Positions 1 to 64,000 of a DNA stretch of 64,000 bases are shown here, piece after piece (the first letter of the stretch is position 1; each line of letters opens with the position of its first letter). Origin of the DNA: a bacterium (GTDB lineage Bacteria; Pseudomonadota; Alphaproteobacteria; Rs-D84); NCBI GenBank assembly GCA_014803525.1, contig JAAVBP010000001.1, positions 1-64,000 of the forward strand. The letters run 5' to 3'. The position numbers were made by a program, and so were the translations under genes. The notes beneath the pieces are model-generated. The model was not told the DNA's origin and searched no databases. It saw nothing but the letters and a program-made list of their open reading frames with translations.

Positions 1-154
1 TAGGATTTTCAAGGGCCGGGTTATACGGAACCGTGATTCCCCATTTTTGTTCAATCAGCAGGTGGATGTATTCAACATTGACCATTTGCCCCGCATGCGC
101 AGAATGGGACGCCAGACACCCAACAAAACCTAATATAATCAATAACTTGCGCAT
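1..154 (-). CDS. N-terminus of a secreted protein (truncated by window edge), paralogue of the 29584 gene
   Basis: Minus-strand translation MRKLLIILGFVGCLASHSAHAGQMVNVEYIHLLIEQKWGITVPYNPALENP is near identical to the N-terminus of the 29584..31803 product. Confidence 0.8.
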   Translation of the reverse strand, partial: MRKLLIILGFVGCLASHSAHAGQMVNVEYIHLLIEQKWGITVPYNPALENP

Positions 155-165
155 TCTTTCTCCTC

Positions 166-197
166 TGCCTAATATAAACGGTGGTTTCGATTAGGCA
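166..197 (-). promoter_or_regulatory. 32-nt inverted repeat TGCCTAAT...ATTAGGCA in 5'UTR
   Basis: Same 32-nt hairpin span at 8105-8136 and 29541-29572, upstream of exported-protein genes. Confidence 0.6.
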
Positions 198-345
198 TAG
201 TTTTGGCGCAAAAAACACTGGATTTATGGGGGGATTTTTTCTAATATTTATACGAAATTAAAGGACCCTTTTTTTACGGCAAAAAAAGTGTCCGCGATTG
301 GATACTGTGTGCCCTTATTCGCGCTGTTAAACGCTTGGACGATAT

Positions 346-1059
346 TTACAACACTTGCTTTTGCAATTCTATTAATTGGGCGCAACCATCCGCCGCCATA
401 TCCATCAGGCGCGTCAACTGCTCGCGCGTAAATGGATGCTGTTCACCGGTTGCCTGGATTTCTATAAATCGACCATCTTCGGTCATGACGAAATTTGAAT
501 CCAATTCCGCATCGCAATCTTCTTCATAATCCAAATCCAGAACCAATTCATCCCGCCACAGGCCCGCACTGACCGCGGCAATATGTTCACGGATTGGATT
601 GTCTGTTATACGGCCAGACTCTATCATTCCACGAATTGCCAAACTAAGTGCAACAAAACCGCCGGTGATCGACGCACATCGCGTTCCGCCGTCACCCTGG
701 ATCACATCACAGTCGATTGTGATTGTATTTTTGCCCAGCATATCCATATCCACCACACTGCGCAATGCCCGTCCAATCAGGCGTGATATTTCAACCGTCC
801 GATGATCGCGCGTCATTTGATCGTGCCCCTTGCGAGTGATATTTGCGCGCGGGATCATTGAATATTCGGCCGTGACCCACCCACCGGTTTTATTTTGCAT
901 CCGTTTCCATGTTGGCTGGCCGGACTCGACCGATGCAGTACACAAAACCTGCGTTCCGCCAATTTTGATCAGGCATGATCCCTCGGCCCATTTGTTGATA
1001 TGTGTTTCCATTGACACGGGACGCATCTGATTGGCATGGCGCAAAGATGGACGTAGCAT
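346..1059 (-). CDS. rph: Ribonuclease PH
   Basis: RNase PH family sequence (GSCLIKIGGTQVLCTASVE, DCDVIQGDGGTRCASITG). Confidence 0.95.
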   Translation of the reverse strand: MLRPSLRHANQMRPVSMETHINKWAEGSCLIKIGGTQVLCTASVESGQPTWKRMQNKTGGWVTAEYSMIPRANITRKGHDQMTRDHRTVEISRLIGRALRSVVDMDMLGKNTITIDCDVIQGDGGTRCASITGGFVALSLAIRGMIESGRITDNPIREHIAAVSAGLWRDELVLDLDYEEDCDAELDSNFVMTEDGRFIEIQATGEQHPFTREQLTRLMDMAADGCAQLIELQKQVL

Positions 1060-1180
1060 TTTATAAATCCTTTGTTTACATTTGCCCGTATCATATCATG
1101 GACGGTATGGAATGCAATTTTTTTTGGGTTTGCATTTTTATATATATGTTGATACTATGCGCCCCACAAAGGAAAGATAA

Positions 1181-2206
1181 ATGTCAAAAAAAGTCAAACG
1201 ACTGTTTAAAAAACTGATCAGTTATTCTGGGATTTTTTTCTTTGTGCTGGCCGCCGGTATGTTGTGGTGGCAACTGCGCAATTACAGTCTGCACGATATT
1301 TTTCATGCGATTATAAATATTCCATTGCTTAATCTGGCGGCGGCATGTATGGCGTGTCTGGCCGGATATTTCGCATTGGCATTGTATGATTATCTGGCGC
1401 TGAATTATGTTGGCGAAAGCAAAAAGGTATCCTGGTGGAAATGGATGCTGGCCGGGATGCTGGGGTTCGCAATCAGTAATAATGCAGGTCATGCGGTGGT
1501 CAGTGGCGGCGCCATTCGTTATCGCCTGTATACCCGTTGGCGCATACGCGGCGGCGATATTGTAAAGATGCTAACCATATCCGGATTTACGTATTTCCTG
1601 GGGTGTGCATCAATTGTGATAATCGGGTATTTTCTGATACCGCATGATTTATTGGGTGCAACACCGGGTGCGCGCATGGGGATAAATGCACTGTTTGCGT
1701 TTTGTCTGGCGGCGGTGACGGCATACTTTGCGGTAACAATTATTTTCCGCAAGAAAAGTGTTAAAATCGGTCAAATACGTTTCCAGATACCATCAACAAA
1801 AATGGCGACAACGCAAATGTTATTGGGCATGACGGACAGTGTTTTGGCCGGATTGGTGCTGTATTTCTGTCTGATTCCATTTGTAAATATACCATTCGGC
1901 GTATTTATCGGCCTGTTTGTAATTGCCCAGACCATGGGCGTATTCAGCCAGGTTCCGGGTGGAATTGGCGTTTTTGAAACAATTTTCTTGGTCGCCCTGC
2001 CCGATACCGTGGACAAAGCAGATATTTTTGGCGCCCTGCTTGCGTTTCGCATAATATATTATGTGTTACCGCTGATTGGTGTTGGGGGATTATTCTTTAT
2101 ATACGAACGTTGGCTACACGCCCAGATGCACCGGTGGAAGGAACAGGTAAAACAAAAATTGCCCCAAATTCCGTCACTGCCCCGCCGCACCAGGAACAGG
2201 AAATAA
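1181..2206 (+). CDS. UPF0104/YbhN-like (LPG synthase TM-domain) integral membrane protein
   Basis: Multi-TM protein with NNAGHAVVSGGAIRYRLY and QVPGGIGVFE motifs. Confidence 0.8.
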   Translation: MSKKVKRLFKKLISYSGIFFFVLAAGMLWWQLRNYSLHDIFHAIINIPLLNLAAACMACLAGYFALALYDYLALNYVGESKKVSWWKWMLAGMLGFAISNNAGHAVVSGGAIRYRLYTRWRIRGGDIVKMLTISGFTYFLGCASIVIIGYFLIPHDLLGATPGARMGINALFAFCLAAVTAYFAVTIIFRKKSVKIGQIRFQIPSTKMATTQMLLGMTDSVLAGLVLYFCLIPFVNIPFGVFIGLFVIAQTMGVFSQVPGGIGVFETIFLVALPDTVDKADIFGALLAFRIIYYVLPLIGVGGLFFIYERWLHAQMHRWKEQVKQKLPQIPSLPRRTRNRK

Positions 2207-2416
2207 AATTACCTTGCGAATATGCCCCATGTCATGCTAAGCTATATATGCTTGTATGATATGGGGTAAATAGTTTGCTGTTTATACTGTCAATATTTTC
2301 CTTAATTCGCAGTGCGCTGATGGGTATCGTGGCGCCATTCCTTGGCATGGGCTGGACCGCCCCACGGGAACGGGTTATTTTCATATCGTATACGCCTGAA
2401 ACCAAAGGATTATTAT

Positions 2417-4210
2417 ATGTCAAAGAAAATATATGTGGACGCAGTCCACCCGGAGGAAACGCGTGTCGTCGTTGTGGATTCCGCAACGAATCGGGTTTCT
2501 GATTTTGACGTTGAAACAACGACCAAACCCCAGATAAAAGGGAACATTTATCTGGCCAAGGTTATTCGCGTTGAACCGTCATTACAGGCGGCATTTGTTG
2601 ATTATGGATCGGGCAAGAACGGATTTTTACCGTTTTCTGAAATTCACCCGGATTATTATCAGGTAACCGCTGAACAGAAAAAGAAATTATTAGAACTGGC
2701 GCATGCCAATATTGTCGACGACGATGACGACCCGGATGACGAAGGGGACGAGGTTGCCGAATACGATGATCACAGTGCCGGCGAAGACAACAAAGAATTT
2801 GTTAAACGCGCCCGTGAATTTAAAATCCAGGATGTTATTAAGCCAAAACAGATCTTGCTGGTCCAGGGGGTAAAAGAAGAACGCGGACAAAAAGGCGCGT
2901 CGATGACAACATACCTGTCACTGGCGGGACGTTTTGCGGTATTAATGCCGAATTCGCGCAAACGCAACAGCTATGGCATTTCCAAGAAGATTTCCGACAA
3001 ACCGGAACGCGCGCGCCTGCGTGAAATCCTGCACGGGTTAAAGATACCAAAGGGTATGACGGTTGTTCTGCGTACGGCGGCAATGGGTGCAGACGCGGCG
3101 GATATCGCGGCGGATTATGATTATCTGGTAAATTTGTGGAACGAAATACGCAAGACCACATTGGAATCTGTTGCGCCGGTGACAATTCATACCGAAGATT
3201 CGCTGTTGCGTCGCGTTGTTCGTGATTTCTTGGCGGATAAAGAAGACGTCTTGGTAATCCAGGGCGAAGAGGCATATGATGCCGCAAAACAGTATTTCCA
3301 ACAGATGTACGGTCGCGCACCGAAAAAGCAGCTGGTTCATTACAAGGATGCGGGCGTACCATTGATGGTAAAGGCCGGCGTTGAAAAACAGCTGGAAGGC
3401 CTGCACGGTCCATATGTTCAGTTGGCGTCCGGCGGTTCGCTGGTGATTAATCAGACCGAGGCGATGGTGACCATCGACGTGAACTCTGCCCGCGCGATCA
3501 AGGAAAAAGATATCGAACAAACCGCACTGAATACTAATCTTGAGGCGGCCGAAGAAATCGCACTGCAACTGCGCCTGCGTGATTTGGCGGGGATTGTCGC
3601 GATTGACTTTATCGATATGGAAGAAGAAAAGAACAACCGCAAACTGGAACTGAAAATGCGCGAGGTTATGAAGCGTGACCGCGCCCGCACCCAGGTTGCA
3701 AAAATCAATAACTTTGGCGTTTTGATGTTATCGCGCCAAAGATTGCGCAGCAGCTTTATGGAATCATCATACGTCGCATGTCCACACTGTATGGGTGCCG
3801 GTGTTGTGCCGTCTATCCAGACCGCGGCGATTATCATGTTCCGTCATCTGCAGGAAAAATTACTGGCCAAGGCGGCCCAGAAAATCATCATGACGGTGCC
3901 GACCGATGTCGCAATTTATCTGTTGAATCATAAACGCGCCGAACTGGCCGAGATGGAGGCAAAATTCGAAACAGAAATCGTTATCATGGGCGATGACAGT
4001 TTAATGAATATTGACCAGTATTCAATTCAGCGCGTTGCGCCGGAACAGAATAAAACGGACGATTTACTGGCTGCGCACGCGCCATCAACGGATGCAAAAA
4101 AGAAAAATACCCAGCATATGGATGCAAAAAAGACGACGATGAATGCGCCACGTCGTAAACGTAAAAAGCAGCCCCAGAAAAAGACAATCTGGCAAAAGCT
4201 GATTGGTTAA
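2417..4210 (+). CDS. rne: Ribonuclease E/G family
   Basis: S1-like N-terminus (VDYGSGKNGFLPFSEIHPDYY), MVTIDVNSA, CPHCMG zinc-link; short Lys-rich C-terminus. Confidence 0.9.
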   Translation: MSKKIYVDAVHPEETRVVVVDSATNRVSDFDVETTTKPQIKGNIYLAKVIRVEPSLQAAFVDYGSGKNGFLPFSEIHPDYYQVTAEQKKKLLELAHANIVDDDDDPDDEGDEVAEYDDHSAGEDNKEFVKRAREFKIQDVIKPKQILLVQGVKEERGQKGASMTTYLSLAGRFAVLMPNSRKRNSYGISKKISDKPERARLREILHGLKIPKGMTVVLRTAAMGADAADIAADYDYLVNLWNEIRKTTLESVAPVTIHTEDSLLRRVVRDFLADKEDVLVIQGEEAYDAAKQYFQQMYGRAPKKQLVHYKDAGVPLMVKAGVEKQLEGLHGPYVQLASGGSLVINQTEAMVTIDVNSARAIKEKDIEQTALNTNLEAAEEIALQLRLRDLAGIVAIDFIDMEEEKNNRKLELKMREVMKRDRARTQVAKINNFGVLMLSRQRLRSSFMESSYVACPHCMGAGVVPSIQTAAIIMFRHLQEKLLAKAAQKIIMTVPTDVAIYLLNHKRAELAEMEAKFETEIVIMGDDSLMNIDQYSIQRVAPEQNKTDDLLAAHAPSTDAKKKNTQHMDAKKTTMNAPRRKRKKQPQKKTIWQKLIG

Positions 4211-4211
4211 A

Positions 4212-4238
4212 GAATCCCCCAATTGGGGGATTTTTTTT
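4212..4238 (+). terminator. Rho-independent terminator after the RNase E/G gene
   Basis: aatcccccaattgggggattttttttt-type hairpin plus T-run. Confidence 0.8.
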
Positions 4239-4359
4239 AGTGGCCGTCATCCGTGACCGACGTTTCATAATCAGGATTTTTGTTATAGAAATCATTTAGT
4301 CTGTAAATTAAATCAGCTGGATTATCCGACACAGACGTTATTTGCTGTTTTTTGGTCAT
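4237..4359 (-). CDS. Putative 40-aa small protein
   Basis: ATG preceded by AACAGGGGGCGAAT; MTKKQQITSVSDNPADLIYRLNDFYNKNPDYETSVTDDGH*; follows a structured leader. Confidence 0.35.
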   Translation of the reverse strand: MTKKQQITSVSDNPADLIYRLNDFYNKNPDYETSVTDDGH

Positions 4360-4371
4360 ATTCGCCCCCTG

Positions 4372-4500
4372 TTGTTTTTTATTAAAAAACCACCAGAAAA
4401 ATTTCAAGTGGTTGGAGATTTTCTGTTGTAATCTATATTCTCAACAGACAGATTGGAGTTCTCACACTCCGCCCACGGTGTTACCCGCCGGCGGAATAAT
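4372..4500 (-). ncRNA. Possible structured leader/attenuator upstream of the 40-aa ORF
   Basis: TATAAT at 5' end, successive hairpins (GGAGT..ACTCC, CTGTTG..CAACAG), CTCCAACC, then AACCAC..GTGGTT plus T6. Confidence 0.35.
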
Positions 4501-4684
4501 TATATACCAACAAAATCCCAATTGAAAATATTAACTGGATTGCCGCGATTATGCTCCTTTTGTCATTCCCCGCCCCGTTGCCCCTGCCAATACCTGGCCC
4601 CGCGCAAATGTAATTTCCGTGGATGATTCCCGGATGGGAACTTTGCGCCGCGGCCAGTACTGATGACAAATAACGGATGACGGA

Positions 4685-5998
4685 TTACTTCCTATTCAAA
4701 ATATCACCGGATTTGATAAATTCTGGTGTATCGTGCGGCAGGGATTTTTGCGCCCGTTTCGCATACGCGCGCGCTTTTTTGGCGTTGCCCATCAGCGAAT
4801 AATATTCCGCCATGGCCCAATTTGCCCGGCCATCACCATCATATGTGCGCGCCAACACCCAGTATGTCAGTGGTGACGGTTCTGTCAAATTTGCACGCAG
4901 GCATAATTCCCGTGCGCGTTCCACGTCACCCGCCCCACCGCGTTCGGTCAGGACCAGGGCCAGTGCCGTCTGAACCTGGGGTGCGGTGGTCAAATATTTC
5001 AATGCATTATCGTATGCGGCAACCGATGCGTCATAGCGTCCATCGGCAAATTCTATATCCCCAAGCAATTCCCAAAAGTATGGATTCTTTGGCGCGCGCG
5101 TGGTAAGCCCCCGCACCCCCACCGCCGCCGTATCAAATCGCCCACCCCGCATATCGGATATTGCGCGCGCATAAATGGCCCCGTCCGATGTATCACGCGC
5201 CGGATACGCGTCATTAACACGTGCCGGCGTATCCAAGTATCCTATCAGTTTCGCACGTACCAGTTCATATTTGGCACCATACTTTTTATCCGCGGATGTA
5301 TATTTACCCGGGTGCGCCGCAATGTATTCGCGCACGTTCTTTAAACGTTCGGCCGTTAATGGATGATTTATTCTGTTCGGATTTATTTTGGATTCGGCCG
5401 CGCCCGTTATATTTTGCATTTGCTCAAATACCGTGACAAATGCCGCCGGATCGTAACCCGCGCGCCGCATTATATCCAGCCCCAGGTTATCCGCCATGCG
5501 TTCTTCGTCCCGCGAAAATGACAGCATGCCCTGGGTCGCGACACCGCCCGCCCCGGCCAAGACGCCGGCCCCCAATGATGGTTCGCCCGATGCCGCCATA
5601 AGGCCGATACCCAATGCCTGAATCAATAATGCCCGGCGCATTTCCGCGGCCATGCGATCGGCCATTTGCGTCATGTGCCCGCCGACAGTGTGCCCCAGTT
5701 CGTGCGCGATTACCGCCTGAAGCGCCGCGGGCGATTTAATTTGCGTCAGCAGGCCGGTATACACATAAACATCTTCGCCGCCCGACACGAACGCGTTAAA
5801 GTCATCGTCATTTACAATATGAATCTTTAACCGATTGGGGGCGATATTTGCAGCCGTTGCAATCGGCGTCACCAGTTCATGCAGCAGATTTTCCGTTTCT
5901 GTATCATTGACCAATGTTGCCGCGCGCGCGGGCAACGCAACACACAGACATAATAAAATGGCAAAAACCTTACGCACTGATTGTATCCCCACGGTCAA
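4685..5998 (-). CDS. bepA: M48 family metalloprotease with TPRs, BepA-like
   Basis: Signal peptide, HELGHTVGGH motif, C-terminal TPR-like region. Confidence 0.85.
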   Translation of the reverse strand: MTVGIQSVRKVFAILLCLCVALPARAATLVNDTETENLLHELVTPIATAANIAPNRLKIHIVNDDDFNAFVSGGEDVYVYTGLLTQIKSPAALQAVIAHELGHTVGGHMTQMADRMAAEMRRALLIQALGIGLMAASGEPSLGAGVLAGAGGVATQGMLSFSRDEERMADNLGLDIMRRAGYDPAAFVTVFEQMQNITGAAESKINPNRINHPLTAERLKNVREYIAAHPGKYTSADKKYGAKYELVRAKLIGYLDTPARVNDAYPARDTSDGAIYARAISDMRGGRFDTAAVGVRGLTTRAPKNPYFWELLGDIEFADGRYDASVAAYDNALKYLTTAPQVQTALALVLTERGGAGDVERARELCLRANLTEPSPLTYWVLARTYDGDGRANWAMAEYYSLMGNAKKARAYAKRAQKSLPHDTPEFIKSGDILNRK

Positions 5999-8024
5999 AG
6001 ATATACATCAAATCGCGCGTCCATGCGGCGGGCGTGGTGCCATCCATCGCCGCACGGGACGCCAAACGAAACAGGTCGCGATGCATACGATAGTCTACAA
6101 AATGATACTGAATCCATCCGCTTTGTCGTGTGCCGATCAGTTCGCCGACACCACGCATCATTAAATCCTGTTCTGCAATGGCAAAGCCGTCGTCGGTTTC
6201 GCATAACACGTCCAGGCGGCGCATACCATCATCACTTAAATTCCGGCCGAATAATAATATGCAATAAGACTGCAAATTGCCGCGGCCAACGCGCCCGCGC
6301 AGCTGGTGCAATGCGGCCAGGCCAAAGCGTTCGGCGTTTTCAATCACGATAATTGTTGCGCGTGGGACGTCGATGCCAACCTCTATCACAGTTGTCGCGA
6401 CCAGCACCGGCATATTTGAATTATCATCGGCGAATTCGGCCATGACGGCATCGCGCACTTTCTTATCCATCTGGCCGTGGACCAGGCCACAACCCGGGAA
6501 ATATTGTTGCAGCCATGCGTGCCGCGCGACGGCCGCCGCCTGGTTCGGTTCGCCGTTTTCCTCGACCAGGGGACACACCCAAAAAACCTTGGCCCCCGAT
6601 GCAATCTGCGGCGCCAGGTGCGCGGCCAATTCATTGATGCGTGCGGCGGATACTTTCGATGTTTTGATGGGCAGGCGCCCGGCCGGTTTTTCATTTATAA
6701 TCGACACATCCATATCGCCATACATCGTCATGGACAGTGTTCGCGGTATCGGCGTCGCCGACAGTGCCAGCATATCCGGATGCGCGCCCTTGGCCCGCAG
6801 GGCCTCGCGCTGGGCCACACCAAAGCGATGCTGTTCATCAATAATAACGAGGCCCAGGTCTTTATATTCCACATCTTCGGAAAACAGGGCGTGCGTGCCG
6901 ACCACAACGCGTGTGCGCCCCGATCGCAGTGACACTAATTTTTCGCGGCGCGCCGCACCCTTGTCCCGGCCGGTGAGCACTTCGCACACAATGCCGATTT
7001 TATCGCACATGGGTTTTAGTTTTGCATAATGCTGTTGCGCCAGTGTGTCCGTCGGCGCCAGCAAGGCCGTCTGGGCCCCAAATTCTGCCATATGCACCGC
7101 GGCCGCCAGCGCAACGATTGTTTTACCCGATCCAACGTCCCCCTGGACCAGGCGCATCATCGGAATATCGCGCGCCATGTCGGCATAGATTTCATCCAGT
7201 GTTCGCGCCTGCGCGCCGGTTAGTTCGAATGGTAATGTCGCCCGGAATTTATCCATTAAATCATATTTCTTTGGGCGCACTGTGCGACGATTGCGGGCGG
7301 ATTGGCGTGCGCGGCGACTGATTGCAATGGCGGACTGATGCGCCAATAATTCGTAATAGGCGAGTTTCCCCATTGCCGTCGCATTCGGCAACAAATCGTC
7401 GGGACCGCCCGGAAAATGCACGGCGTGCAGGGCCTCAAAAAACTCACGCGTGTTATCATCCGTGCCAATCAGTTTATCGGGTAATGCGGCGAATACTTGA
7501 TCACGGATGTTGGTGAATGTTTTTTGTGTAACCCCCTCACCCGCCGGATAAATAACCTGCATCGATGGGATTTTGGCGATGTTTTCGGGTTCTTCGATAA
7601 ATTCGGGGTGATTGATAATGGCGCGGGTGCCGCTGCGCTCTAACCGGCCACTGACAATCCGCCATGCGCCGACGGGTAATTTTTTCAGCCAATATTCCAA
7701 ATAATTTGAATTAAAGAATTGAATTAAGACAGTGCCGCCCATGTGGTCGTTACAGACAATCTGGGTCGGGGCGCGGCGCCCGCGAAATGTGCGCCCGGGC
7801 CGGACGGATTTTACCATCAGTTCAATCGTGACCGTTTGTCCCGGTTCAGCATCCGCCACGCAGTCTGTCAGGGCCCGCGGCCGCACGCCGGACGGCCGAT
7901 GCAGCAAGAAATCCAGCACGCGACGGCCACCGATAACCTCCGCCAGGCGGGCGGCCAAGACCGGCCCCACGCCACGCACGAACTGCAGATCCGTATTTAG
8001 AAAATCGTATAAGTCTTGCTTCAT
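5970..8024 (-). CDS. recG: ATP-dependent DNA helicase RecG
   Basis: RecG wedge and helicase motifs (GDVGSGKTIVA, DEQHRFGV, ALSATPIPRTL, QLRGRVGRG). Confidence 0.95.
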   Translation of the reverse strand: MKQDLYDFLNTDLQFVRGVGPVLAARLAEVIGGRRVLDFLLHRPSGVRPRALTDCVADAEPGQTVTIELMVKSVRPGRTFRGRRAPTQIVCNDHMGGTVLIQFFNSNYLEYWLKKLPVGAWRIVSGRLERSGTRAIINHPEFIEEPENIAKIPSMQVIYPAGEGVTQKTFTNIRDQVFAALPDKLIGTDDNTREFFEALHAVHFPGGPDDLLPNATAMGKLAYYELLAHQSAIAISRRARQSARNRRTVRPKKYDLMDKFRATLPFELTGAQARTLDEIYADMARDIPMMRLVQGDVGSGKTIVALAAAVHMAEFGAQTALLAPTDTLAQQHYAKLKPMCDKIGIVCEVLTGRDKGAARREKLVSLRSGRTRVVVGTHALFSEDVEYKDLGLVIIDEQHRFGVAQREALRAKGAHPDMLALSATPIPRTLSMTMYGDMDVSIINEKPAGRLPIKTSKVSAARINELAAHLAPQIASGAKVFWVCPLVEENGEPNQAAAVARHAWLQQYFPGCGLVHGQMDKKVRDAVMAEFADDNSNMPVLVATTVIEVGIDVPRATIIVIENAERFGLAALHQLRGRVGRGNLQSYCILLFGRNLSDDGMRRLDVLCETDDGFAIAEQDLMMRGVGELIGTRQSGWIQYHFVDYRMHRDLFRLASRAAMDGTTPAAWTRDLMYIFDRGDTISA

Positions 8025-8104
8025 ATATAACGAAATGTAATAAAAATGCCGCACCGGTTCAATAACAAAAAGGTATTGCGCAATCCGAAAAAAATGTTAA
8101 AATA

Positions 8105-8136
8105 TGCCTAAAATAAACCTACGTTTTAATTAGGCA
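8105..8136 (+). promoter_or_regulatory. 32-nt inverted repeat TGCCTAA...TTAGGCA
   Basis: Same span and arms as 166-197 and 29541-29572; lies just downstream of a TTGCGC-N16-TAAAAT promoter-like sequence. Confidence 0.6.
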
Positions 8137-8155
8137 TAAAAATGGGGGCAAAATT

Positions 8156-8539
8156 ATGTGGAAATCCGGGTTTTTTGTAAAAATAAAACAAGCTAAAATA
8201 AACGTACCTTTTTGTGCAATGTTTATGGCGATGGCAACATATACTGCATATGCTGTAGACATAGTAGCATCAGACTGCCACGACTATGATTATGTATGTG
8301 GTGGAAAAAATTCCGGTTGCGCAGTTGTAGACCATACAAAAGTAAGTTGTGAAAAAGGCTGGACCTTATCATCAGATCGCAAGACATGCACCCGTTCGCC
8401 CAGCACCGGCAGTGATAACAAAGGCAATTATATCGAGACTTACGGATCATGTGCCCCAACAGAAGTACCGTGTTTTAAATATGACACAAGCTGTACTAAT
8501 CAAGATGCGTCTTGTATAAAATCACCAGGAATAGTATAA
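8156..8539 (+). CDS. Small exported Cys-rich protein
   Basis: Hydrophobic N-terminal segment, then a Cys-rich 127-aa ORF. Confidence 0.6.
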   Translation: MWKSGFFVKIKQAKINVPFCAMFMAMATYTAYAVDIVASDCHDYDYVCGGKNSGCAVVDHTKVSCEKGWTLSSDRKTCTRSPSTGSDNKGNYIETYGSCAPTEVPCFKYDTSCTNQDASCIKSPGIV

Positions 8540-8572
8540 AAATCCGCGGTTATTTTATAACCGCGGATTTTA
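8540..8572. terminator. Bidirectional hairpin AATCCGCGGTTATTTTATAACCGCGGATT
   Basis: Perfect inverted repeat between convergent genes. Confidence 0.7.
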
Positions 8573-8807
8573 TCATTGTCAGGTCTTCTTTGATTCCGTC
8601 GATTTTCATCTGCATCTGGCCAATACCGGTTTCCAATATCGTTGCGCGATTTTCCAGTGTCGTGATGCGATGCTCGTTACGCTCAATCTCCGCCAGTGAC
8701 GAATCCTGGCGCGCGACCCAATATATCATGCCGGCGATAAAGGCGATTAAAAACCAGCCGTCGCGCAGGGTATCAACAATGCCCATTATGCTACTTTCTT
8801 TTTTCAT
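8550..8807 (-). CDS. Small TM plus coiled-coil phage-type protein
   Basis: One TM followed by a heptad-like helix; end of phage cassette. Confidence 0.55.
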   Translation of the reverse strand: MKKESSIMGIVDTLRDGWFLIAFIAGMIYWVARQDSSLAEIERNEHRITTLENRATILETGIGQMQMKIDGIKEDLTMIKSAVIK

Positions 8808-8808
8808 T

Positions 8809-9003
8809 TCATTGTTTCCCCCGTCTCACAAGATTTTCAATCTGGTGCACCAGGGCGCGCTGCGCCTCGAGTCCGCGCAGCTCCGCATCCGTTGATGCGG
8901 GCCCGAGTGTCCGTTCAATCGTTATTTTGCGCAGATGATTTAACACCATCGCGCCCGCCGCGGTGCCAAAACACCGTGCATAGTTTTGTTCCAGGTCTTG
9001 CAT
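8809..9003 (-). CDS. Small phage-associated hypothetical protein
   Basis: Tightly packed with neighbours in the phage cassette. Confidence 0.5.
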   Translation of the reverse strand: MQDLEQNYARCFGTAAGAMVLNHLRKITIERTLGPASTDAELRGLEAQRALVHQIENLVRRGKQ

Positions 9004-9006
9004 ATT

Positions 9007-10257
9007 TTATTCCTCTATATTTGTTGAAATCATGGATTCGGATGCCGCCATTTTCACAATTGGCGCCAGGTATTTTAATTCTGCATCACTGTGCAGCTTT
9101 ATCCGGTCAATCGTACCACGGCGCGATAAAATCTGTAATCCGCGATCGACCAAGGGCCGGATAAATTCATGCAACAGTCGCCCATATGTCGCGCCCAAGA
9201 TTCGCACCATGTCCGCATTGCGGGCCAGGATTTCCGTCGCGGTCATTTCTTTTTCACTCAGCAACCCAAGGCGGTCGGCCAGCATTGCGTGACGAATGCG
9301 TTCGCGTAAATCCTTTAATATCAGTTGCGACACGTCAAAGTCTGCGCCCGATGCCAGTGGCGTCAGGCCCGACGAACCCACGGCCTTTGGTATAATTGCG
9401 CCCGGCGTCAGGTTGATGTTATTCAGGTTGATTACACCGTCATCGTCGGCCTGCCATATACCGGACACGGCAATCGTTGCATTCTTTAACACCAGTTCCA
9501 CAACCTTGTTCGCGGTTTTAATATCCGGCAATGCGCGCAGTACCGGCCCACGGCCATACATTTCGCCCGACGACACGGCCCAGCGGAATATGATATACGG
9601 GTTCGTCTCAAACGTGCCGGTTGCAACAACATTGTTTTCCACGTCGCCGCCCGCATCCAGCCACGCAACAAATTCGGTGCCTTTTAGGCATTGCACCAAA
9701 CGCAGGGGCATTTCCGGATCATTCTTGATCGATTCACGCAGGTTGGCCGGCGGCGTCCATGTTGGGTAACGCTGTAAAACCTCGGACGCGGGCATGGATG
9801 TCGTGTGGAATATCGCGTCACCGATCAGCGCGATGTCATGCATCGGGATGGATGTGAACGAAAACGCCGACACCGCACCAATCGGATTTTCCGCCATAAA
9901 CAGGCATGCGGTACCGGTGATAACCAAATCCATATAGCACTGATGAATTGTGGTATAAAAATTTGAATCATTCAGGTTCGCGCGCAGGGCGGCCACCGCC
10001 GGCGCGGCATCGGGTGACATTTCGCTTTCCGGCACCAAATCAATCCACATTGATTCCGGCGGCGTCAGCAACGAATACATCGCCGCGGCCAGGTTATCCG
10101 CACTGTCGGCGGCCGTTGCATCAAACAGCGCGGCCGCATCCGCGTCATCGCGCGGCATTGTGTACTTTATCGCATCGTCCCAGCGGCGAACCCAAGGCGC
10201 GCGCGCATCAATCGCACGACGATACAGTTTTTGAAGATTCTGAATATTGTTTTGCAT
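9007..10257 (-). CDS. Podovirus-type head-to-tail connecting (portal) protein
   Basis: NLAAAMYSLLTPPESMWIDL, GTACLFMAEN, LRERIRHAMLADRLG typical of the head-tail connector family. Confidence 0.85.
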   Translation of the reverse strand: MQNNIQNLQKLYRRAIDARAPWVRRWDDAIKYTMPRDDADAAALFDATAADSADNLAAAMYSLLTPPESMWIDLVPESEMSPDAAPAVAALRANLNDSNFYTTIHQCYMDLVITGTACLFMAENPIGAVSAFSFTSIPMHDIALIGDAIFHTTSMPASEVLQRYPTWTPPANLRESIKNDPEMPLRLVQCLKGTEFVAWLDAGGDVENNVVATGTFETNPYIIFRWAVSSGEMYGRGPVLRALPDIKTANKVVELVLKNATIAVSGIWQADDDGVINLNNINLTPGAIIPKAVGSSGLTPLASGADFDVSQLILKDLRERIRHAMLADRLGLLSEKEMTATEILARNADMVRILGATYGRLLHEFIRPLVDRGLQILSRRGTIDRIKLHSDAELKYLAPIVKMAASESMISTNIEE

Positions 10258-10276
10258 GTTTACTCCTTTGCTTTAT

Positions 10277-11125
10277 TCAGATTTTGAAATTCGTGTTTGC
10301 GGAAAATATCTGTGACGCGGCGCCGCGTGGGCGGATGACGTATGGTGTCAACGCCAATGCACCCGCAACCGCATCCAAACCGTCGTCATGTGTGGTGGCG
10401 CCAATGGGACTCCACCCCAGCATTTCTGACATCAATGGTGTTTGTTTTAGACGCGCATGCGCATACAGGCGCCCAGTGGATAACAACGGTTCAATCGCAT
10501 CCAGGATTCTGGATTCTTTGTTTTTATTATTGACGATTTTCTGGACGAATATGTTTGCACCACGGCGCGAGGCCACATCACGCATAATTTCCGGCAGTGC
10601 GTTTCCAATACCGTTTGTTTCAATTGCAATGCGTCGCATGGCACGCGCCGTCATGAAATCCAGCACCATGTCACACTGGTGCGCCAATGGATGCGCGTCA
10701 TTATCATCCACGCGCAGATACAATGCGTCATGTATAAACGCACGATGTGACGTGTCATCACGAAAGGCAAGTACGCATACACTGCCATCCGATTTGCGGC
10801 GCCCGCCGGACGGATCCCAGTATAATGCCGCACCTGTGACACGCTTGTCACCAATGCGCGCATGCGCCGCGTCAAATTCCGCATCATAGAAATGCAGCGC
10901 ACCCGGATCCAATCGCACACGTTCCAATCCGCCACATTCCAGCATCATCTGGGACATAAAGTGCCGACGCCCGACAGTATCGCGCATTTGTTCGATGCGG
11001 GGCACTGGAAAAACCTCGGGCCAAGCCGGATTTCCGCCCGCATCCATCACCGGTATCTTTAATTCTTTGAACCCGCGCAAAAAAGGCGTTGAAATAGCAA
11101 AATTTTTATATACTATATCTGACAT
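10277..11125 (-). CDS. Terminase large subunit, C-terminal (nuclease) half
   Basis: PFLRGFKELKIPV, ALYWDPSGGRRKSDGS, AIETNGIGNALPEIM, HDDGLDAVAGAL; Walker motifs absent (found in the 14436 ORF). Confidence 0.8.
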   Translation of the reverse strand: MSDIVYKNFAISTPFLRGFKELKIPVMDAGGNPAWPEVFPVPRIEQMRDTVGRRHFMSQMMLECGGLERVRLDPGALHFYDAEFDAAHARIGDKRVTGAALYWDPSGGRRKSDGSVCVLAFRDDTSHRAFIHDALYLRVDDNDAHPLAHQCDMVLDFMTARAMRRIAIETNGIGNALPEIMRDVASRRGANIFVQKIVNNKNKESRILDAIEPLLSTGRLYAHARLKQTPLMSEMLGWSPIGATTHDDGLDAVAGALALTPYVIRPRGAASQIFSANTNFKI

Positions 11126-12680
11126 GGACTTTACTCCCAAAACATTGCCAACAAACTTAGAAGCAGAACAGGCCGTTCTGGCCGCGGTTCTGATGAACAA
11201 TCGCGCATTGGAACGCGTGTCCGAATTCTTGAAACCGGAACATTTTTCGCACCCTGCGCACCAGGAAATTTATAAACTGGCGCAAAAGCAATTTGCCGCC
11301 GGTATCCCATTCGACATCATCACCGCGAAAAATTATCTGGATCAGCAGGGAACGCTGGAATCCGTTGGCGGCGTCGATTATTTGACCGAACTGGCCGGTG
11401 CCGGTGCAACGGTGGTAAATGTCGATCAATATGGCCGCATCGTTTATGAAAATGCACTGCGGCGCGAACTGATTACCATCGGCCAGGATATTGCCGGCGC
11501 CGCATTTGTTGAGGATTTGGATAATCCCGTTGCGCGCCAGATTGAAATCGCAGAACAGAAGCTGTTTGACCTGTCGACCGTCGGTGACACCGAACAGGAA
11601 CCAAGTTTGATTTCAGACGCATTGGCCGAGGCCATGCGCGAAGCCGAAATCGCGTACAAGGCCGACGGCATGCTGTCGGGCCTGACCACGGGTTTAACGG
11701 CATTGGATAAATCCATCAGTGGCCTGCACCATTCCGATTTGATTATCATCGCCGGACGTCCCGCGATGGGAAAAACAACGCTGGCGATGAATATCGCGTT
11801 TAACGCGGCAAATGCAATCTTGGCCGGACGCGCAAATGTAAATTACAAGGGCGCGGTCGTGTTTTTCAGTCTGGAAATGTCACGTTCCCAGTTGGCGGCG
11901 CGTGTTCTGTCATCCCAGTCCAAGGTACCCGCATCCGCCATGCGCGAAGGCAACCTGACGGACGAAGATTTCCTTAAAATGTCGCAATACGCCAATGCGA
12001 TTGGTCGCGTACCGTTGCGTATTGACGACACGCCGGGTATGTCTGTGCCGATGATGCGCACACGTGCACGTCGCATCGCGCGCAAGCATGGTGGCATTGC
12101 ACTGATTGTTATCGATTACCTGCAGCTGATGACATCACCAGGCGGCAAGCGTAATGATAATCGCGTTCAGGAATTATCCGAAATCACCCGTGGCCTTAAA
12201 ATGCTGGCCAAGGAAATGGATGTGCCTGTTATTGCCCTGTCCCAGTTGTCACGTAGTGTCGAATCACGTGATGATAAACGCCCAATGTTATCAGACCTGC
12301 GCGAATCGGGATCTATTGAACAGGACGCTGACATTGTGATGTTCACCTATCGCGAAGAATACTATCTGCAAAATCGCGACCCGTCACAACGCCTGTCGAA
12401 TACAAGCAGTGATGCCCAGGTCGAAAACTGGCAACGTCGTTTGGAACGCGCCCGCGGCAAGGCGGAAATCATTATCGGCAAAAACCGTCATGGCCGGCCA
12501 GAGACCGTACAAACAGCATTCTTGGGCGATTACAGTTTGTTTGACAACCTGGATGAAGAGGCTGCACGCGGCGAAAACCCATTCAATGACGCCATGCCAA
12601 CCAATGCATCTGCGCCGGCACCTGAATTTGAAAACACAAACTTTGACGCCAGTGCGATTCCTGACGATATGCCACTGTAA
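11124..12680 (+). CDS. dnaB: Replicative DNA helicase DnaB
   Basis: Full-length DnaB: LPTNLEAEQAVLAAVL, IAGRPAMGKTTLAMNIA, VIDYLQLM, LSQLSRSVE, DLRESGSIEQDADIV. Confidence 0.95.
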   Translation: MDFTPKTLPTNLEAEQAVLAAVLMNNRALERVSEFLKPEHFSHPAHQEIYKLAQKQFAAGIPFDIITAKNYLDQQGTLESVGGVDYLTELAGAGATVVNVDQYGRIVYENALRRELITIGQDIAGAAFVEDLDNPVARQIEIAEQKLFDLSTVGDTEQEPSLISDALAEAMREAEIAYKADGMLSGLTTGLTALDKSISGLHHSDLIIIAGRPAMGKTTLAMNIAFNAANAILAGRANVNYKGAVVFFSLEMSRSQLAARVLSSQSKVPASAMREGNLTDEDFLKMSQYANAIGRVPLRIDDTPGMSVPMMRTRARRIARKHGGIALIVIDYLQLMTSPGGKRNDNRVQELSEITRGLKMLAKEMDVPVIALSQLSRSVESRDDKRPMLSDLRESGSIEQDADIVMFTYREEYYLQNRDPSQRLSNTSSDAQVENWQRRLERARGKAEIIIGKNRHGRPETVQTAFLGDYSLFDNLDEEAARGENPFNDAMPTNASAPAPEFENTNFDASAIPDDMPL

Positions 12681-12744
12681 TTATTCTCTTGCACTGGGCT
12701 TTAAAATTGACTAATATTTTGTCAAGAATACGAAGGAGTTCGCA

Positions 12745-13752
12745 ATGGCCCAGGAAGAAATAATTTTTCCAAATAATATACGTAACATCAGACTTGCCGC
12801 CGGTATGAAGATGACAGAATTGGCACGTCGCGCAAACCTGTCCCTGTCCGCGGTTTCCAAGATTGAAAAAGGTGTACGTCGCCTGAATCAGAAGCAGTTG
12901 CTGAATATATGCAATATTCTGGGATGCAAACTGTCCGATATATTCATCAAGGAATCTGACGATGTCGCCGGCCAGTGGCAGAATGAAATCAAACGTCGTC
13001 TGAATGATAACGAAGACAGCGGCCTGAAAGTGTTCGGCAGCGGCATTCGCAAAATCCGTCAACAGACCGGTAAAACCATTGCCCAGGCCGCAAAAGATGC
13101 CGGTATGACATTGTCCGTTTATCATAAGATAGAGGTTGGCCAGCGCGAGGTTTATGAAAACGAGATCGAACCATTAGCCAAATCATTTGCACACAATGTA
13201 GAAAGCCTGTTTGATGAAATCGCAAAACTGTATAAGTCTGGCGAACTGAACAAGCAAATCAGCAAAGTCAAAGAACGCGTCAAATCTGTTCTGGTTCCCG
13301 GCGCACCGGTATCCGGCATGGATTTACAGGGCGGCCTGTATGGTGCCAAATTGTATGACAGCGCACGAAAAAAGCTGGTTCCGGTATTCGGCACACCGTC
13401 CGGCAAATCAATATCTTTGAAAAAATCGGACAAGACAATGATTGTCGCCCCAATGCCATTAGAGGGTCGCCCCGGTATCTATGCGATTATGCCAAACTCA
13501 AAACGTCTGGGCGGATTTATCCCGGAAAATGCATACCTGTTTGCCGATTCCACTGTTACACCGGAACCGGGTGATTTGGCGGTCTTTATTGATACAGACT
13601 TTGCAACACTGCCTACAGACAGCGCCACAACGGCCCATATCGCGATCTTTCGCACAGATGCCAAGGGACGCGCGCATGGTCAGGTTGTATCACCCGAAGA
13701 AAAAGTTACAGGAAAATCCGTACACAAGATTATTATGATTGTAACGGAATAA
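12745..13752 (+). CDS. XRE-family regulator with two HTH domains and an S24-like C-terminus
   Basis: HTH_3-type domains at both N-terminal segments (MTELARRANLSLSAVSKIEKG; IAQAAKDAGMTLSVYHKIEVG). Confidence 0.7.
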   Translation: MAQEEIIFPNNIRNIRLAAGMKMTELARRANLSLSAVSKIEKGVRRLNQKQLLNICNILGCKLSDIFIKESDDVAGQWQNEIKRRLNDNEDSGLKVFGSGIRKIRQQTGKTIAQAAKDAGMTLSVYHKIEVGQREVYENEIEPLAKSFAHNVESLFDEIAKLYKSGELNKQISKVKERVKSVLVPGAPVSGMDLQGGLYGAKLYDSARKKLVPVFGTPSGKSISLKKSDKTMIVAPMPLEGRPGIYAIMPNSKRLGGFIPENAYLFADSTVTPEPGDLAVFIDTDFATLPTDSATTAHIAIFRTDAKGRAHGQVVSPEEKVTGKSVHKIIMIVTE

Positions 13753-13785
13753 TTCCGATAAACATTATCGCCAGGAGGGGGCATC

Positions 13786-14511
13786 ATGTTAAACGTCAAA
13801 GCCAGCGTGATCGCGCAAAAATTGCTGAACCTGTATCGCCAGGAACACGTTATTATCGGCGGATGGACCGTGGTTAATCAAGTGTTCGTGGACGAGGCCA
13901 CACCTGACGTTTTAACAGCCCTGGGCGAATTACCAACCGGATCCAGTTTGGTGCGTCATATCGAAAATCTGCGCAGTGGTAAGACCCCCATGGATTCAAT
14001 TGAACGCGATCTGATGCCATACGGTGGCGCAATGGGTACCGCCGCAACCGCCGCACCAGTTGCACCAGAACAATGGAATGACCTGGCGCGTGTTATCGCG
14101 GAATTTACCCCAGATGACTCGGGTCTGGCCCGATTGGAATCCGACCCGGTAATAAAACAATTTGGTGCAGAATGGCTGGTTGCGATACGCAATGCGCTGA
14201 ATGGGAATGCGGAACTGCAACAGAAATGGGATATCGTCACCCAAACATATCGCGCATATCGCATGTGGAATAATGCCAGTCAGATTATAAACACACCCAT
14301 ATCTGACCGTGTACGCGCACAATTACAGGTGGACATGCCAGAATACGAAACATATCTGCCAATGTTTGGCGATGCTGGTATGGCATTACTGGGGAAACTG
14401 CGCACATTCCTGAGCGGTGCGAAATCCGACCCCAATCAAACCAGTGACGACAATTCTGTTGAACCTGTCGATGCACCAGAATCTGATGTGTCATCAGAGC
14501 CGGTACGATAA
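13786..14511 (+). CDS. Conserved hypothetical protein
   Basis: 241-aa ORF with RBS-like AGGAGGGGG; same direction as dnaB-xre. Confidence 0.65.
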   Translation: MLNVKASVIAQKLLNLYRQEHVIIGGWTVVNQVFVDEATPDVLTALGELPTGSSLVRHIENLRSGKTPMDSIERDLMPYGGAMGTAATAAPVAPEQWNDLARVIAEFTPDDSGLARLESDPVIKQFGAEWLVAIRNALNGNAELQQKWDIVTQTYRAYRMWNNASQIINTPISDRVRAQLQVDMPEYETYLPMFGDAGMALLGKLRTFLSGAKSDPNQTSDDNSVEPVDAPESDVSSEPVR

Positions 14512-15125
14512 ATCGTATCGACCGTATGCGGCGTCCCGATATAAATCATGGCACCATGCGGTGCCAGGATAAAATCTAATTCCCGCAACCGTTCACGTAA
14601 TTCTGTGCGCTTGTGCGCGGTGTTACTGGTATTTGGGACCTCTATGTCATCACAAATAATCAAATCGGATCGCATACCTGTAATATTTCCGTATATTCCC
14701 TGGCATACAACCGATGGTTCGCGTATACCGACCGGACGATTTATGGTAATACGGCTGGCCGCCCATTCTTTTTTATTTGATGGAACCAGACTTTGACAAG
14801 CCGGATGATTTTCCAATATATGTTTTATATGTCCAACCATTCGCCCCGCCAGTGACGTTTCCGCCGACAGTATCATTATACGCGATTCTGGACGATGCAA
14901 TAAGACGCACGCAGCAAAAATTCCAACCACCGTCGATTTCCCAGAATGCCGAAAAGCCATCAACAATCCACGATGCGGCACATCCATCCAGACATCAACC
15001 AAAAACCGCATAATTTCGCGATGATGCCGCGGTGTTTCACATCCAATGACGGCATTCCACTCATCCATAAAATCACAGAATTCCGTAATCATCTTGTGTT
15101 TCATTTGGTGCCACATCTGTAACAT
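14436..15125 (-). CDS. Terminase large subunit, N-terminal (ATPase) half
   Basis: Walker A FRHSGKST, Walker B DLIICDDIE, coupling motif IYIGTPHT; ORF ends soon after the coupling motif. Confidence 0.8.
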   Translation of the reverse strand: MLQMWHQMKHKMITEFCDFMDEWNAVIGCETPRHHREIMRFLVDVWMDVPHRGLLMAFRHSGKSTVVGIFAACVLLHRPESRIMILSAETSLAGRMVGHIKHILENHPACQSLVPSNKKEWAASRITINRPVGIREPSVVCQGIYGNITGMRSDLIICDDIEVPNTSNTAHKRTELRERLRELDFILAPHGAMIYIGTPHTVDTIYRTGSDDTSDSGASTGSTELSSLV

Positions 15126-15621
15126 AACCGTAATCGTTTATCAGATATGGCTGCGCCGTGGCCAGTACGGAAATTAAATTATTATAAATCCCCAATACGC
15201 CACCCCCACCCAGTTTATCTGTGACCAGGTTATTTGTGTATTCTAAAAAACGCATTACGTTATCGTGCGTATTTTGCCATTGGGCCAAATCAATATCGGC
15301 CCCACGAATATCATGCAACGCCGCCAACAGGAAATTGAAATCGGTATTTAAATCCTCTGGATCAATCTTTGCCGTCGGCTGATAATCAATTACGCGCGAC
15401 AAATCCACCTGGCGAAAAATATCGATACGTACATTATCCGCAGGGGCATTGGCAAATATAACCGTACCACCGGTTAAATCTTCGTTTGAATATACGCCGT
15501 ATTCGGTTGATGTCATAACACAATCATCGACAACGACGCGAATATCTGATTCTTGGAAAAACGGGAACGCAAACATGAATTCCGTGGTTGCGCCATCACC
15601 GGTATAAGTAATTTTGTACAT
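15073..15621 (-). CDS. T7-like tail fibre N-terminal domain protein
   Basis: TYTGDGATTEFMFAFPFFQESDIRVVVDD ... IDIFRQVDLSRVIDYQPTAKIDPEDLNTDFNF. Confidence 0.75.
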   Translation of the reverse strand: MYKITYTGDGATTEFMFAFPFFQESDIRVVVDDCVMTSTEYGVYSNEDLTGGTVIFANAPADNVRIDIFRQVDLSRVIDYQPTAKIDPEDLNTDFNFLLAALHDIRGADIDLAQWQNTHDNVMRFLEYTNNLVTDKLGGGGVLGIYNNLISVLATAQPYLINDYGYVTDVAPNETQDDYGIL

Positions 15622-15635
15622 AATGCCCCCCATGA

Positions 15636-15989
15636 TTATCCGACAATATCATCCAGTCTGGACAACAGTGATTTTACGATATTCGGTTTTTTTGCATGTG
15701 CCTTTCTCAGTTTTTCCAGATTAGTGCGCCGTTTATCTTCATATGGCTGCTCGGTTTCTTCGGCCAGACGTTTTAAAACAGCCTCTTCGGTCATGCCGCG
15801 ACCGGCACCGGACATTCCGGACGCACCGTATTTTGCACGTTGCGTTGCCAGTGCCTTTTTAACCAGATTATTCTTGGCCTGTTCATCCGCCGCCATCTGT
15901 TCCAGTATTTTTTTGCGTTCAGTTTTTGCTTCTTTTTTTGCTTTTTTGTAATCCAATACTTCCGTTACATCTGATACAACTTGTCCCAT
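15636..15989 (-). CDS. Phage internal/virion-associated Lys-rich hypothetical protein
   Basis: Position in structural cassette; charged helical sequence. Confidence 0.5.
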   Translation of the reverse strand: MGQVVSDVTEVLDYKKAKKEAKTERKKILEQMAADEQAKNNLVKKALATQRAKYGASGMSGAGRGMTEEAVLKRLAEETEQPYEDKRRTNLEKLRKAHAKKPNIVKSLLSRLDDIVG

Positions 15990-16005
15990 AAAAAATCTCC
16001 TTTGA

Positions 16006-17724
16006 TTATGAAATTGAATATCGCCCATGCATCGTGACCGACAATACCGTTACCGGCAATGGGTCACTGCCATGCAGTCGCCACATTGGTGAAATGGTGT
16101 CTGTATGCGTCCCCAGTATATTTATAAAGACATCACCCGTATATCCTGGCTGGGCCGCGTCATATATGCCATTTGGCAATGTCACACGCGCCCCATTTAT
16201 AAACAGTGACTTGGTATCCAATACACGCGCGGATATTTTATAAATTCTTATTTTCTTTGGGTTATGTCCACTGGCACGTAATGGCAATGCCTCGGCTGAG
16301 AATGAAAATCCATACTGGCCCGCATCAACCATTTCGTTATCGGAAAACTTTTCCAGACAGACCACGACACCACGGCGCACAACAACAAATGTTTCACCAC
16401 CAGCCACCGCAACAGACAAAAACTGTCCTTGGGTTTTATAAACACCCCATGCAGAAATCCCCAACGTCGAATTCTTGTTCAACACCGCCATATCGCCATT
16501 CGCCATAACAATAAATAATTGATGTGTGTCATCATTATATGCAATATCAACAGGCCCCGTCATCAGGCTTTTGGACAGCGCACACAAATCCTTAGCATTA
16601 TAAGTCTGGCTAAGTTCATCCAGCGTTAATTCACGTATATCCTTTTCCGTAGCGGAAATAAATACAGTCGCGCCTTCGACCTTTTGCGGCGGCAAATAAC
16701 GGGTGGCCACACTGCCGACAGATGTATGTTGCTTAATATCTACAACCGACGGTGTCAATGGCTTGCTGGATATGGCCCATTCGCCAACAGACGTTAAAAT
16801 CTGCAGATTATCACTGCTGACGACCGTACAGATTTGCTGACGTCGACTGGATAACAGGGTTATAAATATCGCCTCGTCATCCAGACCGGTACCAACATCA
16901 AAATTGTTATGCCGCCCAACCTGGGACATCCATACGCCAGCCGGCCAATCACGCGAACCACCAAAAACCAGTCTATCCTGGTGAAATGAAATACTGCATG
17001 GCCATCCGCGGGTTTCGCTGAATGCGGCCTCGCGCCAATCGGATACGGCTGATGAAGGCAACGTATATGGCCCATTGGTATATGCAACAACAACCGTCGG
17101 ACTGATGTATTGCGTAATAACCCACTGACGATCCAGCAGGGCCAGGCGTCCATTTACATGCGCCGCGGTCCAGAAATCACGTGATGTGGTAAATGTTGCA
17201 TAATTGTTCCCGCCAGAATTTTGTGAAACTGTGATTTTTATATCATCTGCATCATCAAATTTCATGAACGGGATATTTATCGTCATATCGGCATCATTTC
17301 TGGAAAAGCTGAACAACGATAATGAAAATGTATTGCCTGTTTTCTTTAATATCCGCGGCTGATAATCCGGGTGCACGAATATCATTGTACCGAAACGTTG
17401 GGCATATTGCAAACGACCACATGCCGTGGTATTCCATGGCGATAAAATATCACGCACCTGGATTCCGTTTGAAAAAATTAGGATATGCCCATCGGTCAGT
17501 GCCAACAAATAATCTTCACCTTCGGCCACGGAAAAAGGAATTAATCGTGCATCAGATGGCAACGCGGCAACCGATGCCAATCCGCGTCGACGTGTTAAAC
17601 CACCGCCGGAAATAACATCCATATTTTCCAACCGACTTAGCCCGTTTATATCATCGCGGGCAAAGAATTCAGAATCAACCTGCCCGCTGGCAAAAGAATT
17701 CTGTGTTTTTATAAAAGATCCCAT
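16006..17724 (-). CDS. Tail tubular protein B-like (podovirus nozzle)
   Basis: N-terminus SFASGQVDSEFFARDDINGLSRLENM, RRRGL; adjacent to tubular A-like gene. Confidence 0.7.
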   Translation of the reverse strand: MGSFIKTQNSFASGQVDSEFFARDDINGLSRLENMDVISGGGLTRRRGLASVAALPSDARLIPFSVAEGEDYLLALTDGHILIFSNGIQVRDILSPWNTTACGRLQYAQRFGTMIFVHPDYQPRILKKTGNTFSLSLFSFSRNDADMTINIPFMKFDDADDIKITVSQNSGGNNYATFTTSRDFWTAAHVNGRLALLDRQWVITQYISPTVVVAYTNGPYTLPSSAVSDWREAAFSETRGWPCSISFHQDRLVFGGSRDWPAGVWMSQVGRHNNFDVGTGLDDEAIFITLLSSRRQQICTVVSSDNLQILTSVGEWAISSKPLTPSVVDIKQHTSVGSVATRYLPPQKVEGATVFISATEKDIRELTLDELSQTYNAKDLCALSKSLMTGPVDIAYNDDTHQLFIVMANGDMAVLNKNSTLGISAWGVYKTQGQFLSVAVAGGETFVVVRRGVVVCLEKFSDNEMVDAGQYGFSFSAEALPLRASGHNPKKIRIYKISARVLDTKSLFINGARVTLPNGIYDAAQPGYTGDVFINILGTHTDTISPMWRLHGSDPLPVTVLSVTMHGRYSIS

Positions 17725-17742
17725 TCGCGCCCCTCCATAATT

Positions 17743-18264
17743 TTAAAAACGTGCGCTAATCAACGAAAAATCATCTATACCCGCAGGCGTCGATGTACTG
17801 CTGTCAATGAATTTTGCGGATTGCAGTTCTGTTTCATATAACGCGGTTAACATTCTGAAAACCGTTTGATCGCCCGATAATGGAATACAAAATTCCATCG
17901 CCAATCGCGTTGCGGCAACACTGGCGAAATATCCTGGGAATGCCTCTGGCGCGACACGTGTCAATCCAATGATTGTCATTGTATTACCTGGCCCAAAGAT
18001 CTTGTTCCCACGAATATCCCCGTCGCATTTAACAACACGCAAACAATCAACCGGTATCAAGAAATCCCCATCCGTATTCTTGGTCAATTCAAAAGACCGA
18101 CACGCAAAACGCCACACATGTGACGTCAACAGGTTGTCTATTACCGTATCGAACAATGTTCGCGCCAATTGTGCAGACGCACTGTCATCGGCCAGCGATT
18201 GAATGGGCGCCTCTCCCAGTTTCAGTAATGCCATAGAGCATAAATCAATCTTAGTAAGCATTAA
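17743..18264 (-). CDS. Tail tubular protein A-like (adaptor)
   Basis: MLTKIDLCSMALLKLGEAPIQSLADDSASAQLARTLFDTVIDNLLTSHVWRFA. Confidence 0.7.
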   Translation of the reverse strand, partial: LMLTKIDLCSMALLKLGEAPIQSLADDSASAQLARTLFDTVIDNLLTSHVWRFACRSFELTKNTDGDFLIPVDCLRVVKCDGDIRGNKIFGPGNTMTIIGLTRVAPEAFPGYFASVAATRLAMEFCIPLSGDQTVFRMLTALYETELQSAKFIDSSTSTPAGIDDFSLISARF

Positions 18265-18332
18265 CGCCCCCTTTTTTTCATAAAAAAACATAAAAACCGG
18301 GACCGGCATAATACCGGCCCGGCAGATTTATT

Positions 18333-18563
18333 TTAGGCCAATGCCGCCAGCGTAATTTTATCGCCGGTCACACCAACTTTTCTTAATGCAGTATTATCAG
18401 TTGCATTTATAATAATTACATCACCAATATTCATCAGTGTTTTAACACTGTCGAAATATCCGGCGGTGGTAATTGCCGCAATTTTTTCATCCGACACATA
18501 ATGCCACAATGTAAAACCATTTGCATACGCAATCACGGACAGATTTTTATTCTGAAATGCCAT
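18333..18563 (-). CDS. Small head/decoration-like phage protein
   Basis: 76-aa ORF directly downstream of the capsid gene. Confidence 0.5.
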   Translation of the reverse strand: MAFQNKNLSVIAYANGFTLWHYVSDEKIAAITTAGYFDSVKTLMNIGDVIIINATDNTALRKVGVTGDKITLAALA

Positions 18564-18595
18564 TTCTTTTATCCTTTGCCTGTATGTTATTTGTC

Positions 18596-19423
18596 TTATT
18601 CGCCTTGGGCTGATTCGCCACACTTCATGCGAACAATACCTGTTTCATCAATCATTACCGCACCCTGGGACATGCTGTTTGATATAAAGTGCGCCGCACG
18701 TTCACCATGCCAAGAAATGTCTGTTTTGACCTCTTGACCGCATGCGTGCCCAATGCTGGACGCGTGATATAAAAAGCAGTCACGGTTCGCGCCATCGGCC
18801 GGCAGGCCATTATGCAATACCCATGTGATACCCAACCATTTACGTGCATCTGCACCGTTTGTCATCGGCGTATCACCAACATATTCAGACGAAACGAATT
18901 CTTTCAGCGTCAACAGTTCATTCCACTGGTGCACACCAATAACCGCAAAGCGACGACCATCATCCGGCACATCATTGGTATTTAAAACCTCTAATGCAGA
19001 CAGAATCAGATCCTTGGACAGACCGGTTGAATAATCACCGACACTGGCCGTTGCGTTATTCATTGCGTCGATAATCAATTCGTCTGTTTTGCGACCCAAC
19101 GCATATGCACCGGCACTTGCAACAACACGACGTTCATCAACGTTTGTTTTTAATTCATCCAATGCATCGACCCAATCACCGGCATAATAATCCTGTAATA
19201 TACATTCAACCGGTTCATGGTTCAGATTCATTACCGGAACGATACCATGACGTGATTTGGTACTGGCCATGCCGCGACCAACTTTCTGGAAAGTGGTGGA
19301 TGCACCTATTACACCGGATTTACTGCGAACAGTTGAACGCAGTTTTGTGCCCATCTGCTGATAAGCCAAATGAACATCTGCTTCGAATTGTTTTACGAAG
19401 ACATTATCAATGGAAACTGACAT
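18596..19423 (-). CDS. Phage major capsid protein
   Basis: Capsid-like architecture (VFVKQFEADVHLAYQQMGTKLRSTVRSK..., ISWHGERAAHFISNSMSQGAVMIDETGIVRM). Confidence 0.75.
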   Translation of the reverse strand: MSVSIDNVFVKQFEADVHLAYQQMGTKLRSTVRSKSGVIGASTTFQKVGRGMASTKSRHGIVPVMNLNHEPVECILQDYYAGDWVDALDELKTNVDERRVVASAGAYALGRKTDELIIDAMNNATASVGDYSTGLSKDLILSALEVLNTNDVPDDGRRFAVIGVHQWNELLTLKEFVSSEYVGDTPMTNGADARKWLGITWVLHNGLPADGANRDCFLYHASSIGHACGQEVKTDISWHGERAAHFISNSMSQGAVMIDETGIVRMKCGESAQGE

Positions 19424-19635
19424 AAAATATTTTCCCCTATTGTTGTAAAAAATAAAAGACACGCATTATGTGCGTGTCGGTTTAAAAATTTTGATTACGG
19501 TTATGCATATATGCGCCGCACATCAAAATTACGTGGGTCCCATATGGGATTATCCGCGCCAAAGATTCAGTCGGACTGGTTGTTCTCATCCGACTGAAAC
19601 TTGGGATTAAAAATGCCCATGGCGGGCGCATATAA

Positions 19636-19658
19636 AAACCCCGCAGATGCGGGGTAAT
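19636..19658 (-). terminator. Terminator-like hairpin CCCCGCAGATGCGGGG
   Basis: Palindrome near the end of the 19661 ORF. Confidence 0.5.
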
Positions 19659-19660
19659 TA

Positions 19661-20032
19661 TTATTTTTTCTTGGCCGCTGGCTTTTTTGCCGCAACTTTT
19701 TTCGCTGCCGGTTTTGCAGCTACTTTCTTTGCAACCGGTTTTGCTGCTACTTTCTTCGCTGCCGGTTTCGCCGCAACTTTCTTCACTGCCGGTTTTGCCG
19801 CAACTTTCTTCGCTGCCGGTTTCGCCGCTACTTTCTTCGCAGCTGGTTTCGCCGCAACTTTCTTCGCTGCCGGTTTTGCCGCAACTTTTTTCGCAGCCGG
19901 TTTTGCAGCTACTTTCTTCGCAGCCGGTTTTGCCGCAACTTTTTTCGCAGCTGGTTTTGCTGCTACTTTTTTCGCAGCCGGTTTTGCTGCTGTCTTTTCA
20001 GCAACTTTTTTCTTGCCAAACAGAAATAGCAT
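19661..20032 (-). CDS. Ala/Lys/Pro-rich repeat protein (AAKKVAAKP)n, histone H1-like
   Basis: About 11 tandem 27-bp units encoding (A/V)AKKVAAKP. Confidence 0.65.
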   Translation of the reverse strand: MLFLFGKKKVAEKTAAKPAAKKVAAKPAAKKVAAKPAAKKVAAKPAAKKVAAKPAAKKVAAKPAAKKVAAKPAAKKVAAKPAVKKVAAKPAAKKVAAKPVAKKVAAKPAAKKVAAKKPAAKKK

Positions 20033-20135
20033 TCGTCTCTCCTTTTACTTTTTGGACAGAACAAATTTTTTTGTTCTTACTGTTTATTTTATCTGAAACC
20101 GCAAAAATAGTAAAGGAGAAAGTGCATATTTTTTT

Positions 20136-20792
20136 CTATGAATACAACTTTTTAAATCCATTTTCTATTTTTCGAACATACTCTGGTTCGGCATCGCGCC
20201 AATATTTTGGATCACGCATCATTCGACGCAGGTCGCTGTCAGAAAAATTTTCAGACGCATTTTTTTCTGTTCTAACATCCGGCTCCATTGATTGCATCAT
20301 ACGGTACAGACCTTGGATTCCCTGGGGTGTAGCGCATAATGATTCAAACGCATCGGCGGGTAAAAAACGCGTACCAAAATCATTGATTGCATGTAATGCA
20401 TCCATCATTTTTTCTTCACTACCAAAGAAATTTTTTAATTCTTCTTTTGCACGCACATCATTTTGCATACCGAACAAATCAGATATCACAGGTGATAAAA
20501 ATTCTTCGGCCATTTGATAAATTTTTTCAACCTGACTTTTTGTTAGACCGATTTCGTGAAAACGCTGACGAACATCACTGCCTTCGAACATGGCAGATAT
20601 TGGATATTCATCGGCACTGTCCGGAACGCCGATCGCATGATTAAATTTACTGCGCAGATCATTATCACTGTCGGCGGTTGGTACAGATACCATCGTGCCA
20701 ATTTTCTTTTCCAATGCCGTATAAGATTTTATCAAGGCATCTGTATTAACACTGCCATCCTTGTTTAAAAATTTTTCAGGAACCTGTTCCAT
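20136..20792 (-). CDS. Phage scaffolding/capsid assembly-like protein
   Basis: MEQVPEKFLNKDGSVNTDALIKSYTALEKKIG typical start of podovirus scaffold proteins; upstream of capsid. Confidence 0.65.
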   Translation of the reverse strand: MEQVPEKFLNKDGSVNTDALIKSYTALEKKIGTMVSVPTADSDNDLRSKFNHAIGVPDSADEYPISAMFEGSDVRQRFHEIGLTKSQVEKIYQMAEEFLSPVISDLFGMQNDVRAKEELKNFFGSEEKMMDALHAINDFGTRFLPADAFESLCATPQGIQGLYRMMQSMEPDVRTEKNASENFSDSDLRRMMRDPKYWRDAEPEYVRKIENGFKKLYS

Positions 20793-21003
20793 TTTTTTGT
20801 CCTTTTGTATCGTTTGTTTTTCGCAGGAAATAAATTCCCCCCAATGTAAAGATTGCCTGTAACATGACGAAAATATCACTGTCCCCGACCAGATATGCCG
20901 CCACGGCAGAAATAATTCCGACCCCGGACATAATATGCGTGCGTCGGTCTGCAAAAAATCCGCCACGTACAATTTTGCCAATCGTATTTTTATCCTTATG
21001 CAT
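20776..21003 (-). CDS. Putative holin / small membrane protein
   Basis: Two TM segments; overlaps the lysin stop codon. Confidence 0.5.
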   Translation of the reverse strand: MHKDKNTIGKIVRGGFFADRRTHIMSGVGIISAVAAYLVGDSDIFVMLQAIFTLGGIYFLRKTNDTKGQKNGTGS

Positions 21004-21406
21004 AGAATAATATCCCATCACATTCTGCGATATATCCACGTGCAATTGCCCAATCTGGCATTTCATCTTCATGATGAAAATTTGTTGCCCCGTTACAATA
21101 ATCGCCCAAATTTTGTTTCAGCATTGCATTTACAACACGCAAACACATTTGAAAGCCCGCGTCATTTACATGAACATGCCATGCATTATGTCGTGGTGAT
21201 TTTTTATCACGTGCCGAAAACATTGCAATATCACGCACAATATCAATTGGTGTACGCGATGTAGCAATCGCCGCATTTGCAACCATGGACGCCAATGCCG
21301 ACGCCGCACGTAATGACCCGCCACCGCCTTCTGCATATATTGCACGTGCAATCTCATATTTATCCATTGCAGCGGCATCAGGATTCTTTACAAGATTTAA
21401 ACGCAT
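20996..21406 (-). CDS. SleB/CwlJ-like cell wall hydrolase (putative endolysin)
   Basis: EIARAIYAEGGGGS ... CNGATNFHHEDEMPDWA. Confidence 0.7.
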   Translation of the reverse strand: MRLNLVKNPDAAAMDKYEIARAIYAEGGGGSLRAASALASMVANAAIATSRTPIDIVRDIAMFSARDKKSPRHNAWHVHVNDAGFQMCLRVVNAMLKQNLGDYCNGATNFHHEDEMPDWAIARGYIAECDGILFYA

Positions 21407-21566
21407 TTCTCTCTCCGTTTATGTACCAAACAAAAAAAAAGCCCGCGCAAAATCGCACAGGCATGAAAAAATAAACAAAAAAATCCGCAACATGTTGCGG
21501 GCAGAATCTTTACTGTTTATGCTTTTATAATATCACAATTTGGAACAAAAGTCAATAGTTATTTTT

Positions 21567-22253
21567 TTAATTCATCATTATTTCATCACCATATACACAA
21601 AATTGTTCATTATCACGCTGCAGTATCAATGCGCCATCATCATTGATTCCAATTAATATTGCATCCATATTTTTATACTTAACCGTTTGATTCAACCCAA
21701 TTGCCCGCTGGGTCCAGCGTGCGCGCACATCCGAAAAATCTGCACCACGCCATACGTCCAAATTCTTCATTATCTGCCCCAGTACATCCATCGCACTTGC
21801 ACGACAATACTTTCCCATACGCGTGGTCGTATAATTTGCATTCACACGTGGATTTGATGTTATATTCACACCGATACCAACAACGACAAAATCACCGACA
21901 TATTCTATTAGAATCCCTGCAATTTTCTTGCCATCCACCATTATATCGTTCGGCCATTTTATGCGCGCATCAACCTTAAAATAGATCAGGCTTTCCGCCA
22001 CCGCCACCGCCACCGCATACGCCAGGCGTCCATCCGGCACATTCGCATCAAATATAAAACTGACATACAGATTACCATGATGTGATACCCACGTACGACG
22101 ATATCGACCACGTCCTGCACTTTGTGCGGCGGCAACAATTGCGGTGTGATCCGTGGCACCATGGTGCGCAATTAGTTCATGTGCATATGTCTGGGTACTG
22201 GGGATTTTGCCGAAAAAACGCAATTTATAATGTGCCAAGACGATATACCCCAT
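21567..22253 (-). CDS. birA: Biotin--[acetyl-CoA-carboxylase] ligase (no N-terminal HTH)
   Basis: QSAGRGRYRRTWVSHHGNLY, IKWPNDIMVDGKKIAGILIE, GIGVNI. Confidence 0.9.
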   Translation of the reverse strand: MGYIVLAHYKLRFFGKIPSTQTYAHELIAHHGATDHTAIVAAAQSAGRGRYRRTWVSHHGNLYVSFIFDANVPDGRLAYAVAVAVAESLIYFKVDARIKWPNDIMVDGKKIAGILIEYVGDFVVVGIGVNITSNPRVNANYTTTRMGKYCRASAMDVLGQIMKNLDVWRGADFSDVRARWTQRAIGLNQTVKYKNMDAILIGINDDGALILQRDNEQFCVYGDEIMMN

Positions 22254-22644
22254 TATCATTAATGATGAAATCACGACCATATGCCCGGCGCAACTGATAT
22301 ATGGCCGTATCAACAGTATGTGTCGCCGTATTTGGTGAATATCCCAACCCCATTTTTATTTCATCACAACGCATTCCGCCGGTTTTATACAGTAATGTAA
22401 CGATTCGCGCCTGCATACGCGGCATTGATACCGGCCCCCCAAATATTTTTTGCAACACGTCCGTATTATCCAGCGCAGCCAATATCACAGATTTTAATTC
22501 CAATGCTGAAACCGGCCCCAATATATTTAATTTATCAAAATTAATATCTGCGGCATCTGGTGCATCCAACACAGCGGCCCCCAAATCGGTTAAAATTTGA
22601 CGCCACACATCATCAGATGCATAAATTCTAATTCCATTCAACAT
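22225..22644 (-). CDS. Winged-helix (OmpR C-terminal-like) DNA-binding protein
   Basis: C-terminal wHTH-like SPNTATHTVDTAIYQLRRAYGRDFIINDNGVYRL; overlaps the birA start. Confidence 0.55.
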   Translation of the reverse strand: MLNGIRIYASDDVWRQILTDLGAAVLDAPDAADINFDKLNILGPVSALELKSVILAALDNTDVLQKIFGGPVSMPRMQARIVTLLYKTGGMRCDEIKMGLGYSPNTATHTVDTAIYQLRRAYGRDFIINDNGVYRLGTL

Positions 22645-22739
22645 GTAAAATATCGTATCCAATGTGTGTGCGGATGTCCACAAAAAAAGCCGCCATATAC
22701 ATATATGACGGCCAATACCAGTATTAAAAACCCAATATT

Positions 22740-22982
22740 TTATGATCTTTCCGGTTCTTGATCGATATACTTGGTAAAATCCTGTATTTTCGACCCGGTA
22801 GATGACAAAATCTTAGATATACTGTTCGTAGAAGGCCAACGCGGTTGTCCCTCCTTGGACCAGCGCTTGCTTTTATTAAAGGTTGTTGGGTCCAACCCGC
22901 TGCATTTTGCCAGACCTGAACAAGACATATTATGAGCCATGGCAAAGCGCTCTATTGCGCGCCAAACATCTTCGTGTGTCAT
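22740..22982 (-). CDS. Small HTH regulator (S24/C2-like N-terminal type)
   Basis: IERFAMAHNMSCSGLAKCSGLDPTTFNKSKRWSKEGQPRWPSTNSISKIL. Confidence 0.65.
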   Translation of the reverse strand: MTHEDVWRAIERFAMAHNMSCSGLAKCSGLDPTTFNKSKRWSKEGQPRWPSTNSISKILSSTGSKIQDFTKYIDQEPERS

Positions 22983-23205
22983 TTTTTATCTCCTCTTAGA
23001 TTAGCAATCCTATGCGACATTTGTTGGCGGAATGTCACGCTTCCCTTGCTAATTCATAAAAAATTTTATGAAAAATACCCTGTACTTACAACAAGTAGGT
23101 TTTCCTAGGAATCGACGGAATTTCGGCTTTTTTGCACACACTTAGATATACTAAAAAATTTTTTTGACAATTCTCTTGACAAACCAATAAAAATGTATTA
23201 CATTT

Positions 23206-23407
23206 CGATTCGTCAAAGGAAGCAAATCCGATGACCGGGTGCGAAAGCCTCCGCAGGGTCCAGGGATTCAGACTCCCTCCTACATTCTCTCTCCTCTGGA
23301 CCATGGACCCTGGAAACACTTTTTAGAATGCCCAATTTCTTTTTCTCCTTTCCTTCCTTTCGGGGCATTCGAAACACCGCCGGGGCGACCCGGCGGCGTT
23401 TTTATAA
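23206..23407 (+). ncRNA. Probable sRNA with polypyrimidine loops
   Basis: TTGACA-N17-TACATT promoter, stem CAGGGTCC..GGACCCTG, stem GAATGCCC..GGGGCATTC with CU-rich loop, CACCGCCGGGgcgaCCCGGCGGCGttttt terminator. Confidence 0.6.
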
Positions 23408-23476
23408 ACATCATAAAAAAAATACACGGCGGGAATCACCCGCCGCATAAACAATGGAGGTAAAAGAACAGAAACC

Positions 23477-23656
23477 TTAGTGTGAAACTTTTGCCTCTGT
23501 CATAACTACGTGCTTACGCAGTTTCGGATCATACTTGCGGAATTTCATTTTACCCTGGGTATTCTCAGACTTTGTGTTTTTTGTTGTGATATAGAAGTAT
23601 CCGGTTTCGTTATTGCGCAACTGAACAACTTCTTTATTGCCTTTCTTTGATGCCAT
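23477..23656 (-). CDS. rpmG: Ribosomal protein L33
   Basis: MASKKGNKEVVQLRNNETGYFYITTKNTKSENTQGKMKFRKYDPKLRKHVVMTEAKVSH. Confidence 0.95.
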   Translation of the reverse strand: MASKKGNKEVVQLRNNETGYFYITTKNTKSENTQGKMKFRKYDPKLRKHVVMTEAKVSH

Positions 23657-23726
23657 TTTTATGCCTTTTATTATTCTGCGGTGGATTATGGGATAAAAAT
23701 TACTAGAAATCAAGTACTTTTTATTT

Positions 23727-23811
23727 TGGTGCGGGCGAGGAGACTTGAACTCCTATGGATTGCTCCACTGGAACCTAAATCCAGCGCGTCTACCAGTTTC
23801 GCCACGCCCGC
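23727..23811 (-). tRNA. tRNA-Leu(UAG), CCA encoded
   Basis: Cloverleaf; CTGGA-TTTAGGT-TCCAG anticodon arm; acceptor GCGGGCG/CGCCCGC. Confidence 0.9.
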
Positions 23812-24155
23812 GTTTTACTTGGGCGTGGCGGCACTCCGCTTCGCTGCGTAGTCGCCATATGCCCATATTTTAATTCAGCGGTATGGCGGCACTTCGCTAC
23901 GTAGTCGCCACGCCCGCAATTTATATCAATATACCGGATAATTGCGTGGGTATGCATCACCCGGATGGGACAATTCAGATTTAACCCCACATCCCGCCAA
24001 TGCAACCAAAACAACCAAAGACAGTAATATTGATTTCATACACACATTATAAAAATAAATATACCCACGTGTCAATTGCAAGATGCAGTGAAAAGGCTCC
24101 TATTACTTAAAAAATGTGTGCCGCATATTCTATAAACAAACCAAAGGAGCAAAAC

Positions 24156-25928
24156 ATGTATCTTAGCAATGGCAATTACGAGGCATTTGCCAACCCACAA
24201 AAGCCCAAGGGCATAGAGAAAAAATCCGCCTATATCGTCGGCGGCGGGCTGGCCGGGCTGGCCACTGCGGTATTTTTAATCCGTGACGGCGGCATGCGCG
24301 GAAATAAAATTCATATATACGAAGAATTATCCCTGGCCGGGGGCAGCATGGACGGCATATACAATCCAGATCGTGGGTATATAATCCGTGGCGGTCGCGA
24401 AATGGAGGCCCACTTTGAAACGCTGTGGGATTTGTTCCGATCCATACCGTCACTGGAAAATCCGGACGTATCAGTATTGGACGAATTTTATTGGCTGAAC
24501 AAGGCCGACCCCAGCTTTTCCCATACCCGCGTTATTGAACGGCGCGGAAAACGTCTGCCGTCAGATGGAAAACTGACCCTGACCCAGGGGGCGATCAAAG
24601 AACTTATCAATCTGGCCCTGATGCAGGAAGAAGAATTAAACGACGTTCAAATTAACGAAGTATTCAGCGAAGAATTCTTTGAATCAAACTTTTGGTTGTA
24701 TTGGGCGACCATGTTTGCATTTGAACGCTGGTCTTCGGCAATGGAAATGCGTCGTTATATATTGCGCTTTATCCATCATATCGGATCACTGGCCGACATG
24801 TCGGCGTTAAAGTTCACAAAATACAATCAATACGAATCGCTGATTACGCCATTGGTCAATTATTTGGATGCGCGCGGGGTTAAATTCCACTATGACACAC
24901 GCGTCACAAACGTTATCACCAAATCTGCACGTGGGAAAATCACAGCAACCCAGATCCAGATGGAAAAGGCCGGCCGCAAGAAAAGCATCGAGTTAACCCC
25001 GGATGATCTGGTATTTGTGACCAATGGTTCCATCACAGAATCCAGCACATATGGCACGAATGATACCCCCGCCCCGAAACCAGATGGCATCGGTGGCAGT
25101 TGGCAATTATGGAAAAATATCGCCGCCCAGAATCCTGCATTTGGAAAACCGGACAAGTTCTGCGAAAATATACCTGTTGCGAACTGGGTTATGTCGGCGA
25201 CAATAACATTTACCGACGACCGCATTGTCCCATATATCGAAAAAATATGTAAAAAGAACCCGCACAGCGGTTCCATCGTCAGCAGCGGTCCCGTCACAAT
25301 CAAAGATTCAAATTGGCTGTACGGATTCAGCATTTCACGCCAACCGCATTTCCGCAAACAGAAAAAGAACGAAATCATCGTTTGGACATACGGTCTGTTG
25401 TCGGATACACCGGGTAATTATGTAAAGAAAAAAATTACCGAATGCACCGGTGCGGAACTGTGCGCAGAATTGCTGTATCACATGGGCGTTCCACGCACAG
25501 AAATTGATGACATTGCCAGAAATTCGGCCAATACCGTGCCGTGTCATATGCCGTTCATCAGCACATATTTCATGCCACGCGCCATTGGCGACCGCCCATT
25601 GGTTGTGCCAACGGGTTCGGTCAACCTGGCATTTATTGGTAATTACGCGGAAACCCAGCGCGATACGGTTTTCACAACCGAATATTCCGTCCGCACCGCG
25701 ATGGAGGCCGTATACACCCTGTTAAACATCGACCGCGGCGTACCAGAAGTATTTGATTCATGTTTTGATATACGCGTACTGTTGCGCAGTATTTATTGTT
25801 TAAACGATCGCAAACCATTGCACGATATCGATATGCCATGGCTGGTCAAGGTCCTGGGGAAACAAGGCCTGAAAAAAATCAGCGGCACATACCTGGAACA
25901 ATTATTGCAAGAGGCAAAATTGATATAG
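24156..25928 (+). CDS. ohyA: Oleate hydratase
   Basis: [50 protein letters not shown]-like [16 protein letters not shown]. Confidence 0.95.
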
Positions 25929-26051
25929 ACCAACGCCAACTTGTCGTCATTGCAAGTTGGATGCCTTGCAGATACGGCTATCCCGCAAGAACCACCCTGC
26001 CCGCTATGTTGGCGGGGTGGTTTAATATTTGCAATTCAGAAAATAATCCGT

Positions 26052-26215
26052 TATAATATGCGTGCATCGGGTGATGACCGATGCGGGGCTTAACAACCTC
26101 GGTAATCAAAATTCTCCAACCGTGGTTGGAGGGCTGTGATATATCTGAATAAACAGCGCTATTGATTACATAGTTGTTAACCTCCAACCGTCTCTCATCA
26201 AGACGGGCTTTTTTT
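26052..26215 (+). ncRNA. Structured leader RNA, copy A (terminator ending)
   Basis: TATAAT at 52-57; hairpin 64-84; long-range stems 90-97/173-180 and 102-109/162-169; hairpins 114-131 and 133-157; terminator 188-206 plus T7. Same architecture in copy B. Confidence 0.75.
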
Positions 26216-26242
26216 ATTAACAAAAAGTAAGGAGAAGAAAAA

Positions 26243-26464
26243 ATGGCAAAAACAATAATAATCAGCGCAGACTATTTCGGAACCGGAATCCAGATGGCGC
26301 GCCAGCTGGACGGTATCACACCAGAACAGATGGCACATCTGTTGGATTGTGATACCAAGATGCTGCATCGGTACGAGGCCGGCCTGGAACTATTGCCCAA
26401 AGCCGTATTGCGGCGCGTATTTCGATGCGCCGCCAAAATGGATGCCGCGATGGAAAACGTGTAA
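26243..26464 (+). CDS. Small HTH-type protein
   Basis: GIQMARQLDGITPEQMAHLLDCDTKMLHRYEAGLELLP; RBS AAGGAGAAG. Confidence 0.6.
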   Translation: MAKTIIISADYFGTGIQMARQLDGITPEQMAHLLDCDTKMLHRYEAGLELLPKAVLRRVFRCAAKMDAAMENV

Positions 26465-26489
26465 AGAAACGGGGCGATGCCCCGTTTCT

Positions 26490-28547
26490 TTATTTGATGA
26501 CCAGGTCTTTGCCTTTTACATCCACATCGACCGTGCCACCGTCGGTAACGCCGCCAGACAAAATCAGATCTGCGATTTTATCTTCGACCGCAGATGTAAT
26601 CAGACGCCGCAACGGACGCGCCCCAAACGCCGGGTCATATCCGTGTTCGGCCAACCATTTGACCGCCTTGTCCGATACATGCATTGATATGTTGCGTTCC
26701 CCCAGACGCTTGGTCAGCCCGCGCAGCTGGATATTCACAATCCCCGCCATCACGTCTTTACCCAGCTTGTTAAAGAACACAATTTCATCAATACGGTTAA
26801 TGAATTCCGGACGGAAGTGTTTTTTCACCGCATCCATATCCGGCAGATTGCTGGTCATGATGATTATCGTGTTGGAAAAGTTCACAACATGCCCCTGGCC
26901 ATCGGTCAGTCTGCCATCATCCAATATCTGTAAAAATACATTAAACACATCCGGGTTTGCCTTTTCAATTTCATCGAACAGCAATACCTGGTACGGGCGA
27001 CGACGCACACTTTCGGTCAGTACCCCACCCTGTTCATATCCGACATATCCGGGGGGACTGCCGATCAGACGGGATACCGAATGCGGTTCCATATATTCGC
27101 TCATATCAATTCGTGTCATGGCCGTATCGTCATGAAATAAATATTCGGCCAGGGCCTTGGCCACCTCGGTCTTGCCGACACCGGTCGGCCCCAGGAACAT
27201 AAAGCTGCCGGCCGGGCGACGCGGATCCGACAGGCCCGCACGACTGCGTCGTATCGCGCGCGCAATAACGGTCAGTGCCAAATCCTGGCCCACAACGCGG
27301 TTACGCAGTTCATCTTCGATATTCAACAGCTTTGACTGTTCATCACCATTTAGTTTATCGGCCGGAACGCCGGTCCATTTTGCAACCACTGCGGCAATAT
27401 GTTCGGGCAATACCGTTTTATATTCACGCGCATCGGCGTTCATCTTTTTGATTTCTTCTTCTAGCTGCGGTATTTTTCCATACTGCAATGCAGACGCCTT
27501 TTCATAGTCACCGTTACGCATGGCGGTTGCAACCTCGGCCTTGGCCGCATCCAGCGCCGCCATCGCATCAGACAACGCACGCATCTTTTTTTGTTCGGAT
27601 TGCCATTCGGCGGTCAGGGCCGAAGATTCTGCTTCTGTTTCTTTGATAATGCCATCCAATTCTTTCAGACGCTTTTTTGATTCGTCGTCTTTTTCTTTTT
27701 TCAGCGCCTGTTGTTCGATTTTCAATTGCATCAGGCGCCGATCAACCTCGTCCAGTTTTTCCGGCTTGGATGCAATTTCAATACGAACGCGGGCGGCGGC
27801 TTCGTCAATCAAATCAATTGCCTTGTCCGGCAAAAATCGATCTGTAATATACCGATCTGACAATTTCACCGCGGATACCAATGCACTGTCCGAAATACGA
27901 ACACCATGGTGGCCTTCGTATTTTTCTTTCAGCCCGCGCATAATGGAAATCGTGTCGTCAACAGACGGCTCGTCCACGTATACGGGCTGGAAACGGCGTG
28001 CCAATGCGGGGTCTTTTTCAATGTACTGGCGATATTCATCCAGTGTGGTCGCACCCAGACAGTGTAATTCACCGCGTGCCAACATCGGCTTTAACAGGTT
28101 GCCTGCATCCATACTGCCTTCGCCCTTTCCCGCACCGACCAATGTGTGCAATTCGTCGATAAACAATATAATCTGACCATCGGAATCTTTGACTGCCTTT
28201 AATATTGCCTTCAGGCGGCCTTCGAATTGCCCGCGGAACATCGCCCCCGCCATCAGCGCACCCATATCCAGGCTTAACAATTTTTTATTCAGCAAATTTT
28301 CCGGCACGTCACCCGTTATAATACGCGTGGCCAGGCCTTCTACTATTGCGGTTTTACCGACACCGGGATTGCCGATTAAAACCGGGTTGTTTTTTGTACG
28401 CCGCGACAGCACCTGGATCGTGCGGCGAATTTCTTCGTCACGTCCGATAACCGGGTCCAATTTGCCATCGGCCGCCAACTTGGTAAAGTCGGTGGTGTAT
28501 TTGGCAATTGCCTGCTCTGGCGTTTCTTGCATTTCTTCCGGATTCAT
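26490..28547 (-). CDS. clpB: ClpB-type AAA+ disaggregase lacking the N-terminal Clp-N domain
   Basis: Both AAA modules ([33 protein letters not shown]) and M domain; ORF begins near the ClpB short-isoform start. Confidence 0.9.
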
Positions 28548-28721
28548 AAAATCCTCCTATATTATTGTTAGTGTTAACGCATATATAGTGGCATTTTTTT
28601 GCAATTCAAGGTACAGGAATCAAAGCGTGTTTGACATAAATAAAAAATATATGAAAACATTACTTGACTTTTTGCGTTTTTTGTTATAAATTGCGTGCCG
28701 GTAATTAAAGGATTTATAGAA

Positions 28722-29096
28722 ATGCCACGTGTATGTAAAGTTACTGGTAAGAAAACAGAAGTTGGGATGAACGTTTCCCACTCTATGCGTCATACGAAAC
28801 GCACGTTCTTGCCGAATCTGCAAAAATTAAAGTTTCACAGTGATATCTTGAACCGCGATTTTTCGTTGCGTATTTCTGCGGCGGGTCTGCGTACGCTGAC
28901 CAAACATGGCGGTTTGGATGGTTATGTAATGGCAAAGCCTGTTTCTCGTTTGACAGAGGATATGGCCGCGATTAAAAAAGCGATTGAAAAGAAAGTCGGC
29001 AAGCCGGCAGCACCGGCAAAGAAACCGGCGCACAAGGCTAATCGCAGCGCCCGCCTGGTTAAAAAGGTGGAAGCACGCACAGCCGCTGCAAAATAA
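28722..29096 (+). CDS. rpmB: Ribosomal protein L28 with Ala/Lys-rich C-terminal extension
   Basis: MPRVCKVTGKKTEVGMNVSHSMRHTKRTFLPNLQ. Confidence 0.95.
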   Translation: MPRVCKVTGKKTEVGMNVSHSMRHTKRTFLPNLQKLKFHSDILNRDFSLRISAAGLRTLTKHGGLDGYVMAKPVSRLTEDMAAIKKAIEKKVGKPAAPAKKPAHKANRSARLVKKVEARTAAAK

Positions 29097-29108
29097 TCGC
29101 ACGGTTTT

Positions 29109-29193
29109 GGCCCCGTGGCGGAATTGGTAGACGCGCTTGACTCAAAATCAAGTTCTGCAAGGAGTGTCGGTTCGAGTCCGACCAGGGCCACCA
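29109..29193 (+). tRNA. tRNA-Leu(CAA), CCA encoded
   Basis: TTGA-CTCAAAA-TCAA anticodon arm; GGTTCGAGTCC T-loop. Confidence 0.9.
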
Positions 29194-29248
29194 GAATAGA
29201 AAGCACCCCGAATGGGGTGTTTTTTATTCTGTGTATCTGGGCGGACGA
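29180..29248 (+). repeat. 69-bp direct repeat, copy 1 (tRNA-Leu 3' end plus terminator)
   Basis: Matches 29332..29400 with one mismatch. Confidence 0.9.
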
Positions 29249-29254
29249 GAAGAG

Positions 29255-29331
29255 TCCGAAAACAAGTAGGCGAGACAAACGAAGTACAGTCGAACCGCCA
29301 CGGTTTCCCCGCAGACGCCCAAGCGGCGAGG
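29255..29331 (+). repeat. tRNA-linked core repeat, copy at tRNA-Leu(CAA)
   Basis: CCGAAAACAAGTAGGCGAGACAAACG...CACGGTTTCCCCGCAGACGCCCAAGCGGCGAGG; homologous to 35193..35267. Confidence 0.8.
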
Positions 29332-29400
29332 GACCAGGGCCACCAGAATAGAAAGCACCCCGGATGGGGTGTTTTTTATTCTGTGTATCTGGGCGGACGA
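29332..29400 (+). repeat. 69-bp direct repeat, copy 2
   Basis: GACCAGGGCCACCAGAATAGAAAGCACCCCGGATGGGGTGTTTTTTATTCTG... Confidence 0.9.
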
Positions 29401-29540
29401 AGAACTGTTGGCAAAATGACAGCCAGCCCCTATCCCATAAAAAAACGATGCTGTTTTGCCGTAAAAAAAGGGACCTTTGTTTTCGTATAAATATTAGAAA
29501 AAATACCTCCGCAAATCCAGTGTTTTTTGCGCCAAAACTA

Positions 29541-29572
29541 TGCCTAATCGAAACCTCCCTTTTTATTAGGCA
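29541..29572 (+). promoter_or_regulatory. 32-nt inverted repeat TGCCTAAT...ATTAGGCA directly before the RBS
   Basis: Followed by GAGGAGAAAGAATG; conserved with 166-197. Confidence 0.6.
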
Positions 29573-29583
29573 GAGGAGAAAGA

Positions 29584-31803
29584 ATGCGCAAGTTATTGAT
29601 TCTATTGGGTTTTGTTGGCGGTTTTATATGTAATTCTGCGCGCGCGGCAGAAATGGTTAATGTAGAATACATCCACCTGCTGATTGAACAAAAATGGGGA
29701 ATAACTGTACCGTACAATCCATCTGTTACTAATCCAAAGGTCGCGGCGAATATGGAATATTTACTGGGGATGGTGGATATTGCGAACAAACGGTTGAATG
29801 GCGATGCGACAACAGACTATTTGCACAGCGAATATGCGACCAAACAGGCCGCTGATACCGTCGCTGCAATTGATGCGGCCGACCGCCTGATTAAGATAGA
29901 GCCGAAATTCTGGGTCACGACGACCGCCGATACGTCGGAATTTGAATTCAAAATGTCGGCCGCCGGCACGTTTATGGTTGACTGGGGTGATGGCACGCGC
30001 GACATAATCAAGCGTATAAACACAACCAAAGATACGTATTCGCACATATACACCGCGCCCGGCGAATACACAATCGGTATCGGCGGTTTTGCCACAGAGT
30101 ATAATGCAAATGACTATGTGGCGACCATATCATTTAGTGGCACAGATGGCGCGCCGAATACAACCGTTGCCGGAATATCGGGTGATCTGGGCGCGGTATT
30201 TCAGACAATTGGCAGCGGAACAAACTTTTCTACGCAGCCACGATTTTCAGAAACATTCGCACATTGTAAAAATTTAACAGGTACCATTCCGGAAAATTTA
30301 TTTGCAGGCCTTTCAGGTGCGCCGGTTGCACAAATGTTTCATAGAACGTTTTTAAATTGTAATGGACTGTCCGGCGCTATACCGGTTGGGCTGTTCAGTG
30401 GGATTGCCGGCGCGCCGGGTGCCATGACATTCAGCTCTACTTTTTCAGGGTGCAGTAATCTTTCCGGTGCAATTCCCGGGACGCTGTTCGCCAACATACA
30501 AGGCAAACCCCAGATTGGATTATTTTGGAATACGTTTAATGGCTGCTCCAAACTATCGGGTTCTATTCCTGCGGATTTGTTTGCCGGTATAAAGGGGGCA
30601 CCGGTACCATCGCTGTTCCATGGCACATTTCTTGGGTGCAATAATCTTACGGGCAGCATTCCCACAAATCTGTTTTCGGGAATCCAGGGCAAACCGGCAT
30701 CTTATATGTTCGGCTCTACTTTTTATGGATGTAATGGGTTAAGTGGTAATATCCCGGCGGACTTATTCGCCGGAATCACTGGGGTGCCGGCGTCTTTTAT
30801 GTTTAATGAGACTTTTAGAGAATGTTCCGGATTGACCGGCGGTATTCCGGCGACGCTGTTTGCAGGCATTACGGGGGCCCCGGCAGATAATATGTTCAGC
30901 GCCACGTTTAGAGATTGCACTAATCTGACTGATGAAATTCCGGGCGCGTTATTCGCGGGAATTTCTGGCGCACCAGCGGTCAGCATGTTTAGCAATACAT
31001 TTTACGGATGCAGCGGCCTCACCGGCCCAATTCCAGAAAAACTGTTTGGTAAATTATCTGGCGCACCAGCGGTCAGCATGTTTAACCATACATTTTACGG
31101 CTGCAATGGTCTCACCGGCCCAATTCCAGAAAAACTGTTTGGCACATTATCTGGCGCACCAGCACCAGGGATGTTTTATAATACATTTAACGGGTGCATC
31201 AATCTATCAGGTTCCATCCCAGAAAATCTGTTTGGTACATTTTCTGGCGCACCGGCGGCCAATATGTTTCAGGGTACTTTTAGTGGTTGCAGCGGGCTTT
31301 CAGGCCCAATTCCAGAAAAACTGTTTGGCACATTATCCGGCGTACCAGCAACAAATATGTTTGCCTTTACCTTTAATGGCTGCAGGGGTTTGTCTGGTTC
31401 CATACCCGAAAATCTGTTCGCGGGTATATCTGGCGCACCGGCGGCCAATATGTTTCAGGCCACATTTTACGGATGTAATAGCCTCACCGGTTCCATCCCA
31501 ACAAACCTGTTTGCGGGTATTAAGGGGGCACCGGCAGTCAATATGTTTCAGAGCACATTCTCCTATACCGGTGTTAACAGTATTCCAGAAAATCTGTTTG
31601 GCGATATATCCGGCCCAGCACAAGCAAATATGTTTGTAAGCACATTTTATCATTGCGCATCCTTGACTGGGCCGTCGGCACGTATAAACGGTAAATATTT
31701 ATACGAAATATGGCCGGATGCAACCGACGAACAGGTCGGCAAATGCTACTGCGAAGATACAAAACTGGATGATTATTCGGACATACTGACAACATGGAAA
31801 TAA
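29584..31803 (+). CDS. Secreted BspA/DUF285-like repeat surface protein
   Basis: Signal peptide, VDWGDGT domain, about 15 tandem 31-aa repeats (GxIPxxLFxGxxGAPAxxMFxxTFxGCxxLS). Confidence 0.8.
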   Translation: MRKLLILLGFVGGFICNSARAAEMVNVEYIHLLIEQKWGITVPYNPSVTNPKVAANMEYLLGMVDIANKRLNGDATTDYLHSEYATKQAADTVAAIDAADRLIKIEPKFWVTTTADTSEFEFKMSAAGTFMVDWGDGTRDIIKRINTTKDTYSHIYTAPGEYTIGIGGFATEYNANDYVATISFSGTDGAPNTTVAGISGDLGAVFQTIGSGTNFSTQPRFSETFAHCKNLTGTIPENLFAGLSGAPVAQMFHRTFLNCNGLSGAIPVGLFSGIAGAPGAMTFSSTFSGCSNLSGAIPGTLFANIQGKPQIGLFWNTFNGCSKLSGSIPADLFAGIKGAPVPSLFHGTFLGCNNLTGSIPTNLFSGIQGKPASYMFGSTFYGCNGLSGNIPADLFAGITGVPASFMFNETFRECSGLTGGIPATLFAGITGAPADNMFSATFRDCTNLTDEIPGALFAGISGAPAVSMFSNTFYGCSGLTGPIPEKLFGKLSGAPAVSMFNHTFYGCNGLTGPIPEKLFGTLSGAPAPGMFYNTFNGCINLSGSIPENLFGTFSGAPAANMFQGTFSGCSGLSGPIPEKLFGTLSGVPATNMFAFTFNGCRGLSGSIPENLFAGISGAPAANMFQATFYGCNSLTGSIPTNLFAGIKGAPAVNMFQSTFSYTGVNSIPENLFGDISGPAQANMFVSTFYHCASLTGPSARINGKYLYEIWPDATDEQVGKCYCEDTKLDDYSDILTTWK

Positions 31804-31825
31804 TCCCGGGAAATCCCGGGATTAT

Positions 31826-32656
31826 TTATTCCATTGCAATGATAAATATTTTTGCGTCGTTGGCGGCCTGGATCACTGCATCTTTATCCACAACAAAGCA
31901 CGTTTTTGCATTCACCACAATCCCGCGCAGGTGGGCCGCCACCACCGCACGCACGGTATCAACCCCAATCGCCGGGATATCAATACGTAAATCCTGGCCG
32001 GGTTTTGTCATCTTGGCAAAAACACCACTGCTTTTCTTTAACCCTGCGCGCATTTCAACCACACGACGCAGCATGTTGGCCGTGCCTTCGGCGGCCTCTA
32101 CCCCAATTACCTGTTTATCAACAACAACCGATGCACCGATATCTTCGCGTCCAATTGTATGCGACACAGAAATTGCGCGTTCAATATCCGGCATATCACG
32201 TGCCGCGGGTTTTGTGCGTGTCTGCACGCCCGGCATCGAAAATGTTAATTCCGGCGCCAAATCCTGGGCTGCGACAATTTCAAAGCCCTTTTTCTCTAAA
32301 ACCTTGTTCAATGCAACCGCCATGGAATCATACCCCTTTTGATGTTTTTTTATACTTATCAATGCGCCAATCGTCCATAAATCCGGGCGCAAATCCGACA
32401 GTTTTGGATGCCCGATGGCACCAACAAATGTTAACTTTTTTATTCCGCGACGACGAAATTCACGTATTGCCGCCCCGCCCCCACCCAGGCGTACAACCAT
32501 ATCGGGTTGCAAACGCGGGTCATAAAATTTTTTCAGTCCCACAACGAACACATCCCACCCCGCCGCGCGCAACGCATCCCGCGTAAAGAACGGCAAATCC
32601 AGTGCCCCCGCAACCAATGCAATTTTATTATCAGACAAACTTCTTATTTTCCTCAT
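31826..32656 (-). CDS. lpxI: UDP-2,3-diacylglucosamine pyrophosphatase LpxI
   Basis: LpxI/DUF1009 features (GAIGHPKLSDLRPD, SVVVDKQVIGVEAAEGT). Confidence 0.85.
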   Translation of the reverse strand: MRKIRSLSDNKIALVAGALDLPFFTRDALRAAGWDVFVVGLKKFYDPRLQPDMVVRLGGGGAAIREFRRRGIKKLTFVGAIGHPKLSDLRPDLWTIGALISIKKHQKGYDSMAVALNKVLEKKGFEIVAAQDLAPELTFSMPGVQTRTKPAARDMPDIERAISVSHTIGREDIGASVVVDKQVIGVEAAEGTANMLRRVVEMRAGLKKSSGVFAKMTKPGQDLRIDIPAIGVDTVRAVVAAHLRGIVVNAKTCFVVDKDAVIQAANDAKIFIIAME

Positions 32657-32744
32657 ACCCCCAATGGTACGCATAAATATGGCTGGAATCAAGTTTCAAA
32701 TTTTGTTAAAATTTCATAAAAGTGTATTTTAGGAAGAAAGAAAA

Positions 32745-33515
32745 ATGAAAAAGACACCATTTATTATTGCAATCTGTGGCGTAACAATCGCCACGGCTGC
32801 CAATGCCGCATATTCTGACCGCCAATTCCGGGCTGAGGTTACACGCGGCCTGGACATCGTTGGTGCACATGCCAATGTTAATATTGTGGGCGACGCAGCA
32901 CCAGGTGAACTGGGGTACGAGGTTTATGAAACCGTTGATGTAATCGATACGCGCGACTATACGATGTTTATTCCGACATCTATGTATGTGCGCGGTGGGG
33001 GCGGCCTGAATTTAGGCTTTGCAACGGACAAGGCACAATTTGATGGCAAAGAATATGAAAGCAGCGGCAGCTGGACCACACAAATAGGATTGGGATGGAA
33101 CCTGTCGTCATATGTACGTACGGAAATAGATTTCCAGGAATCTACGTTTAAATTTTCAGATCTGAAAAATCGCCAGGCGACATACCAGACACTGGGCGGG
33201 ATGCTGTATTTTGATCTGGCACGCCGTTATGTTCATACGGGCGACATCACACGCCGCCGCACATTTGTGCCATTTATCGGTGTTGGTGCGGGGCTGGGGC
33301 ATTATGCATTCGAAGGGACAAATGGCGCAGACGGATTTGTAATCGCCGCACCACGGGCCCAGATTGGATTTAATGTGGCGCTTACCGATTTGATCGGCAT
33401 TGATATCGCGTATCAGTACCAGATGATGATCGGCAATGGATTTGGCTGGGACACACACGCCAACGGCACAGATAACATCAGTAATATTATGGCGTCAATG
33501 CGCGTAAACTTTTAA
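32745..33515 (+). CDS. Outer-membrane beta-barrel protein
   Basis: Signal peptide, GVGAGLGHYAF, terminal aromatic MRVNF. Confidence 0.75.
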   Translation: MKKTPFIIAICGVTIATAANAAYSDRQFRAEVTRGLDIVGAHANVNIVGDAAPGELGYEVYETVDVIDTRDYTMFIPTSMYVRGGGGLNLGFATDKAQFDGKEYESSGSWTTQIGLGWNLSSYVRTEIDFQESTFKFSDLKNRQATYQTLGGMLYFDLARRYVHTGDITRRRTFVPFIGVGAGLGHYAFEGTNGADGFVIAAPRAQIGFNVALTDLIGIDIAYQYQMMIGNGFGWDTHANGTDNISNIMASMRVNF

Positions 33516-33533
33516 TCTGGGGGATTTAGAATT

Positions 33534-34187
33534 ATGAAGACAAGATATTTATTAGCCACCGCCGTATGTTTAATGCCGTGCATGGCAAACGCCGCAATCC
33601 CATATCGGGTTCAGCAAAATCGCACCCCGGCCACCGCCACGCCCGCCGGTAATGATGACGAGGCATTGGCCCGCGAACACCGTTTCTATATCGGCGGCAT
33701 GTATGACTTTTCTATGTGGCAATCTTATACAGATGATCGCGACGTTCGCGCGTCCGGGAAAAATACCAGCTCGTTCGAGGCCATCGCCGGCATCCGCGTT
33801 TATGACACCTTTCGGATCGAGGCGAACTATATCCGCACACGCGCAAAATGGGGTGACTTTTCCATGGATGGGAATACGGGTTTTGTAAATGCGATTTTTG
33901 ACGCCCGTATCGACAGCCTGTATCGCCTGTTTTATAAGCAGAGTCTGGTGCCATATGTCGGCGCAGGTGCAGGTCTGTCCTGGAACACGGCAGACAATGC
34001 CCATATTGACAACAAGATTACACCGGCTGCGGCCGCGATGGCGGGCCTGGCGATAGAGATGGGCGAAAACTTTGCCGTGGATTTCGGGTACCGCTATATG
34101 TATATGTTCACGCCGAAATTTGATGTGGTCCGTGACTTGGCACCAACCGCGCATCAGTTCCGCGTCGGCGCACGGGTTAATTTCTGA
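33534..34187 (+). CDS. Outer-membrane beta-barrel protein (paralogue)
   Basis: Signal peptide, YVGAGAGLSWNTAD, terminal RVGARVNF. Confidence 0.75.
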   Translation: MKTRYLLATAVCLMPCMANAAIPYRVQQNRTPATATPAGNDDEALAREHRFYIGGMYDFSMWQSYTDDRDVRASGKNTSSFEAIAGIRVYDTFRIEANYIRTRAKWGDFSMDGNTGFVNAIFDARIDSLYRLFYKQSLVPYVGAGAGLSWNTADNAHIDNKITPAAAAMAGLAIEMGENFAVDFGYRYMYMFTPKFDVVRDLAPTAHQFRVGARVNF

Positions 34188-35110
34188 TGAATACATGTCC
34201 GTTCTTTGGTAAATGCGGCGGCTGTCGGTTTGATTTTACGGCCGCCGATTATCGCGATAAAAAGATGGCCGCCCTGCACGGTGTGGGCCCGACCGACGAC
34301 GCGATCTGGGTTGCGCCGGGTGATCGACGCCGCGTGGACTTTTGCTTTGCGGGCGGTGAATTTGGAATGTTTGCCGCCGGGTCCAAGGATATTGTACCCG
34401 TGCGCACATGCCCAAATGCGGCGCCCCAGATTAATGCGATTTTGCCAAAACTTGCCGCCATGCCATGGGTTGGCGCCGGCGCAGCATTGGTAACACTGTG
34501 CGAAAACGGGATTGATGTTGCCATAACGTCAAATGTTCCGTATTGCAGCGCAGAATTTAAGCGGGCCGCGGACACGGTGGATGCGATTCGTATTACATGG
34601 AATGGGCGGGTTATAAAACAGACCGCGACACCAATAATTAAGTTTGGCGACGTGGCGGTCGAATATCCAACCGGTGCATTTTTACAACCCGGGCGCCCCG
34701 GCGAAGACGCCATACGCCGCATGGTTGCGGATGCCGCAACCGGTGCACGGCACGTCGCCGACCTGTTTTGCGGTCTGGGGAATTTTACGCACGCCCTGCA
34801 CGCCGATGGATTTGATATCACCGGCCCACATTGCAGGCGTGACCTGTTTAAAAACCCGGTGACACCGGGGATGCTGAAACAATATGATTGCGTGGTAATG
34901 GATCCGCCGCGCGCGGGCGCGGATGCCCAGTCCAAAATTCTGGCAAAATCGGACGTTAAACGCATTATCTATGTATCGTGCAATCCGGCGACATTTGCGC
35001 GAGATGCGGAAACGCTGAAACGCGGCGGGTATAAGATAATACGACTGGTCCCCGTTGATCAGTTTGTAGGCAGCACACACTGGGAAATATTTAGCGTATT
35101 TGAGAAATAG
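34187..35110 (+). CDS. RlmD/TrmA-family RNA (uracil-C5)-methyltransferase
   Basis: CPFFGKCGGCRF, DLFCGLGNFTHAL, VVMDPPRAGA, IYVSCNPATFARD. Confidence 0.85.
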   Translation: MNTCPFFGKCGGCRFDFTAADYRDKKMAALHGVGPTDDAIWVAPGDRRRVDFCFAGGEFGMFAAGSKDIVPVRTCPNAAPQINAILPKLAAMPWVGAGAALVTLCENGIDVAITSNVPYCSAEFKRAADTVDAIRITWNGRVIKQTATPIIKFGDVAVEYPTGAFLQPGRPGEDAIRRMVADAATGARHVADLFCGLGNFTHALHADGFDITGPHCRRDLFKNPVTPGMLKQYDCVVMDPPRAGADAQSKILAKSDVKRIIYVSCNPATFARDAETLKRGGYKIIRLVPVDQFVGSTHWEIFSVFEK

Positions 35111-35172
35111 ACTTCGAATCCGATTGGGGATGTGAAAAATAATTAAACCACCCATTTGGGTGGTTTGATTCT

Positions 35173-35192
35173 TGGCAGTCCCAACCGGAGTC
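35173..35192 (-). repeat. 20-nt duplicate of tRNA-Glu 3' end (GACTCCGGTTGGGACTGCCA)
   Basis: Identical to 35336..35355. Confidence 0.9.
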
Positions 35193-35267
35193 CCTCGACG
35201 CTAACGCGTCTGCGGGCAAACCGTGACGGCTCGATTGCGCTTGCTTATCTCGCCTACTTGTTTTCGA
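35193..35267 (-). repeat. tRNA-linked core repeat, copy at tRNA-Glu
   Basis: TCGAAAACAAGTAGGCGAGATAAGC...CACGGTTTGCCCGCAGACGCGTTAGCGTCGAGG, homologous to 29255..29331. Confidence 0.8.
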
Positions 35268-35335
35268 ACCGGTTCGCCTCCTATTTTTGTTGGGCCAGAA
35301 AAACAAAACCGTGCGGTTGCACGGTTTTCTTTTTC

Positions 35336-35411
35336 TGGCAGTCCCAACCGGAGTCGAACCGGTGTTCTCGCCTTGAAAGGGCGGTGTCCTAGGCCTCTAG
35401 ACGATGGGACC
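35336..35411 (-). tRNA. tRNA-Glu(UUC), CCA encoded
   Basis: GGTCCCATCGTCTAG..CGCCCTTTCAAGGCG..GGTTCGACTCC. Confidence 0.95.
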
Positions 35412-35458
35412 GAAACTGCTGCCAGATTATAATCGGTATTTATTTAAATGTCAAGCAT

Positions 35459-35863
35459 TTATTCTGCATCTGGTAATTGTTCTACCTGGGTGAATGTAAT
35501 ATCGTTACCATTCGCGCCATGCAGTGTCAATGTACCGTTTGCAAAATCGTATGTTTCAACGGTGTTCAAGAACTGAAAATATTCCTGTTCCACCTGCATT
35601 GCATTGGCCGGACCCATCATCATGGTTGCGCCCATATTTCCGAATTGTATCTTGTTACCGTCGATGCTGTACGGTCCATGGTACAGGTTTACAACACGGC
35701 CATTTGCCATCATTTCGTTTTCATCAAACGCCAGTGTGATTGTAACGCCTGCCTGGTTTGCTACAAAGTTTGCACCACGCAGTGCGTCCGCATTCGGCGC
35801 TGAATCCCCACACGCCGCCAACGCCAACATCGATGTCGCCACCGCCAATGTTTTAAATGTCAT
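35459..35863 (-). CDS. META-domain-like lipoprotein
   Basis: Lipobox LALAACGDS; HslJ/META-like beta pattern. Confidence 0.6.
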   Translation of the reverse strand: MTFKTLAVATSMLALAACGDSAPNADALRGANFVANQAGVTITLAFDENEMMANGRVVNLYHGPYSIDGNKIQFGNMGATMMMGPANAMQVEQEYFQFLNTVETYDFANGTLTLHGANGNDITFTQVEQLPDAE

Positions 35864-35970
35864 GACTTTCCCCTTTATCACATATTATTCACATTAATTA
35901 TAACGCCATAAAAAAAAATAAGAAAGAGGAAAAAAAGAAACCCGCACGATAACCACGCCCCCCCGGAAAA

Positions 35971-36993
35971 TTAAAAATACGCCCGAAAGAATCGGGCGAA
36001 TACACCATCCGTAGCATTAGATATCATGCCATAAAACCGCCGGCGCAGGTTTTGTCCACAACACCACCCCAACCATCCCGACAACGACGCAATGCGCCCC
36101 CGCATACATGCAGATATTTCTGCATTATTAATAACCGATTGTATTCTGCGGCGCATTTTCCGGGCCCCGACGCGTGTTAATACAATATGATTGGCAAAGT
36201 GTCTGTATCCGATAAAGTTCACGCCGACGGCGGTGGGCTTTATAAAAGCCTTGGAAAAGTGCAGATCCAGATTATCGCGTATAAATTCTGCGATTTCATC
36301 ACGATACCGGGCCAGTTCGCGCGTATCATTGGCAAATATACAAAAATCATCGCAATACCGTATATAGTGGCGCGCACGCAGGTGATGTTTTACAAAAATA
36401 TCCAATTCATTCAAATACAGATTTCCCATCCATTGACTGGTTAAATTACCGATTGGCATACCAACATCGCCGCCCGCAGATGTAATTATATCGTCCAGCA
36501 ACGCCAACATACGTTTATCAGATATCTTTTTGCGGATAATTTTTTTCATTATGTCGTGTCGAATACTGGGGTAAAATTTACTGATGTCGCACTGCAGCAC
36601 GTATTTATTTTTCCGAACGTGCGAAACGCATTTTTGTGACGCCGGGTGCAGTCCGCGTCCCGGAATACACGCATAAGAATCCGCCAAGAAAATCTTTATC
36701 CAAATTGGCGCCAAAATATTCATCAGTGCATGATGGACGATATGATCCGGATACAGGGGTAACATATAAATTTGTCGTTGCTTGGGCTCATATATTGTAA
36801 ATATTCGATATCGCCCGGTTTTATATTCGCCACGTTCCAACATTTCACGCAACCGGGCCAATTTACGCGTACGCCGCCGCAGGAATTTTTGCGTAGATAT
36901 ACGCCCGCGTTTTCCACGCACCGCCTTGCGCGCGGCCAAATCAAAGTTTTCAGCGGAAATAAATTCATCCCACAGGTGTTTATACGTTTTCAT
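35971..36993 (-). CDS. DGR-type reverse transcriptase
   Basis: FTIYEPKQRQIYMLPLYPDHIVHHALMN, CDISKFYPSI, IGNLTSQW (DGR-type [IVL]GxxxSQ), YIRYCDDF; beside a TR/VR pair. Confidence 0.9.
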   Translation of the reverse strand: MKTYKHLWDEFISAENFDLAARKAVRGKRGRISTQKFLRRRTRKLARLREMLERGEYKTGRYRIFTIYEPKQRQIYMLPLYPDHIVHHALMNILAPIWIKIFLADSYACIPGRGLHPASQKCVSHVRKNKYVLQCDISKFYPSIRHDIMKKIIRKKISDKRMLALLDDIITSAGGDVGMPIGNLTSQWMGNLYLNELDIFVKHHLRARHYIRYCDDFCIFANDTRELARYRDEIAEFIRDNLDLHFSKAFIKPTAVGVNFIGYRHFANHIVLTRVGARKMRRRIQSVINNAEISACMRGRIASLSGWLGWCCGQNLRRRFYGMISNATDGVFARFFRAYF

Positions 36994-37316
36994 GAAAAAG
37001 AATAATAACGATCTATTTTTACAATTGTTGCCCGGAACGGGATATTATCTTTGGCAGATTGGATTTGATCGATTAAAACACTGCTGCCGGTAAATACGAC
37101 ACAAACATGATCATCCATCAGGAATTGTATCTGCAGGCAATCTGTGCCATTACGTTTCTTAGACCCCGATATTCGAAAATCCGTCACCATAATTTCGCGG
37201 TTTAAAATATCATTCATAAACTTTTTATCACCGGGCATCGGCAATTTATCACGTGCAAAGACCGAAAATTTTGGACAATTGTCCGTATCTATTTGTCTTA
37301 TATCATCTATTGTCAT
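36990..37316 (-). CDS. Small protein translationally coupled to the RT, putative DGR accessory
   Basis: 108-aa ORF overlapping the RT start by 4 nt. Confidence 0.6.
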   Translation of the reverse strand: MTIDDIRQIDTDNCPKFSVFARDKLPMPGDKKFMNDILNREIMVTDFRISGSKKRNGTDCLQIQFLMDDHVCVVFTGSSVLIDQIQSAKDNIPFRATIVKIDRYYSFS

Positions 37317-37357
37317 TATATGACTCTTGGTTTTAGTGTTTATTTTGTTACACAAAT

Positions 37358-37413
37358 CGGGCATCCTGACGTTCACCGGGTAAAATTATCGGTTACCAGC
37401 CCGGATGCCCCCT
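37358..37413 (-). other. Long imperfect hairpin GGGCATCCGGG...CCCGG...GGATGCCC
   Basis: Nested inverted repeats between TR and the accessory ORF. Confidence 0.5.
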
Positions 37414-37595
37414 GCGTTATTTATTCGGATGATATGTACGCGTGACATATCATGCCAGGATACAGTGCCCCGCCTTTGATAGGAAGGCATATCAACAGAC
37501 GTTTTTTACGTCTGAAAAGTGTCCATGCACTTTGTCCTGCAGGTTAGCCAAACTGTATTCCCTTGGATGTTCATACAGTTACCATTCCCCAAGGA

Positions 37596-37732
37596 GCCGA
37601 CCGACCCGAACACGCCCCCGCGCATCGCGGAGTTGTTGCGAACGTTGTTCCCACAGTTGTTCGCGCAGTCAGACCGGCAAGAGTCAACCGACGCATACGT
37701 ATCACGGAAAACCCAACGCGACAACAACGGAT
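37596..37732 (-). repeat. DGR template repeat (TR), 137 bp
   Basis: AAC-rich copy (AACAAC x3) with 7 mismatches to VR, 6 at TR adenines; between target gene and RT. Confidence 0.9.
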
Positions 37733-37858
37733 CACGGGCATGACTGTCATCGTAACGGCCCTGCATCCTATTCCCGGATTTGGCCGGGAACCTGTTTGGC
37801 CACGGCGCGGATACCCACGGGGGCGGGGTCGCCGCCCCCGACCCCCCACCCGTTTCCG

Positions 37859-37881
37859 GCCATACGCCGTTGGCGTATGGC
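37859..37881 (-). promoter_or_regulatory. Hairpin/cruciform just downstream of VR (GCCATACGCC-AAC-GGCGTATGGC)
   Basis: Perfect 10-bp stem, about 25 nt after the VR 3' end. Confidence 0.7.
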
Positions 37882-37900
37882 GCCGCCGCGTGCCGAATTA

Positions 37901-38368
37901 TCAATCGCCGACCGACCCGAACACGCCCCCGCGCATCGCGGAGCTGCTGCGAACGTAGTACCCACAGTAGTTCGCGCAGTCAGACCGGCAAGAGTCAACC
38001 GACGCAAACGTCTCACGGAAAACCCAACGCGACAACAACGGATGTGTCATTTGACACCAACATTGCGGCCCAGTGCGTTCACCACCCGTTGCAACATCGC
38101 CCGTGGCAGAGTCGATCAGATCACCATCGGCGGCAACACCGTATTTACCGGTGGTCTCGACACATGTAGCGATGCCCCATACGGTTCCAAATGGAAACGT
38201 CGCAGACCATTCAAACAATTCGGTGTTATAACTATGATTTGTACCAGCCACCAATGGATCCAACACAACACTGACCGTGTCGTCGGCCGCACACATTGTT
38301 GTGGCCATGGATGGACACGTCAATAATGCGAATGCGGCGGCCAAATAAAATATTTTCATATGTTTCAT
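37901..38368 (-). CDS. DGR target: secreted Cys-rich variable protein
   Basis: Signal peptide MKIFYLAAAFALLTCPSMA; VR encodes the C-terminal ~45 aa (PLLSRWVFRETFASVDSCRSDCANYCGYYVRSSSAMRGGVFGSVGD). Confidence 0.85.
   Translation of the reverse strand: MKHMKIFYLAAAFALLTCPSMATTMCAADDTVSVVLDPLVAGTNHSYNTELFEWSATFPFGTVWGIATCVETTGKYGVAADGDLIDSATGDVATGGERTGPQCWCQMTHPLLSRWVFRETFASVDSCRSDCANYCGYYVRSSSAMRGGVFGSVGD
37907..38043 (-). repeat. DGR variable repeat (VR), 137 bp
   Basis: Same length as TR; substitutions clustered at TR AAC codons; GC-rich 3' ~35 nt identical (IMH-like). Confidence 0.9.
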
Positions 38369-38404
38369 ATCTGATTATTCCCCCTTGTTTTGCTTAAACC
38401 ACCA

Positions 38405-38884
38405 TTACCAAATTGCCATATATACGCCATTTGAACGAAAGTTTGACGTATTGTTACGAATCGCCGACGCACAATCCGCGGCGCACCCGGCGGCGCATGC
38501 ATCTTCGTCTGAATACGCCTTGTAAAATACCCACCATGATGTCACCGGCCCGGCCAGGGAACACCAACACATCGTTCCAACATCTGCATCCGCCGAACGC
38601 AGGTGCGTGTTTGCATCACCCATCTTGGCCGTTGCGTCGGCGGTGTTGGTGTCAACCTCGTTACAGGTGGCAGCACCACGAATTGTACGAATCGATGTAT
38701 TCGGTATAACATCATAATTAAACGTTAACGTAAATGTCATATTCGCCGCATTATGCGTCACAGATACGGGATCCACAGATTTTTGCAGTATCGCAACCGC
38801 TGAATTATTATGCAGACACGTTGTCGCCGCAAATCCCGCCGTGGTCAGCAATGCCAACGATATCCCTGCCAATATGTGTTTCAT
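38405..38884 (-). CDS. Secreted Cys-rich protein, diverged paralogue of the DGR target
   Basis: Shares GxxCWCxxxxPxxSxWVFxxxxSxxxCxxxCAxxCxxxxR architecture. Confidence 0.7.
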   Translation of the reverse strand: MKHILAGISLALLTTAGFAATTCLHNNSAVAILQKSVDPVSVTHNAANMTFTLTFNYDVIPNTSIRTIRGAATCNEVDTNTADATAKMGDANTHLRSADADVGTMCWCSLAGPVTSWWVFYKAYSDEDACAAGCAADCASAIRNNTSNFRSNGVYMAIW

Positions 38885-38906
38885 TGTCTTTCTTCCTTTG
38901 TTTTCA

Positions 38907-39908
38907 TTAATCCGTTATGTGGTATGTTTTGTTATCTGATGTCTTGATATTTATTGTGCCCGCCACGCGTCCCGGCAATGCATTGATGTAACACATATCG
39001 CCACCCGGCGTCTTGATCGTCAGTGACGGCGTTACCTGGGGCGTGGCATAAACCGGAAATGATGCACCCGCCGATGTATGCATCGTACCCGCACCATCGG
39101 CGCATACCGGCGCACATGTTCCAACACCGGTATATCGCAAACCCGATTCGCACAACACCGCACACAGACCGTTAACTGATTGTCCCGCATTGCAATCTGC
39201 GTGCATACCATATATGTCATATCCGTTGCCGCACGCACCCATGTCCGATGGCGTTAATGTTTCATCATGCGCGTGGATCTGATAAAAATCAGACGGACAT
39301 TCACCGCGCGTGCGCGACACGCACGTACCATCCGACAAATACTTGCCCGCACCACATAATGTCGCACCGAAATTTACCAACAAACCGTTGTATACCAAAT
39401 CGATATATTCTGGGTAATCATACCTGTTATATGAATTCGTACATTCTGATAAATCAGCCGATGGCGCGGCAAATGTCGCTTTTTCCGCTGTTGTCTTGTA
39501 AAATCCGTCGGGACATATGCGCTGTTCTTTGGGAACGCATTCACCGGCGACCAACTGTTTGTCGGGACCGCACAACGTTGCGCCAAAATTAATCAACACC
39601 CCATCATAAATCGGATAAAATTCCACCGGCATGAATGTCTTGGTGTATGAATTCATACATTGCTGTTTTAATGTAATTGATGTATATGTCGACGGGCCGA
39701 TCGTGGTTGTGTAATACCCCGCCGGACATTTGCCACGCACAATGTTGGTGCATGCACCACCCATAAACTGGCCCCCGGGACCGCATAATGTCGCGCCAAA
39801 CTTTACCACTGTCGCACCATGTGCATATAATGGTATCAGTGCCACTGATAAAAGTACCCCAACCCTCATAATACGTCCTACACTCGTTACCGCGCCGAAA
39901 ACCGACAC
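38907..39908 (-). CDS. Secreted Cys-rich protein with three FGATLCG repeats
   Basis: Signal-like N-terminus; three ~65-aa repeats (V(K/N)FGATLCG...C..CP..(F/Y)Y.T...C.NSY). Confidence 0.7.
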   Translation of the reverse strand: MSVFGAVTSVGRIMRVGVLLSVALIPLYAHGATVVKFGATLCGPGGQFMGGACTNIVRGKCPAGYYTTTIGPSTYTSITLKQQCMNSYTKTFMPVEFYPIYDGVLINFGATLCGPDKQLVAGECVPKEQRICPDGFYKTTAEKATFAAPSADLSECTNSYNRYDYPEYIDLVYNGLLVNFGATLCGAGKYLSDGTCVSRTRGECPSDFYQIHAHDETLTPSDMGACGNGYDIYGMHADCNAGQSVNGLCAVLCESGLRYTGVGTCAPVCADGAGTMHTSAGASFPVYATPQVTPSLTIKTPGGDMCYINALPGRVAGTINIKTSDNKTYHITD

Positions 39909-40086
39909 GTTATATTATGATACAATTGAACCCAGCCGCTTTCTGGGGCGGTTCAATGTTTGGTCACGGCACCTCACGCGACACCAAGAAGAATATAGCA
40001 AATTGCATTTCCAGGCAAGTGAATTTATTTCTATGAAAAAAATACTTGCAATTTATCTAAATGTAATATAATATACGTATCGCTCT

Positions 40087-40163
40087 GGGGTTGTAGCTCA
40101 GCTGGTTAGAGCGTCTGCCTGTCACGCAGAAGGTCGAGGGTTCGAGCCCCTTCAATCCCGCCA
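40087..40163 (+). tRNA. tRNA-Asp(GUC), CCA encoded
   Basis: CTGCCTGTCACGCAG anticodon arm; GGGGTTG/CAATCCC acceptor. Confidence 0.95.
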
Positions 40164-40316
40164 GAATAAGAAACATGCGTCCACAAGGACGTATGTTTTT
40201 TTATTTCGAAATATGATACAGGGGCGGCATCTGCGCCATGCCCAGACTAATTCCCCCACCAATCCACCAACAAAAAACCGGGGTAATCCCCGGTTTTAAA
40301 CAAATCACCAATCAAA

Positions 40317-41318
40317 TTATTTGATCAATTTGCCCATTGCAACGGCCGTATCGCCCATGCGGTTTGAAAAACCCCATTCGTTGTCATACCATGCCGTCAC
40401 GTGCACCAAACGGTCGCCCAAGACTTTGGTCTGGCCCGCATCAAAGATAGAGCTGTGCGCGTCATGTGTAAAGTCAATGGACACCAACGGTTTGTCGTTA
40501 TAACCGAATGTTTTAGATGCCGCCGCCTTCATCGCCGCATTTACCGCGTCAACAGTTGCGTCTTTTTCCAGGTTTACAACCAATTCAACAACAGATACGT
40601 CCGGTGTCGGAACGCGGATTGCCATACCGTCCAATTTGCCCGCCAATTTCGGCAGAACCAGACCAATTGCCTTGGCGGCGCCGGTGCTGGTCGGGATCAT
40701 GGACAATGCCGCGGCACGTGCACGACGGAAGTCTTTGTGATTTTTATCCAGCAACTGCTGATCGCCGGTGTATGCATGAACCGTTGTCATCCAGCCCGAT
40801 ATAATACCAAAGCTATCATCCAAGACTTTCGCAACCGGTGCCAGACAGTTTGTTGTGCATGACGCGTTGGAAACGATCAGGTCTGTGGATTTCAATGTAT
40901 CCTGGTTCACACCATATACGATTGTTGCGTCGGCACCTGCAGACGGGGCGGATACCAATACACGCTTTGCACCTGCTTCCAAATGAACCTTGGCCTTATC
41001 GGCGGCGGTAAAGATACCGGTGCATTCCATTACAACGTCGATATCCAATTCACGCCACGGTAATTTCAGCGGATCACGTTCGGCAATGCACTTTATTTTC
41101 TGATTGCCAACAACGATTGTGTCGCCTTCCAGTTTTACATCCATCGGCAGTTTGCCATGAACAGAATCATATTCCAACAGGTACGCGTTCTGTTCCGCCG
41201 GTGCCAGGTCATTAACCGCAACAAATTCGATATCGTCACGTCCCGATTCCAGTGCCGCGCGCAAAACCAAGCGTCCGATGCGACCGAAACCGTTAATAGC
41301 AACTCTTACTTTTGACAT
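40317..41318 (-). CDS. gap: Glyceraldehyde-3-phosphate dehydrogenase
   Basis: VAINGFGRIGR, SNASCTTNCLAPVAKVL. Confidence 0.97.
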   Translation of the reverse strand: MSKVRVAINGFGRIGRLVLRAALESGRDDIEFVAVNDLAPAEQNAYLLEYDSVHGKLPMDVKLEGDTIVVGNQKIKCIAERDPLKLPWRELDIDVVMECTGIFTAADKAKVHLEAGAKRVLVSAPSAGADATIVYGVNQDTLKSTDLIVSNASCTTNCLAPVAKVLDDSFGIISGWMTTVHAYTGDQQLLDKNHKDFRRARAAALSMIPTSTGAAKAIGLVLPKLAGKLDGMAIRVPTPDVSVVELVVNLEKDATVDAVNAAMKAAASKTFGYNDKPLVSIDFTHDAHSSIFDAGQTKVLGDRLVHVTAWYDNEWGFSNRMGDTAVAMGKLIK

Positions 41319-41424
41319 ATTTTTTCCTTTCGTTTTAATTCTATTGGACATACCTTATTTAACACCATAAATTTCAATATTACAATTGAATTTTATACTG
41401 TGGCCATATATAATTTCAGGCAAC

Positions 41425-42300
41425 ATGAATAAAAACGCCGTCATCATTGCGGGACCAACCGCATCGGGAAAGTCTGATTTTGCCCATGATTTAGCCAAAC
41501 GCGTGGGGGGCACAATAATAAATTGTGACAGTGTGCAAATATACGCCCATATCGAAACAATTTCGGCCAGTCCGTTTGCCGGACGCGATATCACACCTGA
41601 TATTGATGGTGTACCATATCGGCTGTTTTCCATTCTGGATTTGGGAAGGCAAATATCTGTCGCAGATTATCTGGACATGGCGCGCCGCGAATATAGTGCG
41701 GCAATATCCACCGGGCGAATCCCAATATTTGTCGGCGGCACCGGATATTATATCAATGCAATACTAAACGGAATTTCCCCCATGCCGGACATTGACGACG
41801 CAACGCGCCAACGCGCACGCAATATGGTGGCAAATGACATAAACGCCGCAAAAAAAATGTTGCCGGCGGATTTTACTGCGACCGACCCCCAGCGCATCGC
41901 CCGCGGGTTAGAGGTATTTTTGCAAACCGGCCGTCATATATCTGAATTTCAATCAATGCCACGCACGGGTGCGATATGCCCGGATGCGCGACGCATCTTG
42001 ATAAATCCGTCCCCAGATGTTTTGCGCCGGCGCATTGCCGCGCGAATTGAAAAAATGTTGGACGGCGCATCAATTGACGAAGCCCGCACAATAATCCAAA
42101 ACAGATGGAATGAAAATCGTGCAATCGGGGCGGCGCAGCTGTGCGCATATCTGCGCGGTGACATTTCACGTGACGAATGTATAAAAAATTGGATAACAAA
42201 AACCAACCAATATGCCAAACGCCAGCGAACATGGTTCCGTACCCAGTTCAGTGCCGATATAATATTAAAAGGCGCCGATGATATCGACGCCGTGATATAA
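41425..42300 (+). CDS. miaA: tRNA dimethylallyltransferase
   Basis: IIAGPTASGKSDFA, NCDSVQIY, FVGGTGYYI. Confidence 0.93.
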   Translation: MNKNAVIIAGPTASGKSDFAHDLAKRVGGTIINCDSVQIYAHIETISASPFAGRDITPDIDGVPYRLFSILDLGRQISVADYLDMARREYSAAISTGRIPIFVGGTGYYINAILNGISPMPDIDDATRQRARNMVANDINAAKKMLPADFTATDPQRIARGLEVFLQTGRHISEFQSMPRTGAICPDARRILINPSPDVLRRRIAARIEKMLDGASIDEARTIIQNRWNENRAIGAAQLCAYLRGDISRDECIKNWITKTNQYAKRQRTWFRTQFSADIILKGADDIDAVI

Positions 42301-42313
42301 AGGCTTAGCAATA

Positions 42314-42853
42314 TTATTTTTGTTTCGGGGCCTGTCCCGAAACAAGGCGGCGCTGCGACGCCTTGGCTTTTTTATACGCCTGGATGGCCGCCCAGTCATT
42401 AGACATGTACGCCTCGTTACGCAGGCGACGTGCAGAACGCTTAAGCGCTTGCGCGGCCAATAAATTCTGAATATACGAGAAATCATCCCAAAGTATTTTC
42501 TGTAATGCCAACATAGCATTGCGACGCGTTTCATAACGTTTGCTGCGCATTGTATACGCCGACAGATAATCGGCAACACTCTTTACAAATGCCTGTAAAA
42601 AACCAGGATTTGTACTTCTGGAATTGTCTTTGCACATCGTGCGGATGAATGTTTTTGTGTATAAAATCAGCTCTTCTTCTAATTTTACACTGTATGCGAC
42701 ATTTGCACGCCATGCGTTACGATTGTTATCATACGTAGAATACGAAGCACCATATCTCTCATATATACAATCACACAGGGCTGGTACATATTCCTTGCCA
42801 AATACTTGCTGTGCGGCACTTGGTTTTGTGCGACTATCACGATAAGACGCCAT
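42314..42853 (-). CDS. Conserved hypothetical, helical/basic
   Basis: Intact 179-aa ORF with RBS AGGAGGATAAAC. Confidence 0.55.
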   Translation of the reverse strand: MASYRDSRTKPSAAQQVFGKEYVPALCDCIYERYGASYSTYDNNRNAWRANVAYSVKLEEELILYTKTFIRTMCKDNSRSTNPGFLQAFVKSVADYLSAYTMRSKRYETRRNAMLALQKILWDDFSYIQNLLAAQALKRSARRLRNEAYMSNDWAAIQAYKKAKASQRRLVSGQAPKQK

Positions 42854-42916
42854 GTTTATCCTCCTGATTTTATACCATACATATGGTGTAATACAGAAAA
42901 ATCATTTTGTCAATAT

Positions 42917-43633
42917 CTATTTAGAACTTAATTCATAATATTTTTTCTGAATATACGTCAAAATTCCGGATTCATTTATCTTTTTGGAAAAGCGGACACA
43001 ATTTTCAAATTCGGTTGCCAACATGCCCCACCCTGAATATTCCCAGTCAATCACCCCAACCACATTCATCGTTTTTGGGTCGATTATGACATTATTGCAT
43101 ATATCGTTATGATTCCATCCATCACCATCACGATCACGCAAATCATCAATATCCGGGGCGCGCGCCGTATGTATAGAATGAATAAATTCACCGATTTGCG
43201 CCCCCCATCGCGGTGCATATTTGGCAATTGTGCGCGACGAATATGTGTTCATATTGCGCCCTGGAATAAAATCATACTTGTAAAAAGTATAACCGCCGGT
43301 ACGCACAACCGCAATCCGCGGTATGCGAATAGACGCCGTATCGGCCAGTGCATTTGTAATCCGCTGTTCCCGCATTATTTTTTCGGTCGGAATTGTCTTA
43401 TCATAAAACTTGCGAATCTTAAAGACATAACGCCGATCGACAATAAACCCGATATTCCATCCACCCTTGATCATCTGGGTGCGATTAAAATTCAATTCCG
43501 GATACGCACGCCGCAACGCATTATATTTCCGGCGCCAATCATATAATTTCAGGCGTCGAATATGCGCGCGACGGTCGCGCCCCGGCACCAAACAACATAA
43601 TACATTACACGTTTCAAAAAACAATTTCCACAT
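42917..43633 (-). CDS. Aminoglycoside phosphotransferase/choline kinase-like protein
   Basis: HNDICNNVIIDPKTMNVVGVIDWEYSGWG kinase signature. Confidence 0.8.
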   Translation of the reverse strand: MWKLFFETCNVLCCLVPGRDRRAHIRRLKLYDWRRKYNALRRAYPELNFNRTQMIKGGWNIGFIVDRRYVFKIRKFYDKTIPTEKIMREQRITNALADTASIRIPRIAVVRTGGYTFYKYDFIPGRNMNTYSSRTIAKYAPRWGAQIGEFIHSIHTARAPDIDDLRDRDGDGWNHNDICNNVIIDPKTMNVVGVIDWEYSGWGMLATEFENCVRFSKKINESGILTYIQKKYYELSSK

Positions 43634-43675
43634 GACGTAAATGGTATTGAAAAATTATAAAAAAACAAGTATTTT

Positions 43676-45886
43676 ATGAATATGTTTAATGCAGGCGATA
43701 TTGTAAAAGTCTTGATTCCAAACGCGGTGAATACCGGATATGACTATCGGTTAAATGCGATGGCGCAACTGGGGTCGTATGTTTCCGTTACTGTGATGGG
43801 GCGACCATATATCGGCGTTGTATACGGAATATCCGATGGCACAGTCCCACCAGAGAAGATAAAATCAACAACCGCGGTATTTCCTGACACCATGTCAATT
43901 GCCGATCTGCAGTGGATTCAGAAAATGTCGATGTGGACACTGATGCCGGCGGGCGCGGTATTGCGATTGATTATAAATGTCCCAGACGTATTTGCCCCGC
44001 CACGCATGGAACCGGTATATATATATAATACAGACGGATCAGGCGGCCGTATGACCGACAATCGCCAGGCCGTCGCCGACGCATTTGCCGCAAATGATTA
44101 TGCACCGATGACGATATCTGATATTCAAAATATATCACGGGTCAGTCGTACCGTCATCAACACGATGATCAAGAAAGATTTTTTAATCCAAACCGATGCG
44201 CGCCCGGTTCAATCCACCGATTTCTGTCACGAATACACCAATACCGGGGCCGGGATACTGACCCAGGAACAACAGGCGGCGGCGGATACAATCGGCACGG
44301 CGATATCAGATGATAAATTTTCAGTACACCTGATCGACGGCATCACGGGCAGTGGTAAAACCCATGTATATTTTGACGCGGCATGGCGCGCATACAGCCG
44401 CGGCGGCAGTGTTTTATTAATGATGCCTGAAATCGCATTAACGGCCCAGTTTATGGATCGGTTTACAAAACGCTTTGGCGCACCACCGGTGGTCTGGCAC
44501 AGTAATCTGACCGCGGCACGCCGACGTGAAATATGGCGCGGCGTCCTGCGCGGCGATGTAAGAATGGTTGTCGGAACGCGCAGTGCGCTGTTCCTGCCGT
44601 GGAAAAATCTGCGATTGATTGTGGTTGATGAAGAACATGACACATCGTACAAACAGGAAGACATGGGAAATTATCATGCGCGCGACATGGCCATACTGCG
44701 TGCAAAAATTGCTGGATTCCCCATAATTTTGGCCAGTGCAACGCCCGCCGCCGAAACACTGAACAATGCACAAAACGGCAAATATAATCATCTGCGCCTG
44801 ACATCGCGATTTGGCGGCGCATCCCTGCCCCGAATTGAAACGATTGATTTGCGCAGCGACCGCCCCACAGAATACACACCACTGGACGCGCCGGATACAA
44901 CATCGACGGGCGTGATAACAACGGCACTGCAAACCGCAATTGGCGAAACACTGGCCGCCGGGCAACAAACAATGCTGTTTATTAATCGGCGCGGCTTTGC
45001 CCCGATTGTACAATGTAAAAAATGCGGATATGTCGCAACCTGTCCGGATTGCAGTGTATCAATGACATATCATAAAAAACTTGGGAAATTACTGTGTCAT
45101 ATGTGCGGGCGAACCGCCCCGATGCCGGTTAAATGCCCAGACTGTGGCGACGCGATATCAACGCGCGGCGCCGGTATGGAAAAGATAGCAGAGGAAGTCG
45201 CCGCAAAATTTCCCGACGCGCGCATCGAATGTGTGTCCAGTGATACGATGATGTCGCGCGCGGCACTGGAAAGATTGGTGCACAAAATGGAATCCGGGGA
45301 AACAGATGTTATCATCGGGACCCAAATCCTGGCCAAGGGGCATCATTTTCCGAACCTGACACTGGTTGGGGTGGTTGATAGCGATATGGGGCTGTTCGGT
45401 ACAGACTTTCGCGCGGCAGAACACACGTTCCAACAATTGTTCCAGGTTGCCGGACGCGCCGGACGCGGCGAACACCCGGGACGTGTTCTGATGCAAACAT
45501 ATCAGCCAGATCATCCCGTACTGCGCGCAATATGTGAATGCGACCGCGATACGTTTATGAAAAATGATATGGATGGGCGACGCGCGGCAAAAATGCCCCC
45601 GTTTGGCCAACTGATCGCATTAGTGATCGAAGGACAAAAGGAAAGCGTATTGCAACGTTTTTGCGCCGATCTGGCGGCAGCCGCGCCAAGCCTGTCCGGG
45701 GGACGCATTATGGGGCCGGTACCGGCACAAATTTATCAAATACGAAACTGGTACCGGATGCGTTTTTTAATATCCGGTGGTGCCACAGCAAATCTGCAAC
45801 CGGTGGTGTCTAATTGGATTTCCCGCGTTCGCGTACCTGCAAACATCCGGGTCAAGATCGATGTCGGTCCCCAGAACTTTATGTAA
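43676..45886 (+). CDS. priA: Primosomal protein N' (PriA helicase)
   Basis: GITGSGKTHVY, VVDEEHDTSYKQ, CxxC zinc motifs, GTQILAKGHHFPNLTLVGVVDSD. Confidence 0.95.
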   Translation: MNMFNAGDIVKVLIPNAVNTGYDYRLNAMAQLGSYVSVTVMGRPYIGVVYGISDGTVPPEKIKSTTAVFPDTMSIADLQWIQKMSMWTLMPAGAVLRLIINVPDVFAPPRMEPVYIYNTDGSGGRMTDNRQAVADAFAANDYAPMTISDIQNISRVSRTVINTMIKKDFLIQTDARPVQSTDFCHEYTNTGAGILTQEQQAAADTIGTAISDDKFSVHLIDGITGSGKTHVYFDAAWRAYSRGGSVLLMMPEIALTAQFMDRFTKRFGAPPVVWHSNLTAARRREIWRGVLRGDVRMVVGTRSALFLPWKNLRLIVVDEEHDTSYKQEDMGNYHARDMAILRAKIAGFPIILASATPAAETLNNAQNGKYNHLRLTSRFGGASLPRIETIDLRSDRPTEYTPLDAPDTTSTGVITTALQTAIGETLAAGQQTMLFINRRGFAPIVQCKKCGYVATCPDCSVSMTYHKKLGKLLCHMCGRTAPMPVKCPDCGDAISTRGAGMEKIAEEVAAKFPDARIECVSSDTMMSRAALERLVHKMESGETDVIIGTQILAKGHHFPNLTLVGVVDSDMGLFGTDFRAAEHTFQQLFQVAGRAGRGEHPGRVLMQTYQPDHPVLRAICECDRDTFMKNDMDGRRAAKMPPFGQLIALVIEGQKESVLQRFCADLAAAAPSLSGGRIMGPVPAQIYQIRNWYRMRFLISGGATANLQPVVSNWISRVRVPANIRVKIDVGPQNFM

Positions 45887-45944
45887 TAATTGCGATTAGT
45901 ATTTTTTCCGATATAATATAAATAAACAATAAAAAGGAGAAAAT

Positions 45945-46286
45945 ATGTTTATAGAATACTTATCATTATTCATGATGTTTATGCTGTTGTGTGCATTTAT
46001 TTGCGCATTGATATGCATTCCGGTGTTTATCGCGAATGCGCGCGGCATATGTGGCGGACAAAAGACGGCCATCATGATATTGTCATGGCTGGGGATATTT
46101 TTTGGCGTGACATGGATCGTGGCGTTGATTTTATCATTGGTATGGCATGGCGATGGCGAATGCACAAAATGCGGATGCGGGTCCAGATTAGACGAATTGG
46201 AAAAGCTGGCCAAACTGTATAAAGCAAAGGTGATAACAAAATCAGAATATGATAAAATGAAGGCGAAACTGTTAAAGGATAAATAA
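45945..46286 (+). CDS. Superinfection immunity/SHOCT-like membrane protein
   Basis: Two TM segments plus C-terminal LDELEKLAKLYKAKVITKSEYDKMKAKLL (SHOCT-like). Confidence 0.65.
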   Translation: MFIEYLSLFMMFMLLCAFICALICIPVFIANARGICGGQKTAIMILSWLGIFFGVTWIVALILSLVWHGDGECTKCGCGSRLDELEKLAKLYKAKVITKSEYDKMKAKLLKDK

Positions 46287-46288
46287 AG

Positions 46289-46320
46289 AAAGCCCCAAAC
46301 GGGGCTTTCTTTATTTTATC
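46289..46320. terminator. AAAGCCCCAAACGGGGCTTT terminator
   Basis: Palindrome plus T-run. Confidence 0.8.
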
Positions 46321-46573
46321 GTGTATTTTGATTATCGTGCATGATTGTATGGTCTTGCTGTTTGCTTTCGGGTGTGTTACTTTCCACCTTCTTTTTTCCT
46401 TTTGACCATTTATCCAACAACTTTTCCAGCCATGATTTGCGTTCAAAGCGCGCCTGTTCTACCAGCTCAGCGCGACGCAGCTTTTCCTGCTCGTACTCGA
46501 TCTGCGCTTGCTGCATACGGTCATTGTGTATACGATAATTATTATCAGTAACAGTAATTTCATCTTTATCCAT
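46316..46573 (-). CDS. Hypothetical charged protein
   Basis: Promoter TTGCTT-N17-TATAAT upstream (minus strand), ORF with RBS. Confidence 0.5.
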   Translation of the reverse strand: MDKDEITVTDNNYRIHNDRMQQAQIEYEQEKLRRAELVEQARFERKSWLEKLLDKWSKGKKKVESNTPESKQQDHTIMHDNQNTR

Positions 46574-46795
46574 GTTTGCCCCCTTTGATATTTTACATTA
46601 ACAAAACGCACAGTTCGTTTGGCGGCGTTTTGCCATAAATTATAAAGTAATTATAACACAGTTATTTTCAGAAAGCAAATCTAGGTTTCGGTTAGGCATA
46701 TTTTGTCGTGCGTCCGCGTCAAAGATATATTGATGACGACAAGCGGTCTGAGTCCGTGCCCAGCACAGATCACGAACGACAGATAACTTTTGGAA

Positions 46796-47755
46796 TCACA
46801 CAACCTCGGTCACAGCGCGCAAGGCACCATCACGCGACAGTTGCACAACGCGGATCTTCTTTTTCATTTCTGCGATTAATTCACTGCGGCTGTATGCAGG
46901 CTGGGTGTGCAATATGCGATCAGCGAACGCAGCGTATGCGGCATCGGCACTTTCGGCATGAATTGTTGTATAAAAATGGTCATGGCCCGTCCCCAACATT
47001 TCCCACAACACCGCCGCATTATCTGTTGAAATTTCACCACCAATAATAACGTCCGGTGTCATACGCACAACCAAATCCAGCAATCGTGCATAATTAAATT
47101 CATTATTCTGTTCCGTGCGCGATAAAACAAAATGCACCCGATTTGCCTGGGGAACGCGGATTTCGCGCGCGTCTTCGACCGTGATTACACGACTGTTCTG
47201 GTCGATTAATTTCAGCATATGATTCAAAAACGTCGTCTTACCGGTGGCGGTGGCACCACTGATCAAAATAGGACTGCCGTCATTTATGGCACCCATCAAC
47301 CGGTCGTATGGATCATCGGGCCGCACATTGTCACGCGGTTTAACCTTTAATAAATCTTCACCACGTTTTAGGTGATAGTTTTCAAAACTGGTTTCCGCCG
47401 CATTTCCACCACGAATATTCATGGCAACGCCACCCGTCACATCATTTTCATCATACTGAACATTTGGCCCCGCAATGGCCGAGAAACGGTGATTCCCCGG
47501 CAATGTTGCATACACAACCGGGATGCCGTGCGTCGGATTAAATGGCCGCTCGTAAATATTTGCAATTGTGTGAATCAAATCGATTAAGTACTGTTTGCTT
47601 AAATTCGGCGCTTGGTACGCAACCCATGGCACGCGCGCGCCATGCAGACGCATCCAAACCTCGCCCGCGTGGTTGATTGCAATTTCCTCAACAAATGATG
47701 GTCTGTAAAACTCCTCTAATGGGCGCAACAAAGAATCCAATACTACATTAGCCAT
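46796..47755 (-). CDS. virB11: VirB11-type T4SS ATPase
   Basis: ISGATATGKTTFLNHML, VEDAREI, LRMTPDVIIGGE-like, GHDHFYTTIHAESA. Confidence 0.9.
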   Translation of the reverse strand: MANVVLDSLLRPLEEFYRPSFVEEIAINHAGEVWMRLHGARVPWVAYQAPNLSKQYLIDLIHTIANIYERPFNPTHGIPVVYATLPGNHRFSAIAGPNVQYDENDVTGGVAMNIRGGNAAETSFENYHLKRGEDLLKVKPRDNVRPDDPYDRLMGAINDGSPILISGATATGKTTFLNHMLKLIDQNSRVITVEDAREIRVPQANRVHFVLSRTEQNNEFNYARLLDLVVRMTPDVIIGGEISTDNAAVLWEMLGTGHDHFYTTIHAESADAAYAAFADRILHTQPAYSRSELIAEMKKKIRVVQLSRDGALRAVTEVV

Positions 47756-47830
47756 GCTTTGATTTTATCATAAATCCCCCCTTGAATCAAAAAGCTTTAT
47801 TTGATAAAATTAAAAAAAAGAGAGACAGAT

Positions 47831-48394
47831 ATGAAAAAATTCATGCTTTTTGCAACATGTTCCGCACTGATACTGGCCGGATGCAACACGGGCGGTGACA
47901 TGCCGTATAACACGACCGACTTTGCCCAGGGTGGCCCGGATGCACCACTGTACAACGAACGAACCAGTGAATTTATGCAATCCGACAACCAGTATTCAAA
48001 TATTGATTCATACAAACCCAAAACAGCCGAAGAAAAAGAACAAAACAGCAATCGATGGACAACGGCACGCATGGAAACCCGTTGGCAGGAATACAAGGGC
48101 GCAATGGTGCGCGTGCAAATCTTGCTGGGCAATACTGATATGCGCGAAATGCGTCTGCGCCTGATGCAGAATGCCGACGGCATGGACATCGATGGCGACG
48201 CACGTACAATTCTGGCCAAGGTGGCAGATTATGAAATGAAGCGCGTATGCGGCCGCAACGCCGACAGCATTGTCATGGTGTATGACCGACCGTCTTTTGA
48301 CGCGATGCGCCCCACCCCATTTTTCGATTATCGTATCGAAGCCGAAGGCGCAACCATGCGCGAATACGGATTCAGATGCGTGTACGCCAACTAA
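47831..48394 (+). CDS. Putative lipoprotein
   Basis: MKKFMLFATCSALILAGCNTGG lipobox. Confidence 0.65.
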   Translation: MKKFMLFATCSALILAGCNTGGDMPYNTTDFAQGGPDAPLYNERTSEFMQSDNQYSNIDSYKPKTAEEKEQNSNRWTTARMETRWQEYKGAMVRVQILLGNTDMREMRLRLMQNADGMDIDGDARTILAKVADYEMKRVCGRNADSIVMVYDRPSFDAMRPTPFFDYRIEAEGATMREYGFRCVYAN

Positions 48395-48462
48395 TTTAAT
48401 ATGGACACGCGATAAAAATAAATCTATACTGACACCATAACCAATAAAGAAAGGGGACAAAC

Positions 48463-48795
48463 ATGAAAAAAATTATGACAGCCGCCGCGATTTGCAGTGC
48501 ATTGACATTGGGCGCATGCGACAACAGCAAGGCTGGCGCCCAGAACGGCGACACGGTCGTTATTGACTTTGCAGGATTCCTGGGTGACGAACAATTCGAA
48601 GGCGGTACCGCCAACGGATTCCCATTGAAACTGGGCAGTGGCCAATTCGTTCCAGGATTCGAAGAACAACTGATCGGTATGGAAAAGGGGGAAACACGCG
48701 ATATTAATATCAAATTCCCAGAAAATTATGTACCGGGCCTTGCAGGCAAGGACGTTGTATTCAAGGTAACTGTCCAAGACATTATCAAAGAATAA
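48463..48795 (+). CDS. FKBP-type peptidyl-prolyl isomerase, lipoprotein
   Basis: Lipobox LGACDNS; FKBP motif VPGFEEQLIGMEKGETRDI. Confidence 0.8.
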   Translation: MKKIMTAAAICSALTLGACDNSKAGAQNGDTVVIDFAGFLGDEQFEGGTANGFPLKLGSGQFVPGFEEQLIGMEKGETRDINIKFPENYVPGLAGKDVVFKVTVQDIIKE

Positions 48796-48904
48796 AATAA
48801 GACCGCCGGATGGCGGTTTTTTTATAAACATACCCCCGAAAAAAAATAAAAAAATCCTATATTTTTTACTTGAAAACCCGTACATTTTTTAGTATATTTT
48901 GGCA

Positions 48905-49100
48905 AAAGAAACCTTGGTTCCCTGTTTTGGGGCGGGCTGTGGTTATGTATGCTACACCACAAGTCGGGATATTCATGCCTGGCACGAATATCTGAATGTA
49001 CGCTGCGAATTTATTCGTTTTATCGCAACGAACCAATCAACAGAATTAATGAACAACCGGATATACCAATTGTTCGCTTGATTGCAAGGGAGGCCTGAAA
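48905..49100 (+). ncRNA. Structured leader RNA, second family, copy 1
   Basis: Closing stem TTGGTTC(48914-48920)/GAACCAA(49030-49036) with four internal hairpins; TTGAAA-N17-TATATT promoter just upstream; covaries with copy 2. Confidence 0.7.
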
Positions 49101-50183
49101 ATGAAGCTATATAAGAAAATTGTTCCATATATGCTGTTAAGCTCGGCAGCCTTGTTTAGCAATCATTCTGCAAATGCGCAATCCACCAAAGACGCAGTTC
49201 CGGAATTCAAGAATTCTAATGAGATGATTGCACACGCGTCATACGAATATCATACACAGTATACAATCAAACAGAACCGTATCCAAGAACGCGCAGAAAA
49301 CACCCGCGTTATGTATGTTGAAAACATGCTGGGCGCGCAGAAACGCTTGGCGCCAACGTTAAAGACCAAGGGATACGCCAACGCCGTACGCAATGAATTA
49401 CCTGGCGCACCGGTCGGGCTGCACTGTATGTATGGTCAATACACCCAACTGATGCGGGCATTGAATGAAAATGGCGACACAATCACCGTTATTCCAAATA
49501 CCGCAAAAAGTGCATGTATCGCATTCAAAGACCAGATGCGCAAAAAATATGCAAAACCAGAATATGCCGGCGCCATCAAAGAAGGCCGCGCGTTTGAATC
49601 TGATTCTGCATACAACGCCGCATTACAAGAATATTTGACACGTCAGGGCATCACAGAACACAGCCCATCTGATAAGCGCAGCGCCGCAACCGCGGCATTT
49701 GCAGCCAAGAATTTTTCAGTAGAGCATGTTAACCCAGGCTCTATATGGATTGTGCCGCGATTCCGCGGGGCAAAAACACAGTTTCACGCGATAATGTTCC
49801 TGGGCGCAGGTCGTATCCAGGCCGGGGAGTTTGTCGCGGATGCAAACGGTCGCTATATGTACACCGCACACAATTTGGAAAAAATTGGCGATCTGTTTAA
49901 ATCATGGGATATGTCAAACGTATTCAGCGCAGATATTGAAAAAATTCTGACCGTCGAATACAGCAAAGAACTGAAGCGTCTGGAATCAATGCCACGCGAC
50001 AAGATGATAAAATATCTGACCGCGGACAACAAAATCGACGCCAAAGAACTATTGACATTAACACGTCCAGAACTGATACGAATGGTCCAGGCCAAGTATT
50101 TTGGCGAGGATATTACCAAGCAACTGTCAGCCCCGGACAACAACATTGTAAACATTACAATGATGCAAAAAAATCGGGTCTAA
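49101..50183 (+). CDS. Exported protein of unknown function
   Basis: Signal peptide ...LSSAALFSNHSANAQ; intact 360-aa ORF. Confidence 0.75.
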   Translation: MKLYKKIVPYMLLSSAALFSNHSANAQSTKDAVPEFKNSNEMIAHASYEYHTQYTIKQNRIQERAENTRVMYVENMLGAQKRLAPTLKTKGYANAVRNELPGAPVGLHCMYGQYTQLMRALNENGDTITVIPNTAKSACIAFKDQMRKKYAKPEYAGAIKEGRAFESDSAYNAALQEYLTRQGITEHSPSDKRSAATAAFAAKNFSVEHVNPGSIWIVPRFRGAKTQFHAIMFLGAGRIQAGEFVADANGRYMYTAHNLEKIGDLFKSWDMSNVFSADIEKILTVEYSKELKRLESMPRDKMIKYLTADNKIDAKELLTLTRPELIRMVQAKYFGEDITKQLSAPDNNIVNITMMQKNRV

Positions 50184-50226
50184 ACCCACATAACATCGAA
50201 ACATAAAAACAAATGTAACGATGTGA

Positions 50227-50415
50227 GAAACTTTGGTTCCCCGGGCTCGGGGCGGGCTGCCATCCAGGCAAGTCGGGATATTTTGGATTATCTGAAATAT
50301 TCGAATGTACGTTGTGAATTTATTCTTTTATCACAACGAACCAATCAAATAAAAACGTAACAAAACCCTGTGCGCAACATTTGTGCATTGGTTTGATTGC
50401 AAAGGAGAATAAAAA
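50227..50415 (+). ncRNA. Structured leader RNA, second family, copy 2
   Basis: TTGGTTC(50233-50239)/GAACCAA(50338-50344) closing stem; hairpins covary with copy 1. Confidence 0.7.
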
Positions 50416-51147
50416 ATGAAAATTAAATATACATTACCATATGTGCTGAGCAGTATAATAGCACTGAGTTGCGGACACACATCGGGAACCACCTTGTCAG
50501 CACATAGAAACATCCCAGCATTACAATCGATCAGGGGATACATACCACAATTTCATTCGGATATTGACAATGTGCAGTATACATTATCGGATTCATTGCC
50601 TGTGCCGCGCCCAATCAGCGTAGAAGAATCGCACAAGAAACTGTTATACATATGCGATACTGGCGATACAATCTGCCGCAGTAACGGCAGTCGCGCATGG
50701 CGCAATAACAACCCAGGCAATCTGGTATATGGCCAGTTCGCCATCGACAATGGCGCAATCGGCAAAGGCGGCAGATTTGCAGTGTTCCCAGACGAAGAAA
50801 CCGGACGCGCAGCATTGGCCGAATTACTGCGCGGAAAAGGATATGCAAACCTAACGATTGGACGCGCAATTATAAAATATGCACCACCACGCGAAAACAA
50901 CGTTGTCTTGTACCACACAAAACTGCGCAAACTAACCGGGTTGGAATTAAATATAAAATTGTGCGATCTGACCGACGACCAACTGGAACGTGTTGTCGAC
51001 GCAATCAGCATAATCGAAGGCTGGACACCGGGCACAGAAACAACATTGACCGCCGCACCTGCACATAAAAAATCAGCGACGGAATTAGCATGGACAAAAG
51101 CAAATACAATGCGCACAAACATGCAAAACACACAGAAAACATTATAA
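50416..51147 (+). CDS. Exported protein with RNNNPGN domain
   Basis: Signal-like N-terminus; AWRNNNPGNLVYGQFA...GRFAVFPDEETGRAAL...IEGWTPGTE, shared with 52864..53880. Confidence 0.7.
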   Translation: MKIKYTLPYVLSSIIALSCGHTSGTTLSAHRNIPALQSIRGYIPQFHSDIDNVQYTLSDSLPVPRPISVEESHKKLLYICDTGDTICRSNGSRAWRNNNPGNLVYGQFAIDNGAIGKGGRFAVFPDEETGRAALAELLRGKGYANLTIGRAIIKYAPPRENNVVLYHTKLRKLTGLELNIKLCDLTDDQLERVVDAISIIEGWTPGTETTLTAAPAHKKSATELAWTKANTMRTNMQNTQKTL

Positions 51148-51191
51148 AGCCCCAAAAAAAGAAAAAACCGTTCAATCGAACGGTTCTCTTT

Positions 51192-51470
51192 TTATTTTGA
51201 TATTTTATTTTTTATTTCACGAATCCGTGCCAATATCTCACGCAAATCGGCGTCAGATATGCTGGGGGTGGGACGGTTACTAACCTCATCCGCCAGAACA
51301 ATGCACAATGTTGCCAGCAACGCACTCTCCGGCAACGGACCAATTTTGTCCAATATTTCGCGTGCACGTGCATCAACCATTTTTCCCAATTCAACCAGGC
51401 GCGATTCCTGGCCATCTTCGCACCCCATGGGATAATTTTTATTTACAATCGGTATCGAAACTACACTCAT
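51192..51470 (-). CDS. zapA: Cell division protein ZapA-like
   Basis: VSIPIVNKNYPMGCEDGQESRLVELGKMVDARAREI. Confidence 0.8.
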   Translation of the reverse strand: MSVVSIPIVNKNYPMGCEDGQESRLVELGKMVDARAREILDKIGPLPESALLATLCIVLADEVSNRPTPSISDADLREILARIREIKNKISK

Positions 51471-51676
51471 TTATATTTCTTTAATATATCCATAGATTTA
51501 TCAATCAATTGAACTGCGCGCGCATTTTGGCCACGCAGTGTTTTTACCTGTTTGGATAAAATTGCCACCTCTAAATCCGTTTGGCGCCCGGCGATAACCG
51601 CGTCACCGCGTAATTTTGATGCCACCTCTTCCAACGCTGACAATTCTTGAAAAATCTGTTGTTTTATATCTGCCAT
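51467..51676 (-). CDS. Small coiled-coil protein upstream of zapA
   Basis: Overlaps the zapA start; heptad-like sequence. Confidence 0.6.
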   Translation of the reverse strand: MADIKQQIFQELSALEEVASKLRGDAVIAGRQTDLEVAILSKQVKTLRGQNARAVQLIDKSMDILKKYK

Positions 51677-51762
51677 AATATTATTAGTTTAAGATATTTT
51701 TTATATGCGTTCAACCCTAAAATGTGGTATAATGTAGCCGAATTATCGGGGGGATATTTTTC

Positions 51763-52857
51763 ATGAAAACTAAAATCATTTATATTTCTGGCAGTGAAGT
51801 ATTTGAAATGGCCGACGTACGTGCCGCATTGGACGAAGTTAGACGTACATTGGGATTATCATCTGATACAATTTTATTCGGTGTACCAGTTGACCAAGAT
51901 GATGCAATTTCAAACCCTGCGGCTGATATAAGTGTTACGGCAATTGAAACAGTAATTGAAGCAGAACAAACCCCTGATTCAGAAATCATAAATACAGAAT
52001 CCGATGATACCATCCCAGAAATTGCGGAACCGGCTCAGATAACAACATCCCCCGCCGATTCAATATCAGAAATTGATGTCGCGCCCATTAAAAAATCACG
52101 CGGTCGCCCGCGCAAGGCCCTGCAAGATACCACCCCAGAAGAAGAGATTCCGGATTCAGCCCCCCAATCATTAAGCACAGAGCAAATCGCCCCGGCATCC
52201 GAAAAAGTAATTCCAATATTGTCTGTGTTGGCCGCCAGTGCAGAGCAATCAACACCAGCAGATGAATTTATCACGAATAATGATGCCGCATCACCGATGG
52301 CAGAATCGGATATCGCAATTGTAGAACAGGCATATGAATCCGAACCGGATATCTTGGCCGAACAAAAGACAATTCCGGCAACCGAAGATATCACTGCCGT
52401 GGCGAAACACGTTGACACCCCAGATGATATTAACATGACCGCGTCCGTCATCGAAGATATGATTGCGGATGATGTTCCGGACACCGTCATAGAACAAACG
52501 CTGGAACAATTATTGGAAAGTATGACACCGCTGCGCGAAGATCATAACGAATTTGAACACACGCCCGCCGCAGCCATCGAAATTGACGATGCGGCAACGA
52601 TTGATGCACTGGACGATCCGGATGCGACACTGGAACAACTGGCGACAGAATTTGCAGACAACGAAGATTCTATTCAGCCTGTGAATATTGCGCCGGCACA
52701 TGGAAAAATCGGAAAATTAAAAAACATTTTGCCATTTAAAAAGGCACGTCGCGAAGATACCGGTATAATGGGCGACCTGTTTGGATGGGCGGGTGTTGCT
52801 GCAAATGATGATGATTTTGCTATGCCCGGATTTTTTTCAACCGCTGCTAAAAAATAA
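51763..52857 (+). CDS. Acidic, low-complexity hypothetical protein
   Basis: Globular N-terminus, long acidic linker, basic C-terminal motif. Confidence 0.6.
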   Translation: MKTKIIYISGSEVFEMADVRAALDEVRRTLGLSSDTILFGVPVDQDDAISNPAADISVTAIETVIEAEQTPDSEIINTESDDTIPEIAEPAQITTSPADSISEIDVAPIKKSRGRPRKALQDTTPEEEIPDSAPQSLSTEQIAPASEKVIPILSVLAASAEQSTPADEFITNNDAASPMAESDIAIVEQAYESEPDILAEQKTIPATEDITAVAKHVDTPDDINMTASVIEDMIADDVPDTVIEQTLEQLLESMTPLREDHNEFEHTPAAAIEIDDAATIDALDDPDATLEQLATEFADNEDSIQPVNIAPAHGKIGKLKNILPFKKARREDTGIMGDLFGWAGVAANDDDFAMPGFFSTAAKK

Positions 52858-52863
52858 TGATAA

Positions 52864-53880
52864 ATGGAAATAGAAAGAATCCTTAGATTAATGCAAAACG
52901 CCGGCTTTATTGTACATGGGGCCGACAGTCAATATATATACATAGAAGAGCCGTCGTGTATCCTGCGCGGCTTTGTCTCTTTTGCGGAATACGCATGGAT
53001 TGCGATAGTATGCGTGACGATATTATTATTGTTCGGCTGGGGGATATCAATGATTCGCGGTTCAAAAAACGATATTTTTATGAATCTGCGCAATCTAATG
53101 TTGATATTCGGTATCGTGTCGGCGGCCGCACCAATAATAAACGTACTGTTTGGCGATGACTTATTTGCACGTGGGTGCAAAACGGAAAAAATATACATAT
53201 CAGATGTTCAAGAATTATTGGCGGCACGCGATGCCAAGCTAAAGAGCAAGAACTCGAACAATCCGTACGAAGAAATTGATATTTATGATACCGGCCCAGA
53301 CAAAGACACTTGGCCAATAGATGACACCACAACACCGGCAATCGAAATACCACCGGTCGATGACGACACGCCCACACCCCAACCCACCCCAGAAGATCCG
53401 ACCCCGGAACGTCCGCCTGTATCCAAAGGCAATCGCGCGATCAAGGCCCACGGCGACGGTAAACACACACTGTATACATATCCAAACCAATCAAAAATAC
53501 GTCGACAAAAAGGTACCCCTGCGTGGCGCAACAATAATCCAGGCAATATAGTATCCGGCAAATTTACAAATGGCGCCGGTGGAATTGGAAAGTCCGGCCG
53601 TTTCGGCGTATTCCCAGACGAACAGACGGGTATGGATGCGATTGTAAAATTACTGAAAACCAGTACCTATCAACAGAAAACACTGGCCGGTGCAATACAT
53701 TCATGGGCACCACCATCCGATGGCAACAATACATCCAGTTACCAACACCAGGTATCCCAAGCAACCGGAGTTTCATTGGATACGCCTTTGAATCGCCTGA
53801 ACGATAACCAATTACGGGAAATTGCAAAAATTATACGCAAGATCGAAGGCTGGAACCCCGGCACAGAAACAAGAGAATAA
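52864..53880 (+). CDS. TM protein with C-terminal RNNNPGN domain
   Basis: Two TM segments, Pro-rich linker, AWRNNNPGNIVSGKF...SGRFGVFPDEQTGMDAI...IEGWNPGTE. Confidence 0.65.
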   Translation: MEIERILRLMQNAGFIVHGADSQYIYIEEPSCILRGFVSFAEYAWIAIVCVTILLLFGWGISMIRGSKNDIFMNLRNLMLIFGIVSAAAPIINVLFGDDLFARGCKTEKIYISDVQELLAARDAKLKSKNSNNPYEEIDIYDTGPDKDTWPIDDTTTPAIEIPPVDDDTPTPQPTPEDPTPERPPVSKGNRAIKAHGDGKHTLYTYPNQSKIRRQKGTPAWRNNNPGNIVSGKFTNGAGGIGKSGRFGVFPDEQTGMDAIVKLLKTSTYQQKTLAGAIHSWAPPSDGNNTSSYQHQVSQATGVSLDTPLNRLNDNQLREIAKIIRKIEGWNPGTETRE

Positions 53881-53882
53881 AT

Positions 53883-54530
53883 ATGAACAATAATTCCCAT
53901 CAATCCGAACGTGGCGGCATTGCATTTAATATCACATTAATAATGTTGTTGATTGTGATTGGCATCCTGGCATATATGCTGATTGCCGAACGCCAAAACC
54001 CAACCGGACGCAATATCGGCAACAACGCCCCCCAGATTCAAACACCGCCAAAACACGCACAAAATGTACGTGAATCAGACAATGGCGTATTTAATGACGG
54101 CCTGGGGCACGCAACGGCATCAACAGAATATCCATTGGACGATGTTGGGGCGGGTCTGGCACGACGTGACATGTTTCGATATGATATAAATAATGATGGA
54201 CGCATGGACAGAATAACCAGATCACGAACCGAAACCGGCACCAGTCATTTTTCATATGAGTATAAAATCGAACTGAATACTGAAAATGGATTCGTTGATA
54301 TAACACCCCCCGGTTTCAATACTGTCGAAGGCGCAGAATGTTCGTTACAAAAAATCCGCTTTACATTTGAACCGACGTTCCAGGCGATAAAAATATCACG
54401 CCCATGGCAGGAAACATGGATAACACCAACGCCCGCCACACGCGATGTATACGACATAAAAAATAATATGATTGAATTAATCGACAGCCGGCCCATGCCA
54501 ACTGTATGTGATGTCGCAGAATTATTTTGA
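53883..54530 (+). CDS. Single-TM hypothetical protein
   Basis: N-terminal TM; packed 2 nt after the previous gene. Confidence 0.6.
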   Translation: MNNNSHQSERGGIAFNITLIMLLIVIGILAYMLIAERQNPTGRNIGNNAPQIQTPPKHAQNVRESDNGVFNDGLGHATASTEYPLDDVGAGLARRDMFRYDINNDGRMDRITRSRTETGTSHFSYEYKIELNTENGFVDITPPGFNTVEGAECSLQKIRFTFEPTFQAIKISRPWQETWITPTPATRDVYDIKNNMIELIDSRPMPTVCDVAELF

Positions 54531-55217
54531 TTCATCTACGATTATGTGCATATTGCGCGCAGAATAAATTATACTGCCCGACACGACATAATGGTCGCGA
54601 AAAACAATCCCAACATGCTTTAACAGTTCATGTAATTCCAGGGTTGTTTTTATATCGTCATCCGAAAAAGACGTCATTGCAGTGGGATGATTGTGTATCA
54701 TAATGATACTGTGCGCCTCTGTCTTTAATGCCTTTTGCAGAATGTTTTGGACATATATCGCAGATTCATTTGATGTGCCTTTGCTGTGCACCTCTTCTTC
54801 TATTAGGCAATCATTTGCCCCCAGATACAGAACATGAACTTCTTCCTTGGCCTTGCCACCAACAACCAGACGACAATAATTTTCAAACCCGCCATAGTCT
54901 TTATAGAAAGGCTGCTTAATCATATATTCTTTAAATCCAATCGTCATCAGGTCATGCATTTGTTTGATACAAATCGCACTGACCATGCCAACACCCTTAA
55001 CCGATGCTAATTCTTCCAGCGGCGCGGTTAATATCTGATATACACTGCCGAATTTTTTCATTAATGCACGCGCGGGTTGCCGAACATCACGCCGTGCAAT
55101 CGCGTATGTCAGCATTAATTCAATGCGTTCGTAATCAGCCAATTGATTTTTTACGAATTTATCGCGCAATCGCTGGCGATGGCCCGCACAAGATACATCA
55201 TCCGGCGTATTTGCCAT
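54522..55217 (-). CDS. radC: RadC/JAB-domain DNA repair-like protein
   Basis: HNHPTAMTSFSDDD JAB motif; HhH ELASVKGVGMVSA. Confidence 0.9.
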   Translation of the reverse strand: MANTPDDVSCAGHRQRLRDKFVKNQLADYERIELMLTYAIARRDVRQPARALMKKFGSVYQILTAPLEELASVKGVGMVSAICIKQMHDLMTIGFKEYMIKQPFYKDYGGFENYCRLVVGGKAKEEVHVLYLGANDCLIEEEVHSKGTSNESAIYVQNILQKALKTEAHSIIMIHNHPTAMTSFSDDDIKTTLELHELLKHVGIVFRDHYVVSGSIIYSARNMHIIVDESK

Positions 55218-55219
55218 TA

Positions 55220-55981
55220 TTATACCATTTTCTCTGTAAAAATTATTACCCCATCTTCGGTAATCCCCAGTGTATGTTCCCACTGGGCTGACAGGCCACC
55301 ATCAACCGTACGCGCCGTCCAACCATCTGGATCAATTTTACATTCAGGGGAACCTGTGTTTATCATTGGCTCTATCGTGAATACCAGACCAGGCACCATC
55401 TTTACCTTGTCCCAACGACGGTCATAAAAGTGATAAATCTGGGGATCGTCATGCATAACTTTGCCAATACCATGACCGACAAAATCACGCGATATTGAAA
55501 AACCATGGGGTTTTACGACCGCCTCGATCGTTTTGCCAATTTCAGATAATGGCACACCCGGTGCACAAATTGATATCGCCGCATTTAATGCATCCTGGCA
55601 TGTTTGAACCAATTCGCGGGCACGCGGCGCAACATTACCAATCATAAACATGCGTGACGCATCACCATGAAAACCCTTATACTCGGCCGTCAGGTCAACA
55701 TTTACAATATCACCGTCTTTTAAAATAACATCATCACTGGGGATGCCATGAACAATTACGTCATTAACCGATGTACATATGTTTTTAGGATATCCCATAT
55801 ATCCTAAATCTGATGAACGCGCCCCATTGGCCTTTAAAAATTCCGCAACCAGGCGATCAATTTCACCGGTCGAAATGCCTGCCTTGATATGCGGTGTGAT
55901 AAAATCGAAACAACGCGCGACCAAATCCCCGGATGCCCGCAGACGCTTAAAATCCTTGGGTGCATAAACAGATGCCAACAT
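55220..55981 (-). CDS. map: Methionine aminopeptidase type I
   Basis: SVNDVIVHGIP, GDIVNVDLTAEYKGFHGDASR, FVGHGIGKVMHDDPQI. Confidence 0.95.
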   Translation of the reverse strand: MLASVYAPKDFKRLRASGDLVARCFDFITPHIKAGISTGEIDRLVAEFLKANGARSSDLGYMGYPKNICTSVNDVIVHGIPSDDVILKDGDIVNVDLTAEYKGFHGDASRMFMIGNVAPRARELVQTCQDALNAAISICAPGVPLSEIGKTIEAVVKPHGFSISRDFVGHGIGKVMHDDPQIYHFYDRRWDKVKMVPGLVFTIEPMINTGSPECKIDPDGWTARTVDGGLSAQWEHTLGITEDGVIIFTEKMV

Positions 55982-55982
55982 T

Positions 55983-56972
55983 TTAATTCCTTCTTTTAAT
56001 TGCCAATTTTGCGCCGCGCACCGCCAGTTTTAATGAAAAGTCACGCAGCAGTATTTCCGCCGGCATGCCGGTTGTACGCAGTTGTTTTTCCAATTCGTTC
56101 AACCGCCCCAACACCAGCGCGATTTCCGATGCCGGCCATATTTTCATGGCCATGTTGAATTTATCCGCCACCTTCCAAAACAGGCGTGGCAACTGGCCGT
56201 CAACAACCGCCGTCATCAATTTCTTAAAGTGTCCATCCAACAGACGAATTATCATATTTGGTTGCGCATTATCATATAACAGGCGATCCAGTGCCATCAT
56301 GGTCTGGCCGATATGGCCGGCGGTCAATGAATACAGAAAATCATCCATATCGGCCGCCCCCGTATCCGGCAGGCATTTTTCCACATCGTCCAAATCAACC
56401 GTCTTCTTGTCATCGACATAAATCGCAATCTTGCGTAGGAAACCACGCGTAATCCCGCGATCCCCCCCCAGGTGCGTTGTCATATATGCCATTGCGTCCG
56501 GACTGATCCGATCAATACCGTTTTCCGCCGACAATTCCCGCCGTATTAAATTGGCCAATGACCGCGCATCATCAGTATAACACGCCAACGCCGCCAGGTT
56601 ATCGGCCCCTTCAAATAATGTGCGCAAACCGCCCCCCGCACGCAGGTCACCCGCCGCAACAATCACCGTCGCACACAATCCAGGATGCGTCACCAAATCG
56701 GCAATCTGTTTGGCATCCGCGTCACCGGCGTTGGATATGATCACCATTTTGCGACCGCCGAACATGGATGGACTGCAACTTTCTGCGAATAACGCATCCT
56801 GGCGTTCACGCAAATCTGCGCTGTCCAGCGCAAACAGGTTATCCTTTTCAATTTCCAACTTTTTCACGGCCGTATCACAGAATTCATCAACCTGGCCCGC
56901 GTCGGGACCATATATCAGAACCGCACGTACTGATACGATACCATTGTTAAAATCCGTTTCCTTCCATTTCAT
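55983..56972 (-). CDS. holA: DNA polymerase III delta subunit
   Basis: HolA-like architecture; adjacent to lptE as commonly seen. Confidence 0.85.
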   Translation of the reverse strand: MKWKETDFNNGIVSVRAVLIYGPDAGQVDEFCDTAVKKLEIEKDNLFALDSADLRERQDALFAESCSPSMFGGRKMVIISNAGDADAKQIADLVTHPGLCATVIVAAGDLRAGGGLRTLFEGADNLAALACYTDDARSLANLIRRELSAENGIDRISPDAMAYMTTHLGGDRGITRGFLRKIAIYVDDKKTVDLDDVEKCLPDTGAADMDDFLYSLTAGHIGQTMMALDRLLYDNAQPNMIIRLLDGHFKKLMTAVVDGQLPRLFWKVADKFNMAMKIWPASEIALVLGRLNELEKQLRTTGMPAEILLRDFSLKLAVRGAKLAIKRRN

Positions 56973-57442
56973 TATTTTTGCGCCGCTTCTTTCTCGTAAT
57001 CCGCCGTTGATGTTATTGCACGAACACTTATCTTATCCGCCAGAACATTTATAATATTCTGGACCGCACTGTTATAAGATGCGTTTGCGGCCACCAAATA
57101 TCGCACAAATGTATATGATTCCGCGGCAACCTCGCGTCCGGTGGCAATTTTGGTATCGCCATGAAATAATTCAAAGTTTGCAGTGATGGACACCTGTTGC
57201 CAGGTGGCGTCACCGGTATGCTGTAACGCGCGGTATTGGGTCACAGGCTCGTTCAATGCAACCTTTAACGTATATTGTGCGGCGGCGTCATGCTGGCCCC
57301 CGAATTTCGCATTCAGACGATTTCGCAAATCAATCCCATTAATCCCGGATATCGGCGCAACATAAATATCATTATCATGATTGACAAACATCGGCTGAAA
57401 TCCGCATCCGGCCAACAACAAACATATCAGGCATTTCTTCAT
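56972..57442 (-). CDS. lptE: LPS-assembly lipoprotein LptE-like
   Basis: Lipobox LLLAGCGFQPMF; adjacent to holA. Confidence 0.8.
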   Translation of the reverse strand: MKKCLICLLLAGCGFQPMFVNHDNDIYVAPISGINGIDLRNRLNAKFGGQHDAAAQYTLKVALNEPVTQYRALQHTGDATWQQVSITANFELFHGDTKIATGREVAAESYTFVRYLVAANASYNSAVQNIINVLADKISVRAITSTADYEKEAAQK

Positions 57443-57513
57443 ATAATAACCATATTTTTAAGGTTGCAGTTTTTTCATATATTAGCTAGACTTTTTATAA
57501 ATCGCAAGGGGGA

Positions 57514-58755
57514 ATGATGAATATTTTTATAATGATTTTGGTCGCAATATTCATGGCCGGTTATTATATGTTTACCGCCCCATCCGGACGCGTTGCAGAA
57601 CAAGAAACAACATACGCAATAACCCGTGCGGATTTGCGTGCAATTGCAGAATGCGCGGCCGCAACACATAATGCAACCGTACGCAAAACCACTTTTTCAG
57701 ACCCATGTATTGAAAAAAATGAAATCAACAGTATGTTTATATGCCTGAATTCCAATCTGTCTGTAACCAAGTGCGAGATAATAAACAAAAAGAAACCAGC
57801 ATTCAGCTTTATCGTAACGGCGACCGCCCCCATCGACACGTCACGATATAACGATATGATGGAAATATTAGAGCAGGATTTTGCCGACGCCGGTACATTT
57901 GGTATTTTCCAAGACGCGGTTATCGTTTCCGGCGGCACCGCAACAAAACGCACGGTCCCCAGTGGTATAATATCAGAAATGAAACTGCAAAATGGTCAAT
58001 TGGTTTATATGACCCAATACGAAATACCGGATACAGACAAAGATTTTGCGACCAACGCGGGCATTGATATAAATTGTCCGGCCGGAACAACGGCGGCATA
58101 TCGATTTGGCCGTTGGCAATGTATCGGGTACAACACCAAAACAGATTGTACCGGCGACACAATATGGGACAGTGATCTGCAAGAATGCATTGCCGATGAA
58201 TCACGGCGTCCCTTGTGCGCCCAAAACCAGACCGCTGTATTGGTTGACAGCATATGGGAATGCATCAATCCATTTCCAGATAAAAATTGTCCGGATGGAA
58301 TGATTGCACGCCTGAACTATAATAATCTGGAATGGGAATGTGTAACAGATCCAACAAAAACACCGGACACCAAAAAGTGCGATCATGTTATTGGCGGTGC
58401 GGTTTATGGAAAGCCCGGAACCACATTGCGTGTTCCGCAAACATCATGCACAGATTGCGAAAAAATGATTGTGGATCCGGATACATGCCGCACCACATGC
58501 ATCCCCGATCCGACGCGAATAAACGATCCCAAATGTTATCCGGGTGCGGCGGATGAATGCAGTGGCCCCACCCGTGCGTTCTATTTCGGATTTCCAAATC
58601 GAAAGTATGCGGAAAATATCCCCGATATCGACAGCCGTAAAATCAATATCGACGCCACGCATTCCCAAAACAGAAAGTTTAACTGTATGGATTGCGGCGA
58701 CGGCATAATTGATACGGAAAAATCCGTTTCGCCATATACGGCGGTGTGTAAATAG
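57514..58755 (+). CDS. Exported/anchored Cys-rich protein
   Basis: N-terminal TM; many CxxC-type motifs in the C-terminal two thirds. Confidence 0.6.
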   Translation: MMNIFIMILVAIFMAGYYMFTAPSGRVAEQETTYAITRADLRAIAECAAATHNATVRKTTFSDPCIEKNEINSMFICLNSNLSVTKCEIINKKKPAFSFIVTATAPIDTSRYNDMMEILEQDFADAGTFGIFQDAVIVSGGTATKRTVPSGIISEMKLQNGQLVYMTQYEIPDTDKDFATNAGIDINCPAGTTAAYRFGRWQCIGYNTKTDCTGDTIWDSDLQECIADESRRPLCAQNQTAVLVDSIWECINPFPDKNCPDGMIARLNYNNLEWECVTDPTKTPDTKKCDHVIGGAVYGKPGTTLRVPQTSCTDCEKMIVDPDTCRTTCIPDPTRINDPKCYPGAADECSGPTRAFYFGFPNRKYAENIPDIDSRKINIDATHSQNRKFNCMDCGDGIIDTEKSVSPYTAVCK

Positions 58756-58767
58756 TTCCGTTATCTA

Positions 58768-59019
58768 TTATCTGTGGCACATGCATGGCGGAATCCAATC
58801 ATCATCAAACAGTTGTTTTATATACTCTGCGTCTTTACCGGCGGCGTGCATAAATTGATATAATTGATATGCAGTCATTGTAACCATGCCCTTTTCCAGG
58901 GCAAAATATACACCCGGTGAAATGTGCATTTTGTCGGCAACCTTTTGCGGCATCAATCCTTTGCGGGCGCGACGCATGTGTTTTTTCAGTTTATCTTGAA
59001 ATTCTGCTTCTGTTTTCAT
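58768..59019 (-). CDS. Small HTH-like protein
   Basis: MKTEAEFQDKLKKHMRRARKGLMPQKVADKMHISPGVYFALEKGMVTM. Confidence 0.6.
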   Translation of the reverse strand: MKTEAEFQDKLKKHMRRARKGLMPQKVADKMHISPGVYFALEKGMVTMTAYQLYQFMHAAGKDAEYIKQLFDDDWIPPCMCHR

Positions 59020-59041
59020 TGTATCCCCCTTAATCTTTTTG

Positions 59042-59206
59042 AAATAAAAAGTCCGCATTGATGAGATGCGGTTGGAGGTTAGCTACTACAGTATCATAGT
59101 CCCGCTTATTTATATATGTCACGGGCCTCCAACCAACGTTGGAGTTTTTTGATACTGAAGGCAGCTACACCTCGCACCGGCCATCACCCGATGCATGGCC
59201 ATTATA
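59042..59206 (-). ncRNA. Structured leader RNA, copy B (terminator ending)
   Basis: Same order of elements as 26052..26215 with compensatory changes; TATAAT at the 5' end, terminator CCGCAT-CTCATCA-ATGCGG plus T5. Confidence 0.75.
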
Positions 59207-59244
59207 ATTGATTATTTTCAAATTTGCAATGATGAAAACTGTTC

Positions 59245-59982
59245 TTACCGCTGTCTGGAATTTGCCAACCATGTGAAAAATCGTTCTTTTTCAGCCATTG
59301 CCTGGACATATACATCTGCATCATATCCGGACGGCGCATCTATGATACTGTCCAATAATTCCAGATATCTGTCCTGTCTGTCTTCTGCGATATCATTGAT
59401 ATCATCAAATGATGCGGCAACGCACGGCCCCATCACCATTTTATAAATAGAATCACGATACGGCCCATTTTTATCCCTGAAATCTGTGACATTTTGCCGT
59501 GCAATTATTTTGATACAATCGCGCAGACACGCCAACATAGAATACATTTTGCGATCCAAGCAAACATATCCGCCATCGGTTGGGATATTACATTGCCACC
59601 GACCATTTGGTAACGCATTCATCCGCAAAAAGCGGCCCAGATTTTTTCTGATATTGAAAACAATTTCCGTGCCATGGCCCATATCAATATTTATCCGTCC
59701 ATCACAGAATGCATAAATATTATTACGACCATTTAAAACAAATGGCGAAACCGTACCAAATCGCACCGGATTAAACGACATTTCATGCCACAATGCGTTA
59801 CATATTATATTGCCATCAATCTGGCCAATATGCAGTTTAACCCCATAAAACGTATCTTCGCGGTTGCGAAATTGTCTGTACGCATTACTTAATCGGCGCG
59901 CAGAAACGGATCCGAAATACGGATAATCCCCCCTATACGATATTTTCTGTAATACGGCCTGATTATCACATTGACTCTTCAT
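59245..59982 (-). CDS. Conserved hypothetical protein
   Basis: Intact ORF, no recognised domain. Confidence 0.5.
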   Translation of the reverse strand: MKSQCDNQAVLQKISYRGDYPYFGSVSARRLSNAYRQFRNREDTFYGVKLHIGQIDGNIICNALWHEMSFNPVRFGTVSPFVLNGRNNIYAFCDGRINIDMGHGTEIVFNIRKNLGRFLRMNALPNGRWQCNIPTDGGYVCLDRKMYSMLACLRDCIKIIARQNVTDFRDKNGPYRDSIYKMVMGPCVAASFDDINDIAEDRQDRYLELLDSIIDAPSGYDADVYVQAMAEKERFFTWLANSRQR

Positions 59983-60079
59983 TTCTGCACCCCTGTATAA
60001 AACGTATATATCACACCCTGGGATTATTTTCAAATACAATATCCGGATGCGCAACGCATCCGGATACATTTTGTGCCGA

Positions 60080-61666
60080 TTATGAATCAGCCCGATTAAA
60101 CAGCCCCGCATCCAGCATTTCTTTGACCATAAAATGCTTGATTTTCTTGGCTGATGTTTGGGGTAATTCTTCCTCTGTTATGGCAAAGTGCTTTACCCAT
60201 TTGTACGGTGCAATTTTCAGATTCGACGCCTTGATCAGCATCGCCACACGCGCGGCGGTTGTTCCAGGTTTTACCTGGAATACGGCATATGGGACAATCT
60301 TGCCACGCAGGGTGTATTCAAACACGGCGGCGGACAAAATCTCGTCATTTTGTTGGTACAGGTCTTCCAGTTCATCCGGATACACGTTTTTACCACTGTC
60401 CAGGACAATCACCTGTTTCTGGCGACCTTTTACAATCAGGCGTCCACGTTTATCCAATTTACCCAAGTCCCCGGTTTTAAACCAACCGTCTTCGAATGCG
60501 GCGGCATTTGCAGCATCATTGTCGATATATCCCGGCATTACCATGTCACCACGCAGCCATATTTCACCGACACCGTCTTTGTCCGGATTGTGAATCTTTA
60601 ATTCATTACCCGGCAATGGCCCCGCATAATGCATTTTCCCATCTGGCAGACGGAACGCAAAATTAAAGTTCCCCGGCCCTGTACATTCGGTCAGGCCATA
60701 GCAATCACCAACCACGAACCCCAGTTTTTCAAAAAACCTGCGGATTGTCGGTTTTAATGTGGCGCCAGCCGATACCAGTACTTTGGTATTACCGCCGAAT
60801 ATTTCATGAACAGGCTTGGTCACCTTGCGCACCAATGCGCCCGCCCCTATCAGACGCAGCGCACCCTGGCCCGCCATAACGGCGCGCATAATGGTATATG
60901 CATGCTTTTCACGTGCGGTGTCGGTGATTTTTTTATAGAACGCCTCCCACACTCTTGGTACTGCGGGAATAACCTCTGGATGATACTGTTTGAAATCGGC
61001 AATAAATTCACGCGGGTTTAAGACCGGTTGCAACAGCAATTTACCAGACAACACCAATGGCGCGATAATATTTATAACCACACCATATATATGATACAGC
61101 GGTAAAAAACCATAAAATGTATATCCAGGTTTAATCACAGGCTTGTAAAACAAAGCGCCCTGCCCCAGCGATAATATATTATTATGCGTCAGGCCCACAA
61201 CCTTTGGGTTGCCGGTTGATCCCGATGTAAATGACAGCATGGCCAGGTCGTCCCGTGATACATCAGCCGCAACGAAGTCATTTTCATCCGTGTCATCAAT
61301 CGATTCGATATCAAACATTTCCGGCCCACCATCGATAAAGTGCGATTTTTGCGCCAATGCCAATTTACAGTCTGTGCGCTGCATCATATTCAAATGCTCG
61401 GCCGGGGTTAATCCCGTATCCAACATCAAAACATGGGCGCCTTGGGATGTGATGGCAAAATAAGACTTGATAAAATCAGGTGTATTACCGGACAAAATCG
61501 CCACAGTATCGCCCTTTTTGATACCAAAACGCCGCGCCAACAACACCGCACGCTGTTTCACTTTCTTTAATAAATCTGCATAGGTTTCGTTTTGTCTGAC
61601 AAAGAAAATACGATCTTTATTCTGGACACACGCCTGCTGCAGCATTTCATATATGTTTTTAACCAT
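60080..61666 (-). CDS. AMP-dependent acyl-CoA synthetase/ligase
   Basis: MLSFTSGSTGNPKVVGLTHNN, YGLTECTG, FKTGDLGKLDKRGRLIVKGRQKQVIV. Confidence 0.9.
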   Translation of the reverse strand: MVKNIYEMLQQACVQNKDRIFFVRQNETYADLLKKVKQRAVLLARRFGIKKGDTVAILSGNTPDFIKSYFAITSQGAHVLMLDTGLTPAEHLNMMQRTDCKLALAQKSHFIDGGPEMFDIESIDDTDENDFVAADVSRDDLAMLSFTSGSTGNPKVVGLTHNNILSLGQGALFYKPVIKPGYTFYGFLPLYHIYGVVINIIAPLVLSGKLLLQPVLNPREFIADFKQYHPEVIPAVPRVWEAFYKKITDTAREKHAYTIMRAVMAGQGALRLIGAGALVRKVTKPVHEIFGGNTKVLVSAGATLKPTIRRFFEKLGFVVGDCYGLTECTGPGNFNFAFRLPDGKMHYAGPLPGNELKIHNPDKDGVGEIWLRGDMVMPGYIDNDAANAAAFEDGWFKTGDLGKLDKRGRLIVKGRQKQVIVLDSGKNVYPDELEDLYQQNDEILSAAVFEYTLRGKIVPYAVFQVKPGTTAARVAMLIKASNLKIAPYKWVKHFAITEEELPQTSAKKIKHFMVKEMLDAGLFNRADS

Positions 61667-62012
61667 AATAATTATGCTCTTGGTTTTATGTTAATATATT
61701 AGACACATAAACATTATGACGATACACGCCAGGAAAAACAACCTATTTCTGTAATGCGCGCAGTCCGTTTATCAGCGCACCCTTGGTCTATATATATGCA
61801 ACGATTCGGCATTTCAGATCTATATTTTGTGTTTTTTTACAAAAACCGAATCTGTTTTTATAACAAAATGCATATTTAATTCATACAAAACAATGTTTGG
61901 TGCGTCTGAAATTCATCCCCCATACCCGCGCAGGCGGCAGAACATCGGCCTTTTTAAAAGTAAAGAAAAAAATAAAAAAAAATTCCTGTTTTATATATTG
62001 CGGGCAAAACGA

Positions 62013-62062
62013 AAACACTATATATTGATATTAAATTAAAACAACAACCACTATATGTTGTA
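62013..62062 (+). promoter_or_regulatory. Tandem NrdR boxes
   Basis: AACACTATATATTGAT and ACCACTATATGTTGTA, 33 bp apart, upstream of nrdD; fit the NrdR-box consensus. Confidence 0.7.
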
Positions 62063-62091
62063 TTTTGACAAAAAAATAAGGGCAAACAAAA

Positions 62092-64000
62092 ATGTCTGAA
62101 TCTGAGATTAAAATTCAAGTTATTCCAACACTATCCTGTCGTCAGGTTATTGTACAAAAACGCAGCGGCGAAACAGTTCCGTTCGATGCAAAAAAGATAT
62201 TCGAGGCGATACGCAAGGCGGTTGCAACAACCGAAGAAATTTCCGAAATGGATATTTTGCAAATCGCACAAAACACCCTGAATAAATTGGATGATACTTT
62301 TTCAGGCGAATGCCCAACGGTAGAGGCAATTCAAGATATCGTGGTTCAATCATTGATGGATGCGCGCGCATATAAAACCGCCGCGGCATATATTGTATAT
62401 CGCCAGAAACGCAGCGAGATTCGCAATTCATCCATTGATGCGGTTGACGTTATCGAAGGATATGTTGGCGGTTCCAATTGGCGTATCAAGGAAAATGCAA
62501 ATATCGGGTACTCCATCGGTGGCCTGATTCTGCGCACATCCGAAAGGGTCACGGCAGAATATTGGTTAAATCTGTACCCCAAGGCGGTGGCAGAGGCACA
62601 CAAAAACGCCGCCGTACATATCCATGATTTGGGATGGCTGTGCGGTTATTGTGCGGGGTGGTCACTGCGTGAGTTGTTGTATGAAGGATTTAATGGCGTC
62701 CCTGGTTACCTGCAGTGCGAACCGGCCCGGCACATGGCCACCGCGATTTCACATATGGTGAACTTCCTGGGGACGCTGCAAAATGAATTTGCGGGGGCCC
62801 AGGCATTTTCGTCGGTCGATACTTATTTGGCACCATATGTTCGCATCGATAATATGTCATATGCGGATGTAAAAAACGCGATGCAGATGCTGGTGTTCAA
62901 CTGTGCGGTGCCATGCCGCTGGGGAACCCAGACACCGTTTATTAACTTTACATTTGACTGGACATGTCCAAAAGACCTGCGTGACCAGCGTCCGTTTATC
63001 GGCAAAAAAATGGTCGATTTCACATATGGTGATCTGCAGGCGGAAATGGATATGATTAACCGCGCGTTTATCGAGGTCATGACCGAAGGCGACGCCCTGG
63101 GCCGGCCATTCACATTCCCGATTCCGACATACAACATCACACCGGATTTCCCGTGGAAACACCCGAACGTAAAACCGCTGTTTGATTTGGCCGCAAAATA
63201 CGGTATTCCGAATTTCCAGAATTTCTTGAACAGTGATCTGGAACCGACGGATGTGCGTTCAATGTGCTGTCGCCTGCGTCTGGATGTGCGCGAATTGTTA
63301 AAGCGCGGCGGGGGCCTGTTTGGATCGGCGGAAAAGACCGGATCAATCGGCGTATTTACAATCAATCTGGCGCGTCTTGGATATTTGCATAAGGGGGATC
63401 GCGACGGATTGTTCCGGGAACTGGAATACCTGTTGAATCTGGGCCGCGATCAGCTGGAAATTAAGCGTAAAGTACTGACCAAGAATATGGAACGTGGCCT
63501 GTATCCGTTTACCAAACGTTATCTGGGCGATTGGGATCATCACTTCTCGACCATTGGTGTAAATGGCGCGAATGAAATGGTTCGTAACTTTACAAATGAT
63601 CGTGAAACTATTGCGACACCAATGGGCAAGAAATTGGTTCTGGACGTAATGGACTTTATCCGCGAACACTTGGCAAACTTCCAGGAACAGACAGGCAACC
63701 TGTATAATCTGGAGGCAACACCAGCCGAGGGATGCTCGTACCGCTTTGCGAAAACAGACGTTAAGAATTTCCCGGATATTATTACCGCGGGAACACCGGA
63801 CGCACCGTACTATACCAATTCGACCCAGTTGCCGGTGAACTATACCGATGATCCGTTTGTCGCGCTGGAACATCAGGAAGAATTACAGCGCAAGTATACA
63901 GGTGGCACGATGTTACACCTGTACATGGGCGAACCGGTGTCATCGGGCGACGCCGCAATGAAAATTGTACGTACGATATTTGAAAACTATAAGATTCCGT
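62092..64000 (+). CDS. nrdD: Anaerobic ribonucleoside-triphosphate reductase (3' truncated by window edge)
   Basis: N-terminal ATP-cone (VQKRSGETVPFDAKKIFEAIRKAV) and NrdD body. Confidence 0.93.
   Translation, partial: MSESEIKIQVIPTLSCRQVIVQKRSGETVPFDAKKIFEAIRKAVATTEEISEMDILQIAQNTLNKLDDTFSGECPTVEAIQDIVVQSLMDARAYKTAAAYIVYRQKRSEIRNSSIDAVDVIEGYVGGSNWRIKENANIGYSIGGLILRTSERVTAEYWLNLYPKAVAEAHKNAAVHIHDLGWLCGYCAGWSLRELLYEGFNGVPGYLQCEPARHMATAISHMVNFLGTLQNEFAGAQAFSSVDTYLAPYVRIDNMSYADVKNAMQMLVFNCAVPCRWGTQTPFINFTFDWTCPKDLRDQRPFIGKKMVDFTYGDLQAEMDMINRAFIEVMTEGDALGRPFTFPIPTYNITPDFPWKHPNVKPLFDLAAKYGIPNFQNFLNSDLEPTDVRSMCCRLRLDVRELLKRGGGLFGSAEKTGSIGVFTINLARLGYLHKGDRDGLFRELEYLLNLGRDQLEIKRKVLTKNMERGLYPFTKRYLGDWDHHFSTIGVNGANEMVRNFTNDRETIATPMGKKLVLDVMDFIREHLANFQEQTGNLYNLEATPAEGCSYRFAKTDVKNFPDIITAGTPDAPYYTNSTQLPVNYTDDPFVALEHQEELQRKYTGGTMLHLYMGEPVSSGDAAMKIVRTIFENYKIP

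Follow-up and report, generated by a model that had tools for sequence, protein, structure and literature searches.

What kind of RNA separates a TATAAT box from a small gene in the window (the whole 64,000-nucleotide stretch of DNA that was analysed), and what could it do there? The initial annotation had proposed a structured terminator-leader RNA, here copy A, with a first hairpin, long-range stems, inner stems, a terminator ending in seven T and a downstream HTH gene, and each of these parts was found where it had been placed (see table). The 163-nt stretch of copy A has a minimum free energy of -58.5 kcal/mol (z = -5.2), a value equalled by none of 200 shuffled sequences. The downstream gene is present, but its HTH nature has weak support, as its product matches Pfam HTH_31 below the curated cut-off (E = 9e-4). 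The layout itself had to be amended. A GGGG/CCTC element exists, but relatives carry CAGG/CCTG, TAGG/CCTA, GGAG/CTCC or TGGG/CCCA at this place, and because of this covariation the pairing of GGGG with a distal CCTC was dropped in favour of a local hairpin, Ha, with the first long-range strand as its loop. A further stem with the consensus CTAY/RTAG (P4) had been overlooked, and its loop holds the second long-range strand.

Table. Parts of the RNA and adjoining genes in the window, as read from the sequence
Feature	Positions	Strand	Remarks
Promoter	26029-26057	+	TTGCAA 26029-26034, 17-nt spacer, TATAAT 26052-26057
P0 hairpin	26064-26084	+	loop TGATGA 26072-26077, able to kiss the terminator loop
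Ha hairpin GGGG[CTTAACAA]CCTC	26085-26100	+	loop is address strand a1
Address strand a1, TTAACAAC	26090-26097	+	P1 partner is a' 26173-26180
Address strand b1, GTAATCA	26102-26108	+	P2 partner is b' TGATTAC 26163-26169
P3a local hairpin CTCCAAC/GTTGGAG	26114-26131	+	alternative partner of A5
A5, GGTTGGAGG	26124-26132	+	shared strand of the putative switch; GGW start, a motif shared with the RNase P site of C4
P3b hairpin GCTGT/ACAGC	26133-26157	+	AU-rich loop GATATATCTGAATAA
P4 hairpin CTAT[TGATTAC]ATAG	26159-26173	+	loop is b'
Address strand a', GTTGTTAA	26173-26180	+	P1 with a1 26090-26097
A3, CCTCCAACC	26181-26189	+	pairs with A5 to close the core; its final 2 nt double as the first of the terminator stem
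PT intrinsic terminator CCGTCT[CTCATCA]AGACGG	26188-26215	+	hairpin 26188-26206; T-run 26209-26215 (T7)
RBS AGGAG and gene of 73-aa small HTH protein	26230-26464	+	gene 26243-26464
Copy B, same RNA as copy A	59046-59196	-	R1 match, 158.7 bits
Gene of 83-aa protein behind copy B (MKTEAEFQDKLKKHMRRARKG..)	58768-59019	-	HTH-like by layout similarity only

Two copies, A and B, had initially been recognised. A DNA similarity search of the 1.08-Mb host genome recovered two dozen near-full-length copies, and R1, a covariance model built from 20 copies of this genome, found 35 at E < 1e-6 and 40 at E < 0.01, giving a family of about 35-40 members. The 83-aa protein encoded behind copy B had no match in Pfam or PHROG. 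Further homologues were present in 62 of the 99 genomes of the relatives search; 53 of 58 other genomes of the same genus matched, many with 15-31 copies among the matches listed. Pattern matches in named genomes came mostly from Alphaproteobacteria of gut, rumen and termites, among them 'Candidatus Enterousia'. The genus Candidatus Enterousia belongs to the order Rs-D84, has reduced genomes and probably depends on a partner (PMC12306168), and judging from near relatives we infer that the host of the window belongs to this clade. The core of the RNA was found in 34 of 387 genomes of a class-wide sample, representing 25 genera and mostly genomes of 1-2.5 Mb. At several sites two to four copies lie in tandem, with no gene in between at L034 (G000 C4:170338-171024), L255 (G000 C22:14868-15560) and L087, an arrangement comparable to tandem riboswitches. 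In the host genome (G000), the copy pairs C8:20176/C14:9954, C4:56422/C5:61168, C7:52500/C4:108911 and C1:26020/C5:47165 each have a common b1/b' code and different a1/a' strands, as if recombination had shuffled the address stems. No tmRNA was detected by ARAGORN near one copy (L032).

The proposed fold held up in an alignment of 20 copies of the host genome, in which 96.5% of cells were paired (85.8% in shuffles) and 119 cells showed double changes (38 in shuffles), while slid controls collapsed. The long-range stems P1 (a1/a') and P2 (b1/b') vary in sequence from copy to copy and nearly always keep their match: P1 was 99.5% paired with double changes in five of ten pairs, and the hypervariable but complementary P2 had double changes in all six. 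Pairing was complete in P3b (double changes in four of five pairs), in the terminator PT (double changes in two pairs) and in P4, which showed a U-A/C-G change in these copies and CAAT/ATTG and CTAC/GTAG variants in relatives; P0 was 98.6% paired. The suggested kissing contact between the P0 and PT loops also found backing, as column pair 14/137 was C-G in 12 copies, U-A in eight and broken in none. At least five complementary bases were present in 31 of 122 distinct P0/PT loop pairs (permuted mean, 8), and the contact is thus confined to some members.

The claim of mutually exclusive folds concerns strand A5, which can pair with A3 to close the core (helix A) or with its local partner in P3a. 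A5 and A3 are invariant among the main copies of the host genome, so that this genome carries no covariation information on helix A. Among covariance model matches from other genomes, where helix A lies outside the model, both strands change and still pair (GGCTGGAGG/CCTCCAGCC, GCTGGAAG/CTTCCAGC, GGCCAGAAG/CTTCTGGCC, GATTGGAGG/CCTCCAATC and GGTTGGAGA/TCTCCAACC), and the P3a partner often changes along with them (CCAGC..GCTGG, CTCCCA..TGGGAG, CCAATC..GATTGG). Pattern-selected loci were left out of the helix A evidence because the pattern fixes both strands; a similar caveat applies to helix A in one set of counts, for which rows with at least eight of nine helix A pairs had been picked. P3a had a perfect local complement (7/7) in 145 of 199 copies, compared with 12% in shuffled sequences, and in 173 of 199 copies 2-4 nt of the terminator stem come from A3. 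The family hence has two mutually exclusive helices on one strand, of which one overlaps the terminator, and their separate preservation by compensation is best read as the trace left by a switch. A Shine-Dalgarno/anti-Shine-Dalgarno role of GGAGG/CCTCC was rejected, as relatives have GCTGGAAG/CTTCCAGC or GGCCAGAAG/CTTCTGGCC with pairing kept, and a leader peptide in the P3b region was rejected for lack of a conserved start or frame, as judged by eye.

The initial annotation knew of no described riboswitch with this layout, which is accurate for copy A: it had no match above threshold and no convincing sub-threshold match in Rfam, and none to sRNA-Xcc1 (RF02221) at E ≤ 10. Divergent copies, however, matched RF02221 with 39.5, 35.7 and 27.8 bits, and the same-genus genome G307 with 39.7 bits, all under the gathering cut-off of 53 bits; the 39.5- and 35.7-bit alignments span exactly A5-P3b-P4-a'-A3. 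Conversely, R2, a model of this core built solely from the window family, recovered 10 of 30 RF02221 loci at matching coordinates with E-values of 7e-11 to 3e-5, which are rough because the calibration was short. R2 found none of 14 C4 loci, so that the link to C4 proper is one of architecture, and the host genome has no RF01695 (C4) match. By score the family thus stands outside both RF02221 and RF01695; reciprocal model search points to kinship with sRNA-Xcc1 and layout to kinship with C4. The 220 nt upstream of sRNA-Xcc1 loci mostly contain an a1 hairpin and b1, usually followed by an intrinsic terminator and then the Rfam core, and behind this core the RBS often repeats a1 and b1 (in L278, CCGAAAA..CAAACAGC upstream and CCGAAAAGGAGCAAACAGCCATG downstream). 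At these loci (L259-L288) the Rfam model seems to span no more than the 3' half, and RF02221 is shown without a clan. RF01695 loci could be parsed alike: a hairpin loop holding a1 comes first, b1 and a terminator follow, the core contains the b' loop and a', and the RBS carries a2/b2. Genes behind RF02221 and RF01695 loci include those of SymE, BRO-N, KilA-N and Rha proteins; C4 is known to repress ant (PMC8198154), and in integron cassettes sRNA-Xcc1 precedes symE (PMC12444791). The a1/b1-core layout of the window RNA is that of the C4 antisense RNA, contrary to the unrelated riboswitch that the initial annotation had implied. With the sub-threshold RF02221 matches of divergent copies, this goes part of the way towards the link to a known Rfam family that the annotation had named as a refutation. 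The RNA thus belongs to a real, large family that is absent from Rfam as such and is kin to sRNA-Xcc1 and C4.

We favour, with somewhat better than even confidence, the reading that the window RNA is of the C4 type and has become an address-coded attenuator that acts in cis on transcription, placed mostly ahead of genes for small HTH and exported proteins. Its 5' half bears an address, with a1 in a hairpin loop and b1 in the next strand, and its 3' core (A5/A3, P3b, P4) bears the matching one, with b' in the P4 loop and a' before A3. In the P3a fold A3 would be free, and the terminator would form with the aid of the P0 kiss and keep the gene off; closure of the core would engage A3, weaken the terminator and allow read-through into the gene. 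Pairing of a1 with a' and of b1 with b' would set the balance between the folds and, because the codes are private to each copy, would insulate the copies from mutual interference. By analogy with C4, which RNase P cleaves at its GGW start and which takes its target specificity from a'/b' (PMC5320573), the 5' end of A5 may be an RNase P site. This attenuator reading draws support from covariation, which every helix shows within the genome and helix A and P3a show across genomes, from the leader position and the overlap of A3 with the terminator, and from other alphaproteobacterial orders, in which an opposing local hairpin and a terminator behind the core are present in most loci read. At L308, L310 and L315, from such orders, the RNA lies ahead of prepilin-like genes (GRSMVEMLG..). 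Tandem copies lacking an intervening gene and the failure of R2 to find any C4 locus count against it, as do nested energies, which, with pseudoknots ignored, have a median of -58.5 kcal/mol for the terminator fold and -50.7 kcal/mol with helix A forced. This median difference of 7.8 kcal/mol suggests that the leader is probably off by default, and the mechanism is least secure in its direction of control; with an overlap of 2-4 nt, the closed core may also weaken termination only partly.

A stand-alone, trans-acting, C4-like antisense sRNA of about 150 nt, which would repress another mRNA through a'/b', possibly after RNase P processing, is an unlikely alternative; the downstream gene would then be reached by read-through or be expressed independently. 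Such an sRNA would have its own promoter and terminator, and a -10-like box does precede 96% of copies (29% of random stretches); C4 and sRNA-Xcc1 are both expressed as free RNAs (PMC5320573, PMC2996969), and the tandem copies with no gene in between fit as well. Against it stands the constant short spacing to an RBS-bearing gene: where a gene could be called, the T-run is followed within 60 nt by a start codon with RBS in 89% of copies, compared with 6% of random positions, and this holds for 125 of 165 copies after removal of antisense duplicates. No a2/b2 target was found at the downstream RBS in a permutation test that was clearly positive for its controls (14 C4 and 30 sRNA-Xcc1 loci): matches to b averaged 4.58 in real and permuted data alike, and those to a were slightly raised (4.66 compared with 4.46). 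The address of copy A occurs nowhere else in the host genome (95.7% complete) apart from its own complement, and a trans target bearing it was therefore rejected. These two results argue for action in cis, and a free sRNA would also leave the A5/P3a/A3 switch, with its overlap of the terminator, without a role.

It is rather improbable that the attenuator is instead a ligand- or protein-sensing leader, an orphan riboswitch or attenuator built on a borrowed C4 fold, in which a metabolite or protein at the conserved AU-rich P3b loop decides between the folds. Two mutually exclusive folds tied to a terminator, the conserved unpaired AAUA/GAAUAA in P3b, and the occurrence of one leader type over many genes and in tandem would suit a sensor. 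Hypervariable yet matched a/b codes are unexpected in an aptamer, however, and no Rfam aptamer matched. By rough sequence criteria most downstream genes code for either small HTH proteins resembling Cro/C1 or exported proteins whose starts look like signal peptides, with no common metabolic theme. The host genome has no GGDEF domain, which argues against a c-di-GMP riboswitch, and this candidate was rejected. That the copies are remnants of a prophage or mobile cassette, a promoter-RNA-HTH unit spreading selfishly with no current regulatory role, is very unlikely: such units are near-identical (68-84% identity), several copies adjoin contig ends and relatives in other classes lie in a phage antirepressor context, but the helices show compensatory change, unrelated exported-protein genes follow the same RNA and the core extends over the 25 genera.

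Other repeats were noted in the window. At 19631-20062, a 27-bp tandem repeat (AAKKPAAKKVAAKP units) lies in a gene on the minus strand whose product is rich in lysine, alanine and proline and resembles histone H1. A 739-aa exported protein with 31-residue repeats (LSGSIPENLFAGISGAPAANMF) is encoded at 29584-31803, with five 93-bp repeat copies at 30869-31513. A 69-bp direct repeat, its copies 152 bp apart (29180-29400), immediately follows a tRNA-Leu gene.

In its widest form, which we advance tentatively and with slightly less than even confidence, the cis-acting attenuator would be a phage-style antisense immunity RNA that was rewired into dozens of self-addressed terminator switches throughout the genome, controlling surface proteins and small HTH regulators as a main regulatory layer of reduced-genome Alphaproteobacteria, and Rfam sRNA-Xcc1 would represent this architecture truncated to its 3' half. 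This would join the C4 phage antisense RNA, the integron-borne sRNA-Xcc1 and an unlisted leader family of about 40 copies in a 1-Mb genome, a link made neither in Rfam nor in the literature examined. If true, a phage antisense device has been put to new use by hosts as a cis-acting transcription switch with private codes, and very small genomes contain a set of nearly identical RNA regulators that are naturally insulated from each other. It also predicts that sRNA-Xcc1 uses a2/b2 to regulate its downstream gene (symE, antirepressors).

Among known systems, transcription-terminating riboswitches likewise combine a terminator with two helices competing for a shared strand, one local and one overlapping the terminator, but the window family differs in its variable private codes and in having no known aptamer or conserved ligand pocket. 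The C4-like Group 1 sRNAs of Acinetobacter baumannii share with it many chromosomal paralogues and variable a'/b' strands; they were proposed to be phage-derived, trans-acting sRNAs that match the Rfam C4 motif, as opposed to terminator leaders of host genes (PMC5320573). C4 of phages P1 and P7 (RF01695, in clan CL00128 together with c4-a1b1, RF03163) has the same arrangement of a1 in a hairpin loop and b1 ahead of a closed core with two hairpins, a b' loop, an a' strand and a closing strand that starts with GGW, whereas its closing helix is longer and it acts on a2/b2 at the RBS, which the window family lacks. Closest is sRNA-Xcc1, with which the family shares the core fold A5-P3b-P4-a'-A3 (closing helix, hairpin with AAUA/GAAUAA internal loop, second hairpin), the reciprocal model matches, a position ahead of a gene (symE or antirepressors in sRNA-Xcc1) and, in most sRNA-Xcc1 loci examined, the upstream half of a1 hairpin and b1 complementary to a' and the P4 loop. 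Those loci have a terminator that separates b1 from the core, and their RBS carries an a2/b2 repeat; in the window family, which is devoid of a2/b2, a local hairpin replaces the middle terminator and the terminator follows the core.
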